From contig NZ_CP053351.1 of the NCBI RefSeq assembly GCF_013394655.1, positions 2,386,501 through 2,450,500 of the forward strand: a stretch of DNA of 64,000 nucleotides. The letters are read 5' to 3'. The translations under genes were made by a program, and so were the position numbers. This DNA is from Winogradskyella schleiferi (GTDB lineage: Bacteria > Bacteroidota > Bacteroidia > Flavobacteriales > Flavobacteriaceae). Shown here one piece after another: positions 1 to 64,000 of the stretch (its first letter is position 1; each line of letters opens with the position of its first letter). The notes under the pieces were generated by a model that was not told the DNA's origin, did not search any database, and worked only from the letters and a program-made list of their open reading frames with translations.

Positions 1-384
1 GTTAGTGAAAGCGGTGTTTTAATTAGACACGACAACGAAGGACGCGTGAGACGAATTGGAAACGTGTTTATCAATTATGATAGACAAGGACGACTTAAAC
101 GTGTTGGTTCGGTGTATTTGGGATATAGAGGACATCAATTGGTGCAAGTCGGTGGTTTAAGAATTCTAACAAATAGACATGGTGAAGTCATCGGAACCAA
201 AGGTTTTGTAAATTATAATAATCAAAATTGTGGTATTTGTGGTATAACCGGTTGTTCTGTAGATCATTTTGATGATTCAAATTATGATAACTGGAATGAT
301 GATGACTCAAACAACAACGATTATGATTATTACTATTATAGAAAAGGTGGTAAAACCTTGAAGCAAAAGAAAATCAAATTTTGA
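1..384 (+). CDS. Tyr/Asn-rich hypothetical protein, 5' end outside the window
   Basis: The frame is open from base 1 and ends with TGA at 382-384, so the start lies to the left. The visible 127 residues contain short GR-x(2)-R-[IV]-G-[NS]-V-[FY] units such as GRVRRIGNVFINY and GRLKRVGSVYLGY. They end in an Asp/Asn/Tyr-rich stretch and a basic tail. The same unit (GRVNQIGNIFINY) occurs in the next gene, so the two are tandem paralogues. An internal ATG lies at 46 but is probably not the start. No function can be assigned. A strong hairpin terminator follows, so it ends its own transcript. Confidence 0.7.
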   Translation, partial: VSESGVLIRHDNEGRVRRIGNVFINYDRQGRLKRVGSVYLGYRGHQLVQVGGLRILTNRHGEVIGTKGFVNYNNQNCGICGITGCSVDHFDDSNYDNWNDDDSNNNDYDYYYYRKGGKTLKQKKIKF

Positions 385-401
385 GATTTTGATTGATTAC
401 C

Positions 402-440
402 AAAAACCCTGAATGTTTCCCCAAGCATTTCAGGGTTTTT
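402..440 (+). terminator. Rho-independent terminator after the first gene
   Basis: A perfect 12-bp stem (aaaaaccctgaa at 402-413, ttcagggttttt at 429-440) with a 15-nt loop. The right arm ends in five T. It lies 18 bp after the stop of the upstream gene. Confidence 0.85.
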
Positions 441-512
441 AATAATAAAATAATGAGTAGATTTTTACTATCAATTCAAACAAATCAACTAATAATCAGT
501 AATTTAAAAAAG

Positions 513-527
513 TGGCACGCTGTTTGT
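513..527 (+). promoter_or_regulatory. Sigma-54-like -24/-12 promoter
   Basis: TGGCAC at 513-518, five bases, then TTGT at 524-527. This matches the sigma-54 consensus TGGCAC-N5-TTGC except for the last base, with GG and TG at the right spacing. It lies 37 bp before the ATG at 565. I see no TAnnTTTG element here. Enhancer sites were not identified. Confidence 0.4.
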
Positions 528-564
528 TTAATATATTACGAGTTTAATTTAAAACCCAATTATT

Positions 565-1845
565 ATGAAACGATTACTATATTTATTTGCAGCCTTTGTC
601 GCTATAAGCACAACTGCATTCGCAACCAACACAACGACATCGGAAGCAGAAGCTTCAATTAATACCTATGTGAGAGGTTATGGTAATTCTTTCATATTTA
701 ATGAAGCCGGAATTGAGTTTTCAGTTTTTGCAGATGGTCAGTTTGATTTTTATATACCAAACTACGGTCCAGATGTAAGCGTGAACATTGATAGACCTGG
801 TTTCAGTTTAAGCTTTAACTCTGGTTACGATTACAACCCTTATGTACAGTATGATAGTTTTGGAGCGATTATTCAAATTGAAAATACGCCAATCTACTAT
901 GATTACTACGGACGTGTCAATCAGATTGGAAACATCTTTATCAACTACAATAGTCTTGGTAGAATTAATAGAGTTGGTGGACTTAATGTTTATTATAGAA
1001 ACAATACGTTCTGGAGATATGATGGCTATATCAACAGTTATAACAGAGCCTATGTTTACAGACCATGGCACCGATTTTATGCTGTACCTCATGTAAACTT
1101 TTGTATTGTACATGTCAATCCGTACAGACAATATTATGCACCTGTAAGACATATTTATTATAGACCTTATACTAATAACGTCAGATATTATAATATTGGA
1201 AGACGAGATAACGGTTATGCTGTGAGACGTTCTAATTCTACAAGAAGAACCAATAGTTATGCACAAACGCCGAGAAATGAAAGAGAACGAACTATTAGGA
1301 CTCGTGCGACACGAAATAATAGAACAATAGCCAGCACAAGAGCTTCACGTTTAAGTGAAACTAATGCGACTAGGACAAGCACAACTCGTAGTGCCGATGC
1401 AACTTCTAGATCTAATTCTAGAGTTTCGACACCTACTAGAACAACTAGAAATGATAGAGCAATTACCACACGTTCAAATACTAGAGTGAAAGCTCCAACA
1501 AGAACGACTAGAACTAATAAAGCTATTGCGACACCTTCTAATACAAGAGTGAAAGTTCCAGCAAGAACAACGCGTAGTACTAATTCGTTTTCAACACGAA
1601 ATACGAATAAAAATGTGACCAGAACAAATAGAACTGTGTCTAATAATAAAACAAGAACTACTTCGGTAAGAAAACCGCAAGCGACAAATTCTCGTACATA
1701 TAATAACAGAACGTCGCAAAACATTAGACAGCGAAGTACTGTTCAGAATAAAAGAAAATCACCGTCTGTAAAAAGCAGATCAAATACAAGTAGAATGAGC
1801 AACCAAAATTCTACAAGATCTAGCTCAAGACGAACAAGAGGATAA
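565..1845 (+). CDS. Exported protein with Arg/Thr/Ser/Asn-rich repetitive tail
   Basis: This 426-residue protein begins with a clear Sec signal peptide (MKRLLYLFAAFVAISTTAFA). Residues about 30-145 form a Tyr/Asn/Phe-rich domain that includes GRVNQIGNIFINY and GRINRVGGLNVYY, shared with the partial gene upstream. Residues about 150-215 are Tyr/Arg/His rich. From about residue 215 to the end the sequence is low-complexity and strongly basic (Arg, Thr, Ser, Asn), including three tandem 21-residue repeats at about residues 283-345. I do not recognise the family. The signal peptide places it outside the cytoplasm. The basic tail could bind acidic polymers such as polysaccharide, DNA or lipid A, but that is inference. 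It has its own possible sigma-54 promoter and a downstream hairpin, so it is probably monocistronic. Confidence 0.8.
   Translation: MKRLLYLFAAFVAISTTAFATNTTTSEAEASINTYVRGYGNSFIFNEAGIEFSVFADGQFDFYIPNYGPDVSVNIDRPGFSLSFNSGYDYNPYVQYDSFGAIIQIENTPIYYDYYGRVNQIGNIFINYNSLGRINRVGGLNVYYRNNTFWRYDGYINSYNRAYVYRPWHRFYAVPHVNFCIVHVNPYRQYYAPVRHIYYRPYTNNVRYYNIGRRDNGYAVRRSNSTRRTNSYAQTPRNERERTIRTRATRNNRTIASTRASRLSETNATRTSTTRSADATSRSNSRVSTPTRTTRNDRAITTRSNTRVKAPTRTTRTNKAIATPSNTRVKVPARTTRSTNSFSTRNTNKNVTRTNRTVSNNKTRTTSVRKPQATNSRTYNNRTSQNIRQRSTVQNKRKSPSVKSRSNTSRMSNQNSTRSSSRRTRG
1411..1599 (+). repeat. Three tandem 63-bp (21-residue) coding repeats
   Basis: Units at 1411-1473, 1474-1536 and 1537-1599 each encode a variant of SN[ST]RV-x(2)-P-x-RTTR-x(7). 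The third is the most diverged at its end. They lie within the basic tail of the exported protein. Confidence 0.75.
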
Positions 1846-1866
1846 AAAGTTTTTTTGGTTGGTTGG

Positions 1867-1908
1867 ATGTCCCGTATGATGTATGCCTCAGAGCACCTTA
1901 CGGGACAT
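1867..1908 (+). terminator. Hairpin after the basic exported protein
   Basis: A 10-bp perfect stem (atgtcccgta at 1867-1876, tacgggacat at 1899-1908) with a 22-nt loop, 22 bp after the stop. The T tract that follows is weak (tcttatattt), so termination may be partial. Confidence 0.5.
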
Positions 1909-1920
1909 TCTTATATTTAT

Positions 1921-1940
1921 ATTCCTGCGAAAGCAGGAAT
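1921..1940. repeat. Dispersed 20-bp hairpin repeat (copy 1)
   Basis: ATTCCTGC-GAAA-GCAGGAAT: an 8-bp perfect stem closed by a GAAA tetraloop and followed by CTC. Related copies lie at 5203-5222 and 15071-15091. It is intergenic and fits a small REP-like element of flavobacterial genomes. Confidence 0.65.
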
Positions 1941-2172
1941 CTCGTTTTACACATTACTTTATTACGAAGATGAAAAACGTGTTAGTTGCAAAGCAAATCA
2001 TATATACCTTTAAAAAGCGATGAGCTGATTAAATTCAGTAATAATCTTTGCGAATAAGAATAATTTCTAAAACGATTTTGACATTTGGCAACAAAAGCGT
2101 GATTCAAATTAATAGGTTATTTTCACGTTCGAATTCAGTTTCAACTTCAAATTCAATTTCAACTTCACAAGA
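1941..2172. other. Intergenic, no gene seen
   Basis: AT-rich sequence between convergent genes. It ends in an imperfect repeat of ttcaacttc/ttcaatttc (about 2128-2168). No open frame or RNA gene is supportable. Confidence 0.5.
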
Positions 2173-3633
2173 TTACTTCAACCGCAAATACTTCCTTATC
2201 TGACTCGAAATATCCACAGAGACATTCAATTTGTAAATCATAATTAAATAAACAAAACCGATTAATGCAGATTTCAAAGTGATGTTCAGTATGGGATGAA
2301 ATGGAAATTCCCAAAAGTAAAAAGCCACTGACATCACTATCAATACTATAACAATCTTTACCGAGCCTATTGTAAACGGTAACATATTGAATTTCCGCTT
2401 TACAAATATAATTTTGATCGTGTTGTAAATAAAAACAGCTAAAAATGTTGCAAATGCTGAACCTTCGATGCCATAAATAGGAATAAAAACAGCATTCAAA
2501 ACAATGGCCATAATCGCCAATAAAACCCCAAAAAATAAGACCATCCTATAATAATCACTGTTGAATAATATAGCATTATTATTTCCTAAGCTGTTGTCAT
2601 AAAGTTTTGCTAAACTAACAATTAAGACTACAAAAAGACCTCCTGTAAATTCCTTCGGCAGAATCTCATACAACTGATTGATATTTAAAATAATCAACAA
2701 AAAGATCAAACCACTGACCACCAAAAGCGTCATAGAACTGCGTCTGTACAAATCTTCTAAAGACAAATGATCTTTTTCATTAAGGTACTTAGCCGTTAGC
2801 GGTAACATAATTTGGTGCATGGCTCGTTGTGGGACCGCAACAACCGTAGCAATAAATATAGCAACACTGTAATAAGCGACCTGTTCAATATCCGGTAACA
2901 TTAGGCCAATCATAAACTTATCGATATCGAGAATTAACATGGCAACGGAACCCGCAATAATCATTAAGCCAGCATACTTCATTATTGAAAATTGATTCTC
3001 TAATTTCTGAAATTTTAACTTTGGGAACCTTACCGAATACGCATAAAGTTTCATGATTACCATTCGTAAAACATAGACTCCAACGAGGGCGATGATAAAT
3101 TGGTCCACTGAGAGCCAATCTAAATACACGCCAAACAGTAAAAACATAATACAGACTCTATGAAAAATCTCTTTCATTAAGTTTCCAAAAACGGTTTGCA
3201 TTTGCACTTTGGTCCATGCAAAAAAGATTTCGAAATAAGCCATAGACACCGCCAAAACAAAAATATGCCAAATGTAACTTTCTACGATTTGGTTTTCATT
3301 TGAAAGCCAATCTACAATAGTATCATAGGCAAAAAAACCAATAAAAACAGTTGGGATTATAAACAGTAGTGGCAGAAACAACATCAAGGTCAGAAAACTA
3401 TTGATGCTATTTTTTGATTTAAAAGTGGAATAGAACTTTACAATGGCATTATGAACTCCAAATGCCATAAAAGGCATCATAATATTCGCTGCTGAAAGTA
3501 AAAATGCCACCAAACCATAATATTGATCTGTTAAAAAATTGGTATAAAGAAAAAGCGTATTAATGGCTCCAATCCCGAAACCCAAATATGTGGTTAAGGT
3601 GTTTTTGAAAGATTGGTTTAATACGATTCCCAT
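2173..3633 (-). CDS. Oligosaccharide flippase (Wzx/MATE-like)
   Basis: A 486-residue polytopic membrane protein with about 12-14 hydrophobic segments, typical in length for the MVF/MATE-like polysaccharide transporters (RfbX/Wzx). These flip lipid-linked oligosaccharide units across the inner membrane. The N-terminus (MGIVLNQSFKNTLTTYLGF) and the FGVHNAIVKFYS stretch are typical of flavobacterial members. The substrate cannot be read from the sequence. It lies downstream of a GT4 glycosyltransferase and YfhO on the same strand, supporting a role in surface polysaccharide export. The gap to the GT4 gene is 283 bp and contains a dispersed repeat, so it may have its own promoter. Confidence 0.88.
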   Translation of the reverse strand: MGIVLNQSFKNTLTTYLGFGIGAINTLFLYTNFLTDQYYGLVAFLLSAANIMMPFMAFGVHNAIVKFYSTFKSKNSINSFLTLMLFLPLLFIIPTVFIGFFAYDTIVDWLSNENQIVESYIWHIFVLAVSMAYFEIFFAWTKVQMQTVFGNLMKEIFHRVCIMFLLFGVYLDWLSVDQFIIALVGVYVLRMVIMKLYAYSVRFPKLKFQKLENQFSIMKYAGLMIIAGSVAMLILDIDKFMIGLMLPDIEQVAYYSVAIFIATVVAVPQRAMHQIMLPLTAKYLNEKDHLSLEDLYRRSSMTLLVVSGLIFLLIILNINQLYEILPKEFTGGLFVVLIVSLAKLYDNSLGNNNAILFNSDYYRMVLFFGVLLAIMAIVLNAVFIPIYGIEGSAFATFLAVFIYNTIKIIFVKRKFNMLPFTIGSVKIVIVLIVMSVAFYFWEFPFHPILNITLKSALIGFVYLIMIYKLNVSVDISSQIRKYLRLK

Positions 3634-3862
3634 AGTTTTACCAAATGAATATTAAAATGGTTGATAGTAAATTTGAATTATCACTTCTTTAGATGAAATA
3701 GAAAATTTAATCATAGCCAAAGTTACGGTTCAATTTTATGTTGAAATATAAAGGAATTAGAAACAAATTTAATTGACTATTTTGATGTTTATTTGGTAAT
3801 GAGCAAAATACAACTATAAAGTTTTAAATTCCAAAGTGACCTCATTAAAATTACTTCACTAA

Positions 3863-3889
3863 CCTGCAAGGTTTCTAAAACCTTGTAGG
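3863..3889. repeat. Intergenic inverted repeat
   Basis: cctgcaaggttt at 3863-3874 and aaaccttgtagg at 3878-3889 form a 12-bp stem with one G-T wobble and a 3-nt loop. It lies between two minus-strand genes and resembles the short palindromes dispersed in Bacteroidota genomes. It could also attenuate transcription from the GT4 gene, but no T tract follows on that strand. Confidence 0.6.
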
Positions 3890-3916
3890 ATAAACATACG
3901 GGCTTTTTACGCCTAA

Positions 3917-5197
3917 TTATTTAATTAAATTAGCCAATTTCTCGGATAAGGCTTTTCTACTATAAGGCTGTAAACCAATCGCATTTACCTTTAAGGTGTT
4001 GTTCAGAAAGGCTTCGAAATAAGATAAAATTTGTGCTTTTAATTCGCTCTTTTGGTTGTAATTAAAATACGTTCCTGTGTTGGTGGACTTTATGATTTGG
4101 GCCACATCAGCATCCTTTGGGCCAATAGCTAAAATTGGTGTTTCAGAAATTAGATATTCAAAAACTTTTCCTGGTATGATAGCTTTGGTGTCTTCGGAGT
4201 CGATTTCAATTAACAACAATAATTGTGATGACATTTGAAATTTTATGGCTACTTCATGACTAACATAACCAACTACATCAACGTGATTTTTAAGTGCATT
4301 TTTGTGAATCGATTCTATAACATCATCGCTGACTACACCTATTAATTGTAACTTAAATACTTCAGAAAAAGCTTGATTCTCTTTTATTAATTCTGAAATC
4401 GATTCCCATAAAACCAAAGGGTTCCTTTCAGATAATAATGAGCCAATATGAGATAAAGTAAACAATTCGTCCTTTTTTACTACACTAATATTATGAGAAT
4501 CGTAACCATTGGTGATTACCGAAATCGGTTGCTTGGTTTTGGTTCGGAATTCGTTTTTGGTATGATTACTTGTAACGATGATTTCATCAGCTGAATTTAG
4601 AACGTTATGCTCTAATTCTAAATGTTTTGCTTTTGAAGCTTGAGTCAATTTTAAATCTTTATGGTAGCCAATGGTTGTCCAAGGATCTCTAAAATCTGCG
4701 AGCCACTTCACACCCAATGCTGCTTTTAACCGCAAGCCAATTAAATGTAAACTGTGAGGTGGCCCTGTAGTAATTATGGTTTTTATTTCGTGTTCTTTTA
4801 TATAATTTGAAAGAAATTCAACCGAAGGTCTTACCCAATTTTTCCGCGCATCTGGAATAAAATAATTTCCCCTGATATAGAGCATCGCTTTTTCAATCAA
4901 GGATTGCTTTTTAACTTTAGGGATAACTCCGGAACTGATTTTTTTAGAACTTCCCTTTGAAAACCAACTCGCCAATCCGTATGGCTCGTTAATAGGTTGT
5001 TTTAAGATGGTAATGTGATCTGGAATTTCGCTGACTAAACTTTCGTCAATAATAGGGTAATTTGGATTTTCAGGACAATAAACAATAGGCTCAATACCAA
5101 ACTCTGGCAAGTATTTTACAAACTTGAGCCAACGTTGTACGCCTGGACCTCCAGCTGGTGGCCAATAGTAGGTTATGATAAGAATCTTTTTGCCCAT
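3917..5197 (-). CDS. Glycosyltransferase family 4 (GT-B)
   Basis: 426 residues from MGKKILIITYYWPPAGGPG, which has the glycine-rich N-terminal Rossmann motif of GT4 enzymes. The C-terminal half holds the donor-sugar region (IPGKVFEYLISETPILAIGP), where the E-x7-E-like glutamate is expected. It would transfer a nucleotide-sugar residue to a polysaccharide or lipid-linked acceptor. An upstream in-frame ATG at 5227 would add MRFLPSQEFR, but those residues are encoded by the hairpin repeat at 5203-5222, so I chose 5197. Neighbours are YfhO upstream and the flippase downstream, which suggests a surface glycan role. Acceptor and sugar are unknown. Confidence 0.9.
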   Translation of the reverse strand: MGKKILIITYYWPPAGGPGVQRWLKFVKYLPEFGIEPIVYCPENPNYPIIDESLVSEIPDHITILKQPINEPYGLASWFSKGSSKKISSGVIPKVKKQSLIEKAMLYIRGNYFIPDARKNWVRPSVEFLSNYIKEHEIKTIITTGPPHSLHLIGLRLKAALGVKWLADFRDPWTTIGYHKDLKLTQASKAKHLELEHNVLNSADEIIVTSNHTKNEFRTKTKQPISVITNGYDSHNISVVKKDELFTLSHIGSLLSERNPLVLWESISELIKENQAFSEVFKLQLIGVVSDDVIESIHKNALKNHVDVVGYVSHEVAIKFQMSSQLLLLIEIDSEDTKAIIPGKVFEYLISETPILAIGPKDADVAQIIKSTNTGTYFNYNQKSELKAQILSYFEAFLNNTLKVNAIGLQPYSRKALSEKLANLIK

Positions 5198-5202
5198 CCT
5201 AA

Positions 5203-5222
5203 ATTCCTGCGAAGGCAGGAAT
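5203..5222. repeat. Dispersed 20-bp hairpin repeat (copy 2)
   Basis: ATTCCTGC-GAAG-GCAGGAAT, with the same arms as the copy at 1921 and one loop change. It touches the start region of the GT4 gene and creates a spurious upstream start. Confidence 0.65.
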
Positions 5223-5258
5223 CTCATTAATATTAATAATTAACTTACTATAACAAAG

Positions 5259-5285
5259 ACACTTCGACTGCGCTCAGTGTGACAG
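5259..5285. repeat. Dispersed intergenic repeat
   Basis: ACACTTCGACTGCGCTCAGTGT plus GACAG, with ACACT/AGTGT arms. I recall this motif as a widespread intergenic repeat in Bacteroidota. It lies 7 bp from the stop of the YfhO gene and could act as its 3' hairpin. Confidence 0.5.
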
Positions 5286-5291
5286 CTAGTT

Positions 5292-7718
5292 TTATTTTTT
5301 CCTAAAAGTAAAATATAGACCCAACAAAACCAAAAGTCCCAATACAACAGAACTCGCCAAAGCCACTTTACTTCCAGTCTCTACAACTTGTGGCTCAAAC
5401 TTAAATTCTACCGTGTGATTTCCTTTTGGAATCTCTAATGCTCGAAGCACATAATTTACTCTAAAATGTGGTGTTAATTCACCATTGATATAAGCGTTCC
5501 AACCTTTAGCATAGTAGATTTCTGAGAATACCGCCAATCCATTATTGCTATTATTCGTTTCGTATTTTAAGTAATTTGGTTGGTATTCTTTTAACTGAAT
5601 TGAAGCGGTAGAATCAACTTGATAGGTTGTTTTTAAACTATTTTCAGTCTGAACCGATTTTTCAATAACCGCTGAAGTCTTAGTATTCAAACTATCCAGA
5701 GCCAAAATTTCTTGGTTGGCGTCAGCAACAGCTTTGAGTTTAGACACAAACCAAGCATTGCCATTGGCTTCTGTATTGGTATATGGAAAAATCTGTCCTT
5801 GCTCCTCGGCAATAATGTATTTGGTGTTAAGCATATTGAGGACATTCATGTTGTTTTTATACACATGGAATTCCAACAATTCTTCTGCACGACCTAATTT
5901 GGCAGCACTATAACCCATTAACGAATTATGATAATAAGCTGCTTTTGCTGGCATTCGCTGACCTTCGGAAGACATATCCATCACCCTAAAATGCCCTTTA
6001 TCTTTTAAAATTTCCTTATCTGCACTGTTAGGTTGATAGGGTTTGTCGACTTTAATGGCAGACACAAAATCATCGTTATTGACATATTTTTTATCCACGC
6101 TGACCAAATCAAAAAGGATTAAAACGGCAAATACAACGACGACTAAAGTTTCTGATAATTTCTTTTTCAGAAACAGGTAAATCGTTCCTGCTGACAATAA
6201 CACTAAAATCAATGTTCTTAAGGTATCCGTTGTCATTAGGGATTTTCTATCCTGTATAACAGCGTCCATAAAAGGTTGTCCGTAGGCTTCAATATATTGG
6301 TCGTCCCTTAGGCCTTCAAAATCAAATAGTATGGATTTAAATAGTAAAAAGATGACAGCCAAACCTGCTGTGATTCCTACAGTATATAACAAGGCTTTTA
6401 ACTTTTCTTCATCTTTCTGGAAGTCATTAAACAAGCGAACCAAAGCAAATATGCCCAATACAGGAATGCATAGTTCCAAAATAACCTGAATAGAACTTAC
6501 CGCTCTAAACTTATTATATAACGGCACATAATCAATAAAGAAATCGGTAAGAAACCCTAAATTTTTTCCGTAGGATAATAAAAGCGATAAAACTGTACCA
6601 CCAACGAGCCACCATTTCAATCGGCCTTTTACTAAAAATAAACCTAGAACAAAAAGGAAAATTATTACGGCTCCAACATAAGCTGGTGCTTCAACTATGG
6701 GTTGATTTCCCCAATACATTGGTGCATTTCGGGCAGCATCGAGCGCTTCAATTGGCGATGCTCCTAAATTAATATAGGCATTATAGGTTTCGGAATCTTT
6801 ACCAACATCCTCATAATTTCCGCCTCCCATAAATTTTGGAATGTAGAGATTAAAGGTTTCCAATATGCCGTAACTGTATTCAGTGATATAATCTTTGCTT
6901 AATCCTGAAGTCACTTCCTTTGGTGAACCATCTGGATTAATAGTCAGATCACTTTGACCACGAGCGCTTTCTTTTACATACTCTTGCGTTGCCATAATGT
7001 TAGTGGCATTGAGACCAACGGCTAAAATGGCTGCAACAGAAAGCAACCCAACTGATTTAAAGAAATGTGGCAATACTTTTTTTCTGTAAGCGTCAAAAAG
7101 ATACGCCAAGCCTAGAACTAAGACCAATAATAAAAGATAATAAGTCATTTGGAAATGGTTAGCAACAAGTTCTAGCCCTAAAGCGATTGCCGTTAATATA
7201 AATCCGAGAATATATTTCTTTCTGAAGGTGAGCACAATTCCTGCTAACACCAATGGCATATAGGCTATAGCATGTGCTTTGGAATTATGACCAACACCTA
7301 AAATAATAATGAGATATGTTGAAAACCCAAAAGCTAAAGCACCTAAGGCAGCAAGTTTAAAATCAACTTTTAAAGACAACAATAAAATATAAAAACCTAT
7401 AAAATACAGGAATAGATAATCTGCTGGTCTTGGCAGAAAACGTAAGGTTAAATCGAGTTTCTTAATATAATTGTGTGGGTATTTAGCCCCTAATTGATAG
7501 GTAGGCATACCACCAAAAGCACTATTGGTCCAGTACGTTTCTTCTCCAGTGGATTTGGCAAACTCTTTTTGCTGCTGAGCCATACCAATGTAATGCATTA
7601 TATCACTTTGGTTGATTTTTTTGCCTTGTAAAACAGGACTAAAATAAGCTAAAGACACTATAACAAATCCTATCAAAATTAGGACATATGGCAAAAAACG
7701 TTTTATAGAAAAAGACAT
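5292..7718 (-). CDS. YfhO family membrane protein
   Basis: An 808-residue polytopic membrane protein. The N-terminal two thirds carry about 12 hydrophobic segments with the GT-C-like pattern seen in YfhO proteins, including a periplasmic loop with YWTNSAFGGMPTYQLGAKYP. The C-terminal part (about 560-780) is a soluble beta-rich domain, and a last membrane helix ends in FTFRKK. In Firmicutes YfhO proteins help glycosylate lipoteichoic acid. In Bacteroidota the substrate is unknown, so a role in transferring sugars from a lipid carrier outside the membrane is family-based inference. It probably shares a transcript with the DUF4834 gene 85 bp upstream. Confidence 0.9.
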   Translation of the reverse strand: MSFSIKRFLPYVLILIGFVIVSLAYFSPVLQGKKINQSDIMHYIGMAQQQKEFAKSTGEETYWTNSAFGGMPTYQLGAKYPHNYIKKLDLTLRFLPRPADYLFLYFIGFYILLLSLKVDFKLAALGALAFGFSTYLIIILGVGHNSKAHAIAYMPLVLAGIVLTFRKKYILGFILTAIALGLELVANHFQMTYYLLLLVLVLGLAYLFDAYRKKVLPHFFKSVGLLSVAAILAVGLNATNIMATQEYVKESARGQSDLTINPDGSPKEVTSGLSKDYITEYSYGILETFNLYIPKFMGGGNYEDVGKDSETYNAYINLGASPIEALDAARNAPMYWGNQPIVEAPAYVGAVIIFLFVLGLFLVKGRLKWWLVGGTVLSLLLSYGKNLGFLTDFFIDYVPLYNKFRAVSSIQVILELCIPVLGIFALVRLFNDFQKDEEKLKALLYTVGITAGLAVIFLLFKSILFDFEGLRDDQYIEAYGQPFMDAVIQDRKSLMTTDTLRTLILVLLSAGTIYLFLKKKLSETLVVVVFAVLILFDLVSVDKKYVNNDDFVSAIKVDKPYQPNSADKEILKDKGHFRVMDMSSEGQRMPAKAAYYHNSLMGYSAAKLGRAEELLEFHVYKNNMNVLNMLNTKYIIAEEQGQIFPYTNTEANGNAWFVSKLKAVADANQEILALDSLNTKTSAVIEKSVQTENSLKTTYQVDSTASIQLKEYQPNYLKYETNNSNNGLAVFSEIYYAKGWNAYINGELTPHFRVNYVLRALEIPKGNHTVEFKFEPQVVETGSKVALASSVVLGLLVLLGLYFTFRKK

Positions 7719-7803
7719 GAAGATGCTTTAAGTTGAATGATTCTGAAAAGTAGTTATTTTTTTTTGAAACAACTTAGAAGATTTCTGTTTTCACAAGAAT
7801 GAT

Positions 7804-8076
7804 TTACTCAATTTCCTCGTAATCAATATACTCGCCAACTTTATCATTGGATGATTTATTTTTGTTTGGCATTTTATCAATAACGGTTTCCCCTTCCTTC
7901 TCCTTCTGTTGTTGTCTTTGCTGGTTAGGATTTTGGAATCCACCGAATTGTTCCCCGAATTTTTGTTCTGCTTTTTTAGCCACGAAGCGTACTAATAATG
8001 GTGCAAAAAGACGCGCCAATATCTTAAAACCGAAGTAAACCAATAAAATAATTAAAATAGTTCTCAGTAATCCCAT
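7804..8076 (-). CDS. DUF4834-type small membrane protein
   Basis: 90 residues. One N-terminal membrane helix (LLRTILIILLVYFGFKILARLF) is followed by a basic and then Gln/Glu/Lys-rich soluble tail ending in GEYIDYEEIE. This matches the layout of DUF4834 proteins of Bacteroidota, whose function is unknown. It is the first gene of the minus-strand group leading into YfhO and is divergent from the beta-barrel gene at 8226. Confidence 0.75.
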   Translation of the reverse strand: MGLLRTILIILLVYFGFKILARLFAPLLVRFVAKKAEQKFGEQFGGFQNPNQQRQQQKEKEGETVIDKMPNKNKSSNDKVGEYIDYEEIE

Positions 8077-8225
8077 GGATCAAGGTAATTGAATAATAAA
8101 CATTGTAATATTCAAAAATACAATTATCGTCATTTATATTACGTTATTATTCCTTAAAAAAACTATAAAATCTATATATTTGGCTCAAATCTTCAATAGA
8201 TAGAATGGTTTTAAATCCTTAAACA

Positions 8226-9194
8226 ATGAGAATACTCAAATCGACCCTTGTTTTATTATTTGTAATATCCTTTAATTCTACTTTCGCACAATATACAGAA
8301 GTTATTAACTCTAACCGTCCTGGAGTTTCAAAAAGTGCCTTTTCTGTTGGCACAGGAGTGGTTCAGTTTGAAGCTGGTGCGTTTACCGTTAAAGAAGAGC
8401 ATGCCCTTCGAAATTATGAAGTCTCAGGATTTGGTCTCGACTTTGCCCTTAGATATGGATTGCTTTTTGAGCAGCTGGAGTTATCACTTGATGGCATTTA
8501 TCAAAACGATAAAATAACTTATAATAATGGAACTATTGCGATTGAAGATCCACGTTCTAATTTTAAGAATTTCACTTTAGGCGCTAAATACCTCGTTTAT
8601 GATCCTTATAAAAATGCAGAAGAAGCGAAACCAAATTTGTATAGCTACCATGCCAATAGAGGTTTTAGTTGGAAATCATTAATTCCAGCTGTTTCCGTAT
8701 ATGTTGGAGCTAATTTTGATACTAAAGATAACCCTTACACAGCTTATGGTATCGAAGGATTTAGTCCAAAAGTAATGATAGCGACTCAAAACAACTTTAA
8801 TGGCGGTTGGGTTTTTGTGATGAATCTCATAAAAGATAGAATTGGTACAGATCAATCCGATTTTTCATATATCTTAACCTTAACGCATTCATTTACGCCT
8901 CAATGGGTCGTTTTTGGTGAGACCCAAGGTATTCAGAGTGATTTTTATGCTGACAATATTTTTAGGTTTGGAGGTGCATATCTTTGGACCAAGGATTTCC
9001 AACTCGATGCCAATATCGCATTTAACACTAAAGATACACCTACCATTTTCAATATCGCTTTTGGAGCATCATATCGCTTAGATTTCCATAAGGATAAAAA
9101 GATTGACAATGGTAATTCCGCTAAGGATGAAGGCAAGCGTAAAAAACGAAAAAACAAGAATAAAAAGAAAAAAGAAGATGATTTTGATTCCTAA
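8226..9194 (+). CDS. Outer-membrane beta-barrel 'transporter' (MetA-pathway-like)
   Basis: 322 residues with a signal peptide (MRILKSTLVLLFVISFNSTFAQ). A region of alternating amphipathic strands follows, beginning TEVINSNRPGVSKSAFSVG, typical of the family annotated as transporter/phenol MetA deg-like barrels. The C-terminus is a Lys-rich tail (KRKKRKNKNKKKKEDD) that is probably periplasmic or disordered. No substrate can be inferred. The next gene starts 18 bp downstream on the same strand, so the two are probably cotranscribed, which ties this protein to an acyltransferase and the adjacent sulfonolipid-like genes. Confidence 0.75.
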   Translation: MRILKSTLVLLFVISFNSTFAQYTEVINSNRPGVSKSAFSVGTGVVQFEAGAFTVKEEHALRNYEVSGFGLDFALRYGLLFEQLELSLDGIYQNDKITYNNGTIAIEDPRSNFKNFTLGAKYLVYDPYKNAEEAKPNLYSYHANRGFSWKSLIPAVSVYVGANFDTKDNPYTAYGIEGFSPKVMIATQNNFNGGWVFVMNLIKDRIGTDQSDFSYILTLTHSFTPQWVVFGETQGIQSDFYADNIFRFGGAYLWTKDFQLDANIAFNTKDTPTIFNIAFGASYRLDFHKDKKIDNGNSAKDEGKRKKRKNKNKKKKEDDFDS

Positions 9195-9212
9195 TTTAGC
9201 TCTCCTAACTAC

Positions 9213-10331
9213 ATGATTACAATCAAAGAAGCCACGTCAAAAAAGGATTTAAAGGCGTTTGTTAAGTTTCCTTTTGAACTATACAAAGACTCAAAATATT
9301 GGGTACCTCCAATTATTAAACAAGAATTAGAAACTTTTAATAAGGACAAAAATCCCATTTTTAATGACGCTGAAGCTCGTTTCTTCCTGGCTTATAAGGC
9401 TGGTAAAATAGTTGGCAGAATTTCTGCAATTATAAATTATTTGGAAGTTAATAAACAAGGCATCAAAAAAATGCGCTTCGGCTGGTTTGATTTTATTGAC
9501 GATTTGGATGTCAGTAGCGCTTTATTGGAAACAGTTGAAAACATTGGAAGAGAACATGGATTAAGTTATACAGAAGGACCTGTTGGGTTTTCCAACTTAG
9601 ATAAGGTTGGTGTGATGACTGAAGGTTTTGACCATTTGGCGACAATGATTACTTGGTACAATCATGCTTATTATGTGAAGCACTATAATTCTCATGGCTA
9701 CAAAATTGAAAAGGAGTACGCAGAAAGTAGATTTCCGTTTAGCAATGTAAAGCCAGAGTTTTTTAAAAAAGCACAAGAACTTATAAAACGTCGTTACCAA
9801 GTAAGGGCTTTGTCCTTTACCAAAACTGAAGAGGTAATGCCTTACGCGGACCGAATGTTCGACCTTTTTAATGAAACGTATTCTTCCTTATCGTCTTTTG
9901 TGGAAATTACAGATATTCAAAAGGAATATTTCAAAAAGAAATTTGTCAGTTTCATCAATCCAGAATACATAAAATTTATACTGGATAAGGATGATAAACT
10001 CATTGGTTTCGCCATTGTAATGCCACGATTTGCTGAAGCTTTGCAAAAAGCCAATGGTAAACTTTTCCCATTTGGATTTACACATATCTTAAAAGCGAAG
10101 AAAAATAGTAAAGAAGTTATTTTTTATCTCATTGGCATACTTCCAGAGTATCAAAATAAAGGCGTACACGCCTTAATCTTCAATGAATACTATGAAACAT
10201 TTACAGCAAAAGGGATAAAAACATGCTACAGAACTCCCGAACTTGAAGATAATGTTGCTATTAAACAAATATGGAAGCATTTTGATCCTAAGATATATGC
10301 TAGGCGGAAAACATTTGTGAAGGATTTATAA
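9213..10331 (+). CDS. GNAT-fold acyltransferase, possible N-acyltransferase of sulfonolipid/ceramide synthesis
   Basis: 372 residues. The opening FPFELYKDSKYWVPPI-x(n)-FF-x-A, with RISA near residue 70, marks a widespread 370-390-residue GNAT-like family, often annotated as GNAT or GTP cyclohydrolase. The C-terminal GILPEYQNKGVHALIF resembles the acetyl-CoA-binding loop of GNAT proteins. As I recall, the bacterial ceramide synthase belongs to a similar acyl-CoA N-acyltransferase family. Together with the adjacent alpha-oxoamine synthase this suggests it N-acylates the long-chain base made by that enzyme. This is inference; other GNAT substrates are possible. It is convergent with the synthase and shares a bidirectional terminator with it. 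Confidence 0.7.
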   Translation: MITIKEATSKKDLKAFVKFPFELYKDSKYWVPPIIKQELETFNKDKNPIFNDAEARFFLAYKAGKIVGRISAIINYLEVNKQGIKKMRFGWFDFIDDLDVSSALLETVENIGREHGLSYTEGPVGFSNLDKVGVMTEGFDHLATMITWYNHAYYVKHYNSHGYKIEKEYAESRFPFSNVKPEFFKKAQELIKRRYQVRALSFTKTEEVMPYADRMFDLFNETYSSLSSFVEITDIQKEYFKKKFVSFINPEYIKFILDKDDKLIGFAIVMPRFAEALQKANGKLFPFGFTHILKAKKNSKEVIFYLIGILPEYQNKGVHALIFNEYYETFTAKGIKTCYRTPELEDNVAIKQIWKHFDPKIYARRKTFVKDL

Positions 10332-10362
10332 TTTTGGCTTTTAGCTTTCTTGAAAACGAATA

Positions 10363-10400
10363 AAAAACGGTTATCACAATTTTTAGTGATAACCGTTTTT
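10363..10400. terminator. Bidirectional terminator
   Basis: A perfect 15-bp stem (aaaaacggttatcac at 10363-10377, gtgataaccgttttt at 10386-10400) with an 8-nt loop and T runs on both strands. It separates the convergent acyltransferase and oxoamine synthase genes. Confidence 0.92.
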
Positions 10401-10421
10401 TTTTATCTAATGAGTTTCTAA

Positions 10422-11681
10422 TTATTCACCCATAGCTGCAATTAAAGCTGCAGACATTCTTTTGTAAGTTCCATTTACCAATCGCTCTCTGATGGCCTCA
10501 AATGCATCAAGTGTTTCCCTTACATCTTCTAAAGTATGTGTTGCTGTAGGAATCATTCTAAGTAAAATCAGTCCCTTAGGTATCACAGGATATACTACTA
10601 TAGAACAAAATATTCCATAATTTTCACGTAAATCCCTTACTAAAGCCATCGCTTCAGGAATACTTCCTTTTAAATATACAGGCGTTACACAACTTTGTGT
10701 TGTTCCAATATCAAAGCCACGTTCCTTTAAGCCTGATTGTAAAGCATTAACAATGGTCCAAAGATTTTGCTTTAATTCTGGCATAGTACGTAACATATCC
10801 AAACGTTTTAAAGCACCAACCACCAATTGCATTTGCAGTGATTTGGCAAACATTTGAGAACGTAAGTTATATTTTAAATAATCTATGATTTCTTGATCTG
10901 CTGCAATAAAAGCGCCAGTGCTTGCTAAAGATTTAGCAAAAGTTGCAAAGTAGACATCAATATCATCTTGTACGCCTTGTTCCTCACCTGCTCCAGCCCC
11001 AGTTTTCCCTAAAGTACCAAAACCATGTGCATCATCAACAAATAATCTAAAGTTGAATTTCTCTTTAAGTGCAACAATTTCTTTAAGTCGTCCTTGCTCA
11101 CCTCTCATACCAAACACACCTTCAGAAATCACTAAAATTCCACCACCAGTTTGTTCGGCCATTTTTGTAGCACGCTCTAGATTTTTTTCAAGGCTTTCAA
11201 TATCATTATGCTTATAGGTAAATCTTTTACCATGATGCAATCTTACACCATCAATGATACAGGCATGTGCATCAACATCATAAACAATAATATCATCTTT
11301 ACCCACTAAGGCATCTACAGTAGACACCATGCCTTGGTAGCCAAAATTCAATAAATAAGCGGCTTCTTTTTGGACAAATGTGGCGAGTTCATTTTGCAAT
11401 TGCTCATGCAAATCGGTATGACCAGACATCATACGTGCACCCATTGGGTAAGCAGAGCCATAAGCTGCTGCAGCTTCAGCATCCACTTTTCTAACTTCTG
11501 GGTGATTTGCTAAACCTAAATAATCATTAATACTCCAAGTAATAACATCTTTTCCCTGAAACTTCATTCTATTAGAAATCTCACCTTCAAGTTTAGGAAA
11601 TACAAAATACCCTTCTGCCTGAGCTGCCCATTTTCCAAGAGGCCCTTTGTCTCTATAAATCTTTTCAAATAAATCCTTCAT
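10422..11681 (-). CDS. capA: Alpha-oxoamine synthase: cysteate fatty acyltransferase (CapA/Cfat-like) or serine palmitoyltransferase
   Basis: A 419-residue fold-type I PLP enzyme. Visible features are NDYLGLANHP (52-61), the PLP-stacking His139 in DVDAHAC, DDAHGFG (Asp216, His219) and the Schiff-base Lys250 in TFAKSLAS. It would condense an amino acid with a fatty acyl thioester, releasing CO2, to give a 3-keto long-chain base. The N-terminal extension (GPLGKWAAQAEGYFVFPKLEG) and length argue against glycine C-acetyltransferase (Kbl) or BioF, which are about 385-398 residues. The next upstream gene looks like a cysteate synthase, so cysteate is the favoured substrate, leading to capnine-type sulfonolipids. 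Serine as substrate cannot be excluded from sequence alone. It appears to have its own promoter, because a terminator follows the upstream gene. Confidence 0.78.
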   Translation of the reverse strand: MKDLFEKIYRDKGPLGKWAAQAEGYFVFPKLEGEISNRMKFQGKDVITWSINDYLGLANHPEVRKVDAEAAAAYGSAYPMGARMMSGHTDLHEQLQNELATFVQKEAAYLLNFGYQGMVSTVDALVGKDDIIVYDVDAHACIIDGVRLHHGKRFTYKHNDIESLEKNLERATKMAEQTGGGILVISEGVFGMRGEQGRLKEIVALKEKFNFRLFVDDAHGFGTLGKTGAGAGEEQGVQDDIDVYFATFAKSLASTGAFIAADQEIIDYLKYNLRSQMFAKSLQMQLVVGALKRLDMLRTMPELKQNLWTIVNALQSGLKERGFDIGTTQSCVTPVYLKGSIPEAMALVRDLRENYGIFCSIVVYPVIPKGLILLRMIPTATHTLEDVRETLDAFEAIRERLVNGTYKRMSAALIAAMGE

Positions 11682-11844
11682 GCTTTAAAATTGCTATTAA
11701 TCCTGTCCTAAATGCTAAAAACCAACACATAAAACACTCTCAACATTAGTTAATTTAATTTAGTAGTGTCTGCAAAATTAGGCAATAATATGATGACCGC
11801 ATAATTTATTTTTTCTAACTATTATCAAAGTTTTAAACAAAAAA

Positions 11845-11874
11845 AAACCTATCATAATTTTATACGATAGGTTT
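11845..11874 (-). terminator. Terminator after the cysteine-synthase-like gene
   Basis: A 9-bp stem (aaacctatc at 11845-11853, gataggttt at 11866-11874) with a run of T on the minus strand. It separates capB-like and capA-like transcripts. Confidence 0.82.
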
Positions 11875-11892
11875 CCTTCTATTTTCAATATT

Positions 11893-12954
11893 TCACTTTA
11901 TATATTCTATGGTAGCTTGTACTTCAGATTTACTATCAAAAAAGCCTTGATCTTCCATCCACTTGTCGTTATAGACTTTACTCATATAACGTGATCCATG
12001 ATCTGGAAAAATCACTACAATTTTATCCGTTGGTTTAAATTCGCCTTCCTCTTGTAATTGCTTAATCGCTTGCATTGCCGCACCACTAGTGTAACCTACA
12101 AAAAGTCCTTCAGTATTTGAAATCTCTCTTGCTGTATGCGCACTTTCTTCATCCGTGACTTTTACAAATCTGTCAATAGCATCAAAGTCCGTTGCAGAAG
12201 GGATTAAGTTTTTGCCTAACCCTTCAATTCTATAAGGATAAATTTCTTTATCATCAAACTCACGCGTCTCGTGATACTTTTGCAAAACTGAACCGTAAGC
12301 ATCAACACCAATAACTTTGACATTTGGGTTTTGCTCTTTTAAATACTTCGAAATTCCAGAAATTGTTCCTCCTGTACCACTACAAGCAATAAGGTGTGTA
12401 ATCTTACCTTCTGTCTGATCCCAAATTTCTGGACCAGTAGTGTTGTAATGGGCATCTATATTCAATTGGTTAAAATACTGATTGATATATATCGACCCTT
12501 TGTTCTCTTCGTGTAATCGTTTCGCTACTTGGTAATAAGAACGAGGATCGTCCGCTTTTACATGTGCTGGACAAACATAGACCTTTGCTCCCATAGACTT
12601 TAACATGTCTATTTTATCTGCAGAAGATTTAGAGCTTACGGCTAAAATACACTCGTACCCTTTAATAATACTAACCATAGCAATACTAAAACCTGTATTA
12701 CCAGATGTAGTCTCTATAATCGTATCTCCAGGAGACAAAATACCTTGGCGTTCAGCTTCTTCAATAATATGTAATGCGATTCTGTCTTTAGAAGAATGAC
12801 CTGGATTAAAAGCTTCTACTTTGGCATAAAAGTCACCATCGAAGTTAGCAGTCATTCTATTTAATTTGATTAGGGGAGTGTTACCGATTAGTTGTAACAC
12901 ATTATCAAATACATTTTTGTTGTTGTTCATAAAATGAAATTTTTCAGTAGTCAT
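11893..12954 (-). CDS. capB: PLP-dependent cysteine-synthase-family enzyme, probable cysteate synthase (CapB-like)
   Basis: A 353-residue fold-type II PLP enzyme of the cysteine synthase/CBS family. It has [11 protein letters not shown] (24-34), the PLP lysine Lys56 in [11 protein letters not shown], the substrate loop TTSGNTG (82-88) and the phosphate-binding SGTGGTISG. It lacks a CBS domain. The neighbouring oxoamine synthase suggests that it makes L-cysteate from O-phosphoserine and sulfite, as described for capnine-producing Bacteroidota. Ordinary cysteine or cystathionine synthesis is the alternative, and motifs alone do not settle it. The start gives [14 protein letters not shown]; a second Met at residue 9 is also plausible. 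Confidence 0.75.
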
Positions 12955-13002
12955 TATTTATTAGACACCTAAAACCTCGCAAAAGTAACATTTTTTTTTG
13001 AA

Positions 13003-15066
13003 TTAACTCGAAATTCCTTCTAAATCAAGTACAAAAGCAAACTCTTCTGCATCTTCCTTTAGACTTTCAAAACGACCAGAAGCTCCACCATGACCAGCAT
13101 CCATGTTGGTTTTTAGATATAATTTATTAGCATCTGTTTTCATATCACGTAGTTTTGCTACCCACTTTGCCGGCTCCCAATATTGGACTTGCGAATCGTG
13201 AAGTCCTGTTGTAATTAACATATTCGGATAGTCCTTAGCTTCAACATTATCGTATGGTGAATAGGATTTAATATAATTGTAGTACAAAATATCGTTTGGA
13301 TTTCCCCATTCATCATATTCTCCGGTGGTTAAAGGAATAGAATCATCTAACATGGTGGTTATAACATCCACAAAAGGAACTGCTGCAATAATACCGTTGT
13401 AAAGTTCAGGCGCCTGATTAATAATCGCTCCCATTAACAAACCTCCTGCACTTCCACCCATAGCATATAAATGCTGAGCAGATGTGTAACGCTCTTTTAT
13501 CAGGTGAATGGAACACGCAATAAAATCAGAAAATGTGTTTTTCTTATCCAATAATTTGCCGTTCTCATACCAATCGCGTCCTAAGTATTCACCACCTCTA
13601 ATATGGGTGATGACATAAATAAACCCACGATCTAATAGACTTAATCTTATCGTAGAGAAATAAGGATCTACTGTAGAGCCATAACTTCCATAAGCGTATT
13701 GCATCAGTGGGTTTTTCCCGTCTTTCTTTATCCCTTTTTTATAAACCACGGACATTGGAATTTTTGTACCATCTTCTGAAGTTGCCCAAATACGTTCTGA
13801 CGTATAATTGTCTTTGTTGAATTTTCCGCCTAAAACTTCTTGTTCCTTTAAAATGACTTTTGTTTTAGTACGCATATTAAATGCAATGACTGAAGAAGGC
13901 GTTGTCAGGGAATTGTAGCCATAACGTAAAATTTCAGTATCAAAATCTACATTAGTTCCCGTATAAGCTGTGTAGGTTTCATTATCAAATGGTAAGTAGT
14001 AATCTTCACTTCCATCCCATCGTTTTATTCTAATTTGGTTTAAACCATTACTACGTTCACTTAATACCAAATAGTCTTTAAAAATGTCAATACCTTCAAT
14101 TAAAACATCTTTTCGGTGTGCCATGACTTCTCTCCAGTTTTCAACTTTAGTATCAGACTCTGGCGTTTTCATTAATTTAAAATTGGTCGCTTTGTCTTTG
14201 TTAGTCAGAATATAAAAATGATTATCATAATGTGAAATGCTATATTCCAAACCTCTAATTCTTGGTTGAAACACTTTAAATTTCCCTTCAGGATTATCTG
14301 CGTCAAGAATGTGATATTCATTTGTTAAGGTACTATAACAAGCAATAATGAGATACTTTCTAGATTTTGATTTATAAACCGCAACTCCAAATGTATCATC
14401 GCCTTCTTGAAAAACGAGTTCGTCTTCAGTATTATCGCCCAATCGGTGTTTATAAATCTGGAAAGCTCTTAAGGTAACCTCATCCTTTTTGGTGTAAAAC
14501 AAGGTTTCATTATCATTTGCCCAACTTGAAGAACCTGTGGTGTTTAGCACTCGATCTAAAGCAACTTCATTTGTTTCCAAATTTTTAACATGAATAGTAT
14601 AATTTCGTCTTCCTGTAGTATCAATTCCATAAGACACTAATTTATTATCTGGACTAATACTAATTCCTGCCAATTTAAAATAGCTTTCTCCTTTAGCCAT
14701 GATATTACAGTCAAATAACAATTCCTCAGGATTTTCCAAGCTATCTCTTTTACGCGTGTAAATCGGGTAATCTTTTCCTTTTTCGAATTTTGTAATGTAC
14801 CAATAGCCATTATATTTATAAGGTACTGATTCATCATCTTCCTTTATTCTGGCTTTCATTTCTTCAAACAAATCCTTCTGAAATGACTTGGTATGAGCCA
14901 TTTCGGTATCACAATAATCATTTTCAGCATTAAGGTAATCTATCACTTCTGGGTGCTCTCTATCTTTCATCCAAAAGTAATTATCAATACGTATGTCTCC
15001 GTGTTTTTCTAATTGATGTGGTATCTTTTTGGCAATAGGAGGTTTGGTTTCTGAATTCTTTATCAT
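13003..15066 (-). CDS. ptrB: Oligopeptidase B-like S9 family serine peptidase
   Basis: 687 residues, the usual length for oligopeptidase B. The N-terminal part (to about 400) is the seven-bladed propeller region, opening HQLEKHGDIRIDNYFWMKDREHPEVIDYL. The alpha/beta-hydrolase domain has Ser539 in MGGSAGGLL, Asp624 in LHDSQV and His659 in DAGHGG as the catalytic triad. It cleaves short peptides after basic residues. There is no signal peptide, so it is probably cytoplasmic. It is divergent from the YbaB gene, and a dispersed hairpin repeat lies directly upstream of its start. Confidence 0.93.
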   Translation of the reverse strand: MIKNSETKPPIAKKIPHQLEKHGDIRIDNYFWMKDREHPEVIDYLNAENDYCDTEMAHTKSFQKDLFEEMKARIKEDDESVPYKYNGYWYITKFEKGKDYPIYTRKRDSLENPEELLFDCNIMAKGESYFKLAGISISPDNKLVSYGIDTTGRRNYTIHVKNLETNEVALDRVLNTTGSSSWANDNETLFYTKKDEVTLRAFQIYKHRLGDNTEDELVFQEGDDTFGVAVYKSKSRKYLIIACYSTLTNEYHILDADNPEGKFKVFQPRIRGLEYSISHYDNHFYILTNKDKATNFKLMKTPESDTKVENWREVMAHRKDVLIEGIDIFKDYLVLSERSNGLNQIRIKRWDGSEDYYLPFDNETYTAYTGTNVDFDTEILRYGYNSLTTPSSVIAFNMRTKTKVILKEQEVLGGKFNKDNYTSERIWATSEDGTKIPMSVVYKKGIKKDGKNPLMQYAYGSYGSTVDPYFSTIRLSLLDRGFIYVITHIRGGEYLGRDWYENGKLLDKKNTFSDFIACSIHLIKERYTSAQHLYAMGGSAGGLLMGAIINQAPELYNGIIAAVPFVDVITTMLDDSIPLTTGEYDEWGNPNDILYYNYIKSYSPYDNVEAKDYPNMLITTGLHDSQVQYWEPAKWVAKLRDMKTDANKLYLKTNMDAGHGGASGRFESLKEDAEEFAFVLDLEGISS

Positions 15067-15070
15067 ATTT

Positions 15071-15091
15071 ATTTCCCGAGAAAGCGGGAAT
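15071..15091. repeat. Dispersed hairpin repeat (diverged copy 3)
   Basis: ATTTCCCGAGAAAGCGGGAAT: TTCCCG/CGGGAA arms around a GAAA-containing loop and followed by CTTAT. The architecture matches the copies at 1921 and 5203, with compensating arm changes (CTGC/GCAG to CCG/CGG). Confidence 0.5.
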
Positions 15092-15174
15092 CTTATTTTG
15101 TTTTAAGAAAATTTTAGTCTAAAAAGTCGAGCAATTTACTACTTTTACATCGTATAAATTTAAAAGACAAGAAT

Positions 15175-15498
15175 ATGTTTGGAGATATGATGGGAATGAT
15201 GGGCAAATTGAAGGAAGCTCAAAAAAAAGTTGAAGAAACTAAAGAGCGTTTACACAGTGTTTTAATTGATGAATCAAGTAATGACGATAAGTTAAAGGTA
15301 ACAATTACAGCTAATAGAACCATAAAATCTATTCGCATTGATGACGACTTACTTCAAGACAAAGATATGCTTGAAGACTATTTGATTCTTACACTTAATA
15401 AAGCCATTGAAAAAGCCACTAACGTTCACGAAACAGAAGTTGCTGCTGTGGCTAAAGAAGGTATGCCGAATATTCCTGGTATGGATATGTTTAAATAA
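15175..15498 (+). CDS. YbaB/EbfC family nucleoid-associated protein
   Basis: 107 residues with the YbaB layout: Met/Gly-rich start ([21 protein letters not shown]), a helical N-terminus, a central beta region ([20 protein letters not shown]) and a C-terminal helix, ending in PGMDMFK. These dimeric proteins bind DNA without strong sequence preference. It is a single gene with its own terminator and is divergent from oligopeptidase B. Confidence 0.92.
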
Positions 15499-15528
15499 AT
15501 GCATATTAATTAATAAAATTTGAATGAC

Positions 15529-15553
15529 GTCCTCTAAGTAGAGGACTTTTTTT
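15529..15553 (+). terminator. Terminator after ybaB
   Basis: An 8-bp perfect stem (gtcctcta/tagaggac, 15529-15546) with a 2-nt apparent loop, followed by seven T. Confidence 0.92.
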
Positions 15554-15763
15554 GTTTAATAAAGACAACGCAATTTTAAGATTGTTCAAAAATGTAAAAT
15601 TTTATTACAATTTTAAGATCCCACAAAAACCAATTCTATCGTTTAAATGGAAAAAAACTCCTTTTGTACTGTTATTTAAGCAGTTAGTCTAAAAAAAATT
15701 CCTAATAATTTGTTAAATTTTATTTTTGAATTATTATTAATGCTATTAATTCAACAATTTATT

Positions 15764-16963
15764 ATGAAAAAAGTAACAAAACTATTATTAATTGCGATGT
15801 TGGTAATTTTTGCATCGTGTCAAAAAGAAGACGTCAAAGCAGAAGACGGCCTTCAACAAGAAGCCGAACTACAATTTAAAGACGGCAATGTAATATCTGA
15901 TGGCGAGGAAGACAAAGAACTGACTTTTACCTCAGATAGTGAGACCATTAAAGAAACGATTACTTTGATGTCTAGATCATCTGGGTCCAGCAGTGCAGCG
16001 GTGGACCAAGCTTACGATGTTATTGATGCAGATAGAGATCCTTACGGTTCCCAACAACCAGTTTCAAACTTTTGGTGGTCCGAAACTCCTGATGCATCAG
16101 ATTACTTTGATGCCTCAACTTATTTTTCGTCAAATGACAGTAACAATTTAGAGTTTACTGAATATGCTGACGGTACAGCTAGCCTTATCGGTTCTACCGT
16201 ATCCGGAACTTGTACAGTAGAAGTAAATGTATGGTTTAAGAACAAAAAGACTTGGGCTGAATGGTCTGCAGATGGTGGTGGACACAAAAAAGAAGGAACA
16301 GCAGGTTACGCCTCTAACTCAGCTGACTTAAATTGGTATGTTATAGACCACACAAAAAGTACGATGGTTGCTACAGGTGGAGATTGTGCACAAGTAGGAA
16401 CCTTTGGTGTAACTCAAAGACCAGATCCTAATGACCCAAACACTCCTAATTTCGGGACTCACGTAGGTCCAGGTGGTGCAAACTATGATTCTAACGTTGG
16501 TGCAAATGGTGTTAGTACTTGGGGATGGTTAATCGATCCTGTTTCTTGTGATCCTTTATGGCTAATTGATTTTAATTTTAGAATAGAACCAAAAGTAGAT
16601 GAGTGCGACGACTGTCAGGGTAAGGTAGATAATTTAACTTTTAAATGGAATTGGCATAATGACTACAGAGTTAGACTCTACCAACGTTCCGAAAACTCTT
16701 GCTATGCTACTAAAATATTTGATGAAGTTGTAGGTTCTGACAACGACTTTACGGTTGATGGAACTAATGCAGATGGCACCTTTGGCAAGTGGATTTATGT
16801 CTATGTAGGTCACTGCTATTACACTAAATTTAGAACGGATTGTCACTTAAACATTGGACCTGGATATAAGCGTGGTGTTATGGAAGTAGTGAGTGGAACA
16901 AGTACTGATGGCGGTGAGCTTTGTGAGTACGAACCAAATTACAACTGGTGCTGGTGGTGGTAA
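15764..16963 (+). CDS. Hypothetical surface lipoprotein
   Basis: 399 residues from the ATG at 15764. An in-frame ATG at 15710 would add 18 residues ahead of the signal peptide and is less likely. The N-terminus MKKVTKLLLIAMLVIFASC-QKED is a lipoprotein signal with Cys19 as the lipidated residue. An acidic linker follows (residues 20-70), then a domain rich in Trp, Asp and Gly with several Cys (for example ECDDCQGK and DCAQVG). The C-terminus is unusual, ending in NWCWWW. I do not recognise the family. Acidic residues after the Cys (QKED) are compatible with surface export of the lipoprotein in Bacteroidota, which is inference. It is monocistronic and ends at a strong terminator. Confidence 0.8.
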   Translation: MKKVTKLLLIAMLVIFASCQKEDVKAEDGLQQEAELQFKDGNVISDGEEDKELTFTSDSETIKETITLMSRSSGSSSAAVDQAYDVIDADRDPYGSQQPVSNFWWSETPDASDYFDASTYFSSNDSNNLEFTEYADGTASLIGSTVSGTCTVEVNVWFKNKKTWAEWSADGGGHKKEGTAGYASNSADLNWYVIDHTKSTMVATGGDCAQVGTFGVTQRPDPNDPNTPNFGTHVGPGGANYDSNVGANGVSTWGWLIDPVSCDPLWLIDFNFRIEPKVDECDDCQGKVDNLTFKWNWHNDYRVRLYQRSENSCYATKIFDEVVGSDNDFTVDGTNADGTFGKWIYVYVGHCYYTKFRTDCHLNIGPGYKRGVMEVVSGTSTDGGELCEYEPNYNWCWWW

Positions 16964-17004
16964 ACACAAGTTTATTAACCAACACTTAGTATGTGTAATA
17001 TTAA

Positions 17005-17039
17005 AGAGGAGACAAAAAATTGTCTCCTCTTTTTTTTTT
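17005..17039 (+). terminator. Strong terminator after the lipoprotein gene
   Basis: An 11-bp perfect stem (agaggagacaa at 17005-17015, ttgtctcctct at 17020-17030) and nine T. Confidence 0.95.
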
Positions 17040-17100
17040 AGTAAATATATAAACCTAATTCAAGGAAGTAAATACAAAATGTTTAAAAATAAATTTAGAT

Positions 17101-17123
17101 AACTCTTGTCTCGCGCAAGAGTT
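17101..17123. other. Intergenic hairpins between convergent genes
   Basis: aactcttg at 17101-17108 and caagagtt at 17116-17123 form an 8-bp stem, followed by TTAATAA. A second inverted repeat (ttaaagg/cctttaa) lies at 17140-17159. Either could end the minus-strand glycosyltransferase transcript, but neither has a clear T run on that strand. Confidence 0.4.
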
Positions 17124-17207
17124 TTAATAATGAATCATCTTAAAGGAAATGACCTTTAATTAGAATATAAACGTTTTTTTTCTGAATTTTTATACCTGAA
17201 CTGCTTT

Positions 17208-18227
17208 CTATTTTTTCAACTTTGACAAAGGATTGAACCCTCTAAATAAAGAATAAAAAACCGGCATATTATTAAACAACTTCACTAATATAAAATAAAC
17301 AAACCCTTTATAATCCTTCCCATAAAACTGCTGTAAAGGGTAAGCATTTGTATTTGATATGCTATCCATAACTATTTTCACTTGCTCTAAATTCATAGTG
17401 GATTTTAGCATCCTGACCATCATAAAAAAAACAAAGGATTGTTGTCTTGTTCTCAATCGTTCTATGCATTTGTGGTTCGCTTTCTGTTCTATTAGGCATT
17501 CTATAAGAGATTCAAATACAATGGCTGCATTTCTATTATCGTCAATTACCCTTAAATATTGAGATGGTTCCTTGCTTGTCATTGCAGAACCTTCAACAAC
17601 TAAATGCCTATGTGCGTCGAGAGGAAGACGTGCCATTTTATTGGCTTTTAGAAACAACTCTGCAGTTAAAATAGCATCTTCCATCCAGCGATCTTCAATA
17701 AACTTTATTTCGGTGTTTTTTATAAATTCTCTTTTAATGATATACCACCAAACTTCATTCCTGTAATTATAGTTGGCAATATAATCCTGACCTTTATAAA
17801 TTGGACCAATTATTATTGATTTGGCATCACTAGGCGAAGAAAGAGTTAAATTTGAACTTGTTGTCTGTTTAGATAAAAATGTTAAAATATCTAGATCTTT
17901 TTCTTCCGCAAATTCGATCAAGGTTTTTAATACATTGGGTAATACAAAATCGTCAGGATCTAGAAAATACAAAAAATTACCCTTTGCGAGATCTAGACCC
18001 CTATTTCTTGCACTGCCTACTCCTCCATTTTCCTGATTATATAACTCAACATTACAATGAACCCTACTATAATCTTCAGCAATTTCTTTACTTCTATCCG
18101 TAGAGCCGTCGTTAATTATCAAAATTTCGTAGTCTTCCTTATTCAAATCTTGGTTCAACAAACTGTCTAAACATACTGAAATATACTTCTCAACATTATA
18201 TACTGGTATAATTATACTTAGCTTCAA
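17208..18227 (-). CDS. Glycosyltransferase family 2 (GT-A)
   Basis: 339 residues with the GT2 start MKLSIIIPVYNVEKYI, the nucleotide-binding INDGSTDRS and ENGGVGSARNRGL motifs, and a metal-binding DxD-type motif in FLDPDDF near residue 93. It would transfer a sugar from a nucleotide donor to a glycan. The C-terminal 120 residues are helical and probably contact the acceptor or membrane. It lies 12 bp downstream of a paralogue on the same strand, so the two are one operon. Donor and acceptor are unknown. Confidence 0.92.
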   Translation of the reverse strand: MKLSIIIPVYNVEKYISVCLDSLLNQDLNKEDYEILIINDGSTDRSKEIAEDYSRVHCNVELYNQENGGVGSARNRGLDLAKGNFLYFLDPDDFVLPNVLKTLIEFAEEKDLDILTFLSKQTTSSNLTLSSPSDAKSIIIGPIYKGQDYIANYNYRNEVWWYIIKREFIKNTEIKFIEDRWMEDAILTAELFLKANKMARLPLDAHRHLVVEGSAMTSKEPSQYLRVIDDNRNAAIVFESLIECLIEQKANHKCIERLRTRQQSFVFFMMVRMLKSTMNLEQVKIVMDSISNTNAYPLQQFYGKDYKGFVYFILVKLFNNMPVFYSLFRGFNPLSKLKK

Positions 18228-18239
18228 AGTTTAGATATA

Positions 18240-19262
18240 TTAAAGTTTTGGTTTTACGAAGACGTTTTTTAAACGTAAAAAAGGATAGATTAAAAAGGGC
18301 CTATTCACAAAGAAAAGGAGCGACTTATATGCGACCGAATGATATTCTTTCCCAATAAAATTTTTGATGGGAAAGGCCTGAACACTTTTATACGATGCTA
18401 TGTGCTTTTTTAAATATGAAACACTAAACGGATTCCTATAGATATTTAAAATATTAAAAAATGTAAAAACATCCCGTCTATATGTTAAGTTGTCAATTAG
18501 CTTATCTTCTGTTGAAGCAAACTCAATATTAATTGAATTGATTAACTTACTCTTATCAAGAATCATCATTTGTAAATACATCATTCGCTCAGCAAGAATC
18601 TCAAATTGTTGACTCCTCATTAATGAATTTGGGGTTTGAACATAGCGATGAATAGACAAAGGCAAGTAACCTATCTTATCTGATTTTAGTAATGCCTCTA
18701 AAGTAAAAACAACATCGGCATTGTATTCATTTTGGTTAAAGGTCATATTATGATGTTCTATAAACTCTCTTCTAATGAAATACCACCAAATTTCATGTCT
18801 TAAATATCTGTGATTCGAAATAAACGATGAACCTGAACTTAGTTCCACATCACTATTTTTAATTGGGTTATGTAACTCACTCTGATTGAGTTGTGTTGTT
18901 TCTTTAGTCTCAAAACCAATGAGATCTAAGCTATGGTCTTCTGCTATTTTTATTAAACTACCTAAACAGTTATCTACAAGGTAGTCATCCGCATCAAGAT
19001 TATAGATATAATCACCTTTAGCCAATTTCAATAACTTATTTCTTGTAGAATAAGCACCGACATTAGATTCCGCATAAAGCTTTATATTTTGATGTTTTAA
19101 GGTAAAATCATTTACAATAGCTATAGAGCTATCACTAGAACCATCATCCATAATGATAATCTCGTAATCGTGTTCAGGAATATTTTGACGTAAAAGACTT
19201 TCAATACAATTACCAATAAATTCTTCGGCGTTGTACATTGGTATTAGTATGCTAAGTTTCAC
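18240..19262 (-). CDS. Glycosyltransferase family 2 (GT-A), paralogue
   Basis: 340 residues starting MKLSILIPMYNAEEFIGNC. Motifs are MDDGSSDSS and the DxD-like LDADDYLVD. It is closely similar in layout to the next gene downstream, sharing the EIWWY-x-IRREFI stretch in the middle, so the pair arose by duplication. It is first in a two-gene operon. It is probably cytoplasmic and would work on a surface glycan; specificity is unknown. Confidence 0.92.
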   Translation of the reverse strand: MKLSILIPMYNAEEFIGNCIESLLRQNIPEHDYEIIIMDDGSSDSSIAIVNDFTLKHQNIKLYAESNVGAYSTRNKLLKLAKGDYIYNLDADDYLVDNCLGSLIKIAEDHSLDLIGFETKETTQLNQSELHNPIKNSDVELSSGSSFISNHRYLRHEIWWYFIRREFIEHHNMTFNQNEYNADVVFTLEALLKSDKIGYLPLSIHRYVQTPNSLMRSQQFEILAERMMYLQMMILDKSKLINSINIEFASTEDKLIDNLTYRRDVFTFFNILNIYRNPFSVSYLKKHIASYKSVQAFPIKNFIGKEYHSVAYKSLLFFVNRPFLIYPFLRLKNVFVKPKL

Positions 19263-19347
19263 TCAGTTGAATTTTGTTCAAATCTGAAAAATATACCTTA
19301 TATATGTAACTAATAAATAAACTCGTTAATATGTATAGGCAGCACTA

Positions 19348-20370
19348 TTAAAGTCTTAATTTATTTAATATTGTTAGCAATTTTTCATGCATTGCATCCG
19401 TATAATCCAAATGAGTGACCATTCGTAATTTATTACTTCCCATACCAATAATGCGAATATTCTTATCCAGAAGTTGATTTATAAAAGTGGATTCATCAAT
19501 ACCATCGTTCAACTCAAAAATTAAAATATTGGTTTCTATGGGCTCCACCCTTTTAATAATTGATAATTTAGACAACACTTCTCCTATTTCCTTGGCGCGT
19601 TTATGATCTTCAGCTAAGCGCTCTATATTGTTATCCAAAGCATACAAGCCGGCTGCGGCCAAATAGCCCGCTTGCCTCATATTCCCACCAAAAAGTTTTC
19701 TTAAACTGAGTGATTTCTTCATAATGTCTTCATCGCCAATCAAAACAGAGCCTACAGGACAACCCAAACCTTTACTCAAACAAACTGAAATAGTGTCAAA
19801 AATTTTACCATATTGAATTGCCGATTCATGCTTTGCAACCATTGCATTCCACAATCGTGCGCCATCCAAATGGAGACCTAAGTTTTTGGTTTTACAAACT
19901 TGTTTTATGTTAAGAAACTCCTGAAAATCCCAACAAGCGCCTCCGCCTTTATTAGTTGTATTCTCTACTTCCACCAAACTGGTTTGACTATAATAATATT
20001 CAGAAGGATTAATAGCTTCCTCAACTTGTTTCGCTGTAAACATGCCACGATTTCCATCTATCAATTTACAAGACGATCCACTATGGAATGCCACACCACC
20101 AACCTCATAATTATAGATATGCGCATATTTATCACAAATCACTTGTTCTCCAGAGTTGGTATGTAATTTAATGGCGACTTGATTGGCCATGCTTCCAGAG
20201 GGAAAAAATAAAGCCTTTTGTTTACCGAACATTTGTGCCAAGCGTTCTTCCAATGCATTAATTGTTGGATCTTCCCTGAAGACATCATCTCCAACTTGAG
20301 CAGACATCATCGCATCCAGCATGTTTTCTGAAGGTTTGGTGACGGTATCACTTCTTAAGTCTATTATCAT
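19348..20370 (-). CDS. ltaE: Low-specificity L-threonine aldolase
   Basis: A 340-residue fold-type I PLP enzyme. It opens IIDLRSDTVTKPSENMLDAM and has DDVFREDPT, the HLDGARLWNA motif and the Schiff-base lysine in SVCLSKGLGCPVGS. It cleaves L-threonine or L-allo-threonine to glycine and acetaldehyde. The acetaldehyde could feed the aldehyde dehydrogenase and acetyl-CoA synthetase encoded further along, although they are not linked in an operon. It lies 85 bp upstream of the GT2 pair on the same strand. Confidence 0.92.
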   Translation of the reverse strand: MIIDLRSDTVTKPSENMLDAMMSAQVGDDVFREDPTINALEERLAQMFGKQKALFFPSGSMANQVAIKLHTNSGEQVICDKYAHIYNYEVGGVAFHSGSSCKLIDGNRGMFTAKQVEEAINPSEYYYSQTSLVEVENTTNKGGGACWDFQEFLNIKQVCKTKNLGLHLDGARLWNAMVAKHESAIQYGKIFDTISVCLSKGLGCPVGSVLIGDEDIMKKSLSLRKLFGGNMRQAGYLAAAGLYALDNNIERLAEDHKRAKEIGEVLSKLSIIKRVEPIETNILIFELNDGIDESTFINQLLDKNIRIIGMGSNKLRMVTHLDYTDAMHEKLLTILNKLRL

Positions 20371-20587
20371 AAATCTATATTTTTGATAAGGGTTTTTAAA
20401 ACATAAAACTACGCTATTTCTAAAAACAACTCAAAATTATCGTAATTTAATAAGGCATCAAAATACGCTATATAATTGTTGATTTTCAATTTAATTCATG
20501 GAATAAGTACCACCTTGTCAAAAAATCCACTCAAAATTATGGCACTTTAAATCCACATCCTATATTTGTACAAAATTACTTGAAACC

Positions 20588-21692
20588 ATGATAACATCAG
20601 ATCAAATAAAAGATCTTAATTCCCGTCTAGACATACTTAGACAATATCTTTGACTTAGATGCTAAGCTCATAGAAATCGCCAACGAAGAAGAACAAACTT
20701 TCGACCCTAATTTCTGGAACGACTCCAAAGCTGCCGAATTGGTCATGAAAGCCATTCGTGAGAAAAAAAGTTGGGTCAATGATTATAATTCAGCCAAAAC
20801 CTTATTTGAAGACCTAGAGGTCATTTACGAATTCTACAAAGAGGACGAAGCTCCCATGGAAAATGTCGAGAATCGTTTTGAAGCAGCAGTGAATGCTATT
20901 GAAAAGTTAGAGTTTAAAAACATGCTTTCTGAAGAAGGCGACAGCCTAAGTGCTGTGCTTCAAATTACAGCTGGTGCAGGCGGAACAGAATCTTGTGATT
21001 GGGCAAGTATGCTGATGCGTATGTATTTAATGTATGCAGAAAAAAGCGGTTACAAAGTCAAAGAACTCAATTTGCAAGATGGCGATGTAGCTGGTATTAA
21101 AACGGTGACCTTAGAAATTGAAGGCGATTTTGCTTTTGGTTGGCTCAAAGGTGAAAACGGCGTGCATCGTTTGGTACGTATTTCTCCTTTTGATAGTAAT
21201 GCCAAACGACATACAAGTTTTGCCTCGGTTTATGTTTATCCATTGGTTGATGATTCCATAGAAATTGAAATCAATCCTGCTAATATCGAAATCACAACTG
21301 CTCGATCAAGTGGAGCTGGTGGACAAAATGTAAATAAGGTTGAAACAAAAGTTCAACTATTACACAAACCTTCTGGCATACAAATTCAATGTTCCGAAAC
21401 CCGTTCTCAACACGATAATCGTGCCAGAGCGCTTCAAATGTTAAAATCTCAATTATATGAGATAGAGTTACAAAAACAAATGTCACAACGTGATGATATT
21501 GAAGCCGGAAAAATGAAGATTGAATGGGGCAGCCAAATTAGAAATTACGTGATGCATCCATATAAATTAGTAAAAGATGTACGTTCTGCTCACGAAACCG
21601 GAAATGTAGATGCAGTTATGGATGGAGATATTGAACCATTTTTAAAAGCCTATCTCATGATGATGGGACAAAAAGAAGATTCGGCATTATAA
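20588..21692 (+). CDS. prfB: Peptide chain release factor 2, with programmed +1 frameshift
   Basis: The protein is encoded by 20588-20650 (21 codons) and 20652-21692, joined by a +1 shift at CTT-TGA-C, giving 367 residues. The first part reads [21 protein letters not shown] and the second resumes [14 protein letters not shown]2 hallmarks are the stop-codon-reading SPF tripeptide ([15 protein letters not shown]) and the GGQ motif ([14 protein letters not shown]). RF2 releases peptides at UGA and UAA. The in-frame UGA makes its own synthesis depend on RF2 supply. A TATATTTG -7-like element lies at 20561-20568. An ATG at 20739 is internal, not the start. Confidence 0.97.
20648..20654 (+). promoter_or_regulatory. 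prfB: prfB programmed +1 frameshift site
   Basis: CTTTGAC, the canonical slip site, where the tRNA on CUU moves to UUU and translation resumes at GAC. The purine-rich Shine-Dalgarno spacer seen just upstream in Enterobacteria is not present (AGACAATAT precedes it), in line with weak Shine-Dalgarno use in Bacteroidota. Confidence 0.95.
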
Positions 21693-21734
21693 TTGTATTA
21701 GTCAGAAACGTTACTGAAATAAATTAAGCATAAA

Positions 21735-22076
21735 ATGATTAAAATATACCACAACCCAAGATGTTCAAAATCGAGACAGGGGCTTTCCATACTTGAGGAA
21801 TCTGGTCAAAATTTTGAGACCATTAAATATCTTGAAGATAAGTTAACTTCAAAGGAAATAACTATAATCCTTGATAAACTAGGTATAAAACCAATTGATT
21901 TAGTCCGAAAAAACGAGTCCATATGGAAATCGGATTATAAAGGAAAAAATCTTTCTGATACTGAAATTATCGCGGCTATGGTCAACCACCCAAAACTTAT
22001 AGAACGACCAATAGTTGTTAATAACGAAAAAGCAGTAATTGGCAGACCACCAGAATCCATCAATGACATCATATAA
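21735..22076 (+). CDS. ArsC/Spx family thioredoxin-fold protein (arsenate reductase-like)
   Basis: 113 residues with the ArsC signature at the start, IYHNPRCSKSRQ (catalytic-type Cys10), and the C-terminal ERPIVVNNEKAVIGRPPE. Glutaredoxin-dependent arsenate reductases reduce arsenate using one Cys and glutathione or a similar thiol. There are no arsenic transporter or regulator genes nearby, so a true arsenate role is not supported by context. It lies 42 bp after prfB and 10 bp before an exported hypothetical gene. Confidence 0.88.
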   Translation: MIKIYHNPRCSKSRQGLSILEESGQNFETIKYLEDKLTSKEITIILDKLGIKPIDLVRKNESIWKSDYKGKNLSDTEIIAAMVNHPKLIERPIVVNNEKAVIGRPPESINDII

Positions 22077-22086
22077 AATCAAACTA

Positions 22087-22557
22087 ATGAAAAAAATAGT
22101 TTTAATAGTTTTTGCATTGCTTTTAGGTTTAAATATCCATGCGCAAAGACGCAGAAGTACTACCAATAACATTCCTCAAACCAACAGGGAACCGACTGAG
22201 GAAGAAATTGCAAAACGAGAACGGGAAATTGAAGAACGCAAAGAAGAATATGTTGACAACTTCTTAACGACATTAGAAGCAGACGAATTTCAAAAGCATA
22301 TCATCAAACAAAACATACTTAGTTTTTTTGATGAAAAAATGGTTATTTTCAAAACGGAGTTCAATCATAGTATTGATCGAAAAAGTGCGATAGAAAAACT
22401 TGAGAACACGCATTTTAAGGACCTTGAAGAACTTATTTCCGAAGATGACATGACCAAAATAAAAGAAATGATCAAAGGTGATTTTGACGAAAAAGAGGTC
22501 AAAAAAGAGAAAAAGAAAAAGCGTAAAAGGAAAAAACGTAAAAAAGATAAAGACTAA
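22087..22557 (+). CDS. Exported hypothetical protein with Lys-rich tail
   Basis: 156 residues from the ATG at 22087 (an upstream ATG at 22039 overlaps arsC and would bury the signal peptide). The signal peptide is MKKIVLIVFALLLGLNIHAQ. A charged helical body (REREIEERKEEYVDNFLTTLEADEFQKHIIKQ) follows, with a very basic tail of Lys/Arg (about residues 138-156). I do not know the family. It probably shares a transcript with the ArsC-like gene, with a 10-bp gap. Confidence 0.75.
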   Translation: MKKIVLIVFALLLGLNIHAQRRRSTTNNIPQTNREPTEEEIAKREREIEERKEEYVDNFLTTLEADEFQKHIIKQNILSFFDEKMVIFKTEFNHSIDRKSAIEKLENTHFKDLEELISEDDMTKIKEMIKGDFDEKEVKKEKKKKRKRKKRKKDKD

Positions 22558-22676
22558 TTTTAACATCAAAAAAGCATACTTTTTTAACAGATGTGTTTAA
22601 CAAAAGATTAACCAATTTCAGTTAAACTAAAGGTATTTTTGTGAGTCTAAATCAGACTAACTTTTAAACCTTTTTA

Positions 22677-25211
22677 ATGAATTTACGTCTTTTTACTACT
22701 TTATTATTTGTTTTCACAATTACCTTCTCTTTCGCTCAAAAAGACGTTAAAATAGAAGGAACCGTTCTTGAACAAGACACCAACATCCCTTTAGAATATG
22801 CAACAGTTGTTGTTAAAACAAAAGAAGACAACAAAATTATAACTGGTGGTATCACTGATACCAAAGGTGAATTTAATGTCGAAGTTCCTGCTGGTACTTA
22901 TATCATTTCTGTAGAATATATTTCCTACAAAACAAAGACTTTCCCAGAACAGACCATTTCAAAAAACACCGATTTAGGAATCATTAATCTCGCGTTGAAT
23001 GTAGATACTTTAAATGAAGTTATGGTTGTGGCCGAACGTACAACGGTTGAAATCAAATTAGACAAAAAAGTTTACAATATAGGCAAGGATTTAACTACAG
23101 CTGGAGGAACTGTAAGTGATGCACTTAACAATGTTCCGTCGGTAGCTGTGGACATAGAAGGCTCAATTAGTCTTAGGGGAAATGAAAACGTCCGTATATT
23201 AATTAACGGAAAACCATCTGCTATGGCTGGTTTTGGTGATAGCAATGTACTGAGTCAACTACCTGCAGAAGCCATAGAACGTGTAGAAGTCATCACCTCT
23301 CCTTCTGCCAGATATGATGCCGAAGGTACTGCGGGAATCTTGAATATTATTCTTCGACAAAAAGAAACATTAGGTTTCAATGGCTCTATTAATGTCACTG
23401 GAGGACAACCGGACAATGTCGGGATATCTGTAAACCTAAATTACAGAACAGAAAAATTTAATCTATTTTCAAACTTCGGTTGGCGTTATTATGACGCACC
23501 CAGAAACAGTTATAGCGACGTCACTTATTTCGATACCTTTGATGACGGAGAAACCGTCGTCCAAGAATACAGAAGAATTATTGAAGACCAAGAAGTAGAA
23601 CGCTTAAACAGGAATTACAATGGCAACATTGGAATGGAATATTTTCTAAACGAATCATCTTCCATAACTGGAAGTTTATTTTATAGATTTGGTAGTGATG
23701 CGGATATTTCGCTGAACAATAGTGAACGATTTAATAATAATGCCATTGTTGAAGAAACCCTGAGAAGGGAAAAAGAAACTGAAGAAGATAACAGTTACCA
23801 AATCGCTATTAATTACATGAAACGTTTTGGAGACGACAGCGACCATAAATTAACGGTGGATTTTCAATATGAAAATGATGCTGAAGAAGGATTTACCAAT
23901 CTTAATGAAGACTATATCTTTACCAACGCCACCAATCCATCAAATTTTCAAATTGAGCAAGAATTCACGACAGAAGATCAGAAAGAATATCTAATACAAG
24001 CTGATTATGTCTTGCCAATAGGCGAAGATGCTAGATTTGAAGCGGGCTTTAGAAGTAATCTTGAAAATGAAATTACTGATTATAGATTAGTACAAGAAAA
24101 CACACTTACGGGCTTCTTAGAAGTAAATGATACGCTAACCAATATTTTTGATTATGACGAAAATGTCAATGCCATCTACACACAATATGGCACCAAATTT
24201 GGGAAATTTTCATTTTTATTAGGTTTACGTCTAGAACACACACAATTAAAAGGCAACATAGACTCTAGATTAACCGACGAAGAGCTTATAGAAGCTTATC
24301 AATTCCCTATTCAAACAAAGTTTGACAACAACTACCTTGGTCTTTTTCCTACCGTTAATTTTATCTATAATTTAAGTGGCACTGAATCCGATAGTGAAGA
24401 AAGTATAACGCTAGGTTTTAATAGAAGGATCAATCGACCACGTGGTTGGTATATTAACCCATTCCCATCACGATCTAGTAGAACTAACGTATTTCAAGGT
24501 AATCCTAATTTACAACCTGCATTCTCTAGTACTTTCGATTTAGGGTATTTAAAGCGTTGGGAAAAATTGACTTTGACAAGTTCTATATACTATCAACATG
24601 AAACGGATTCCTTTGAACGTGTTGAGGAAAACACAGGTCAGCAAACTAGTGATGGTATTAATATCATAAGAACCATTCCAATTAATTTATCTTCAAACAA
24701 ACGTACTGGTGCAGAATTAGGATTAATGTATAGTCCTAAAAAATGGCTTCGTCTAAACACTAGCTTTAATTTTTTCCAATTTGAAACCGAAGGAGAGTTT
24801 AATGATGTTGATTACAGTGCAAAGAACACAAGTTGGTTTGCGCGGTTTAGTTCAAAAGTAACTTTACCTTTACAAATTGATTGGCAAACGAATGCCTTTT
24901 ATAGAGGCGCTCAACAAGACGCTCAGTCAGATACTGAAGGTTTATTATCCATTGATTTGGCACTTAGTAAAGAGGTTAAGGTGGTAAGCAATAGTCTCAC
25001 GGTATCCTTAAACGTAAGGGACTTACTGAATTCCAGAAAACGTCAATCTACAACTACAACACCATTCTTTGAACGTTACAGCGAATCCCAATGGAGACAA
25101 CGCCAAGTAAACTTATCCTTAATTTACCGATTCAATCAAAAACTGGATAAACGTGAACGTTCTAAACGAGGTGATAATGGCGATGGTGATGATATGGATT
25201 TTGAAGGGTAG
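22677..25211 (+). CDS. TonB-dependent-receptor-like outer-membrane beta-barrel protein
   Basis: 844 residues: signal peptide (MNLRLFTTLLFVFTITFSFAQ), an N-terminal CarboxypepD_reg-like beta-sandwich (about 24-115), a plug region (NIGKDLTTAGGTVSDALNNVP, then RGNENVRILINGKPS and ERVEVITSPSARYDAEGTAGILNI) and a C-terminal barrel of the outer membrane beta-barrel (OMP_b-brl_3) type. Proteins of this type import or bind large substrates across the outer membrane. No SusD partner is adjacent, so the substrate is unknown. The Lys/Arg/Asp-rich C-terminus ends in DGDDMDFEG. A TATTTTTG -7-like box is at 22634-22641. It is monocistronic. Confidence 0.92.
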   Translation: MNLRLFTTLLFVFTITFSFAQKDVKIEGTVLEQDTNIPLEYATVVVKTKEDNKIITGGITDTKGEFNVEVPAGTYIISVEYISYKTKTFPEQTISKNTDLGIINLALNVDTLNEVMVVAERTTVEIKLDKKVYNIGKDLTTAGGTVSDALNNVPSVAVDIEGSISLRGNENVRILINGKPSAMAGFGDSNVLSQLPAEAIERVEVITSPSARYDAEGTAGILNIILRQKETLGFNGSINVTGGQPDNVGISVNLNYRTEKFNLFSNFGWRYYDAPRNSYSDVTYFDTFDDGETVVQEYRRIIEDQEVERLNRNYNGNIGMEYFLNESSSITGSLFYRFGSDADISLNNSERFNNNAIVEETLRREKETEEDNSYQIAINYMKRFGDDSDHKLTVDFQYENDAEEGFTNLNEDYIFTNATNPSNFQIEQEFTTEDQKEYLIQADYVLPIGEDARFEAGFRSNLENEITDYRLVQENTLTGFLEVNDTLTNIFDYDENVNAIYTQYGTKFGKFSFLLGLRLEHTQLKGNIDSRLTDEELIEAYQFPIQTKFDNNYLGLFPTVNFIYNLSGTESDSEESITLGFNRRINRPRGWYINPFPSRSSRTNVFQGNPNLQPAFSSTFDLGYLKRWEKLTLTSSIYYQHETDSFERVEENTGQQTSDGINIIRTIPINLSSNKRTGAELGLMYSPKKWLRLNTSFNFFQFETEGEFNDVDYSAKNTSWFARFSSKVTLPLQIDWQTNAFYRGAQQDAQSDTEGLLSIDLALSKEVKVVSNSLTVSLNVRDLLNSRKRQSTTTTPFFERYSESQWRQRQVNLSLIYRFNQKLDKRERSKRGDNGDGDDMDFEG

Positions 25212-25300
25212 AACCTAATGATCTGAGCTTGAAGTCAAATATGATTCCTGTTTAAAGTACGTAAATCGTATGAAGAACTTAGCTATTTAAGTTCACAAAT

Positions 25301-25334
25301 AAAAAGACACATCCAAAATGGAATGTGTCTTTTT
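25301..25334. terminator. Bidirectional terminator between receptor gene and aceA
   Basis: A 12-bp perfect outer stem (aaaaagacacat at 25301-25312, atgtgtcttttt at 25323-25334) with T runs on both strands. It serves the convergent receptor and isocitrate lyase genes. Confidence 0.88.
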
Positions 25335-25370
25335 GTTTTATATAACAATAATTTAGCGTTATGGCTACGT

Positions 25371-27002
25371 TTAAGCAACGACACCCAATTTGCCATCAAC
25401 TGGCTCACTTGCTGATTTCACTTCAAATTGATTTGACGTATTTTTTTCACCGCCTGCTTTTAAGGCCTTATCACCTGCAAAAAACGTTTTATGAGCGTCA
25501 CCAAGATCAGAACCAGCCATTCTCTGGTGCTTTACACAAGATACATTTTTTCTGATTTCTTGCCTTTGTACACCTCTCACATAAGCCAACATACCTTCAT
25601 CTCCAAAATAACCTTCGGTTAAATCATTCATATGAAGTGCTGTAGTGTGATAGGTTGGCAACGTAATTAAATGATGAAAAATACCTGCTTCTCTCGCACT
25701 ATCCAATTGAAAGGTTTTTATTTTTTTATCGGCACGATGGCACAATTCTGAATGATCATATTGTGCATCCATTAAATTATTTCTATCATAGGCTGTCATA
25801 TTTTCCCCTTCTGCAAGCATTTCGTCATAAGCTTGGTTACGGAAATTTAACGTCCAATTGAACGACGGCGAATTATTGTACACCAATTTTGCATTAGGTA
25901 CAACCGTTTTAATTCTATTTACCATATATGCAATTTGTTCTACATTAGGTGTAGGTGTTTCAATCCATAACAAATCGGCACCGTTCTGTAAACTTGTAAT
26001 ACAATCCAGTACTACTCTATCGATGTTTGAGCCCTCTTTAAACTTGTACAGCCCATTAGCCAGTCTAATTGGACGTACCAATTTACCATCTCTTTTCAAC
26101 AACACATCATCATCCTTCACCTCTTCTATGTCCACTGCCTTAGCTTCGATAAACGCTAAATATTGTGACGCTAAATCTCCCGGTTTTTGAGAAACTGGCA
26201 ATTTTTGAGTTAGTCCTGCACCTTCAGAATCAGTTCTAGCCACAATAATTCCGTCATCAACTCCTAGCTCTATAAATGCATATCTCACCGCATTCAGTTT
26301 TGCCACAAAATCTTCATGAGGAACGGTTACTTTTCCATCCTGATGGCCACACTGCTTGGCATCAGAAACTTGATTTTCAATTTGAATGGCACATGCTCCA
26401 GCCTGGATCATTTTTTTTGCCAATAAATAAGTAGCTTCTTCATTTCCAAAACCCGCATCGATATCGGCAATGATCGGAACGATATGAGTCTCAAAATTAT
26501 CAATATCATTTTGCACATCTTCGCCATTGTCAAGTCGCTTAAATAGATCATTCAATTCAATAGCATCGGCTTGACGTAAGAAATCATATATTTCCTCAAT
26601 AAGTCCTGAAACAGCCGTTTTTTCGTGCATGGATTGATCTGGTAAAGGCCCAAACTCTGAACGTAAGGCAGCCACCATCCAACCTGAAAGATACAAATAT
26701 TTTTTACTGGTGGTTTTGTGGTGTTTCTTAACAGCAATCATTTTTTGCTGTGCTACAAATCCATGCCAACAGCCTAGAGATTGCGTGTAATTAGATGAAT
26801 CCGCATCATAAGCAGCCATATCCTTTCTCATAATCGCTGCAGTGTATTTTGCGATATCCAATCCTGTTTTAAACTGATTTTGCGCTACCATTCTTGCAGC
26901 GTTTTCAGGATTGATGGCATGCCAAGTTTGACCATATTTTTCTTTTAAATCTCTTACGGTTCGCAATGCAGAACGGTAGTTACTTTGTGGTAAATTTTTC
27001 AT
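25371..27002 (-). CDS. aceA: Isocitrate lyase
   Basis: 543 residues, the longer bacterial/eukaryote-like form (short forms are about 430). The catalytic loop is KQCGH at residues 216-220, in the form K-Q-C-G-H. Other family stretches are YLSGWMVAA and PIIADIDAGFGN. It splits isocitrate to glyoxylate and succinate, the first step of the glyoxylate shunt, allowing growth on acetate or fatty acids. It lies 84 bp downstream of malate synthase on the same strand with a hairpin in the gap. A ScfR/RamB-like regulator is divergent from the pair. Confidence 0.97.
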   Translation of the reverse strand: MKNLPQSNYRSALRTVRDLKEKYGQTWHAINPENAARMVAQNQFKTGLDIAKYTAAIMRKDMAAYDADSSNYTQSLGCWHGFVAQQKMIAVKKHHKTTSKKYLYLSGWMVAALRSEFGPLPDQSMHEKTAVSGLIEEIYDFLRQADAIELNDLFKRLDNGEDVQNDIDNFETHIVPIIADIDAGFGNEEATYLLAKKMIQAGACAIQIENQVSDAKQCGHQDGKVTVPHEDFVAKLNAVRYAFIELGVDDGIIVARTDSEGAGLTQKLPVSQKPGDLASQYLAFIEAKAVDIEEVKDDDVLLKRDGKLVRPIRLANGLYKFKEGSNIDRVVLDCITSLQNGADLLWIETPTPNVEQIAYMVNRIKTVVPNAKLVYNNSPSFNWTLNFRNQAYDEMLAEGENMTAYDRNNLMDAQYDHSELCHRADKKIKTFQLDSAREAGIFHHLITLPTYHTTALHMNDLTEGYFGDEGMLAYVRGVQRQEIRKNVSCVKHQRMAGSDLGDAHKTFFAGDKALKAGGEKNTSNQFEVKSASEPVDGKLGVVA

Positions 27003-27048
27003 AATTTTGTTTTGATTATTAATGTTTATTCCAAATTTTGATAATTAG

Positions 27049-27079
27049 GTCTCGCAATCTATTCCCGTAGATGCGAGAC
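27049..27079. other. Hairpin between aceB and aceA
   Basis: gtctcgc at 27049-27055 pairs with gcgagac at 27073-27079. An inner atcta/tagat pair sits across one bulged base, with a 6-nt loop. The T run (eight T) follows on the plus strand, opposite to the direction of aceB-aceA transcription, so on the coding strand it is a hairpin without a U tract. It may affect mRNA stability or relative expression of aceA. Confidence 0.6.
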
Positions 27080-27086
27080 ATTTTTT

Positions 27087-28679
27087 TTAAATATATTGAT
27101 ATGCTGAAAGTGTTAGAAATTCTTCAAACTCTTTTTGGGTGACCAATCGATTAAATAATGATATCGCCACTGGAAATTTGGTGTTTATCATTTTCCCTTC
27201 TCCTATTTCACTAATAATTTTCTCAACCTCATCATCAAAAAGCTCATCGAATAAATTCTTATTAAAGATTCTTCCATCATCGAGAAAAGATTCATTTTTC
27301 AACCATTGCCACACTTGGGTTCTAGAGATTTCTGCTGTTGCAGCATCTTCCATTAAGTTATATAGTGCAACTGCCCCAAAACCTCTTAGCCAAGCTTCGA
27401 GATATAAAATTCCGACGTTGATATTTTTTCTAATACCCTTTTCTGTAATAGTGCCTTGTGGTAGTTCTACCAAATCGGTTTCAGTAATTGTAACATCTTC
27501 ACGCTTATTAAAAATCTGATTGAGTTCTGGCATGTATTTATCAAATTCTTTCATTGCCACTTCAACTAAAGCCGGATGAGCGACCCAAGTTCCATCATGA
27601 CCATTTTTGGCTTCACGTTCCTTATCTACCCTCACTTTTTCAAGCGCCGCTTTGTTAGCTTCCGGATTATTCTTAATGGGAATTTGTGCCGCCATTCCAC
27701 CCATAGCATGTATACCACGGTTGTGACAACGCTGAATAACGAGATTGGAATATGCTGCCATGAACGGTGTTGCCATGGTCACTTGATCGCGATTTGGAAC
27801 GATAAATCCGTTGTGATTCCTAAATTTTTTGATGTACGAAAAGATATAATCCCATCGGCCACAGTTTAGACCAACGATATGCTCTTTAAGCTCATAAATA
27901 AATTCATCCAATTGAAAACTTGCTGTAATCGTTTCTATTAGTAAGGTGGTCTTAAAAGTGCCATTGGGAATTTCTAAATAATCTTGCGCAAACTCAAAAA
28001 CGCTATTCCACCATCGCGCTTCCAAATAGTGTTCTAATTTTGGCAAATAAAAATAGGGCGCAGAGTTTTTGTTTATTAAGGTTTCGCTGTTATGATACAC
28101 ATATAATCCAAAATCGAATAAACTCCCTGACATTTCTTGTCCATTAAGTAATAGATGACGTTCATTAAGATGTAGACCCCTTGGCCGCACTAACAATACA
28201 GCGGTTTTACCCTTGAGTTTGTAATGCTTTCCACGGGCTTCATCTATTAGTTCAATAGTTCCGTCATTAGCCTCTTTTAGATTCTGCTGGCCTTCCAAGT
28301 TATTTTTCCAACTTGGCGCGTTACTATCCTCAAAATCTGCCATAAATGTTTTAGCGCCAGAGTTCAAAGCATTAATGACCATTTTTCGATCTACTGGCCC
28401 TGTTATTTCCACGCGACGATCTAATAAATCTTGCGGAATTTTTGCTGCTTGCCATTCGGATTCACGAATTGCTTTTGTTTCTGTTGGAAACGATGGAAAG
28501 CCACCATTATCAAAAAATATTTGTTCTTTTTCACGGCGCTTTAACAGCTCTAAACGAGGTGCGTTAAACTTCTCCTGTAATGCTGAAAGAAACTTCAATG
28601 CTTCCTCAGTTAAAAGTTTTGGGTAGAAATTGGTCACCTCTGGCGCGAATTTCATTTTCTGTTGTGTCATTGTTTCCAT
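27087..28679 (-). CDS. aceB: Malate synthase A
   Basis: 530 residues from METMTQQKMKFAPEV, near the usual 530-540 of MSA. An ATG 51 bp upstream (28730) would add 17 unusual residues that overlap the regulatory palindrome. Motifs include RVEITGPVDRKMVINALNSGA, the LLVRPRGLHLNE stretch and the signature HIVGLNCGRWDYIFS. It condenses glyoxylate with acetyl-CoA to malate. It is first in the aceB-aceA operon and divergent from the XRE/ScfR-like regulator. Several GCGAA half-sites lie between the two starts. Confidence 0.96.
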   Translation of the reverse strand: METMTQQKMKFAPEVTNFYPKLLTEEALKFLSALQEKFNAPRLELLKRREKEQIFFDNGGFPSFPTETKAIRESEWQAAKIPQDLLDRRVEITGPVDRKMVINALNSGAKTFMADFEDSNAPSWKNNLEGQQNLKEANDGTIELIDEARGKHYKLKGKTAVLLVRPRGLHLNERHLLLNGQEMSGSLFDFGLYVYHNSETLINKNSAPYFYLPKLEHYLEARWWNSVFEFAQDYLEIPNGTFKTTLLIETITASFQLDEFIYELKEHIVGLNCGRWDYIFSYIKKFRNHNGFIVPNRDQVTMATPFMAAYSNLVIQRCHNRGIHAMGGMAAQIPIKNNPEANKAALEKVRVDKEREAKNGHDGTWVAHPALVEVAMKEFDKYMPELNQIFNKREDVTITETDLVELPQGTITEKGIRKNINVGILYLEAWLRGFGAVALYNLMEDAATAEISRTQVWQWLKNESFLDDGRIFNKNLFDELFDDEVEKIISEIGEGKMINTKFPVAISLFNRLVTQKEFEEFLTLSAYQYI

Positions 28680-28730
28680 ATTGATAAATTTTGATGAAGC
28701 AATGTTACGAACTATTTTTTGAAAAAACAA

Positions 28731-28777
28731 GCGAACGTTCGCTGTTTTTATTTATTCGCTATTTATATTAGTTCGCA
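28731..28777. promoter_or_regulatory. Probable operator of the aceB / ScfR-like regulator intergenic region
   Basis: A perfect 12-bp palindrome GCGAACGTTCGC at 28731-28742 and two further half-sites, ATTCGCT (28754-28760) and AGTTCGCA (28770-28777). The last runs into TTCGCAAA, similar to the TTTGCAAA core reported for RamB sites. A TATATTTG -7-like box for the regulator is at 28786-28793. Confidence 0.6.
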
Positions 28778-28798
28778 AATTGTAGTATATTTGTGCCT

Positions 28799-30277
28799 AT
28801 GGAGCAAGACTATATTAAACTAATATTTGGATTAAAACTGAAGCAAATACGCACGGATAGAGAGCTTTCGCTATTTGGACTGTCCAAATTATCTGGACTT
28901 TCAAAATCTTATCTCAATGAAATTGAGAAGGGAAAAAAATATCCTAAACCCGATAAAATCGCTGCGCTTTCCGAACACCTGGACGTACCTTACGATGAAA
29001 TGGTATCTTTAAAATTGGATAAAAATCTAGCGCCCATTGGTGAAATTTTACAGACAAAATTGCTAAAGGAAATTCCATTAGAGCTATTTGGGATTCAAGA
29101 AAGCACCATGATTGATATCATTTCAAATGCACCTTCAAAAGTGACAGCTTTTATAAGTACTATTATAGAAATTGCCAAAAATTATAGTTTTAGTAAAGAA
29201 AGTTTCTATTTGGCTTCGGTACGCTCTTTTCAGGAAGCTAACAACAATTATTTCGACCATTTGGAACAAGCTGCTATCGCTTTTTCCAAGACCTATCAAG
29301 TTGACTTAACACAACCACTTAACTCCAAAGAGCTCAAAGAAATTTTAGTTGAAGAATACGGTTACACCATCAATACATCTGAATTAGAATCACACACTGA
29401 ACTCGATAATTTACGCTCCGTTTTTGTTCCTAAAACGAAAACACTTCTATTAGCCGCAAATATTGATGACGCGCAGAAAACTTTTATTTATGCCAAAGAA
29501 ATTGCGTATAACTATTTAGAGATCAACGACCGTCTTTATACGTTTTCATGGATTAAATTTGAAAATTTCGACCAAGTCCTCAATAACTTTTATGCTTCAT
29601 ATTTTGCAGGAGCTTTAATTATACCGAGAACACGATTGGTTGCCGATTTAAAATCGTTGTTTTCTAAAAAATCATTTAAACATAAAGATTTTGAGCGTAT
29701 TATAAACAATTATAATGCTTCACCAGAATCTATTTACCAAAGATTAACCAATATTTTACCAAAGGATTTCAACCTTAAAAGTTTATTCTTTTTACGGTTT
29801 TCCCATAAAAAAGACAGTCAAAATTACGAGTTAAACAAAGAGTTACACTTATCTAAACAGCAGTCGCCACATGCTAATGAAACCAATGAACACTATTGCA
29901 GAAGATGGGTATCACTGAAAGTCATTAATGAAATTAAAAAATCAAATAATCCTCATGAGTTTGACCTTCAAATTTCGCACTACCCTAATGAAGAAAAAAG
30001 TTATCTCGTTCTATCTTCCGCAACAACAGACCCCTTTGTTTCCAATAGCTACAGAAGTGTTAGTATTGGCATTCAAATCAACAATCAGTTTAACAGAAAA
30101 ATAGCGTTTGCGAAAAGTAAGTCCATACCGTCTACTCAAGTAGGTGTAACTTGTGAACGTTGCGCTATTGAGAATTGCAGTGTACGACAAGCAGAACCTA
30201 TTGTAATTTTATCACAACTTAAAGACAACAAAATTGCAGATGTTGTGAACGAATTGCAGAATAAATTTAGTGAATAG
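28799..30277 (+). CDS. XRE regulator of the ScfR/RamB type, likely controls aceBA
   Basis: 492 residues from the ATG at 28799 (a GTG at 28793 adds two residues). Residues about 8-65 are an HTH_3 domain (LKLKQIRTDRELSLFGLSKLSGLSKSYLNEIEKG). The middle region corresponds to the IrrE/ImmA-like domain of this family, though an intact HExxH zinc motif is not visible. The C-terminal part carries the Cys pattern GVTCERCAIENCSVRQAEP, like the C-terminal domain of short-chain fatty acyl regulators. RamB and ScfR proteins control acetate and propionate metabolism genes, including aceA/aceB. Its divergent position next to aceBA supports the same job here. Confidence 0.88.
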   Translation: MEQDYIKLIFGLKLKQIRTDRELSLFGLSKLSGLSKSYLNEIEKGKKYPKPDKIAALSEHLDVPYDEMVSLKLDKNLAPIGEILQTKLLKEIPLELFGIQESTMIDIISNAPSKVTAFISTIIEIAKNYSFSKESFYLASVRSFQEANNNYFDHLEQAAIAFSKTYQVDLTQPLNSKELKEILVEEYGYTINTSELESHTELDNLRSVFVPKTKTLLLAANIDDAQKTFIYAKEIAYNYLEINDRLYTFSWIKFENFDQVLNNFYASYFAGALIIPRTRLVADLKSLFSKKSFKHKDFERIINNYNASPESIYQRLTNILPKDFNLKSLFFLRFSHKKDSQNYELNKELHLSKQQSPHANETNEHYCRRWVSLKVINEIKKSNNPHEFDLQISHYPNEEKSYLVLSSATTDPFVSNSYRSVSIGIQINNQFNRKIAFAKSKSIPSTQVGVTCERCAIENCSVRQAEPIVILSQLKDNKIADVVNELQNKFSE

Positions 30278-30327
30278 CTCTACGAAATTGGAAATAGGAT
30301 CCGATTTTAGACGAATAATGAGTAAAA

Positions 30328-30358
30328 AAAGCGTCCCTAAATTACTCAGAGACGCTTT
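30328..30358 (-). terminator. Terminator after the alcohol dehydrogenase gene
   Basis: An 8-bp stem (aaagcgtc at 30328-30335, gacgcttt at 30351-30358) with seven T on the minus strand. A second small hairpin (cctct/agagg, 30418-30434) lies closer to the gene. Confidence 0.65.
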
Positions 30359-30472
30359 AAAAGTCCTCAAACTTATCGACATAACTCACAGTCGATATTT
30401 TTTTAACTGTAAAATCACCTCTAAAAATAAGAGGATATTACTACTATTCATTAAAGATAAACGTATACCTTA

Positions 30473-31477
30473 CTAAGCCTTTAATACCACTCTAAAACGA
30501 GCCTTTCCGTCATGTAGATGTTTAATGGCTTTATTGACATTTTCCATTTCAAATTCTTCAACGGTTGGATAAATGTCGTGTCTCACACAGAATTCCAACA
30601 TTTTTCTGGTTAAGGCTATACTTCCCAATGGACTTCCACCAACGGATTTTTCACCAGCAATCATACTGAAGGCTGGAATTTCCATCGGCTCTAAAACGGC
30701 GCCAACGGTATGTAATTTCCCCTGTGGTGCTAATGTGGTTAAAAAGGCATTCCAATCGAGTTTCACATTTGTGGTGTTTAAGATAAAATCCAATGTTCCT
30801 GCAATACTTTCCAAGTCATCTGAATCTGTGGAATCCACAACGTTATGTGCTCCCATTTTCTTTAAGGCTTCCGATTTATCTTTGCTAGAGGTAAAAGCAG
30901 TAACCTCACAACCCCAAGCTTTCAAAAATTTTAACGCCATATGACCCAAACCACCAATGCCGATTACGCCTACTTTATCTGTAGGTTGTACTCCAGACAA
31001 TACAATAGGATTAAAAACAGTAATGCCACCACAGAATAATGGGCCTGCTTTAGCCATATCAATTCCTTTTGGTAATTTGGTTACCCAAGACCAATGTCCA
31101 CGAACATGGTCTGCAAAACCGCCATGACGACCAACAATAGTGCCTTCCGCTTCACTACAAAGGTGTTGTTTACCATCCATACATTGATTACAATGCAAAC
31201 AAGACTCCGAGTACCATCCCATTCCAACTTTATCTCCTATTTTAAGTCCTTTAACTTCACTTCCTAAAGCGATAACTTCTCCTACAATTTCATGACCTGG
31301 AACGAGCGGAAATTGAGAATTTCCCCAATCGTTATTGATCATGCTTAAATCGCTATGACAAAGGCCACAATAATGAACTTTGATGTCCACATGCTCTTTG
31401 CCAATTTCTGGTAAGTTGTAATTGAATTTTTCTAAATCTGATCCTGCCGAACTTGCAGCGTATGCATTTACTTTCAT
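30473..31477 (-). CDS. Zinc-dependent alcohol dehydrogenase, NAD(P)-linked (YahK/CAD-like)
   Basis: 334 residues of the medium-chain dehydrogenase family. Catalytic zinc residues are Cys40 in GLCHSD and His62-Glu63 in PGHEIVG. Structural zinc cysteines lie in CLHCNQCMDGKQHLC, and the Rossmann motif is GVIGIGGLGHMALKFLKAWG. It would interconvert alcohols and aldehydes in the cytoplasm. The closest recognisable subgroup acts on a broad range of primary alcohols and aldehydes, often with NADPH. Its position between glyoxylate-shunt genes and the acetaldehyde/acetate genes suggests a role in alcohol or aldehyde turnover. Confidence 0.92.
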   Translation of the reverse strand: MKVNAYAASSAGSDLEKFNYNLPEIGKEHVDIKVHYCGLCHSDLSMINNDWGNSQFPLVPGHEIVGEVIALGSEVKGLKIGDKVGMGWYSESCLHCNQCMDGKQHLCSEAEGTIVGRHGGFADHVRGHWSWVTKLPKGIDMAKAGPLFCGGITVFNPIVLSGVQPTDKVGVIGIGGLGHMALKFLKAWGCEVTAFTSSKDKSEALKKMGAHNVVDSTDSDDLESIAGTLDFILNTTNVKLDWNAFLTTLAPQGKLHTVGAVLEPMEIPAFSMIAGEKSVGGSPLGSIALTRKMLEFCVRHDIYPTVEEFEMENVNKAIKHLHDGKARFRVVLKA

Positions 31478-31541
31478 AATTCTATTTTTTTGGTTTCCTT
31501 AAAATTAGGTAAAACCAAAAACAAACTATGTTAGACTGACG

Positions 31542-32204
31542 TTAATGTTTAAAAAATTTATGTACTTCCGAATAAGCCACTTCCTCAAAATCGGAAATGA
31601 TAATATTTGCTTTCGAATAATCCTGACCTGAAGAATGTTCACTTTTAAAACCTACACAAAAAATATTGGCTGCGTGTGCGGCTTTTATACCATTGGTGGA
31701 ATCTTCAATAACCATACATTCCGACTTAATAAAACCTGTATGTTCTGCTGCTTTGATAAAGATTTCTGGATGTGGTTTAGACCTCTTTAAATCTGCTCCA
31801 CTAAATTTTCCCATGAAGAATTGATTCAAATTAAAACGATTAAAAATGCGCTCTATATTTGGCATGGAAGCCGAAGACGCTACAACCAACTTTATACCAT
31901 TGGCATGATAATCTTTAATCCGTTCTAAAACGCCATCAATTAAAACCAAACCAGAATCATTTTCAAACAAGTATTTAAAGTGTTTACGTTTAATATTGAC
32001 TAATATTTCCGGTACTTCATTTAAATTAAAATGATCGACTAAGCGTTTGCAGATATTGATAGTGGATTGACCTGTAAAAGATTCGTAAAGTGTATCGTTG
32101 ACTTCAATATTTACATCCTTAAACATTTGATAGTAGGCTTTACGATGCAAAGGTTCTGTGTCCACAATGACACCATCCATATCAAATAAAACGGCTTTTA
32201 GCAT
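31542..32204 (-). CDS. HAD-family hydrolase, beta-phosphoglucomutase-like
   Basis: 220 residues with HAD motif I FDMDGVIVDTEP (Asp8, Asp10), motif II VVASSA, Lys in the KPHPEIF region and motif IV VIEDSTNGIKAA. The helical cap between motifs I and II is of the beta-PGM/phosphatase type. It would dephosphorylate or isomerise a small sugar phosphate; the substrate is unknown. It lies 64 bp upstream of the alcohol dehydrogenase on the same strand. Confidence 0.9.
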   Translation of the reverse strand: MLKAVLFDMDGVIVDTEPLHRKAYYQMFKDVNIEVNDTLYESFTGQSTINICKRLVDHFNLNEVPEILVNIKRKHFKYLFENDSGLVLIDGVLERIKDYHANGIKLVVASSASMPNIERIFNRFNLNQFFMGKFSGADLKRSKPHPEIFIKAAEHTGFIKSECMVIEDSTNGIKAAHAANIFCVGFKSEHSSGQDYSKANIIISDFEEVAYSEVHKFFKH

Positions 32205-32399
32205 AGGTTTTTATCTTTTGGCGAAATTAAAAAAGTATATGCTTAAACCTATGCAAATCCCTAAAAATAAACTTCAAAATCCAATAATTGCTTTTGGGTT
32301 AAGGAGTCATAATTGAATTCCTGATTATAATAATGCTTAGCTTTGCGTTGTACATATTTATTAACAATTGAAAGGATTCCGCTTTTGCGGCAACTACTA

Positions 32400-32561
32400 A
32401 TGGCAAAAAGAGGAAAAGAGAAAAATACCAATAACAAAGCCAAGCACAGCAAATTAGTTGCTCAGAAAAAGAATAAGATAAAATCAAAAAATGCTGAGCG
32501 CAAAGCGCGTTTGAAGGCTATTGTTGAATTGGCTAATGCTAAAAAAGAAAACGGTAATTAG
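32400..32561 (+). CDS. Small very basic hypothetical protein
   Basis: 53 residues from the ATG at 32400, almost entirely Lys, Arg, Asn and Ala: MAKRGKEKNTNNKAKHSKL, then helical repeats of Lys/Glu/Ala. It resembles small RNA- or ribosome-associated proteins in composition, but I do not recognise it. The open frame extends upstream to 32343 without better coding character. Low-complexity frames like this can be spurious. Confidence 0.45.
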   Translation: MAKRGKEKNTNNKAKHSKLVAQKKNKIKSKNAERKARLKAIVELANAKKENGN

Positions 32562-33081
32562 AGCTTCAAAACCCCGTGTTTTTGACTTCGTTTTAGCTTA
32601 GTTTTTTTTCCTATGTTCATTTTATCTTGATACAAAACAAACCAAAAAATCTAAACGATTTGTTAGGAAATTGTAAAGCACCATTCGCTAATACGTTATT
32701 AGTCAGGATTCTTTATAGAATTACTTATCCATTCCTAGATTTAGTAAATCAACACTATTCATTGCTCATTATTTCTGAAAATCGTTGAGTCCGACTTTGT
32801 CGGAACTAGGTGTGCGATAGAACCTAAAAATTTGTGAGTACCTTTTTAATATCGCACGAAACTGAAACATTCGTCATTGCCATTGAAGAAGATTCTCTAA
32901 GTTGAAGTAAACATAAAAAATGGCAAAAAATCATAAATCTCAATCAGTTAATACAACATACTAAGTTATACTGTTTTGGAATTTAGTTGTTGTAATTTGG
33001 AATTTTTGTCTATAGTCTTTATTCAATTCTCTTAATTCTTCATTTTTAATTATTAATTATTCATTTTAATTCTTAGTTTCT
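32562..33081. other. 520-bp intergenic region without a recognisable gene
   Basis: AT-rich with stops in all frames. It holds a small perfect hairpin, TCCGAC-TTT-GTCGGA at 32790-32804, possibly another dispersed repeat. A run of near-repeats of attctt/attaatt lies at about 33020-33080. No tRNA or other RNA gene is recognisable. Confidence 0.5.
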
Positions 33082-34989
33082 TTACAAAACATTATCCATA
33101 ATATCCTGAACCACTTCCGGATTCAATAAGGTACTCGTATCACCCAATTGATCCGTTTCATTCGCAGCGATTTTTCTTAAAATTCGACGCATAATTTTAC
33201 CTGATCTCGTTTTTGGTAAACCTTCCGTAAACTGAATTTTATCGAGTTTGGCAATTGGACCAATCCGATCTGTAATGAGCTGGTTGATTTCTTTTCGAAG
33301 ATTATCATGGTTTCTACTTTCACCAACATCCTTCAACGTGACATAACCATATAGTGCATTTCCTTTGACGTCATGTGGAAATCCAACGATAGCGGATTCC
33401 GAAACTGCCGGATGCTCGTTAATGGCATCTTCAATTGGTGCGGTTCCTAAATTATGTCCGGAAACAATAATTACATCATCAACTCTACCTGTGATTCTAT
33501 AATAACCAACTTCATCTCGCAAAGCGCCATCTCCTGTAAAATACATATTATCGTACGCCGAAAAATAGGTGTCAATATAGCGCTGATGATTTCCCCAAAT
33601 CGTTCTTGCCATAGAAGGCCAAGGGAATTTAATACACAAACGCCCTTCTACCTGGTTGCCTTTCAGTTCCTCTCCATTTTCGTCCATTAAAGCCGGTTGT
33701 ATTCCAATAAATGGTAAGGTAGCATAAGTCGGTTTCGTTGGTGTAGAAAACGGAATTGGAGTAATCATAATCCCTCCTGTTTCGGTTTGCCACCACGTAT
33801 CCACTATCGGACTTTTCTTTTTTCCTATGTTTTCATCGTACCAATGCCAAGCTTCTTCATTGATTGGTTCTCCAACCGATCCTAAAACTTTTAGTGAGGA
33901 TAAATCATATTTTTCAACAAATTCCGATCCTTGCTTTGCTAAAGCTCTAATCGCTGTTGGAGCCGTATAAAACTGTGATATTTTATGTTTTTCAACAATA
34001 TCCCAAAACCGTCCGTAATCTGGGTAACTCGGTACACCTTCAAACATTACAGAGGTCGCTCCATTCACTAAAGGCCCATAAACAATATAGCTGTGACCTG
34101 TAATCCAACCAATATCCGCAGTACACCAATAGATATCATCCTCTCGATACTGAAATACATTTTTAAAGGTGTAAGCGGTATAGACCATATATCCTCCAAC
34201 GGTATGAACCATTCCTTTTGGTTTTCCAGTTGAACCAGATGTATAAAGAATAAACAAAGGGTCTTCTGCATCCATAATTTCAGCAACACAATCTGAATAA
34301 GCCTCCTCCAAAAGTGGCTCTAACCAATGATCGCGTCCTTCTTTCATGTTGATTTCTGAATTGATTCTTTTCACAACCAAAACAGATTCAATACCTGGTG
34401 TATCATTTAAAGCGTCATCCACAATGCCTTTTAAATCAATCGTCTTGGCGCCACGATAAGACCCATCTGAAGTTATGACCATTTTGGCATTACAATCATT
34501 AATTCTTGAAGAAACCGCTGTTGAAGAAAATCCAGCAAAAACAACCGAATGAATCGCACCAATGCGAGCACATGCCAACACAGAAATTGCCAATTCTGGA
34601 ATCATTGGCAAGTAAATACAAACCACATCGCCTTTTTTAATGCCTTTATCCTTCAGCACATTGGCTAATTTGCACACACGTTCATGCAATTGTTTGTAAG
34701 AAATATGTTCCGCTTCTTCTTCCGGATTGTTGGGTTCAAATAAGATTGCCGTTTTATCTCTTCTGGTGTGTAAATGTCTATCCAAACAATTTTCGGTAAT
34801 GTTGACTTTAGCATCTTCAAACCATTTGAATTTGGCATTTTTGAAATCATAACTCAACACATTAGACCATTTTTTTCGCCATACAAAATGTTCTTCAGCT
34901 ATTTCTTCCCAGAATTGTTCTGGATTTCGTACTGATTTTCTATAGACTTGAAAATATTCTTCAAACTGTTTGATGTGATAATTACTCAT
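33082..34989 (-). CDS. acs: Acetyl-CoA synthetase (AMP-forming)
   Basis: 635 residues. It has the adenylation P-loop YTSGSTGKPKGMVHT, DTWWQTETGG, the hinge region YRITGRVDDVIIVSGHN and the C-terminal PKTRSGKIMRRILRK, whose Lys after SG is the conserved acylation site controlled by acetyltransferases and CobB-type sirtuins. It activates acetate to acetyl-CoA. It lies 35 bp downstream of the DUF779 gene on the same strand, itself downstream of aldehyde dehydrogenase, so the locus reads as an acetaldehyde-to-acetyl-CoA module. A sirtuin gene lies at 52.5 kb. Confidence 0.97.
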   Translation of the reverse strand: MSNYHIKQFEEYFQVYRKSVRNPEQFWEEIAEEHFVWRKKWSNVLSYDFKNAKFKWFEDAKVNITENCLDRHLHTRRDKTAILFEPNNPEEEAEHISYKQLHERVCKLANVLKDKGIKKGDVVCIYLPMIPELAISVLACARIGAIHSVVFAGFSSTAVSSRINDCNAKMVITSDGSYRGAKTIDLKGIVDDALNDTPGIESVLVVKRINSEINMKEGRDHWLEPLLEEAYSDCVAEIMDAEDPLFILYTSGSTGKPKGMVHTVGGYMVYTAYTFKNVFQYREDDIYWCTADIGWITGHSYIVYGPLVNGATSVMFEGVPSYPDYGRFWDIVEKHKISQFYTAPTAIRALAKQGSEFVEKYDLSSLKVLGSVGEPINEEAWHWYDENIGKKKSPIVDTWWQTETGGIMITPIPFSTPTKPTYATLPFIGIQPALMDENGEELKGNQVEGRLCIKFPWPSMARTIWGNHQRYIDTYFSAYDNMYFTGDGALRDEVGYYRITGRVDDVIIVSGHNLGTAPIEDAINEHPAVSESAIVGFPHDVKGNALYGYVTLKDVGESRNHDNLRKEINQLITDRIGPIAKLDKIQFTEGLPKTRSGKIMRRILRKIAANETDQLGDTSTLLNPEVVQDIMDNVL

Positions 34990-35024
34990 TTTTTAAACGT
35001 TGTTTTTTGAGCTGAAAAAGGTAG

Positions 35025-35381
35025 TTATTTTGAATTAAAAAAAGAAGCTTCTTCCTCAGTTAATAACCGAGAATGAATCAAAAATCGAAGTCCAAGTGGA
35101 ATCTCCAATGAAAAGCTCGCACCTCGACCTTCTGTTATATCAACAGTTAAGTGCGTGTGTTTCCAATATTCAAACTGATCTTGGTTCATATAAAAATTCA
35201 CACCTTCAACTGCTCCTAAAAGAATATCACTTTCATCTAAATACATATCGTCTTTTTCGAAAATCATAGGTGAAGAACCATCGCAACAACCTCCACTTTG
35301 ATGAAAAATTAAATCGCCGTGCTTTGCTTTTAGTTGCTTAACTATTTCTGCCGCTCTATCTGTAATTTCTACGCGTTTCAT
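35025..35381 (-). CDS. DUF779 domain protein
   Basis: 118 residues from MKRVEITDRAAEIVKQLK (an ATG at 35405 would add eight residues). DUF779 features are visible: QSGGCCDGSSPMIF with paired Cys, the YWKHTHLTVDITEGRGASFSLE stretch and GLRFLIHSRLLTEEE. DUF779 genes typically neighbour NAD-dependent acetaldehyde dehydrogenase genes; the biochemical role is unknown. Here it sits between aldehyde dehydrogenase and acs and is probably cotranscribed with acs. Confidence 0.92.
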   Translation of the reverse strand: MKRVEITDRAAEIVKQLKAKHGDLIFHQSGGCCDGSSPMIFEKDDMYLDESDILLGAVEGVNFYMNQDQFEYWKHTHLTVDITEGRGASFSLEIPLGLRFLIHSRLLTEEEASFFNSK

Positions 35382-35488
35382 GTGTTTATATCTATCGTTT
35401 TTCAATGGTCAGATGGAACATCCATATAATCATTGTCTTGGATATCAAAATTTAGTAATGAATGTTTCATAACATTAAGATATTAAAA

Positions 35489-35519
35489 AAGGCCGAATCA
35501 AAGAAATCAATTCAGCCTT
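35489..35519 (-). terminator. Terminator after the aldehyde dehydrogenase gene
   Basis: Outer aaggc/gcctt and inner gaat/attc stems separated by a single mismatch, with six T on the minus strand. It implies the DUF779-acs pair has its own promoter or depends on read-through. Confidence 0.72.
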
Positions 35520-35538
35520 AATCAGCTATTAATATTTT

Positions 35539-37038
35539 TTAAAAGAAGCCCAATTTATTCTTATCATAAGAGATGAGCATATTTTTGGTTTGTCTGTAAT
35601 GGCTCATCATCATAAGATGGTTTTCCCTACCAAATCCAGATTTTTTATAACCTCCAAATGGTGCGTGAGCTGGATAGGCATGATAGCAATTTACCCAAAC
35701 CCGGCCTGCTTTTATTGCTCTTGGTATTTGATATAACTGATGTGCATCTCGTGTCCAAACGCCAGCTCCAAGACCGTACATAGTATCGTTGGCAATTTCT
35801 ATGGCTTCAGCTTCATCTTTAAATTTAGTAACACAAACTACGGGTCCAAAAATCTCTTCTTGAAATACACGCATTTTATTATGACCTTCCAATATGGTTG
35901 GTTTAATGTAATAGCCATTGGCTAAATCGCCATCCAATTTGTTCGCTTCACCTCCTGTTAAGACCTTTGCACCTTCATCTTTTCCAATTTTGAAATAGGA
36001 TTGAATTTTTTCATATTGATCGTTAGAGGCTTGTGCTCCAACCATGCAATTAGAATCATAAGGACTTGTTTGCACTATTGCTTTTGTTCTCGCTACAACA
36101 CGTTCCATAAATTTGTCATAGATATCTTCCTGCACTAAAATTCTAGAAGGACATGTACATACTTCTCCTTGATTAAAAGCAAATAAAACAGCACCTTCAA
36201 TGGCTTTGTCCAAAAATGCATCGTCTTCATCCATCACACTATTAAAGAACACATTTGGAGACTTTCCTCCTAATTCCATGGTTACAGGATTCAGGTTTTT
36301 TGACGCATACTGCATAATTAATTGTCCTGTTGTGGTTTCACCCGTAAACGCCACTTTATCCACCTTAGAGCTTGAAGCTAGCGGTTTCCCTGCTTCTGGA
36401 CCGAAGCCGTGTATAATATTTAGAACACCTGGTGGGAACACCTCTGCAATTTTTTCCATTAATAAGGTTGCAGAAGATGGCGTTTGCTCTGCTGGTTTTA
36501 AGACCACGCAATTACCCGTTGCTAAAGCTGGAGGCAATTTCCATGATAACATTAACAAGGGGAAATTCCATGGAATAATCTGGCCAATCACACCAAGTGG
36601 TTCCTTAATATTCATGGACAACGTGTTCTCGTCCAGTTCCGTAGCACTACCTTCTTCTGCTCTAATACAAGCCGCAAAATAACGCCAATGATCTATAGCT
36701 AATGGTATATCTGCATTCAACGTTTCACGAATTGGCTTACCATTATCACAGGTTTCTACCAATGCAAATTCTTCTAAATTCTCTTCTATAATGTCCGCGA
36801 CTTTATTAAGAAGTGCTGCACGCTCAGCAGCAGACGTATTTCCCCAAGCATCTTTTGCAGCATTTGCCGCATCAAGCGCATTTTCAACATCTTCTTTTTG
36901 AGATCTTGGATATTTTGCAATTAGCGTTCCATCTATAGGAGATGTATTTTCAAAATAATCTCCACTAACAGGTGGCACAAATTTTCCATTTATAAAATTG
37001 GAATATTTTTCTTTAAATTTTGGCTTAGAATAGCTCAT
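35539..37038 (-). CDS. NAD-dependent (acet)aldehyde dehydrogenase, AldA/ExaC type
   Basis: 499 residues of the ALDH superfamily. Features are the NAD-binding [20 protein letters not shown], the general-base Glu in MELGGKSPN and the catalytic Cys in [12 protein letters not shown] near residue 298. It also has [10 protein letters not shown] and the C-terminal [19 protein letters not shown]. It oxidises acetaldehyde or similar aldehydes to acids. DUF779 and acetyl-CoA synthetase follow on the same strand, and a divergent AraC regulator adjoins it, the arrangement of acetaldehyde-responsive ALDH loci. Confidence 0.96.
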
Positions 37039-37101
37039 ACCTTAATATGTTTTATTGTTAATTATTTATTTATATAGCCTAAAATATAACTATATTGTAA
37101 T

Positions 37102-37124
37102 TTTGATAAAGTTATTTTATCAAA
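37102..37124. promoter_or_regulatory. Inverted repeat in the aldehyde dehydrogenase / AraC intergenic region
   Basis: TTTGATAAA at 37102-37110, spacer GTTAT, TTTATCAAA at 37116-37124: a perfect 9-bp inverted repeat 64 bp before the dehydrogenase start. It is placed as an operator would be; the binding protein is unknown. Confidence 0.5.
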
Positions 37125-37137
37125 TCCCAAACAAATA

Positions 37138-37166
37138 GAACATATTGCTTATATTATTGAACATAT
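37138..37166. promoter_or_regulatory. Direct repeats with 21-bp spacing, probable AraC-regulator site
   Basis: GAACATAT at 37138-37145 and again at 37159-37166, exactly 21 bp apart, inside extended matches (AT-x-GAACATAT). Two-helical-turn direct repeats are the usual binding arrangement of AraC-family regulators. Confidence 0.55.
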
Positions 37167-37210
37167 CTATTATTAACTATTTTTAAGACTATTTTTTCGT
37201 AATATTGAAT

Positions 37211-38125
37211 ATGAGCAGTTTATTAACGCAGCATAAAAGCCACAGAAAACTATCTACTTTAGTAGAAAATAGGACGACCTATAATGCTGAATATGCAGAA
37301 CTCAATATTTATGAAACCCATGCTTTTGCAGAAAAAGTGTCATTGACGTTTGACTTTCCTATTATTGCCAGCATGCTTACCGGAAAAAAAGTAATGCACC
37401 TTGATGGTTTTGAAGCTTTTGATTTTTTTCCTGGGGAATCTGTTGTGATGCCAACGAATAAAGAAATGGTTATTGATTTTCCATTGGCCACAAAAGATAA
37501 GCCCACCCAATGTCTGGCTTTGGGAATTGATGCTTTTAAGATTGAAGAAGTTGTAGCGAAGTTTAACCATAATGTCGCCATAGAAAATGAAAACAACAAT
37601 TGGGACTTAGACAAATCCACATCGCACCTTATAAACAATGTTGATGTTAATCATTTAATAGAACGATTGACATATACGTTTACGAACAGTAATAAATCTA
37701 AAGATGTGCTGCTGGATTTAATGATTCAGGAATTAATTGTACGACTACTTCAAACGAAAGCTAAATCCTTAATTATAAATGACAACAATACTTTTAATGA
37801 TACCCGAATTGGAACGGTCATCAAATTTATTAAGGATAATTTAACCAATAAGGACATCTCAGTAGATCTATTAGCAAAGAAAGCCTACATGAGCACCTCT
37901 CATTTTCACAAACAATTTAAAAACACCTTGGGCATCTCTCCTATTGATTATATTAATTCTGAAAAAATCAAGTTTTCCAAAAAGCTTATTAAACAATACA
38001 GGAATTTACGAATGTCCGAAGTGGCCTATAAATCTGGATTCAACAACACAAGTTATTTTAACCGGCAATTCAAAAAAATGGAAATGATGACGCCTCAACA
38101 GTTCAAACTTTCCGTGAGTAAATAA
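37211..38125 (+). CDS. AraC family transcriptional regulator
   Basis: 304 residues from the ATG at 37211 (a TTG at 37205 would add two). The N-terminal region (about 1-160) is of the AraC_N type (IASMLTGKKVMHLDGFEAFDFFPGESVVMP). The C-terminal double helix-turn-helix (about 205-300) has ISVDLLAKKAYMSTSHFHKQFKNTLGISPIDYI and SEVAYKSGFNNTSYFNRQFKK-x(4)-TPQQF. It is divergent from the aldehyde dehydrogenase with a 172-bp shared regulatory region, so it probably controls that gene in response to an aldehyde or alcohol. Confidence 0.92.
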   Translation: MSSLLTQHKSHRKLSTLVENRTTYNAEYAELNIYETHAFAEKVSLTFDFPIIASMLTGKKVMHLDGFEAFDFFPGESVVMPTNKEMVIDFPLATKDKPTQCLALGIDAFKIEEVVAKFNHNVAIENENNNWDLDKSTSHLINNVDVNHLIERLTYTFTNSNKSKDVLLDLMIQELIVRLLQTKAKSLIINDNNTFNDTRIGTVIKFIKDNLTNKDISVDLLAKKAYMSTSHFHKQFKNTLGISPIDYINSEKIKFSKKLIKQYRNLRMSEVAYKSGFNNTSYFNRQFKKMEMMTPQQFKLSVSK

Positions 38126-38222
38126 GAAGCCTCGTAATTTTACCGAACATAATTACTTCTTACACTAATTATTTCACATATTAGCAACATTTAGATATAT
38201 TGCCTGTCTTACACAAATCTAG

Positions 38223-40151
38223 ATGACAAAATATTTACTCACAGCTATATTCACTATAGCATTTCTGACCACTTCTCTTGGTCAACGAAAAATAGAACCT
38301 GATGCTTACGATATTGCCAAAGCAAAACAACTAAAAAAAACATTTGACCATAAAGACGACGAGATTGCACTCGAAGAAAGTATAGACTATGTGACTTTCG
38401 ATTTTGACAACCGCAACCAAAAAGTAACGGTCAGTCATGATTTAAAAGAGAAAATGATCAACATGATTTCTCGTGCAGATATCCAAAAGTATTCTTTTTA
38501 TAATGACCAATCCACCATCGAAGAATTCGAAATCTTATACAAAAACAACAAAAATGCTAGTTTTCGTATTAAAGATGAGGCTTCTGTAAGTAGCGATTTA
38601 TTTCATGTCGATTCAAGAGTGAAATTCACACACGTTGACTTCCCCTTACAAGGTTACCGTTACGGCACGCATATTTTAAAGTCCTACAAAGACATTAAAT
38701 ATTTTACAAAATTGTATTTCAATGATGACTATCCGATTGAAAAAAAGGTAATTTCTGTTGAAATTCCAGATTGGTTAAATCTCGAATTAAAAGAACTGAA
38801 TTTTGAAGGTTATGACATTGAAAAAACGATACAACCAAACACAAGGAACAAATCTAAAATTCACATCTATACTTTGAAAAATGTGCCTGCAATGCGCCAG
38901 GTTTCCAATGCTCCTGGACCGACTTACGTTTATCCGCATTTATTGGTCTTGGCAAAATCATATACTATAAAAGACGAAACCACGCCTATTTTCGATTCTA
39001 CCCAAGATCTCTACAATTGGTATATATCATTGGTAAATAGTTTGGAAAATGACAATACAGACCTAAAATCCAAAGTCGCAGAATTGACCAAAGATGCCAA
39101 AACGGACGAAGAAAAAATAAAGAACATCTATTATTGGGTTCAGGACAATATTAGATATATTGCTTTTGAAGATGGTATCGCCGGATTTAAACCAGACGAA
39201 GCCGCCAACGTTTTCAACAAAAGATATGGCGATTGCAAAGGTATGGCAAATCTCACCAAGCAAATGCTGATAGAAGCTGGCTTTGATGCGCGACTCACAT
39301 GGATAGGCACCAAGCGTATCGCTTATGATTATTCCACACCAAATTTATCGGTTGACAATCATATGATTTGTTCGCTTTTTAAAGATGATGACATCATCTT
39401 TTTAGATGGTACAGAAAAGTTTAATGCCTTTGGAGAATATGCAGATCGCATACAAGGCAAGCAAGTTTTAATTGAGGATGACGATGCCTTTATTTTGAAA
39501 CACGTGCCAACAAGCGATGCCGTATTTAATAAGGAATATCATAATTACCAACTGACTTTAGACGATGAAACCCTAACTGGTAAAGTTGAAAAAGAATTTA
39601 ATGGCGAAAGCCGATCTAATCTTCTGTATTACATTGACCAATCGAAAACAGATAAAAAGGACGAGTTCTTGGAATCTTATTTAAGCAGAGCAGACAGCAA
39701 CAGAAAGGTCAGTAACATTACAACGTCCGATTTGTCCAACAGAGAACTTAACGTCACTATTTCTCACGATCTTGAAGTAAAAAATGCCGTTTCAACATTT
39801 GATAATTCCATATACATTGATCTCGATTTAGATAAAGAATTCAACGGTTACGAATTAAAGGAACGTGATGTAGATTTTATATTCAGCTCAAAAAAATACT
39901 TGGAATCTACCACTGAATTACAAATACCAAATGGATATTCAGTTACACATGTTCCGAAAAACATTAAGGTTTCAAGTGATAATTATGATTTATCTGTGAG
40001 TTTCGAAACTGAAAATAACATCTTGACTTACAAAAAATTATTCGAGATTAAAAATGCAAAAATCGAAACTAATGATTTTGAAGAATGGAATACATTCATA
40101 AAAGATCTCAACACCATCTATCAAGAACAAATTATCCTGACAAAAGACTAA
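38223..40151 (+). CDS. Exported DUF3857/transglutaminase-like protein
   Basis: 642 residues with a signal peptide (MTKYLLTAIFTIAFLTTSLGQ). DUF3857 covers roughly residues 50-240. A transglutaminase-like core follows, with a complete Cys-His-Asp triad: Cys338 in RYGDCKGMA, His380 in SVDNHMIC and Asp395 in IFLDGTEKF. The rest is a beta-rich C-terminal domain. Such proteins are periplasmic or exported; the substrate is unknown. It lies 17 bp upstream of a paralogue, so they form an operon. Confidence 0.9.
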   Translation: MTKYLLTAIFTIAFLTTSLGQRKIEPDAYDIAKAKQLKKTFDHKDDEIALEESIDYVTFDFDNRNQKVTVSHDLKEKMINMISRADIQKYSFYNDQSTIEEFEILYKNNKNASFRIKDEASVSSDLFHVDSRVKFTHVDFPLQGYRYGTHILKSYKDIKYFTKLYFNDDYPIEKKVISVEIPDWLNLELKELNFEGYDIEKTIQPNTRNKSKIHIYTLKNVPAMRQVSNAPGPTYVYPHLLVLAKSYTIKDETTPIFDSTQDLYNWYISLVNSLENDNTDLKSKVAELTKDAKTDEEKIKNIYYWVQDNIRYIAFEDGIAGFKPDEAANVFNKRYGDCKGMANLTKQMLIEAGFDARLTWIGTKRIAYDYSTPNLSVDNHMICSLFKDDDIIFLDGTEKFNAFGEYADRIQGKQVLIEDDDAFILKHVPTSDAVFNKEYHNYQLTLDDETLTGKVEKEFNGESRSNLLYYIDQSKTDKKDEFLESYLSRADSNRKVSNITTSDLSNRELNVTISHDLEVKNAVSTFDNSIYIDLDLDKEFNGYELKERDVDFIFSSKKYLESTTELQIPNGYSVTHVPKNIKVSSDNYDLSVSFETENNILTYKKLFEIKNAKIETNDFEEWNTFIKDLNTIYQEQIILTKD

Positions 40152-40168
40152 CAACTAGCAATTAACAC

Positions 40169-42343
40169 ATGAAAACCAAAACACTAAACGCTTTACTATT
40201 ATTTTTTACATTTACCATTTTTTCACAATCCAAAGAGGAATTAGCCGCAAGAGACTTTTTCTGGGGAGCCACTGATGCTTATAAAACGGTTACTGAAGTT
40301 CCAGAAAAATGGGCCAATGAATCTGCTGTCATATTATATAAAAACGAAAATTACGATTTCCACAAGTTTGGAAAAAATGTGACTTATACAAGTTCTATAA
40401 GACAACGTATAAAACTGTTGGATAAGGCTTCCGTAGAAGAATTTTCTGAATTTGTGTTTAAAAAGCGCTTCAGATCAGATAAAGGGCGTTACACCTATTT
40501 GCAAAAAGGAAATAATTACGTTGGTGTAAAAATCGTAAAACCAGACGGGAGCGAAGTAGAAATTGATGTAGAGGAAGAATCAGTTGAAGTCGATGGCGAA
40601 ACTAAACTTGCGATTTCGAACTTAGAAATCGGAGACATTATAGATTATTATTTTTATCGTTTAGAGCCTTTTAAAACCACCTATGCTTTTGGGTTCGATC
40701 CTGTGGAAACGTACTTAGGTGAAGAATACCCTGTGGTAGATTTTAAATTGTTTTTTGAGACTGAAAATGATTTTTTTATCAATTTTAATTCATTTAACGG
40801 CGCACCTCAACTGACCGAAATTCCAACCGAAAAACGAAACATGAGACGTTATGAACTTATCGATTCAGATATAGAAAAGATTCAATCGACACGATGGTCT
40901 TACCCACTTCTAGAGTTACCGTCATATAAATTTCAAGTTTATTTTGCGAGATCTGGAAAGTTCGAAGATAGAGCGATGGCCTTTCTCCCAGAGAATGAAG
41001 AAAAAATCAAAACATCGGTTTCAAAAGAGGAAGTTTTAGAACTTTACGCTAAACGTTTTACACCTTTTGGTAACCTTGGAGATATTGAAAGATATTTCAA
41101 AAACAAAACCTTTAAGAATGATAGTGAAAAAGTAATAGAGGGCTATTACTTTATGAGGCATTATTACCTAACACGCTTCGTGGAAGCCATAATAGTAAAG
41201 GATGCAGAAATTTTATACAATCCATTTGAGTTTTATGGAATGCCTGTTTTTATTGAAAATCAAAAGCAATTTGTTCGACACTTTACAGCATTTTTATTCG
41301 AGCAAGATATAAAATACGAAATTATAGTCGCAAAAAAACGTTATGACGGTCCTATTGATGATTTATTGATTGAAAAAAACTTAAATGCCCTAGTTAAAGT
41401 AAAAACCAACCCTCCTATTTATGCTGACCACTTTAGCGTACATACTAATATTAACGAATTTTCGCCTTTAATTGAAGATACAGATGTTTATGAACTATAT
41501 CCAACAAAAAAGAAAAATAAAATTGATGTCATAAAAAAAGGAAAATTACCTGTATCAACACATTTAGACAATGAAACAAAAAAGGATATTACGTTCAGTC
41601 TTAATGATGATTTTTCGGGTATTAACTTAAGCGCTGTAACCAATTATAAAGGGCATTCCAAAAAAGACGAACAATTAGATCGCTTAATGTTCATGGACTA
41701 CGTAACGGAAGATTATGCAAAGTATGAAACCCAACCTTGGATTGAATTAGTTAAACGTAAAAAAAATAGGGAACGCTATAAAAAGGAACTCGCAGCTGTT
41801 GTTGAAAAAATTAAGGTCAAACAGAAGGAACGCTTTGAAAAAAGCGCAAAAGCTGAATTTCAAGTTGGCGATATTGAGGACTATACCTTTGAAATAAAAG
41901 ATACAGGTCGTTACGCTTTCGATTCATATTTCACATTTACAGAAAGTTTTGAAGCCAAGAATTCATTGATAAAAAAAGCAGGTCCCAACTATATTATTGA
42001 AATAGGAAAATTAATTGGTGGGCAAATTGATATTGAAGAAAAAGAACATGAGCGTACTACAAACATAAATACAGCAAGCGCAAGAAGTTACAATTACAAC
42101 ATCACCTTTAATATTCCCGATGGCTATACAGTTGCTGGCTTGGATAAATTAAATAAATCTGTAGATAATGAAACTGGCGCTTTTATCAGCACAGCTGTAC
42201 TTGAAGACAATCGACTGGTTGTAAATACTACAAAACAATATAAAAACAATTTTGAGCCAAAAAGTAATTGGAGTAAAATGATTGCGTTTTTAGATGAAGC
42301 GAATCAATTTACCAATGAGAAAATTTTGTTGAAGAAGAAATAA
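40169..42343 (+). CDS. Exported DUF3857 protein without a recognisable transglutaminase triad
   Basis: 724 residues, signal peptide MKTKTLNALLLFFTFTIFSQ. The DUF3857-like N-terminal half (SSIRQRIKLLDKASVEEFSE, then YTYLQKGNNYVGVKIVKPDG) parallels the gene upstream. The position where the paralogue has YGDCKG carries no Cys-containing motif (YGMPVFIENQKQFVRHF), so catalysis is unlikely. It may be a structural or regulatory partner of the active paralogue. It is second in the operon and ends at a strong terminator. Confidence 0.85.
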   Translation: MKTKTLNALLLFFTFTIFSQSKEELAARDFFWGATDAYKTVTEVPEKWANESAVILYKNENYDFHKFGKNVTYTSSIRQRIKLLDKASVEEFSEFVFKKRFRSDKGRYTYLQKGNNYVGVKIVKPDGSEVEIDVEEESVEVDGETKLAISNLEIGDIIDYYFYRLEPFKTTYAFGFDPVETYLGEEYPVVDFKLFFETENDFFINFNSFNGAPQLTEIPTEKRNMRRYELIDSDIEKIQSTRWSYPLLELPSYKFQVYFARSGKFEDRAMAFLPENEEKIKTSVSKEEVLELYAKRFTPFGNLGDIERYFKNKTFKNDSEKVIEGYYFMRHYYLTRFVEAIIVKDAEILYNPFEFYGMPVFIENQKQFVRHFTAFLFEQDIKYEIIVAKKRYDGPIDDLLIEKNLNALVKVKTNPPIYADHFSVHTNINEFSPLIEDTDVYELYPTKKKNKIDVIKKGKLPVSTHLDNETKKDITFSLNDDFSGINLSAVTNYKGHSKKDEQLDRLMFMDYVTEDYAKYETQPWIELVKRKKNRERYKKELAAVVEKIKVKQKERFEKSAKAEFQVGDIEDYTFEIKDTGRYAFDSYFTFTESFEAKNSLIKKAGPNYIIEIGKLIGGQIDIEEKEHERTTNINTASARSYNYNITFNIPDGYTVAGLDKLNKSVDNETGAFISTAVLEDNRLVVNTTKQYKNNFEPKSNWSKMIAFLDEANQFTNEKILLKKK

Positions 42344-42364
42344 ATCACGCTTCATATATTATGA

Positions 42365-42402
42365 CCTCTTGTGATTCTTTGAAAAATCGCAAGAGGTTTT
42401 TT
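42365..42402 (+). terminator. Terminator after the DUF3857 operon
   Basis: A 12-bp stem with one G-T wobble (cctcttgtgatt at 42365-42376, aatcgcaagagg at 42385-42396) followed by six T. Confidence 0.92.
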
Positions 42403-42469
42403 ATTTATTTTTTACTAAGGTTCGATTAAATATTTTGTTTTTACTCAAAGTCTTGGTTCTATTGGGTCC

Positions 42470-43039
42470 TTAGTGTTTAGTTTTATTAATTACTATCATT
42501 CTATAATTCGACTCAGATTTATGTCCATTATCCTCAAAGATATATTTGAATCCTTTCTCCACAATGTGGTGGACTTTTTCTTCAAATCCAATGGTGTCTT
42601 TTAGAATTTGGACTTTTTTTCCTGTGTCCTGAATACAGAAAATGACTAAACATCCTTTTCTGATTTGGGATATTATTTTTTTGATAAATTCAGTTTCTTT
42701 TATTCGGTCATTCTTTTCGAAATGAAACATACTATCGAGTAACACATAATCATATTCTTTAAAATTTTCAAACTTGAATATATCGGCAATTACACCATTT
42801 AAGGCCAAATTTTCATCCCTCGCAATTTGGTTCATTTGTTCAATTCCAACTTTCGAGCTGTCAATTCCGGTTACGTCAAATCCAATTCGAGCTAATGGAA
42901 TGGAATCCCGTCCCTGTCCGCAACCTAAATCCAAAACTTTTCCATTTTTTGGATATTTATTAAAAAATTCTATCAGTTTTGGGTATGGTTCTCCAAACAG
43001 GTTTTCGGTCCGATAATATTTGTCATAAATTAAAGTCAT
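42470..43039 (-). CDS. Class I SAM-dependent methyltransferase (TehB-like)
   Basis: 189 residues. SAM-binding motif I is VLDLGCGQGRDSIPLARIG, with VTGIDSS as motif II and VLLDSMFHFEK in the post-II region. It is close in layout to TehB/ubiquinone-type small-molecule methyltransferases. The substrate is unknown. It is a single gene between the DUF3857 operon (convergent) and the symporter operon (same strand, 61 bp away). Confidence 0.88.
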   Translation of the reverse strand: MTLIYDKYYRTENLFGEPYPKLIEFFNKYPKNGKVLDLGCGQGRDSIPLARIGFDVTGIDSSKVGIEQMNQIARDENLALNGVIADIFKFENFKEYDYVLLDSMFHFEKNDRIKETEFIKKIISQIRKGCLVIFCIQDTGKKVQILKDTIGFEEKVHHIVEKGFKYIFEDNGHKSESNYRMIVINKTKH

Positions 43040-43100
43040 TTCGCTTTTTTACATCGAACTTATTTAGATAGCACCAACTCGTTCAAGATTTTTAATAGTT

Positions 43101-44831
43101 TCAATGATCAACAGCCTCACCAGCTCCACTAGGAATTCTAATTTTTTCCACCAACTCCTGAACATCTTGAGGAGGCGCTTTTGTAAATTTCATTATCGTT
43201 ATTGAAACTATAAAATTGAATAGCATTGCTATAGTCCCAAAACCTTCGGGCGAAATCCCGAACCACCAATCGGCTTTTTCTCCACCTCCAAACCAGCCAA
43301 ACTTAAATTTAGTCATATAAAACAACATGGCAGATATGCCGACAACCATCCCAGCTATGGCACCTTCTTTATTCATTTTTTTATAAAATATGCCTAAAAT
43401 AATAGCCGGAAAGAATGATGCAGCAGCCAGACCGAAAGCTAAAGCTACAGTCGCTGCGACAAAACCTGGCGGATTAATACCAAAATAACCAGCGACACAA
43501 ACGGCTATAACTGCTGATAAACGCGCCGCAATTAATTCGCCATTTTCTGAAATATTAGGATTTATCATTTTCTTGATTAAATCGTGAGAAACTGATGAGG
43601 AAATAACCAATAGCAGACCAGCTGCAGTAGATAGTGCTGCTGCTAATGCACCTGCAGCCACTAAAGCAATAACCCAATTTGGGAGATGGGCAATTTCTGG
43701 ATTTGCCAATACCATAATGTCATTGTCTACCACCAATTCATTTTTAGATGTATTCGCTACATATTGAATGATGCCATCATTATTTTTATCTGTAAATGTT
43801 ATTAATCCAGTAGTTTCCCATTTCTTAAACCATATTGGCATTTCTTCATACGGTTGATTTGATACAGTTTCAATCATATTTGTTCTAGCAAAAACAGAAA
43901 CTGCTGGTGCTGTGGAATATAAAATTACAATAAGCAATAAAGCTAATCCTGCAGATTTCCTAGCATCCTTAACCCGTTTTACGGTAAAGAATCGTACGAT
44001 GACATGCGGTAATCCTGCAGTTCCTACCATTAAAGCCAACGTGATAGCGAAAATATCCATCGTAGATTTTGAACCTTCTGTATATTCCGTAAAACCAAGA
44101 TCAGTACTTAATCCATCGAGTTTATCCAATAAATAAGTTCCTGAGCCATCAGATAATGTGCTACCAAATCCCAATTGTGGAATCGGGTTACCTGTCATTT
44201 GAATGGATATAAAAATCGCTGGTACCATAAAAGCAAATATGAGTACACAATATTGCGCCACTTGCGTATATGTAATGCCTTTCATTCCACCCAAAACAGC
44301 ATAAAACAACACGATAATCATTCCTATAATCACACCAGTATTAATATCAACTTCCAAAAAGCGTGAAAATACCAGTCCAACACCTCGCATTTGCCCTGCG
44401 ACATAGGTAAACGATACAATGAGCGCACAAATTACGCCAACTAAACGTGCCGTATTCGAATAATACCGATCACCAATAAAATCGGGAACCGTAAACTTTC
44501 CAAATTTTCGCAAATAGGGCGCCAAGAGTAATGCCAAAAGCACATAGCCGCCTGTCCAACCCATTAAATATACGGCACCATCATAACCGGCAAAAGAAAT
44601 AATTCCAGCCATAGAAATAAAAGAGGCAGCACTCATCCAATCTGCAGCAGTTGCCATTCCGTTTGCTAAAGGAGAAACACCTCCACCAGCGACATAAAAT
44701 TCTTTGGTGGAACCAGCTCTAGACCAAATCGCAATACCTATATAAAGTGTAAATGTGATGCCGACTAAAATATAAGTCCAAGTTTGAACATCCATTTCGG
44801 CTATAAGTAATAATCTATTCATCATAGCCAT
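43101..44831 (-). CDS. Sodium:solute symporter large subunit (ActP-like, VC_2705 subfamily)
   Basis: 576 residues, about 13 membrane segments, SSS family. The stretch FYVAGGGVSPLANGMATAADWMSAASFISMAG is typical of acetate/monocarboxylate symporters paired with a DUF4212 small subunit, which overlaps its start. Alternative starts are at 44822 (MNRLLL) and 44795 (MDVQTW, the usual start of homologues). It would import a short carboxylate with sodium into the cytoplasm. Nearby acs and aceBA favour acetate, by inference. It is third in an apparent operon with the small subunit and an AgcS transporter. Confidence 0.92.
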   Translation of the reverse strand: MAMMNRLLLIAEMDVQTWTYILVGITFTLYIGIAIWSRAGSTKEFYVAGGGVSPLANGMATAADWMSAASFISMAGIISFAGYDGAVYLMGWTGGYVLLALLLAPYLRKFGKFTVPDFIGDRYYSNTARLVGVICALIVSFTYVAGQMRGVGLVFSRFLEVDINTGVIIGMIIVLFYAVLGGMKGITYTQVAQYCVLIFAFMVPAIFISIQMTGNPIPQLGFGSTLSDGSGTYLLDKLDGLSTDLGFTEYTEGSKSTMDIFAITLALMVGTAGLPHVIVRFFTVKRVKDARKSAGLALLLIVILYSTAPAVSVFARTNMIETVSNQPYEEMPIWFKKWETTGLITFTDKNNDGIIQYVANTSKNELVVDNDIMVLANPEIAHLPNWVIALVAAGALAAALSTAAGLLLVISSSVSHDLIKKMINPNISENGELIAARLSAVIAVCVAGYFGINPPGFVAATVALAFGLAAASFFPAIILGIFYKKMNKEGAIAGMVVGISAMLFYMTKFKFGWFGGGEKADWWFGISPEGFGTIAMLFNFIVSITIMKFTKAPPQDVQELVEKIRIPSGAGEAVDH

Positions 44832-45078
44832 ATTTTTTGTCGAGATTATTCATCAACTTCACATACACAAAAATGAGGACAACAAATACATACATTGAAC
44901 CTTGTTGCGCAAACCAAAATCCTAATTTAAAGCCTCCGATTTTAATGGAGTTTAATTCATCTTTAAACAAAATTCCAGCACCATATGAAACTGTGAACCA
45001 AATGAGCAGAAGAATTAAAACATACTTTATATTTTCGCGCCAATAGGCTTTAGGATTTGCTTTTGGTTTCATTATCAC
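44815..45078 (-). CDS. Symporter small subunit (DUF4212)
   Basis: 87 residues with two membrane helices (YVLILLLIWFTVSYGAGILF and GSMYVFVVLIFVYVKLMNNL) and the typical YWRENIKY and GFKLGFWFAQQGS stretches. It is the accessory subunit of VC_2705-type symporters. Its 3' end overlaps the large subunit start by 17 bp and its 5' end overlaps the AgcS gene by 29 bp, which indicates translational coupling. A second Met at residue 3 is also a possible start. Confidence 0.93.
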   Translation of the reverse strand: MIMKPKANPKAYWRENIKYVLILLLIWFTVSYGAGILFKDELNSIKIGGFKLGFWFAQQGSMYVFVVLIFVYVKLMNNLDKKYGYDE

Positions 45079-46450
45079 TTTGTTTTAGTCGTTTGGCATA
45101 ACTTTTTAATTCTTCAATTACTTTTGGTGCTAAAAGAATGGTCGCAATCATTGTAGGAATAGCCATCAAGGCAAATACGCCATCTATGAGATTAATCATC
45201 ATGCTTAAACTCGTAGTTGCTCCAATAAGAATGCTTACAATATAGAAATAATTATAATAGTGTTTTTTATCGTCACCAAAAAGAAAGGACATACACTTTG
45301 TACCATAATACGAATAAGAAAACAATGAGCTCAAACTAAAAACTGCAATACAAATTAGCAATAAATACTTGCCATAGTTTGGCATCACATCTGCGAAAGC
45401 CGAAGCCGTAAGGCTTACTCCATTATCTGAAGTGGTTTCCCAAACACCAGTAACCAAAATTGCCAGAGCTGTTAGCGTACAAACAATAAGGGTGTCGATG
45501 GCTGGCCCAAGCATAGCGACCAGACCTTCACGAATTGGTTCATCTGTTTTTGCTGCGCCATGTGCCATTGGCGCTGTACCAATTCCAGCTTCATTTGAGA
45601 ACGCTCCACGCTTAATACCATGAAGAATCAATGCGCCCAAAACACCTCCTAAAAACGTATCGTCCTTAGGATAATAGTTAGCGGCAAAAGCATCCGAAAA
45701 AATCAGTTTAAGATAATAGACCAACATATCGCTATGTGCCACCAAGATAATAATGACCAACACAAAGTATAGAGCGACCATACTTGGGACTAATCGTGAG
45801 GCCACAGACCCAATCCTTTTGATACCTCCTAAAATAACTAAAGCCGTAATACTTATTAGAACAAAACCAATAATAAGGTTAGATTTCAATCCAACTTCCA
45901 CACCATTCGGAATTAATAAAATATCATTTAATGCTTGTGTGAGCTGATTCACATTAAAAACGGGAAGTGCTCCTATAAGTCCACATAAACTAAAAAAAAC
46001 AGCCAATGGTTCCCAAGATTTTCCTAAGCCTTCTATAATAAAATACATTGGACCACCTTGAATTTCGCCTGCACTATCTTGACCTCTAAACATAATGGCT
46101 AAAGTAGATGTAAAGAATTTTGTGGACATGCCTACTACAGCACTAATCCACATCCAAAAAACCGCTCCAGGACCACCAATTGAAATGGCGACTGCAACTC
46201 CTGCAATATTTCCCATACCTACCGTTGCAGACAAAGCCGTCGTTAACGCTTGAAAATGAGAAATCTGACCAGGATCATTAGGATCATCAAATTTTCCTCG
46301 AAGCACGTTTACAGCATGACCTAAATATCGAAACGGTAAAAAATGTGAACGAATTAATAAATATAAGCCGCCACCAATCAATAAAATAAGCAAAGGCAAA
46401 CCCCAAGCTAAGGACGAAAAATCGCTAAGAAGTTGGTTCAAAAATTCCAT
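45050..46450 (-). CDS. Alanine/glycine:cation symporter (AgcS family)
   Basis: 466 residues with 10-11 membrane segments. Family stretches include TTALSATVGMGNIAGVAVAISIGGPGAVFWMW, RGAFSNEAGIGTAPMAHGAAKTDEP and LFSYSYYGTKCMSFLFG. It takes up alanine or glycine with sodium. It is first in an operon with the two-subunit symporter. Glycine uptake could complement threonine aldolase, but there is no direct genetic link. Confidence 0.95.
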   Translation of the reverse strand: MEFLNQLLSDFSSLAWGLPLLILLIGGGLYLLIRSHFLPFRYLGHAVNVLRGKFDDPNDPGQISHFQALTTALSATVGMGNIAGVAVAISIGGPGAVFWMWISAVVGMSTKFFTSTLAIMFRGQDSAGEIQGGPMYFIIEGLGKSWEPLAVFFSLCGLIGALPVFNVNQLTQALNDILLIPNGVEVGLKSNLIIGFVLISITALVILGGIKRIGSVASRLVPSMVALYFVLVIIILVAHSDMLVYYLKLIFSDAFAANYYPKDDTFLGGVLGALILHGIKRGAFSNEAGIGTAPMAHGAAKTDEPIREGLVAMLGPAIDTLIVCTLTALAILVTGVWETTSDNGVSLTASAFADVMPNYGKYLLLICIAVFSLSSLFSYSYYGTKCMSFLFGDDKKHYYNYFYIVSILIGATTSLSMMINLIDGVFALMAIPTMIATILLAPKVIEELKSYAKRLKQSDNETKSKS

Positions 46451-46795
46451 AGATTATAAATGTAGTAAACCGTTTTAATTTATGCCGAAATGTTTACGAT
46501 TAATTTGAGATTAGGATATTGAAGGGATGATTTCTAATTTGGGAACTACTAACTTTGGTTTTCCAATAATATGAATTAACACAACCAAAATGGTAGTACT
46601 ATTTTTAGGCTTTATTTTCAAAATCAAATGGCAATTTCGAAACCGTAAGCAAACAATATTATAAAAAAACATAATTGATACTCCATTATAATAATTACCA
46701 AAAACTTTGAAAACAAAAATTACTCAAACCTTCTATAGTTCACTAACTTAAACACTTTATTATCTTATATTTATAAGAACAATAGTTCACCATCA
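46451..46795. other. Intergenic region, no gene seen
   Basis: AT-rich sequence between the divergent AgcS gene and the SDR locus. No open frame of note, no tRNA and no long inverted repeat is visible. Confidence 0.5.
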
Positions 46796-46848
46796 ATGAA
46801 AACAAGTATTAATAATACAAATATCGACACTATTAAGAGATCAACACC

Positions 46849-47642
46849 ATGAAAACCAACAGGAATTAACTGGTAAAAACGTACTCATCACAGCTGGAGC
46901 TCGAGGTATTGGTGAATCAATCACCAAACACTTTATTGATAGCGGAGCCAACGTTGCCATTCACTATTTTTCTAGTGCTGATACCGCAAATGAATTAACA
47001 GAATATGTAAAGCGTAAAGAACAAAAAGCGGTTGCTATAAGTGGTCACCTAACCAAAGAAGCTGATGCAAATGGCATGGTAGAAAAAACTGTAGAAGTTC
47101 TTTGCGGTTTAGACATACTAATTTACAATGCAGGTTCCTTGGTTGCTCGGAAAATGCTGAGTGAAATGGAAGCTGATTTCTGGCATAATGTAATGGACAT
47201 CAACCTTACGTCCATGATGTTTGTGACAAGAGCCGCAGCGCCTTATTTAGCAAAAAATGACAACAGTAGTATTGTAAATTTGGCTTCACTTGCTGGACGT
47301 AAAGGTGGTCATCCAGGATCATTAGTGTACTCAACTAGCAAAGGTGCTATTCTAACCTTTACACGAGCGCTCTCTACAGAATTGGGAGCACAAGGTGTAC
47401 GGGTAAATGCTGTCGCACCAGGTCTTATCCTTGGGACTTCGTTTCACAATACACATACTACCATAGAATCAGCAGCAGCAACAACGGCTGGAATTCCAAT
47501 CCAACGTGCAGGAAATGCTGCAGACGTCGCAAGAGCAGGTATGTATCTCACCTCCGAATATGATGGCTTTATTACTGGTGCTACATTCGACATCAATGGC
47601 GGTGTTTACAATAGGTTCTTCGTCTATAAAAACAAAAATTGA
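46849..47642 (+). pseudogene. Short-chain dehydrogenase/reductase with frameshifted start
   Basis: An SDR frame is open from about 46800 to 47642 and reads ELTGKNVLITAGARGIGES, YNAGS, the catalytic Ser in IVNLASLAGRKGG and YxxxK in VYSTSKGAIL. It contains no ATG, GTG or TTG before the Rossmann motif. The likely start, ATG at 46849 (MKTN), is in another frame and meets TAA after six codons. Adding one base near 46858-46862 would give MKTNQELTGKNVLI. The first internal ATG (47076) would remove the NAD-binding half. The dinucleotide motif is TAGARGIG rather than TGGxxGIG, a second sign of decay. It may be a pseudogene, or a read error. Confidence 0.7.
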
Positions 47643-47668
47643 TTATCCAATTAATTAACGTATCTTTG
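47639..47668 (+). promoter_or_regulatory. Bacteroidota-type promoter of the DEAD-box helicase gene
   Basis: TTG at 47639-47641, a spacer of exactly 19 bp and TATCTTTG at 47661-47668, a full match to the -33 TTG / -7 TAnnTTTG consensus. Transcription would start near 47675, leaving a leader of about 130 nt. The -33 element overlaps the end of the SDR frame. Confidence 0.75.
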
Positions 47669-47807
47669 CAGCTTGAAAAAATCCACAGTTAGGATTTAGT
47701 AAATTCCTCAGAGTGAGGATGTGTTACCTAGAAGTTTAAGTGTTTAGTATGTCGATTCGCTTCTTTTGTAACACCAAAAGCACTTAATCGAATACATAAC
47801 TCAAAGA
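47669..47807 (+). ncRNA. Structured 5' leader of the DEAD-box helicase mRNA
   Basis: Four pairing elements are visible. aaatcc/ggattt is at 47679-47697 and cctca/tgagg at 47706-47718. Then gtgttac (47721-47727) pairs with gtaacac (47768-47774), and ttaagtg (47736-47742) pairs with cacttaa (47781-47787). The last two pairings cross, so they form a pseudoknot or exclude each other. A role in autoregulation or temperature response of helicase translation is inference. Confidence 0.45.
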
Positions 47808-49706
47808 ATGAGCACATTCCAAGAACTCGGTCTTAATGAAGACCTTTTACACGCTATTACGGATTTAGGTTTTGAAAGCCCTAGTGAAGTCCAAGAAAAA
47901 GCCATCCCAATTTTATTAGAAGAAGACAAAGACTTAGTCGCTTTGGCACAAACTGGTACTGGGAAAACCGCAGCCTTCGGCTTTCCGATGTTGCAAAAAA
48001 TAGATATCGATAGCAGAACCACACAAGGTCTCATCTTATCGCCTACTCGTGAACTTTGCTTGCAAATCACCAACGAATTAAAGCTTTATGGTAAATACTG
48101 CAAAGGTTTAAATGTGACTGCTATTTATGGTGGTGCGAGTATATCTGACCAAGCCAGATCTGTAAAACGTGGCGCACAAATCATTGTGGCGACTCCTGGT
48201 CGTATGAAAGATATGATTAAACGTAACATGGTTGATATTTCTAAAATACAATACGCTGTTTTAGATGAAGCCGATGAAATGTTGAACATGGGCTTCTTTG
48301 AAGACATTACAGACATCTTATCGCATACTCCCGAAGATAAAAGCACATGGCTATTCTCTGCAACGATGCCAAAAGAAGTATCAGTTATCGCCAAAAAATT
48401 CATGTATGATCCTACGGAAATTACGGTAGGAAACAAAAATGAAAGTACAAGTAACGTATCCCATGAGTATTATTTAGTTAATGCAAGAGATCGTTATCAA
48501 GCTTTAAAACGTTTGTCTGATGCCAATCCAGATATTTTTTCTGTGATTTTCTGTCGTACAAAACGTGATACGCAAAAGGTGGCCGAAAATTTAATTGAAG
48601 ATGGTTACTCTGCTGGAGCCTTACATGGCGATTTAAGTCAGAACCAACGCGATTTGGTCATGAAATCTTTTAGAAATCAGCAAATACAAATGTTGGTAGC
48701 CACAGACGTTGCTGCTCGTGGTATTGATGTCGATGATATTACACACGTTATTAATTATCAATTACCAGATGAAGCGGAAATTTACACACACCGTTCTGGT
48801 AGAACGGGACGTGCTGGCAAAACAGGCATCTCAATGGTTATTGTTTCCAAAAGTGAGGTTAGAAAGATTAAAAGTATAGAGCGCATTATTAAAAAGCAGT
48901 TCGAAAAGAAAGAAATTCCTTCTGCAAGTGATATTGTTGAAGTTCAATTAATGTCTTTAGCCAATAAAATCCATACCACAGAAACCAACCATGAAATTGA
49001 TAAGCATCTTGAAAGTATCAATGAATTATTTGTAGATACTGACAAGGAAGAATTAATCAAAAAGTTCTTTTCAGTAGAATTTAACCGTTTCTTTAATTAT
49101 TATCAAAAATCAAAAGATTTAAGTGTGGTTGAATCCCGCGGAAGTGATAGAGATGGTGGACGCGATTACAGCAAACAATCTAACGATTCACGTTATTTTA
49201 TAAATGTTGGTAGTAAAGATGGTTTTGATTGGATGAAGTTGAAAGATTTCTTAAAAGAACAATTAGAATTGGGACGTGATGACGTTTTTAAGGTTGATGT
49301 AAAAGATAGCTTTTCATTCTTTAATACTGAAAAATCCTTGCAGGAAAAAGTATTGGCATTCTTTACGGACTTTAAACATGAAGGTCGTTTTGTAAATGTT
49401 GAAGTCAGTGAAGATAAAGGCAGAAGTCGTGGTGGTCGAAGTGGCGGAAGAAGTCGTGGAGGCAACGATAGACGATCTGGCGGTAAAAGTCGCAGAAGAG
49501 ATGACAAACCAAGAGGAGAAAGACGCTCTAGTGGCCGACGCTCTGAAGGAGCTCCTGGAAACCGCAGTGATAGACGCAGCAGAAGATCGGACGATTCAGG
49601 AAGTGACCGAAGCGATAGAAAATTCAATGATTCCAGAGGCGATAGACGCCCAGAATCAAGTGGATCTGGTTCGGATAGACCTAGACGTTCTAGAAGACGA
49701 GATTAA
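47808..49706 (+). CDS. DEAD-box ATP-dependent RNA helicase (DeaD/CsdA type)
   Basis: 632 residues. Q motif GLNEDLLHAITDLGFESPSEVQ, motif I AQTGTGKTA, Ia SPTRELC, II LDEADEML, III FSATMP, V VATDVAARGID and VI HRSGRTGRAGK are all present. A DbpA-like RNA-binding domain follows at about 465-535 (RYFINVGSKDGFDWMKLKDFL). The tail of about 90 residues is very rich in Arg, Gly, Ser and Asp. It unwinds RNA in ribosome assembly, mRNA decay or cold adaptation. The gene has its own consensus promoter, a structured leader and a terminator. Confidence 0.95.
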   Translation: MSTFQELGLNEDLLHAITDLGFESPSEVQEKAIPILLEEDKDLVALAQTGTGKTAAFGFPMLQKIDIDSRTTQGLILSPTRELCLQITNELKLYGKYCKGLNVTAIYGGASISDQARSVKRGAQIIVATPGRMKDMIKRNMVDISKIQYAVLDEADEMLNMGFFEDITDILSHTPEDKSTWLFSATMPKEVSVIAKKFMYDPTEITVGNKNESTSNVSHEYYLVNARDRYQALKRLSDANPDIFSVIFCRTKRDTQKVAENLIEDGYSAGALHGDLSQNQRDLVMKSFRNQQIQMLVATDVAARGIDVDDITHVINYQLPDEAEIYTHRSGRTGRAGKTGISMVIVSKSEVRKIKSIERIIKKQFEKKEIPSASDIVEVQLMSLANKIHTTETNHEIDKHLESINELFVDTDKEELIKKFFSVEFNRFFNYYQKSKDLSVVESRGSDRDGGRDYSKQSNDSRYFINVGSKDGFDWMKLKDFLKEQLELGRDDVFKVDVKDSFSFFNTEKSLQEKVLAFFTDFKHEGRFVNVEVSEDKGRSRGGRSGGRSRGGNDRRSGGKSRRRDDKPRGERRSSGRRSEGAPGNRSDRRSRRSDDSGSDRSDRKFNDSRGDRRPESSGSGSDRPRRSRRRD

Positions 49707-49745
49707 ACTGTTAAACAAGCAGTAAATTCCAATAAATAAAATAAC

Positions 49746-49788
49746 AAATTCCAAGACTTGAGGCGATACTTTAGGTTTTGGAATTTTT
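49746..49788 (+). terminator. Terminator after the helicase gene
   Basis: A 9-bp stem (aaattccaa at 49746-49754, ttggaattt at 49778-49786) followed by TT, with a 23-nt loop. Confidence 0.65.
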
Positions 49789-49840
49789 CATTTAAAGACT
49801 GTTACAACTAGTAAACTCTAACTAATTAATTAAAGACCTA

Positions 49841-49865
49841 AGACTGAAGACTGAAGACTGAAGAC
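49841..49865. repeat. Short tandem repeat (AGACTGA)
   Basis: Three perfect copies of the 7-mer AGACTGA followed by AGAC, preceded by the near-copy AGACCTA. It is intergenic. Confidence 0.8.
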
Positions 49866-49957
49866 CGAATACTCTAAAAGTTAATATTTAGTCAAAAACA
49901 AACCTGCCATATGTTAAATCCGTTTTGTTTATTACCTTTACCTCGTAACACAAGTAC

Positions 49958-50755
49958 ATGCGCCATTTATTAATCTTATTGTTATGTTTAACTACAGTAA
50001 ATAGCTATAGTCAAGACAGTACAAACACAAAAACACCTACCACAGTTAAAGGAACGCTAGTTAGCGCTTCAACTGATCTTCCTTTGAGTCAAGCTAATAT
50101 TGTAAATATCAATCAAGTTGTCGGAACTGCGACAAATGATGAAGGTGAATTTGAAATTAAAGCTAAAGTCAACGACACATTACACTTATCCTATTTAGGT
50201 TACAAATCCATTAGAGTTAGAGTGACCAATGACTGGTTAAAATTTGGAGATACCGAAATCCAAATGACAGAATTAGCTTTAGCACTAGAAGAAGTGACTG
50301 TAAAGCAACTGAGATTAACAGGCTATTTAGAAGTTGACATGGAACAAATTCCGGTAACTTCTAACAACCGTTATCGAATTTCCGGTTTACCAGGTCAAGC
50401 TTATGAAGCTGGAAAACCCAATATTGCTACCAAAGTTTTGGGTGCTATTTTCAATCCTGCAGATTTCTTGTATAATATGTTTGGCAGAAAGCCCAATGAG
50501 ATGCACAAGCTAAAGAAAATGAAGGAAGATGATGAGATTAGAAATCAATTAGCCAAGCGTTTTGATAGAGAAATGTTGCTCGTTTTACTTCAAGTCACCA
50601 AATACGATTTAGACGAAATAGTCAATCAATGTAACTATTCAAAAGATTTTATAAACACGGCAAACGATCTTCAGATATTGGATGCCATAAGTGAATGTTA
50701 CGAAGAATATAAAGTCATTAATCGTAGTAAGGATCGAAAGAGTAAGAAGAACTAA
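49958..50755 (+). CDS. Exported carboxypeptidase-like regulatory domain protein
   Basis: 265 residues, signal peptide MRHLLILLLCLTTVNSYSQ. Residues about 28-105 are a CarboxypepD_reg-like domain (TVKGTLVSASTDLPLSQANIVN, then GTATNDEGEFEIKAKVNDTLHLSYLGYKSI). The rest (EEVTVKQLRLTGYLEVDMEQIP and a helical C-terminus) matches a common Bacteroidota family without a barrel, of unknown role. It is probably periplasmic or outer-membrane associated. It is convergent with the VOC gene, with only 8 bp between stops. Confidence 0.88.
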   Translation: MRHLLILLLCLTTVNSYSQDSTNTKTPTTVKGTLVSASTDLPLSQANIVNINQVVGTATNDEGEFEIKAKVNDTLHLSYLGYKSIRVRVTNDWLKFGDTEIQMTELALALEEVTVKQLRLTGYLEVDMEQIPVTSNNRYRISGLPGQAYEAGKPNIATKVLGAIFNPADFLYNMFGRKPNEMHKLKKMKEDDEIRNQLAKRFDREMLLVLLQVTKYDLDEIVNQCNYSKDFINTANDLQILDAISECYEEYKVINRSKDRKSKKN

Positions 50756-50763
50756 TCTTAATT

Positions 50764-51126
50764 TTAGGATTTAGAGTGCAATGCGATTCTATTCCCTTCA
50801 GAATCTATAAATACGCCCATAAAACCATGTTCATCTGAGATTTTGGTTTTCTTTTGATAGATTTTTCCTCCAGCGGCTACTACGTTATCTAATTCATTTT
50901 GAACATCATCTGACATAAAATAGACCAAAGTGCCTTTTTCACTCGGCTCGTAAGTTTCTTGCTTAATGAGCGTTCCTGTGGCTCCATAAGCTCCATTATT
51001 ATCTGGAAACCAACCCATTTTCATTCCACCAAAATTCACATCTCTAATTTCAACTTTAAAAACAGTTTCATAAAATTGCTTTGCACGATCCATATCGTTT
51101 ACAAGAATTTCAAACCATCCTACCAT
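50764..51126 (-). CDS. VOC family protein (glyoxalase-like)
   Basis: 120 residues with the VOC beta-alpha-beta-beta-beta repeats: VGWFEILVNDMDRAKQFYETVF at the start and FIDSEGNRIALHS at the end, with Glu in a metal-ligand-like position. These proteins catalyse varied metal-dependent reactions or bind ligands; the substrate is unknown. It is the last of a minus-strand group (RNA methyltransferase, SRPBCC, VOC), 7 bp after the SRPBCC gene. Confidence 0.88.
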   Translation of the reverse strand: MVGWFEILVNDMDRAKQFYETVFKVEIRDVNFGGMKMGWFPDNNGAYGATGTLIKQETYEPSEKGTLVYFMSDDVQNELDNVVAAGGKIYQKKTKISDEHGFMGVFIDSEGNRIALHSKS

Positions 51127-51133
51127 ACCTTTT

Positions 51134-51664
51134 TTATTTAGATTCTAATATTTGTTTTAAATCAGCCAGTCCTGCTTCAAAATCCCTTCCTACGGTTTTA
51201 TCCATATTAAAAAATAGAAAGAAAATATTTGAAGGTGGTTTGTTATGTCCAGTAAAACCCCAAACCACATTGGTAGTTTCGGCATCTATTTCATTTACGG
51301 TTAAATAAGCATCAGATTGTGACTTCCAAGGTTTAAAAAAACGCAATTGACTTTTAACGGATTTATTTTTCGTAATACTCGTTATTTCTTGTTCACCAGT
51401 TCCAACGTCTTTGTTGCCTTCCCATTTTGAAACAAACCCTACTTCTCCATCAAAACCAGTAAATTCTTGCTTCATATTAGGATCCTTTTTTTTCCAAGGC
51501 GACCAATCATCTTGATTTTTAATATATTTAAGATAATTAAAAACTTCAGCGATGGGCTTATTTATGGTGATACTTCGACTTAAGTCATAAGTTTTAGGGG
51601 CAATGAGGGCTAAAAAAACAATTAGCACAATTATTGTTAGCACGACATAGAATAATGTCATCAT
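51134..51664 (-). CDS. SRPBCC family protein with N-terminal membrane helix
   Basis: 176 residues. An N-terminal hydrophobic helix (LFYVVLTIIVLIVFLALIAP) is followed by a START/polyketide-cyclase-like fold (SITINKPIAEVFNYLKYIKNQDDWSPW, with LADLKQILE as the C-terminal helix). This family binds hydrophobic ligands in a deep pocket. The ligand is unknown. It is cotranscribed with the VOC gene. Confidence 0.88.
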   Translation of the reverse strand: MMTLFYVVLTIIVLIVFLALIAPKTYDLSRSITINKPIAEVFNYLKYIKNQDDWSPWKKKDPNMKQEFTGFDGEVGFVSKWEGNKDVGTGEQEITSITKNKSVKSQLRFFKPWKSQSDAYLTVNEIDAETTNVVWGFTGHNKPPSNIFFLFFNMDKTVGRDFEAGLADLKQILESK

Positions 51665-51706
51665 GGAAATTTGATTTTTTAGTTAGTCCTATAAATTTAC
51701 GAAAAA

Positions 51707-52362
51707 TTATGATTCAGATTGATAATGTGCTATAATGGCATCATAATCCTTGATGGTTTTTTTAATCCAATCAAAGCGTTTTTCAATAATTTCTTCTTCA
51801 GTCAAATTCCAATTTATGTCAGACTTTCTTAATTGTGAAGTGACATGCTGGAGAATAATGGCTGCAGATACCGAAATATTAAGACTTTCCGTAAATCCTA
51901 CCATTGGAATTTTTAAAAAGCAATCAGCTTCATCGATGACTTGTTGTGAAAGACCTTCTGTTTCCCTCCAAAGAAAAAACATGATTTTTCCGTAATATCA
52001 AAATCTATTAGCTCACAATCATTAACATGTGGCGTTGTTGCTACAATTTGGTAGCCTTTCGACTTTAAATCCTTGATACAATCCGTAACCGAATTATAAC
52101 GATTCAAGTCCACCCACTTTTGCGCACCCATTGCAATTTCCCTATCGATATCTTTAGAATTGACTTCTTCAATAATATTTAGTTCCTGAACACCAAATAC
52201 ATCGCAAGATCGCATAACGGCACTGGTATTATGCAATTGGTACACGTCTTCAGTAGCAACCGTGAAATGCTTAGTTCGATTGTGTAGAACCGTTTGGAAA
52301 CGTTCTATTCGTTTTTTGGTTACGAAAGTTTCTAGGTATTCTAGAAGTTTTAGATCTTGCAT
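51707..52362 (-). pseudogene. SpoU-type tRNA/rRNA 2'-O-methyltransferase split by a frameshift
   Basis: The N-terminal part (52362 down to about 51964) reads MQDLKLLEYLETFVTKKRIERF, HNTSAVMRSCDVFGVQEL and MGAQKWVDL. The C-terminal part (from about 51982 to 51707) resumes in another frame with ETEGLSQ and IPMVGFTESLNISVSAAIIL, the SpoU SAM-knot motif. The join falls at FFFGG / RETEG, inside the FGxE motif. A one-base loss in the GGAGGG run (51964-51969) would restore FFFG-R-ETEG. TTTTTTC just before it is in frame as a -1 slip heptamer, but slipping there would give FFLWRETEG and lose the Gly. A decayed gene or read error is therefore more likely than programmed frameshifting. Confidence 0.8.
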
Positions 52363-52396
52363 GATTCAAAAATAATAAACCTAAATTAAAATTGAA

Positions 52397-52440
52397 CTGT
52401 CATTGTGAGGAATGAGAAATGAATGACGTGGCAATCTCTT
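52397..52440. repeat. Degenerate dispersed repeat
   Basis: The stretch beginning CTGTCATTGTGAGGAATGAG and continuing to GACGTGGCAATCTCTT resembles the dispersed element GTCATTGCGAGGA...GCAATCTC that I recall from flavobacterial intergenic regions. Only one copy is seen here. Confidence 0.35.
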
Positions 52441-52522
52441 AAATTGAAGTAAATCTGATGAAATTGCCAAATCACGCAATAAAACGTAATTCAAAATGAG
52501 GTAATTTTCTTATTTTTAGTCT

Positions 52523-53200
52523 ATGAAAAAACATATTGTCGTATTGACAGGAGCTGGTATGAGTGCCGAAAGTGGTATAAAAACATTTAGGGATGCAGAC
52601 GGACTGTGGGAAGGCCATGATGTAATGGAAGTCGCTTCACCTGAAGGTTTTGCAAGAAATCCTGAATTGGTCTTAAACTTTTATAACAAAAGGAGAAAAC
52701 AATTAAATGAGGTAGAACCCAACCAAGCACATAAAGATTTGGCTCAGCTTGAAAATGATTATAAAGTCACGATTATAACCCAAAACGTTGACGACCTGCA
52801 CGAAAGAGCTGGTAGTTCTGATGTAGTACATCTTCATGGTGAATTGCGAAAAATACGAAGTACGGGAAACCACAATGACATCAAAGATTGGACAGAGAAT
52901 ATTAATCTTGGTGACTTATGTGGCAAAGGTTACCAATTACGTCCTCATATTGTATGGTTCGGAGAAGCCGTTCCCGAAATTGAAACCGCCGTTAAAATAT
53001 GCTATGACGCAGACATTTTGGTTATTATAGGCACAAGTATGCAAGTCTATCCTGCAGCGAGTTTAATTGATTATGTACAACCCGATACGCCCATTTATTA
53101 TATAGATCCAAAACCAGCTATTAGCAGTGGTGGTAAGGTAACTGTTATTGCCAAATCTGCTACGGAAGGTACGACAGAACTTATAGATATATTAAAATAA
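52523..53200 (+). CDS. cobB: NAD-dependent protein deacylase (sirtuin, CobB/class III type)
   Basis: 225 residues. It has the NAD-binding GAGMSAESGI (10-19), FRDADGLW, QNVD (87-90) and the catalytic His105 in HLHGE. Tyr54 and Arg57 in FYNKRRKQ match the YxxR motif of class III desuccinylases. Only one Cys (Cys133) lies in the zinc-ribbon region, where four are usual, so the zinc site is lost or replaced. It removes acyl groups from lysines using NAD. Acetyl-CoA synthetase is the classical target, and acs lies about 18 kb away. Confidence 0.93.
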   Translation: MKKHIVVLTGAGMSAESGIKTFRDADGLWEGHDVMEVASPEGFARNPELVLNFYNKRRKQLNEVEPNQAHKDLAQLENDYKVTIITQNVDDLHERAGSSDVVHLHGELRKIRSTGNHNDIKDWTENINLGDLCGKGYQLRPHIVWFGEAVPEIETAVKICYDADILVIIGTSMQVYPAASLIDYVQPDTPIYYIDPKPAISSGGKVTVIAKSATEGTTELIDILK

Positions 53201-53223
53201 GATATACACATATTATAATTAAG

Positions 53224-53367
53224 TTAATCGTCTTCATTTAATTTAAAAAAGTAATTCACTGGTTTATTAAACAGATTAGAAAGCTTTAAAGCTAAAATCG
53301 TTGAATGCACATAATGATTAGCTTCTATGGACTTAATGATCTGTCTAGAAATACCGATGTTTTTTGA
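53224..53367 (-). pseudogene. Remnant of an XRE-type HTH regulator
   Basis: The minus-strand frame reads KNIGISRQIIKSIEANHYVHSTILALKL and ends KPVNYFFKLNEDD with TAA at 53224-53226. This is the recognition-helix half and C-terminus of small (about 67-residue) XRE regulators. A TAG at 53368-53370 closes the frame upstream, and the expected first half is not recoverable in other frames. It is best seen as a 5'-truncated remnant, without a function. Confidence 0.65.
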
Positions 53368-53425
53368 CTAATAAGGTAATCTAACTTTATTATCGTATTA
53401 TATACATAATGAGAACGACTTTATG

Positions 53426-53836
53426 TCAATAAGTTTTGTTATTTAGAGCTCTGTTAAGCAAGCCCATAGCTACATATAAAACTGGAGAGATTAATAATTC
53501 TTGAATTGTTCTTGCAAAACGACTTAAATTTAGAACCGTTTTTCCTTCTAGAAACACCCAATCATATATACCAATACATGTAATAATACATAATCCCAAA
53601 ATATGTACAATGTGCCAAAGAGATGCCATCCAAGTAACCTTCAATTTTCCAAGGTGAAATGTACCTACGAAGTATACAGCTACAGTAAATAATAGAGAAA
53701 TTAAGTGTCTTAATTTCCTTGGAATTAATGCTGTATTTTTATGTTCTGCAATAAATATATAATAACAGGAGTATATGATAAAAATAATAATAAGTCCAAT
53801 AATAAAACGAACCCTATCGGATTTGTAAAGCTTCAT
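53426..53836 (-). CDS. Four-helix membrane protein next to the exosortase
   Basis: 136 residues with four predicted membrane helices (around 12-30, 44-62, 70-90 and 112-128). I do not recognise the family. It overlaps the exosortase gene upstream by 23 bp, so it is translationally coupled and is probably an accessory factor of the sorting system. It is the last gene of the minus-strand operon. It does not match the exosortase F-associated protein as I remember it. Confidence 0.78.
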   Translation of the reverse strand: MKLYKSDRVRFIIGLIIIFIIYSCYYIFIAEHKNTALIPRKLRHLISLLFTVAVYFVGTFHLGKLKVTWMASLWHIVHILGLCIITCIGIYDWVFLEGKTVLNLSRFARTIQELLISPVLYVAMGLLNRALNNKTY

Positions 53837-54410
53837 TTTTTAAATGTATTTTTCTAGCAAACAACATCCATAATAGAAAAGTCGCTCCATAAACGGCTGT
53901 TTTAAATAAGTATTTGTGGGCAAAATCGAAATATAATTCAAAATATTCACGCAAATATATTAAACCAATACATCTAAAGATATTAACCATATCTAGAAGT
54001 ATAGCTCCTAGGATAATGTACAGTACTTTACGCCAAAAATTTGATGGCATACACACTATAAAACCAATATATAGCACAATCAATTCCAATCCATTACAGA
54101 CGTCTGCTATATGTAAAATACTTTTACCATTATGATATATTTCTGAGGCTTCTACTGTTGTGTATTCACCTTCATATAAGGTTGTCTTAGCTTCCCTTAC
54201 AGCTTCAAATCCAGACATGGAACTAAATCGATTTAGTAATTCTGTCGATGCCTCACCAACATGCGTAGTTAAAGGGTAATCTAAAATTTTTGAATCTAAT
54301 AAAAAACCAACATAGATAATTTTCCATGCAACAAAAAACAATAAGGCTTTTCCTAAAAAAAGCCTTATTGGTAATGGAATTTCATTCTTTAACGAACTTA
54401 CGTTTATCAT
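53814..54410 (-). CDS. Exosortase/archaeosortase family transpeptidase
   Basis: 198 residues with about six membrane helices. The exosortase catalytic residues are all visible: Cys105 in ADVCNGLEL, Arg146 in VNIFRCIGL and His165 in FDFAHKYLFK. Such enzymes cleave or transfer proteins carrying a short C-terminal sorting signal (motif, hydrophobic helix, basic tail). The gene directly upstream, overlapping by one base, encodes a 69-residue protein with exactly such a tail, so it is the dedicated substrate. The subfamily (which Xrt) cannot be assigned here. Confidence 0.87.
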   Translation of the reverse strand: MINVSSLKNEIPLPIRLFLGKALLFFVAWKIIYVGFLLDSKILDYPLTTHVGEASTELLNRFSSMSGFEAVREAKTTLYEGEYTTVEASEIYHNGKSILHIADVCNGLELIVLYIGFIVCMPSNFWRKVLYIILGAILLDMVNIFRCIGLIYLREYFELYFDFAHKYLFKTAVYGATFLLWMLFARKIHLKNEALQIR

Positions 54411-54619
54411 TACTTATTATTATCTCGTAATTTTTTTACTCCATATGCCGCCGCACCTATTACCAGGGCAATTAGCCCACCATCTAGTGGAATAGCATCT
54501 TGAGTGTCAGTAGCTCCTCCCGGAGGTCCTTGTGCGTATAAGTTCGTTGTACTAACTATTGCAAAAACAATAACTACTGTACTAATGACCTTAATAAATT
54601 TGATTTTTGAATTTTTCAT
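54410..54619 (-). CDS. PID-CTERM-like sorting-signal protein, tiny mature peptide
   Basis: 69 residues in three parts. There is a Sec signal peptide (1-30, ending NLYAQ), a 13-residue linker (GPPGGATDTQDAI, 31-43), and a C-terminal tripartite tail. The tail is PLDGG (44-48), a hydrophobic helix (LIALVIGAAAYG) and the basic end VKKLRDNNK. The PLDGG box followed by a Gly/Ala-rich helix fits the PID-CTERM class of sorting domains. The processed product would be only about 13 residues plus whatever stays attached. It sits between the giant T9SS protein (13 bp upstream) and the exosortase (1-bp overlap). Confidence 0.82.
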   Translation of the reverse strand: MKNSKIKFIKVISTVVIVFAIVSTTNLYAQGPPGGATDTQDAIPLDGGLIALVIGAAAYGVKKLRDNNK

Positions 54620-54632
54620 TGTTTCTATTTTA

Positions 54633-57600
54633 TTAATTAATAATTAATTTTTTAACTGTTGTTTTTCCTTGAGAACTCAATTCTACAAAATATGTACCCA
54701 AATCTAATTTTGAGGTTGCATCAATAGTGACTCTACGCCCTGCAGTAAATCCAGTTTCATTGTATAATCTAGCACCTAATACACTGTAAATTGTTACTTC
54801 TAAATCATCCATGCCTAATGGAATATTTAAATAAAATTTACCAATGTTTGTTGGGTTAGGATACAATAGGATTTCCTCCATATCTGAAGTGCCAACTGAT
54901 AAAGCCTCTACACTAAAGACTATCGTAAATCGGCTAGCGTCAATAGAACCAGAAATTTCTGAATCGATTGTATAATCATAATTAACGATACCACTTTGCG
55001 GAATTTGCGTATATGAATCCGTAAAGTTATCATATAAATATGCCGTTGCACCTTGCATAGAGATACCTTCTGCCACTATTGTATAGTTGGTATTTCTGTA
55101 GGTATTAATTTCCAATTGGATTTCTTCCTCATCCATTGGTGTCGCTCTACTTTCAATACTCAATAAAACATCGTTATTATTAGTTGCGAAATTCTCATCT
55201 AGGTTAGTAATATTTTGAGCGTCATTAGCATCAACAGTATTACTTCCTTCGGTGTCAAATAAAATCAATAAGCCATCTGTAGCCGTCTCGTTGTTAGCTA
55301 ATGCACTACTTTCGTATAACGATAAACGTAATTGCCCTTGGCTAGTCAAGTCACTTGATTCTCTAAATGTTGATGTTTCAAGTCCGGATGAATTTTTACT
55401 TGCTTGTGTAAAACTTACAGACGATACACCAGCTCCTGCTGTGTAAACCCAACCTGCTTGTCCTGCTTGTAAATACTGATTGGCATCAGAATCTCCTGAC
55501 GAAGCCGTACCAGAAGATGCAATTATAGCAGTATATGCTCCTCTTGCACCTAGGGTTGGATCCCAAACCCAGTAATAATTAGGACTTATATTTGTTGCAT
55601 TTGTCGTTAACACAACATTCATATCTACTTGAGACTGGAATGGATTACCAGCAGCAATGAATCTTTGTTCAGGTACATTGACTGAGATAGTTTTAGATCC
55701 TTCATTCTCTGCAGTTAACTCCCCTGTAGCACGTAATGTGGTTACAGACGGCGTTGCTTCATTATTTGTTAAATCCGTTGTTCTGTCACCTCTAATTAAG
55801 GTATGATACATAGTTCCTGGATATAAATTAGTGGCATTGGTGTTAGCCATTTGCACATAGTCATAAACCATATTATCAAATATATACATAGATGGATTAC
55901 CAGTTTCTGTTTCATCAAAGCCATTTATATTACCTACTGGTCCAGTAATATGGGTATCTAACTGCCAGTTCTCAGATATAGGAGTGCTTGTTGTTACAGG
56001 CGAACCTAATTGACGGTAAGCTCTTTTTGCAGGAATATATCGTTCTACCGTATAATCACCTACGAACATACCATTACCTGATCCTATATAAGCAGACCCT
56101 GAATCATCCGATTCAAAAGTAACTGTACCATCAGTATTATCAAAAACACCATCATTAGTAACCACAGCGTTTGGATTTACTGTTAACGAAGCTCCAGTTT
56201 CAACAATCACAGTCGAACATTCATCAATATAAAGATCTTGTCCATCCATTAATACAGGATAGTTAGATGATGATTCGATAAATACATTACCAGTGACCGA
56301 CAGTCCTGGTGCTAAGCCAGAAGCCCAGTTTCCTGCTTCGGTCCAATCTGAGTTAACGTTTCCTATCCAAACATAACTTTCTAAATCAGCACATGGATCT
56401 ACACCCTCACAAGTAATACTTAGGTCAAAATCGCCTGATCCTGATCCAAAGGCATGGACCAGCACAAAGTATTCTACTCCTGCTGTTGTAGGGATGGCAA
56501 GCTCTGACGAGAAATCTGAACAATTTGTACCATCATCATTTCCATCAATACAGGTTAAATCATCACAGACTCCAGTGAATACACTTATTTTAGTATCGAA
56601 GTTAGCCATATCGCAAGTACTAATTGTTGTTGTACCTTCAATACCAGTAAATGTATACCATACGCCATTGGCTGTATTAGAGATATTACAAGTTCCTACA
56701 TCATCAAAAGTAGCACCGGTTGTAGTTCCGCTTACTGTGTCTCCACAAGAAAGCACTTCAGCATTTGAACACAAGTCGTTATCTGGTACTGCTATTGGGT
56801 CTACACAAGTTACATTCATATCGATATTTCCTGTCGCACCACTGAAACCTTCAACTCTTACTAAGTAAGTAGATGATCCATCAGAAGTAAAGGTAACTGA
56901 TGATTGTAATCCACAGAAATCATCATTAAACACTAATTGACTTGCATCGTCACAAGGACCTGAGTAAACTGTAATATTCGTATCGAAATCAGAGTCACAT
57001 GTTTCTATAGTAACTTCTTCACCAGCAACTGTGCCAGTGAATGCATACCAAAGATCTATGTCTTCATTTCCGTCAGAATCTGTTGCTGCATCACTATTTC
57101 CCATGATGTTATCACCACAGGCAATAGCCTCTGCAACGTCACAAGCATCGTTATCTGGTCCAGGTAGTGGACATGTAAACGTGAATTCTCCTAAATCAGC
57201 GTCACATTCATCGTCTAATGCATCTACCATTAAGTTTACTGTATCACCACTGTTGTATGGTCCTGCTGTTACAGTACCTACTACTACTGGATATGTATTT
57301 GTTCCGTCACTAATCACAGTACCTGCGTCTCCAGCATCTGTAACATCAATTTCTACCGTAAACGTGCCTGTACCGTCTGGGTCACAGCTATCTACTACTG
57401 CTATATTTTCTATAGTTGGTGATACACACTCTGGCGCAGCCACACATGTAAGATCTAGTACAAACTCTGCAGTTCCTGAATAATCAAATATTCTCACTGT
57501 ATAGGTTCCAGCTGCTGGTGCATCTAAAGTAACTTCTTCAGGGCTACCACTATCACTGCACCCTAAACTTGTAAGGTCGACACATGGGCCTGAGTAAACG

Positions 57601-60320
57601 AAAATTACACCATCAAAAGCAAATCCTCCAGAAGCATCGTCTAAGCTAAGGGTATAGCTACTTGAGCCATCGGCATCGAATGTATAGAACAAGTCTTGTG
57701 CACTAGAGGATGTAAATCCACTACATTCTGCATCAAGACCAGAAGCCGTAGCATTTTCTGTGTTACCTGTAACGGTTACACCACATTCTAATGGCAATGC
57801 TCCTGCACAATCATCATTCTCTGGTGCTGGTGGAGGACATGTAAACGTGAATTCTCCTAAATCAGAGTCACAATCGTCGTCTGTTGCATCTACCGTTAAT
57901 GTTACAGTATCTCCACTATTGTAAGGTCCTGCTGACACAGTACCAGCTACTACTGGGAACGTATTTGTTCCGTCACTGATCACAGTACCTGCATCTCCGG
58001 CATCGGAAACTTCGATATCTACCGTGAATGTTCCTGTTCCGTCTTCATTACAATTGTCAACTACAGTTGTACTGTCTATTGTCGGTCCAACGCACTCTGG
58101 TGGAGCCACACATGTAAGATCTAGTGTGAACGCTGCAGTTCCTGAATAGTCAAATATCCTTACCGTATATGTTCCAGCGGCTGGTGTATCTAAAGTAACT
58201 TCTTCTGGGTTACCACCATCGCTACAACCTAAACTTGTAAGGTCCACACATGGCCCTGTATAAACAAAGACAACACCATCCAAACCAGTAGAACCAGTTG
58301 GTTGATCTAAGCTAACCGTATAACTACTAGTTCCATCTGCATCAAATGTGTAGAACAAATCCCTTCCGTCAGTGGAAGTAAAAGTACCACAAGTAGTATC
58401 AAGACCTGATGCCGTAGCACCTTCTGTAGTACCTGTAACGGTTACACCACATTCCAATGGAAGCGCACCTGCACATAAATCATTATCTGGTAATGGTGGA
58501 GGACATGTAAATGTAAAATTCCCTAAGTCAGAGTCACAATCGTCGTCTGTTGCATCTACCGTTAATGTTACAGTATCTCCACTGTTGTAAGGTCCTGCTG
58601 ACACAGTACCCGCTACTACTGGGAACGTATTTGTTCCGTCACTTATCACAGTACCTGCATCTCCGGCATCTGACACTACGACATCTACCGTGAATGTTCC
58701 TGTTCCATCAATACAGCTATCTACTACCGTTATATTGTCTATTGTCGGAGGTGTACACGTTGGTATTTCAGCACATGTTAAGGTGACATCTATTGTACCA
58801 GTTGTTGTACTTGTTCCACTGTAATGTGCAATATAAACTAAATACGTTTCATCTAGTGTTGATGCAAACGTGTGCGTTTCAGCTCCCAAAGAACTATCAT
58901 CACAAATAATATTAGTTAAATCTCCACAAACTCCGCTTGATATTGCCATTTCATGATCGAAGCTAGCTTCTGACGTCAACGTCATATCTCCTCCTGTTCC
59001 TGTGAAAGTAAACCAAATTCCATTTGCTCCCATTGTACAAGCACCTCCTTCTTGAGTACCTGTAGAACCAACCGACGTTGCATTGATTGTTTCACCACAA
59101 GCTATTGTAGTAGCATCTATACATGCATCATTGTCTGGTGCTGGTGGAGGACATGTAAATGTGAATTCCCCTAAGTCAGCATCACAATCATCATCTAACG
59201 CATCTACCATTAAGTTTACTGTATCTCCACTGTTGTATGGTCCTGCTGTTACGGTACCTGCTACTATTGGGAAGGTATTTGTTCCGTCACTGATCACTGT
59301 TCCTGCATCTCCGGCATCTGATACTACGATATCAACTGTGAATGTTCCCGTTCCGTCTTCATTACAATTGTCAACTACAGTTGAACTGTCTATTGTCGGT
59401 CCAGCGCACTCTGGTGGTGCTGCACAAGTTACCGCCAAAGTATAGTCGCCTGAAGCGCCTGTTCCATTAAAAGTACTAAAGAAGCCTTCTACTAATATGA
59501 GGTACGTTGTGGCGCCATCTGAGGTAAAGGTTATCTCTGATTGTAAGCTACATGAATCATCGTTTGAAAATAACTCTGTTCCATCACAAGCGTCAAAGAT
59601 GCGCATTAAAGTATCGAATGATGATCCGCACAAACTTGCCGTGATCTCTTCACCATTAGCAGTACCTGCCAATGAATAGAAAACATCCGAGGCACCGTTA
59701 CCAGCAGTATCCGTTGCACTTAAAGTTGAGCCCGTTACGGTATCACCACATGCAATTGCAGCAGCTTCCGCACAAGTATCGTTATCTGGTGCTGGTTGCA
59801 ATACATTAAATTCTAATGTCCAATCAAAAGGACCTTCCTCCCACTCATTTGACCATTCTATGTAGTAAACTTGACCCGAAAGTACTGGGTAACCAAGAAT
59901 TTCAGAAGCGTAAAAATCCCCAGATCCTAAGTCACATGAATCATCATTATTAATGACATCAGTCAATGATCCACATGTTCCAGTTCCAATACTTAAATCA
60001 GTATCAGCACCACCGAAACATGAACTAACATTAATGGTACCATCTCCAGGTGCTGTATAAGCAAACCACGCTGAATCAGGACCACCACCCATTTCTCCAC
60101 TTCCTGTTCCTGGCGTAATAGCTGTACCAGATTGGGGTCCTGCTGAAATAGGTACGGCAGAGGCACAATCGTCTTGTGCAAAACCTTGCCAAAAAAAGGC
60201 AAGCATCACAAACATTAACAAACATGATATACCCTTCCGTGAGGGATGAAGAATGTCGTTATTCAAAATTGAAAAATAAAATTTGTTGGATCGGGTGCGA
60301 AGAGTTGGTTTTCCAGTCAT
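54633..60320 (-). CDS. Giant T9SS-secreted repeat protein (putative adhesin)
   Basis: 1895 residues. An extended N-terminal signal peptide (to about residue 49) ends FFWQGFAQDD. Then come seven PPC/CUB-like beta domains opening with (P)-x-ND-x-C-x(2)-A (about 49-300, 390-520, 607-740, 827-965, 1047-1305). Four copies of an 85-residue domain with GTGTFTVDI and DAGDAGTVISDGTN (about 303-390, 523-607, 743-827, 968-1047) alternate with them. Residues about 1310-1815 form a region common before T9SS tails (YVWIGNVNSDWTEAGNW). The type A sorting domain (about 1815-1895) opens ILLYPNPTN and ends TTVKKLIIN. It is exported by the type IX system and attached to the surface or released. It is probably an adhesin or matrix protein. 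It leads the exosortase operon. Confidence 0.93.
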   Translation of the reverse strand: MTGKPTLRTRSNKFYFSILNNDILHPSRKGISCLLMFVMLAFFWQGFAQDDCASAVPISAGPQSGTAITPGTGSGEMGGGPDSAWFAYTAPGDGTINVSSCFGGADTDLSIGTGTCGSLTDVINNDDSCDLGSGDFYASEILGYPVLSGQVYYIEWSNEWEEGPFDWTLEFNVLQPAPDNDTCAEAAAIACGDTVTGSTLSATDTAGNGASDVFYSLAGTANGEEITASLCGSSFDTLMRIFDACDGTELFSNDDSCSLQSEITFTSDGATTYLILVEGFFSTFNGTGASGDYTLAVTCAAPPECAGPTIDSSTVVDNCNEDGTGTFTVDIVVSDAGDAGTVISDGTNTFPIVAGTVTAGPYNSGDTVNLMVDALDDDCDADLGEFTFTCPPPAPDNDACIDATTIACGETINATSVGSTGTQEGGACTMGANGIWFTFTGTGGDMTLTSEASFDHEMAISSGVCGDLTNIICDDSSLGAETHTFASTLDETYLVYIAHYSGTSTTTGTIDVTLTCAEIPTCTPPTIDNITVVDSCIDGTGTFTVDVVVSDAGDAGTVISDGTNTFPVVAGTVSAGPYNSGDTVTLTVDATDDDCDSDLGNFTFTCPPPLPDNDLCAGALPLECGVTVTGTTEGATASGLDTTCGTFTSTDGRDLFYTFDADGTSSYTVSLDQPTGSTGLDGVVFVYTGPCVDLTSLGCSDGGNPEEVTLDTPAAGTYTVRIFDYSGTAAFTLDLTCVAPPECVGPTIDSTTVVDNCNEDGTGTFTVDIEVSDAGDAGTVISDGTNTFPVVAGTVSAGPYNSGDTVTLTVDATDDDCDSDLGEFTFTCPPPAPENDDCAGALPLECGVTVTGNTENATASGLDAECSGFTSSSAQDLFYTFDADGSSSYTLSLDDASGGFAFDGVIFVYSGPCVDLTSLGCSDSGSPEEVTLDAPAAGTYTVRIFDYSGTAEFVLDLTCVAAPECVSPTIENIAVVDSCDPDGTGTFTVEIDVTDAGDAGTVISDGTNTYPVVVGTVTAGPYNSGDTVNLMVDALDDECDADLGEFTFTCPLPGPDNDACDVAEAIACGDNIMGNSDAATDSDGNEDIDLWYAFTGTVAGEEVTIETCDSDFDTNITVYSGPCDDASQLVFNDDFCGLQSSVTFTSDGSSTYLVRVEGFSGATGNIDMNVTCVDPIAVPDNDLCSNAEVLSCGDTVSGTTTGATFDDVGTCNISNTANGVWYTFTGIEGTTTISTCDMANFDTKISVFTGVCDDLTCIDGNDDGTNCSDFSSELAIPTTAGVEYFVLVHAFGSGSGDFDLSITCEGVDPCADLESYVWIGNVNSDWTEAGNWASGLAPGLSVTGNVFIESSSNYPVLMDGQDLYIDECSTVIVETGASLTVNPNAVVTNDGVFDNTDGTVTFESDDSGSAYIGSGNGMFVGDYTVERYIPAKRAYRQLGSPVTTSTPISENWQLDTHITGPVGNINGFDETETGNPSMYIFDNMVYDYVQMANTNATNLYPGTMYHTLIRGDRTTDLTNNEATPSVTTLRATGELTAENEGSKTISVNVPEQRFIAAGNPFQSQVDMNVVLTTNATNISPNYYWVWDPTLGARGAYTAIIASSGTASSGDSDANQYLQAGQAGWVYTAGAGVSSVSFTQASKNSSGLETSTFRESSDLTSQGQLRLSLYESSALANNETATDGLLILFDTEGSNTVDANDAQNITNLDENFATNNNDVLLSIESRATPMDEEEIQLEINTYRNTNYTIVAEGISMQGATAYLYDNFTDSYTQIPQSGIVNYDYTIDSEISGSIDASRFTIVFSVEALSVGTSDMEEILLYPNPTNIGKFYLNIPLGMDDLEVTIYSVLGARLYNETGFTAGRRVTIDATSKLDLGTYFVELSSQGKTTVKKLIIN
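57160..59420 (-). repeat. Long direct repeats inside the giant surface-protein gene
   Basis: Four copies of a roughly 260-bp unit (near 57170, 57840, 58500 and 59150) recur at about 660-bp steps. Parts are nearly identical, for example a run of more than 50 bases shared around 57868 and 58528. The intervening domains near 57433-57838 and 58092-58497 are also close copies. Confidence 0.85.
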
Positions 60321-61126
60321 TGATCTTTAAGTTTTTATTTGTTAAACATTATCATAACAAAAAAAGAATCAACAGGAATTTAGACGAATAATCAATTAAT
60401 GATATTCAATTCTAAAACTGCAACGTTAAGGTAGGAATCGGGCGATAAATTCTGCTATTAATCAATCGCTGATAAATGAATGTGTTAAAAATAGTCAAAA
60501 AAAAATGTTAAAAACAAATAATTCCTCAATAAAATCGACGAAATACAAATATATCGGTATAAAAATTGCAAAAAAATGCCAAAAATTGATTTAAAGGCGG
60601 CTCAATAAAAATGCTTTGAACAATTAAGTCACTTGTAGTGAAGAGCACATATTTAACTATTTACAAGTTTTATTTATTGATCGATTCAACTTTTTAATCG
60701 CATTTGTGGCTTCAATTAAGAATTCTATAGCAATTTCGGATAATAAAAACGTGTATATAAATAATCTTTCAACTGACTTAAACAGAAAACAGATTTTTTA
60801 TGGATTATTACTACTACAAAAGGCAATTGTTTGTTTACTTTTTTATAATGCTACGAGTTAGTGAAAAATAAACTGATGAAATAAGCACATACGCACAATT
60901 CCATATAATAATTTATTGCTAGTTCTAGCCTAATTACTGGAACCTATATGGGTTTTAGAATGAAAACTGTTGAAGACAAATAGCGATTAGCTTTTAATTC
61001 GTTTATAGTTTGTTGAAAAACACCTATACTCCACATTTATTTGTTCCCCAAAAATTTTACTGAACTTGACTTTATAAAATGAAAACCCTAACTTAGAAAA
61101 TTAGCGTTCTACAAGTTTCATAAATA
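60321..61126. other. 806-bp AT-rich intergenic region upstream of the giant gene
   Basis: No convincing gene or RNA. It separates divergent genes, so both promoters must lie here. A minus-strand TAnnTTTG-like box (CAAATATA on the plus strand, 60546-60553) is present but lacks a TTG at 19 bp. The length suggests a long leader or complex control. Confidence 0.4.
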
Positions 61127-62014
61127 TTGAATCATATAAAGCAAAGTCCAATCAATCTCATAGAATCCCATAACGTTCCCAACATCAAAATTCCCATGAG
61201 ACTTCAAGAATATGGTGTTGGTATTTTTGATGCTTATCCCACAAAATCAGCTTTAAAGAAAGCCCTCAAGAAAAACTATATTACAGTTAATGGAATTGTG
61301 GCTACTTCAGCAACATATATAAATGGTGGCGAATCGATAACTTTGACCGTTCCTGAAAACACAACTTCTATAAAAAGATTCAACCTCAAACTACAACTAT
61401 TATTTGAGGATGATTATCTGGCAGTAATCCACAAGCCTGCCGGTATTTTGGTTAGTGGCAATCATTTTAGAACTATTACCAATGCGCTTGTTCATAATTT
61501 ACAACGGAGTTCTTCTCCAGATGCCACAAAACCACAACCCGTTCATCGTTTGGATTTTGCAACCACAGGTGTCTTACTTGTTGGAAAAACAAATGGCGCC
61601 ATAAGAGCTTTAAACAAACAATTTGAAAATAAGGACATTGAAAAAACCTACTTTGCGGTAACTATTGGAAAGATGAACAGAAAAGGTACTTTAATTTCGG
61701 ATATTGATAATAAGCCTTCTAAATCAATTTATAAAGTTGAAAAAACAGTCTTATCAAAACGGTTTGGTCAATTAAATTTGGTAAAGTTAAGACCATTCAC
61801 AGGACGCAGACATCAACTACGGATTCATCTATCTGAAATAGGGAACCCAATTTTAGGTGATAAGGATTATGGCATAGAACCTTTAATTTTAAACGGAAAA
61901 GGAATGTATTTGCATGCTTGTTCTTTAAAGTTTAGACATCCATTTTTAAATGAAGCCGTTGAAATAAGAAGTGAATTACCCAAAAAATTTAATAAGTTAT
62001 TTAGTCCTAAATAG
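61127..62014 (+). CDS. RluA family pseudouridine synthase
   Basis: 295 residues from a TTG at 61127; the first ATG (61196) would begin MRLQEYGVG at the S4 domain. The upstream residues (ESHNVPNIKIPMRLQEY) look conserved, so I prefer the TTG. The N-terminal S4 RNA-binding region is followed by the catalytic HRLDFATTG (Asp), RPFTGRRHQLRIHL and GDKDYG. It makes pseudouridine in rRNA or tRNA; the target site is unknown. Confidence 0.88.
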   Translation: MNHIKQSPINLIESHNVPNIKIPMRLQEYGVGIFDAYPTKSALKKALKKNYITVNGIVATSATYINGGESITLTVPENTTSIKRFNLKLQLLFEDDYLAVIHKPAGILVSGNHFRTITNALVHNLQRSSSPDATKPQPVHRLDFATTGVLLVGKTNGAIRALNKQFENKDIEKTYFAVTIGKMNRKGTLISDIDNKPSKSIYKVEKTVLSKRFGQLNLVKLRPFTGRRHQLRIHLSEIGNPILGDKDYGIEPLILNGKGMYLHACSLKFRHPFLNEAVEIRSELPKKFNKLFSPK

Positions 62015-62184
62015 TAGTATAATATACCAGGAGTCATTACTTGACTTAGTAAAATTAAATTTCTAGTTTTGTTTATTATTACTGTAATCGTATCAGTTAT
62101 GTCAGACATAATTCAATAAATGGAACCCCTATTAATTAAAGCGTACTACGATTCAGTAACAAGTCAGTACGAGAATAACTTCAA

Positions 62185-62775
62185 ATGAAAAAAATCTTTA
62201 TCATTCTTTTTTTGACCAATATCAGTCTGTCATTTGGTCAAATTTCCACGAAACAATATCAAACCGGTATTTTTGAAACCTATGATAATTTTCTAAAAAA
62301 TGAAATTAAGTTACAAGACACTATTACGGCAAAACAGAACCGTAATAAATTAAGTACATCTTTTAGACTGAAGAATAGTAACGGTAAAAAAATTAAAGAT
62401 TCCTTTGCCATTTTTGATGGTAACCACTTATACTTTAGAGCGAATTCAATACAGCAGCACTTTACAAATAAAATAAATGACAGCTATAAGATAGACAAAG
62501 CTGGGTATTTTAGAGTCCTTTTAAGTAATGATAATTATTTTTATTTTGAAAGCTTTTTTCAATGTAGAAGCGATGCTTCAAATCACAGAATTGGATCGAA
62601 TTATCGAGCAGGTATTATATATGACATTTCAAAAGGAAAATTCACTGTTTTTTATACCATAGAGGATTTGAAAAAATTTTTAGAGGAAGCGCTGAATATT
62701 AAAGTAAGCTATGACGATAGTGATAGATTAAGTCTGCAGATGGTGAGGTATGCTATGGAAGACTTATTTAAGTAG
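62185..62775 (+). CDS. Exported hypothetical protein
   Basis: 196 residues with signal peptide MKKIFIILFLTNISLSFGQ. The mature part is mixed alpha/beta with LKNSNGKKIKDSFAIFDGNHLYFRAN and a Phe/Tyr-rich stretch near residue 120. I do not recognise the family. It is probably periplasmic. It is convergent with the glycosyltransferase at the right edge, with 19 bp between stops. Confidence 0.7.
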   Translation: MKKIFIILFLTNISLSFGQISTKQYQTGIFETYDNFLKNEIKLQDTITAKQNRNKLSTSFRLKNSNGKKIKDSFAIFDGNHLYFRANSIQQHFTNKINDSYKIDKAGYFRVLLSNDNYFYFESFFQCRSDASNHRIGSNYRAGIIYDISKGKFTVFYTIEDLKKFLEEALNIKVSYDDSDRLSLQMVRYAMEDLFK

Positions 62776-62794
62776 CTATACGTAAATCCTAAAA

Positions 62795-64000
62795 TTACCT
62801 ATTCTTTTCCTCAATCCACTTACTCATATATTTTGTACTTTGCATACTTTGATACATTAATAACTGACCAATAAAGTTATTTTCACGACATGCATTTAAA
62901 TTATTTGAAAGTTCCGCTATTATTTTAGCAAAATCAGATTCAAAATTTGTTTTATCAAAACGTTGGCTCAAAACTTCAAAGCCAATTTGTTGTTTTTGTT
63001 CCCAGATTTCAGAATTTTTATACAACAAAATGACTTTCTCAACAAAAGCCTCAGCATCAACTTTCACAAATCCATTAGTTTCCAATTCACCAAACATTCC
63101 TTCTGCCGCAATATCAGACATTACGCAAGGTGTTCCATTTTGCATAGCATCAATCAATTTACCTTTCAATCCTGCACCAAATCGTAAAGGAGCCAAGCAC
63201 ACTTTTGCGTTTTGCATCACTTCGTTCAGATCTTCCACATAGCCTTTGATCAAAAAGCCTTCATTTTTATTGTTGAGTTGCAATACTTTTTGAGACTCAT
63301 AAGCGCCATAAATATGTAATTCTGCTTTCGGTAATTGCTGTCTTATCAATGGCCAAATGGTTTGTTTTAAATATAAAACGGCATCATAATTTGGAGCGTG
63401 TAAAAAATTACCAATAGTTATGAAATGTCGACGTGCTTTAAAATTCGGCAGTTGTTTTATGTCATCTTCAGAAATGGCATTCAGCAAAAACGGCAAATAA
63501 TAAAGTAAGTTTTTATCGATTTTAAACTGACTTATTAAAATATCCATTTCAGCTTCAGAAATGATTAAGCTTAAATCGCAACGATACATACTTGCAATTT
63601 CGCGTTTAGTAATAGCGTTCTGCAAGTGTTTTATTGAAACATCTTCATTTTGTTTCAAAGCCACTTCCCTAGCCTTCCGTAACCCATGAAAATCTTCGGT
63701 ATCTAAAATTCTTAGCGCATTAGGACATTGCTCTGCTACGCGCCAACCATATTGTTCCTCGGTCATAAAGCGATCAAACAACACGGCTTTTGGCTGTAAG
63801 TCTCTGATAAATGCATCGAAAGAGGAATCATTTAAAAGAATAGGTCGTGTTTCTACATCAATACTGCTTAAATCATAGGTATTTGCTGAAGTTTTAGCAG
63901 CCGAAGAAAACGTAATGGCATAGCCTTGATTCTGAAATTGTTCTACCAACTGAAGCATGCGACTACCAGCTGCCGAGCTTTTAGGCTCTGGCCAAACAAA
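62795..64000 (-). CDS. Glycosyltransferase family 4-like, 5' end outside the window
   Basis: The frame stays open to base 64000. The residues at the edge (VWPEPKSSAAGSRMLQLVE) belong to the N-terminal domain, so the Met at 63958 is internal. The C-terminal GT-B domain shows APNYDAVLYLK, the LHIYGAYE stretch and donor-site APLRFGAGLKGKLIDAMQNGTPCVMSDIAAEGM, with its acidic residues replaced by a Gly-Lys pattern typical of this group. It would transfer a sugar in surface glycan synthesis. Substrate unknown. Confidence 0.85.
   Translation of the reverse strand, partial: FVWPEPKSSAAGSRMLQLVEQFQNQGYAITFSSAAKTSANTYDLSSIDVETRPILLNDSSFDAFIRDLQPKAVLFDRFMTEEQYGWRVAEQCPNALRILDTEDFHGLRKAREVALKQNEDVSIKHLQNAITKREIASMYRCDLSLIISEAEMDILISQFKIDKNLLYYLPFLLNAISEDDIKQLPNFKARRHFITIGNFLHAPNYDAVLYLKQTIWPLIRQQLPKAELHIYGAYESQKVLQLNNKNEGFLIKGYVEDLNEVMQNAKVCLAPLRFGAGLKGKLIDAMQNGTPCVMSDIAAEGMFGELETNGFVKVDAEAFVEKVILLYKNSEIWEQKQQIGFEVLSQRFDKTNFESDFAKIIAELSNNLNACRENNFIGQLLMYQSMQSTKYMSKWIEEKNR

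Follow-up and report, generated by a model that had tools for sequence, protein, structure and literature searches.

A giant type IX cargo gene, a PID-CTERM mini-gene and an exosortase gene in one Winogradskyella operon, and the recurrent pairing of the first two in Bacteroidota

What brings a giant cargo protein of the type IX secretion system (T9SS) into one operon with a 69-residue mini-protein and an exosortase? The question arises from Winogradskyella schleiferi, where four minus-strand genes lie packed together in the window, that is, the whole stretch of 64,000 nucleotides analysed (contig NZ_CP053351.1, positions 2,386,501 to 2,450,500). The surrounding genome is one contig of 4.56 Mb. 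Read in the order giant, mini-gene, exosortase gene and membrane-protein gene, neighbours are spaced by +13, -1 and -23 bp (negative values being overlaps), and the packing, lengths and gaps given in the preliminary description proved exact to the base when compared with open reading frame coordinates and sequence. The window contains seven sites agreeing with the Bacteroidota promoter consensus, against 6.4 expected, and none of them lies ahead of the giant gene. The operon comprises the following features:

54633..60320, minus strand: giant T9SS type A surface protein, 1895 residues (open reading frame; matches to TIGR04183, PF18962, PPC and GBD_T9SS_assoc)
54873..56393, minus strand: module of the giant ahead of its C-terminal sorting domain (pre-CTD module), residues 1310-1816, common to PID-paired T9SS proteins and RemA/RemZ (profile searches; AF2 model, pLDDT 84)
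54636..54866, minus strand: T9SS type A C-terminal sorting domain (CTD) of the giant, residues 1819-1895 (TIGR04183, 38.8 bits)
54410..54619, minus strand: PID-CTERM mini-protein, 69 residues (NF046080, 38.9 bits; sequence)
54476..54490, minus strand: PLDGG motif of the mini-protein, the likely exosortase cut region (sequence; inside the NF046080 match)
53814..54410, minus strand: exosortase of an XrtX-like subtype, 198 residues, with C105/R146/H165 (TIGR04178 and PF09721 over cut-off)
53426..53836, minus strand: exosortase-associated membrane protein, 136 residues, four helical spans in the model (AF2 model; no Pfam or NCBIfam family)

The giant protein runs from a signal peptide through PPC and galactose-binding-like repeats to a RemA-like module and the CTD. 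The CTD marks it as type A cargo (TIGR04183, 38.8 bits with a cut-off of 23; PF18962, 37.4 bits), and SprA is encoded in the genome. The locus resembles type B cargo systems in that a cargo gene is followed directly by the gene of a dedicated partner; for type B cargo, the partners encoded directly downstream are SprF-like, as described in the available text of PMC12618676. A dedicated downstream partner is thus an established T9SS arrangement. However, the locus is not itself of the type B kind, since the giant's CTD matches type A models and the downstream gene is PID_CTERM, encoding a mini-protein with an exosortase signal in place of a PorP/SprF-like partner.

This mini-protein is assigned to PID-CTERM by NF046080 (38.9 bits, cut-off 26), with a P-[IL]-D-G-G motif, a membrane helix and a basic tail. 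Its predicted signal peptide ends in YA, with Q as the next residue, and is followed by a Gly/Pro-rich peptide of about 15 residues and then by PLDGG, the helix and the tail. A small residue and then Gln stand ahead of the motif in 90/94 PID proteins according to a simple pattern rule, as expected from the Bacteroidota Q-rule for signal peptidase I (available text of PMC5837995). In the 68 paired PID proteins with such a site, the median length from Gln to motif is 13 positions (15 in our protein), with a range of 12-67 whose long values partly reflect a wrong choice of site. Given so short a stretch, the processed product would be a short peptide and not a folded protein.

The 198-residue protein belongs to the exosortase/archaeosortase superfamily (TIGR04178, 49.1 bits, cut-off 23; PF09721, 26.2 bits, cut-off 25.7), and the intact Cys105, Arg146 and His165 noted previously are borne out, all three being invariant in 22/22 aligned exosortases. 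XrtX (NF046081) is its best family match, but at 119 bits where 170 are required, and it also lies below the XrtF cut-off (TIGR04128, 67.1 bits against 90); it therefore represents a related subtype, partnered by a membrane protein of its own. The same genome encodes a true XrtF (237 bits) with a membrane protein, as well as XrtK. Close relatives of the exosortase occur in 15/299 genomes of the family sample, counting our own, with the remaining 14 at 54-70% identity, and below these the scores in that sample fall sharply to the XrtF-like level. One family genome carries a second copy (44%), and two named loci with a relative both come from Winogradskyella (88% and 78% identity).

The last gene had been described as encoding a four-helix membrane protein. 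Its AF2 model (pLDDT 86) agrees, with helices at residues 7-30, 40-62, 68-95 and 102-132 and a kink in the fourth, but only three strong hydrophobic segments appear in a plain hydropathy scan. The protein matched no Pfam or NCBIfam family. Neither NF046082 nor TIGR04127 was among its matches to E 1 (query without the first Met) or among those of its homologue in genome G408 to E 0.1, and hhalign gave probabilities of 0.4 and 0.3 for the two families. The membrane gene is present in 2/277 phylum genomes, our own and G408, and adjoins an exosortase gene in each.

How much of this is already catalogued? PID_CTERM, XrtX and an XrtX-associated protein all have NCBIfam entries, which makes the exosortase half of the operon a variant of a known system (NF046080, NF046081, NF046082). 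The mini-protein over its cut-off, XrtX as best match and a small membrane gene after the exosortase are points of likeness; the exosortase score (119 against 170 bits), a membrane protein outside NF046082 and a T9SS gene leading the operon are points of difference. The XrtF system (TIGR04128, TIGR04127; Fjoh_1448/1449 in F. johnsoniae) likewise combines an exosortase with a downstream small membrane protein and is found in Flavobacteriaceae, whereas the present exosortase is of another subtype (67 bits, cut-off 90) and the membrane proteins are not detectably related. In F. johnsoniae, the XrtF pair is needed for colonisation and biofilm, xrtF and Fjoh_1449 mutants being impaired in surface colonisation (available text of PMC10936215), and the targets of XrtF are described as not yet known in the accessible portion of a 2025 paper (PMC12188702). 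PID proteins are candidate XrtF substrates.

The earlier statement that the four-gene set has no described function stands as far as the literature searched is concerned, where we found none, but it must be tempered by the NCBIfam names for PID_CTERM, XrtX and the XrtX-associated membrane protein. "PID-CTERM" as a term is absent from the literature searched, and no "XrtX" paper among the matches listed concerns exosortases by its title. Nothing on T9SS–PID pairing was found in the available portions of the "exosortase x" papers in that literature, or of papers naming both a T9SS sorting domain and an exosortase.

Is the gene set conserved? Eighteen loci were compared, from 15 family genomes, two further Winogradskyella and G408 of another family, with genes in the relatives taken as open reading frames and not as annotated calls. 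The full order of T9SS gene, mini-gene, exosortase and membrane gene is found in 5/18 loci (our own, W. ouciana, W. sp. UBA3174, G163 and G408). Spacing is +13/-4/-23 in W. ouciana and +13/-1/-20 in W. sp. UBA3174; in G163, 12 bp separate giant and PID, and exosortase and membrane gene overlap by 23 bp. The giant gene leaves the contig in W. sp. UBA3174 and G163, so that its C-terminal part alone is visible. A further 11/18 loci have the mini-gene, exosortase and membrane gene without an adjoining T9SS gene, and 2/18 (L085, L086) have the exosortase and membrane gene without a mini-gene, beside apparent polysaccharide genes as judged from open reading frames. The giant has an orthologue in G124 (60%) with no mini-gene behind it. 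The proposed co-occurrence of all four families is therefore upheld in part: gene order is kept in four other genomes and two families, but the full set is confined to five of the 18 loci. A genuine and conserved four-gene operon is therefore present, although its core, as the 11 loci with the last three genes only indicate, is three genes.

The link between the T9SS gene and the mini-gene emerges at a larger scale. PID_CTERM is present in 62/395 phylum genomes, and 94 PID places were chosen among the matches listed, in 55 of the 62; outside them lie our own genome and G154 (both paired), G319, G544, G640, G648 and G675. One place with too little upstream sequence was dropped, leaving 93. A PID was considered paired when a same-strand T9SS type A gene ended within 520 bp of its motif, while for 405 control open reading frames from the same loci the distance was counted from the start of the frame, which is if anything laxer for the controls. 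Among the matches listed, a T9SS gene lies directly upstream of 70/93 PID places (41/55 genomes, 9/12 families), compared with 30/405 controls (7%). The claim that two sorting systems are genetically joined is thus supported, and more widely than it was made: T9SS gene and PID mini-gene form a recurrent pair. Several pairs with different T9SS proteins can occur inside one genome. The stretch examined contains an exosortase at 6/94 PID places only; exosortase operons therefore do not account for the pairing.

The pairing is unevenly distributed. A single family (f24) supplies 53 of the 70 phylum pairs. Among Flavobacteriaceae, 9/70 PID loci examined are paired, or 7/68 without G042 and G273, which were included after an earlier hint of adjacency; our own genome is among the 70, and places from G181, G131 and G119 belong to both the phylum and the family sets. 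Many of the unpaired Flavobacteriaceae PID proteins are of a different, proline-rich type.

Two further associations bear on what the partners are. All 62 PID genomes of the phylum sample have an exosortase match, compared with 48/333 genomes without PID, and the corresponding figures in the family sample are 121/127 (6/127 PID genomes having no match) and 45/172. This co-occurrence supports PID as an exosortase signal, although the Fisher and binomial figures of the analysis leave relatedness among genomes out of account. SprA is encoded in 17/17 genomes checked, supporting the upstream partners as true T9SS cargo. The recurrence of the pair suggests a role for the peptide in displaying or anchoring the giant.

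The upstream partners also have a region in common. Their front domains vary (PPC, RCC1, laminin-G, Ig, PATR and, in one case, none among the six partners scanned), which leaves the pre-CTD module as the common part. A module profile built from 53 partners of one family matched 18/21 partners of other families, missing our own giant, the G163 fragment and one G408 partner, and matched 10/62 T9SS proteins lacking a PID behind them. These controls had numbered 74, of which nine proved to be PID-followed and three could not be judged. Nine of the ten control matches came from the 27 taken from fetched neighbourhoods and one from the 35 taken elsewhere, the latter being the top-scoring T9SS genes of two genomes and no random draw. 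A profile iterated on the partners matched 74/74 partners and 22/74 controls, a circular result. Genome G480 has the module in 11/95 T9SS proteins, with a PID behind 6/11, and our own genome has 17 module matches in 16 open reading frames, one of them PID-paired. Pfam and NCBIfam do not cover the module, giving scattered matches only (at most 3/40 members per family, none in our own sequence). Against sequences of solved structures, the profile found only F. johnsoniae RemA (E 7e-35) and RemZ (E 6e-32), T9SS type A gliding adhesins that resemble the giant in combining this pre-CTD module with a type A CTD. The CTD alone is well resolved in the structural work on RemZ, according to the available text of PMC10994853, and a structure search with the module model (pLDDT 84) returned no convincing neighbour.

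The pairing with its conservation, the co-occurrence and the common module are observations, whereas the processing, docking and anchoring that may connect these genes are inferred. We give a probability of roughly 0.4 to the reading in which exosortase processing of the mini-protein yields a short, immobilised peptide to which the RemA-like protein of the same operon docks or by which it is retained. The anchoring or display model of the preliminary description is thus the one preferred here too. The operon would then be a two-part surface-display device fed by two export routes. The giant, judging from its CTD and from SprA, would be type A cargo that the T9SS exports across the outer membrane. 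The mini-protein would travel by Sec and, under the Q-rule, would be cut by signal peptidase I before Gln30; the exosortase, to go by its family and with the four-helix protein assisting, would cut it at PLDGG, next to the membrane helix, and transfer the peptide of about 15 residues to a lipid or glycan acceptor. Immobilised at the surface, the peptide would offer a dock for the RemA-like module, and the giant would be held at the cell or in exopolysaccharide. Most other genomes would rely, for one pair or several, on an exosortase gene located elsewhere, whereas here the pair has its own exosortase subtype alongside. A peptide docking a separate protein would amount to a sorting tag supplied in trans; no such mode of surface attachment was found in the literature searched.

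For the docking reading we count the pairing rate, the module shared by the partners and its match to RemA/RemZ, the cell aggregation through exopolysaccharide (EPS) that follows RemA overproduction (available text of PMC8481357), the PID–exosortase co-occurrence, SprA, and the recurrence of the four-gene set in another family (G408). Against it we count the 11 loci without an adjoining T9SS gene, the G124 orthologue without PID, the 9/70 pairing in Flavobacteriaceae, the 53/70 pairs from one family, the many module-bearing T9SS proteins without PID, and the 6/127 PID genomes without an exosortase match. The processed peptide, moreover, is very short and offers little for a specific dock, and type A cargo is already covalently attached to anionic LPS (available text of PMC9143113).

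Docking has two main rivals, separate delivery to a common matrix and help ahead of secretion. According to the former, which we consider unlikely though worth serious attention, T9SS protein and processed peptide are produced together but reach a single extracellular matrix independently of each other, where the peptide would decorate EPS or lipid without contact with the giant. The apparent polysaccharide genes beside the two PID-less exosortase–membrane pairs would fit such a matrix, as would the binding of EPS by RemA-type adhesins (available text of PMC8481357), together with the poor surface colonisation of the F. johnsoniae mutants (PMC10936215, likewise in part). However, tight adjacency and a module common to the partners suggest a more specific relationship than membership of one regulon.

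Help before secretion is improbable. Here the unprocessed mini-protein, in the inner membrane, would aid its T9SS partner before export, much as SprF-like proteins do for type B cargo, and the exosortase would remove it later. SprF-like proteins are outer-membrane barrels. The mini-protein does have a signal peptide and a membrane helix by hydropathy scan, and the genes of type B cargo and its SprF-like partners stand in the same order (PMC12618676); however, the same paper, in its available text, describes SprF-like proteins as shuttles, while the mature mini-protein has only about 40 residues, and it describes type A secretion as PorV-dependent and type B secretion as not. The presence of an exosortase with PID in 62/62 and 121/127 genomes also makes processing seem the point. 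Least probable is that co-regulation or shared inheritance placed the PID behind a T9SS gene with no functional contact between the products, since pairs occur in 9/12 families, some genomes repeat them with different T9SS proteins, and the control rate is 7%, although the weight of one family (53/70 pairs) and the 11/18 loci of this exosortase subtype with PID but no adjoining T9SS gene count in its favour.

Extending docking beyond this operon, a T9SS adhesin with a RemA-type module may, throughout Bacteroidota, have as its own anchor or receptor in trans the short, immobilised peptide of an exosortase-processed mini-protein encoded directly behind it, a general two-system device that we propose tentatively. 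The pairing bears on what Bacteroidota exosortases act on and on how T9SS adhesins stay on the surface, in that it supplies candidate exosortase substrates with one partner protein each. If docking is true, the sorting signal would be separate from the protein being sorted.

Some loci of the XrtX-like exosortase subtype (L083, L084 and L080) carry two PID-CTERM mini-genes each, either side of or ahead of the exosortase. At L085, L086 and L089 an exosortase, accompanied by the membrane gene or lacking it, has no adjoining PID gene, and its neighbours read as polysaccharide genes. At L265, L272 and L306, a T9SS protein with a related pre-CTD module is followed by a PID-like protein lacking the second glycine (APIDG-F/L), possibly a variant of the PID signal.

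Two further features of the organism's own genome were noted:

L013:1306-1827, XrtK, the third exosortase (TIGR04287, 139 bits)
G000:C1:4420629 (L010:1342-1590), + strand, proline-rich PID-like protein

Ahead of XrtK lie two ORFs, both read as small membrane proteins.

Flavobacteriaceae encode proteins of 60-90 aa combining a signal peptide, a proline-rich stretch, a GLPIDGG-like motif and a membrane helix. Their genes, including several in relatives (among L251-L305), are situated away from the exosortase; the own copy scores 19.1 bits against the PID_CTERM profile, under its cut-off of 26. PMC12188702 describes XrtF as having no substrates known to date; these proline-rich proteins are candidate XrtF substrates.
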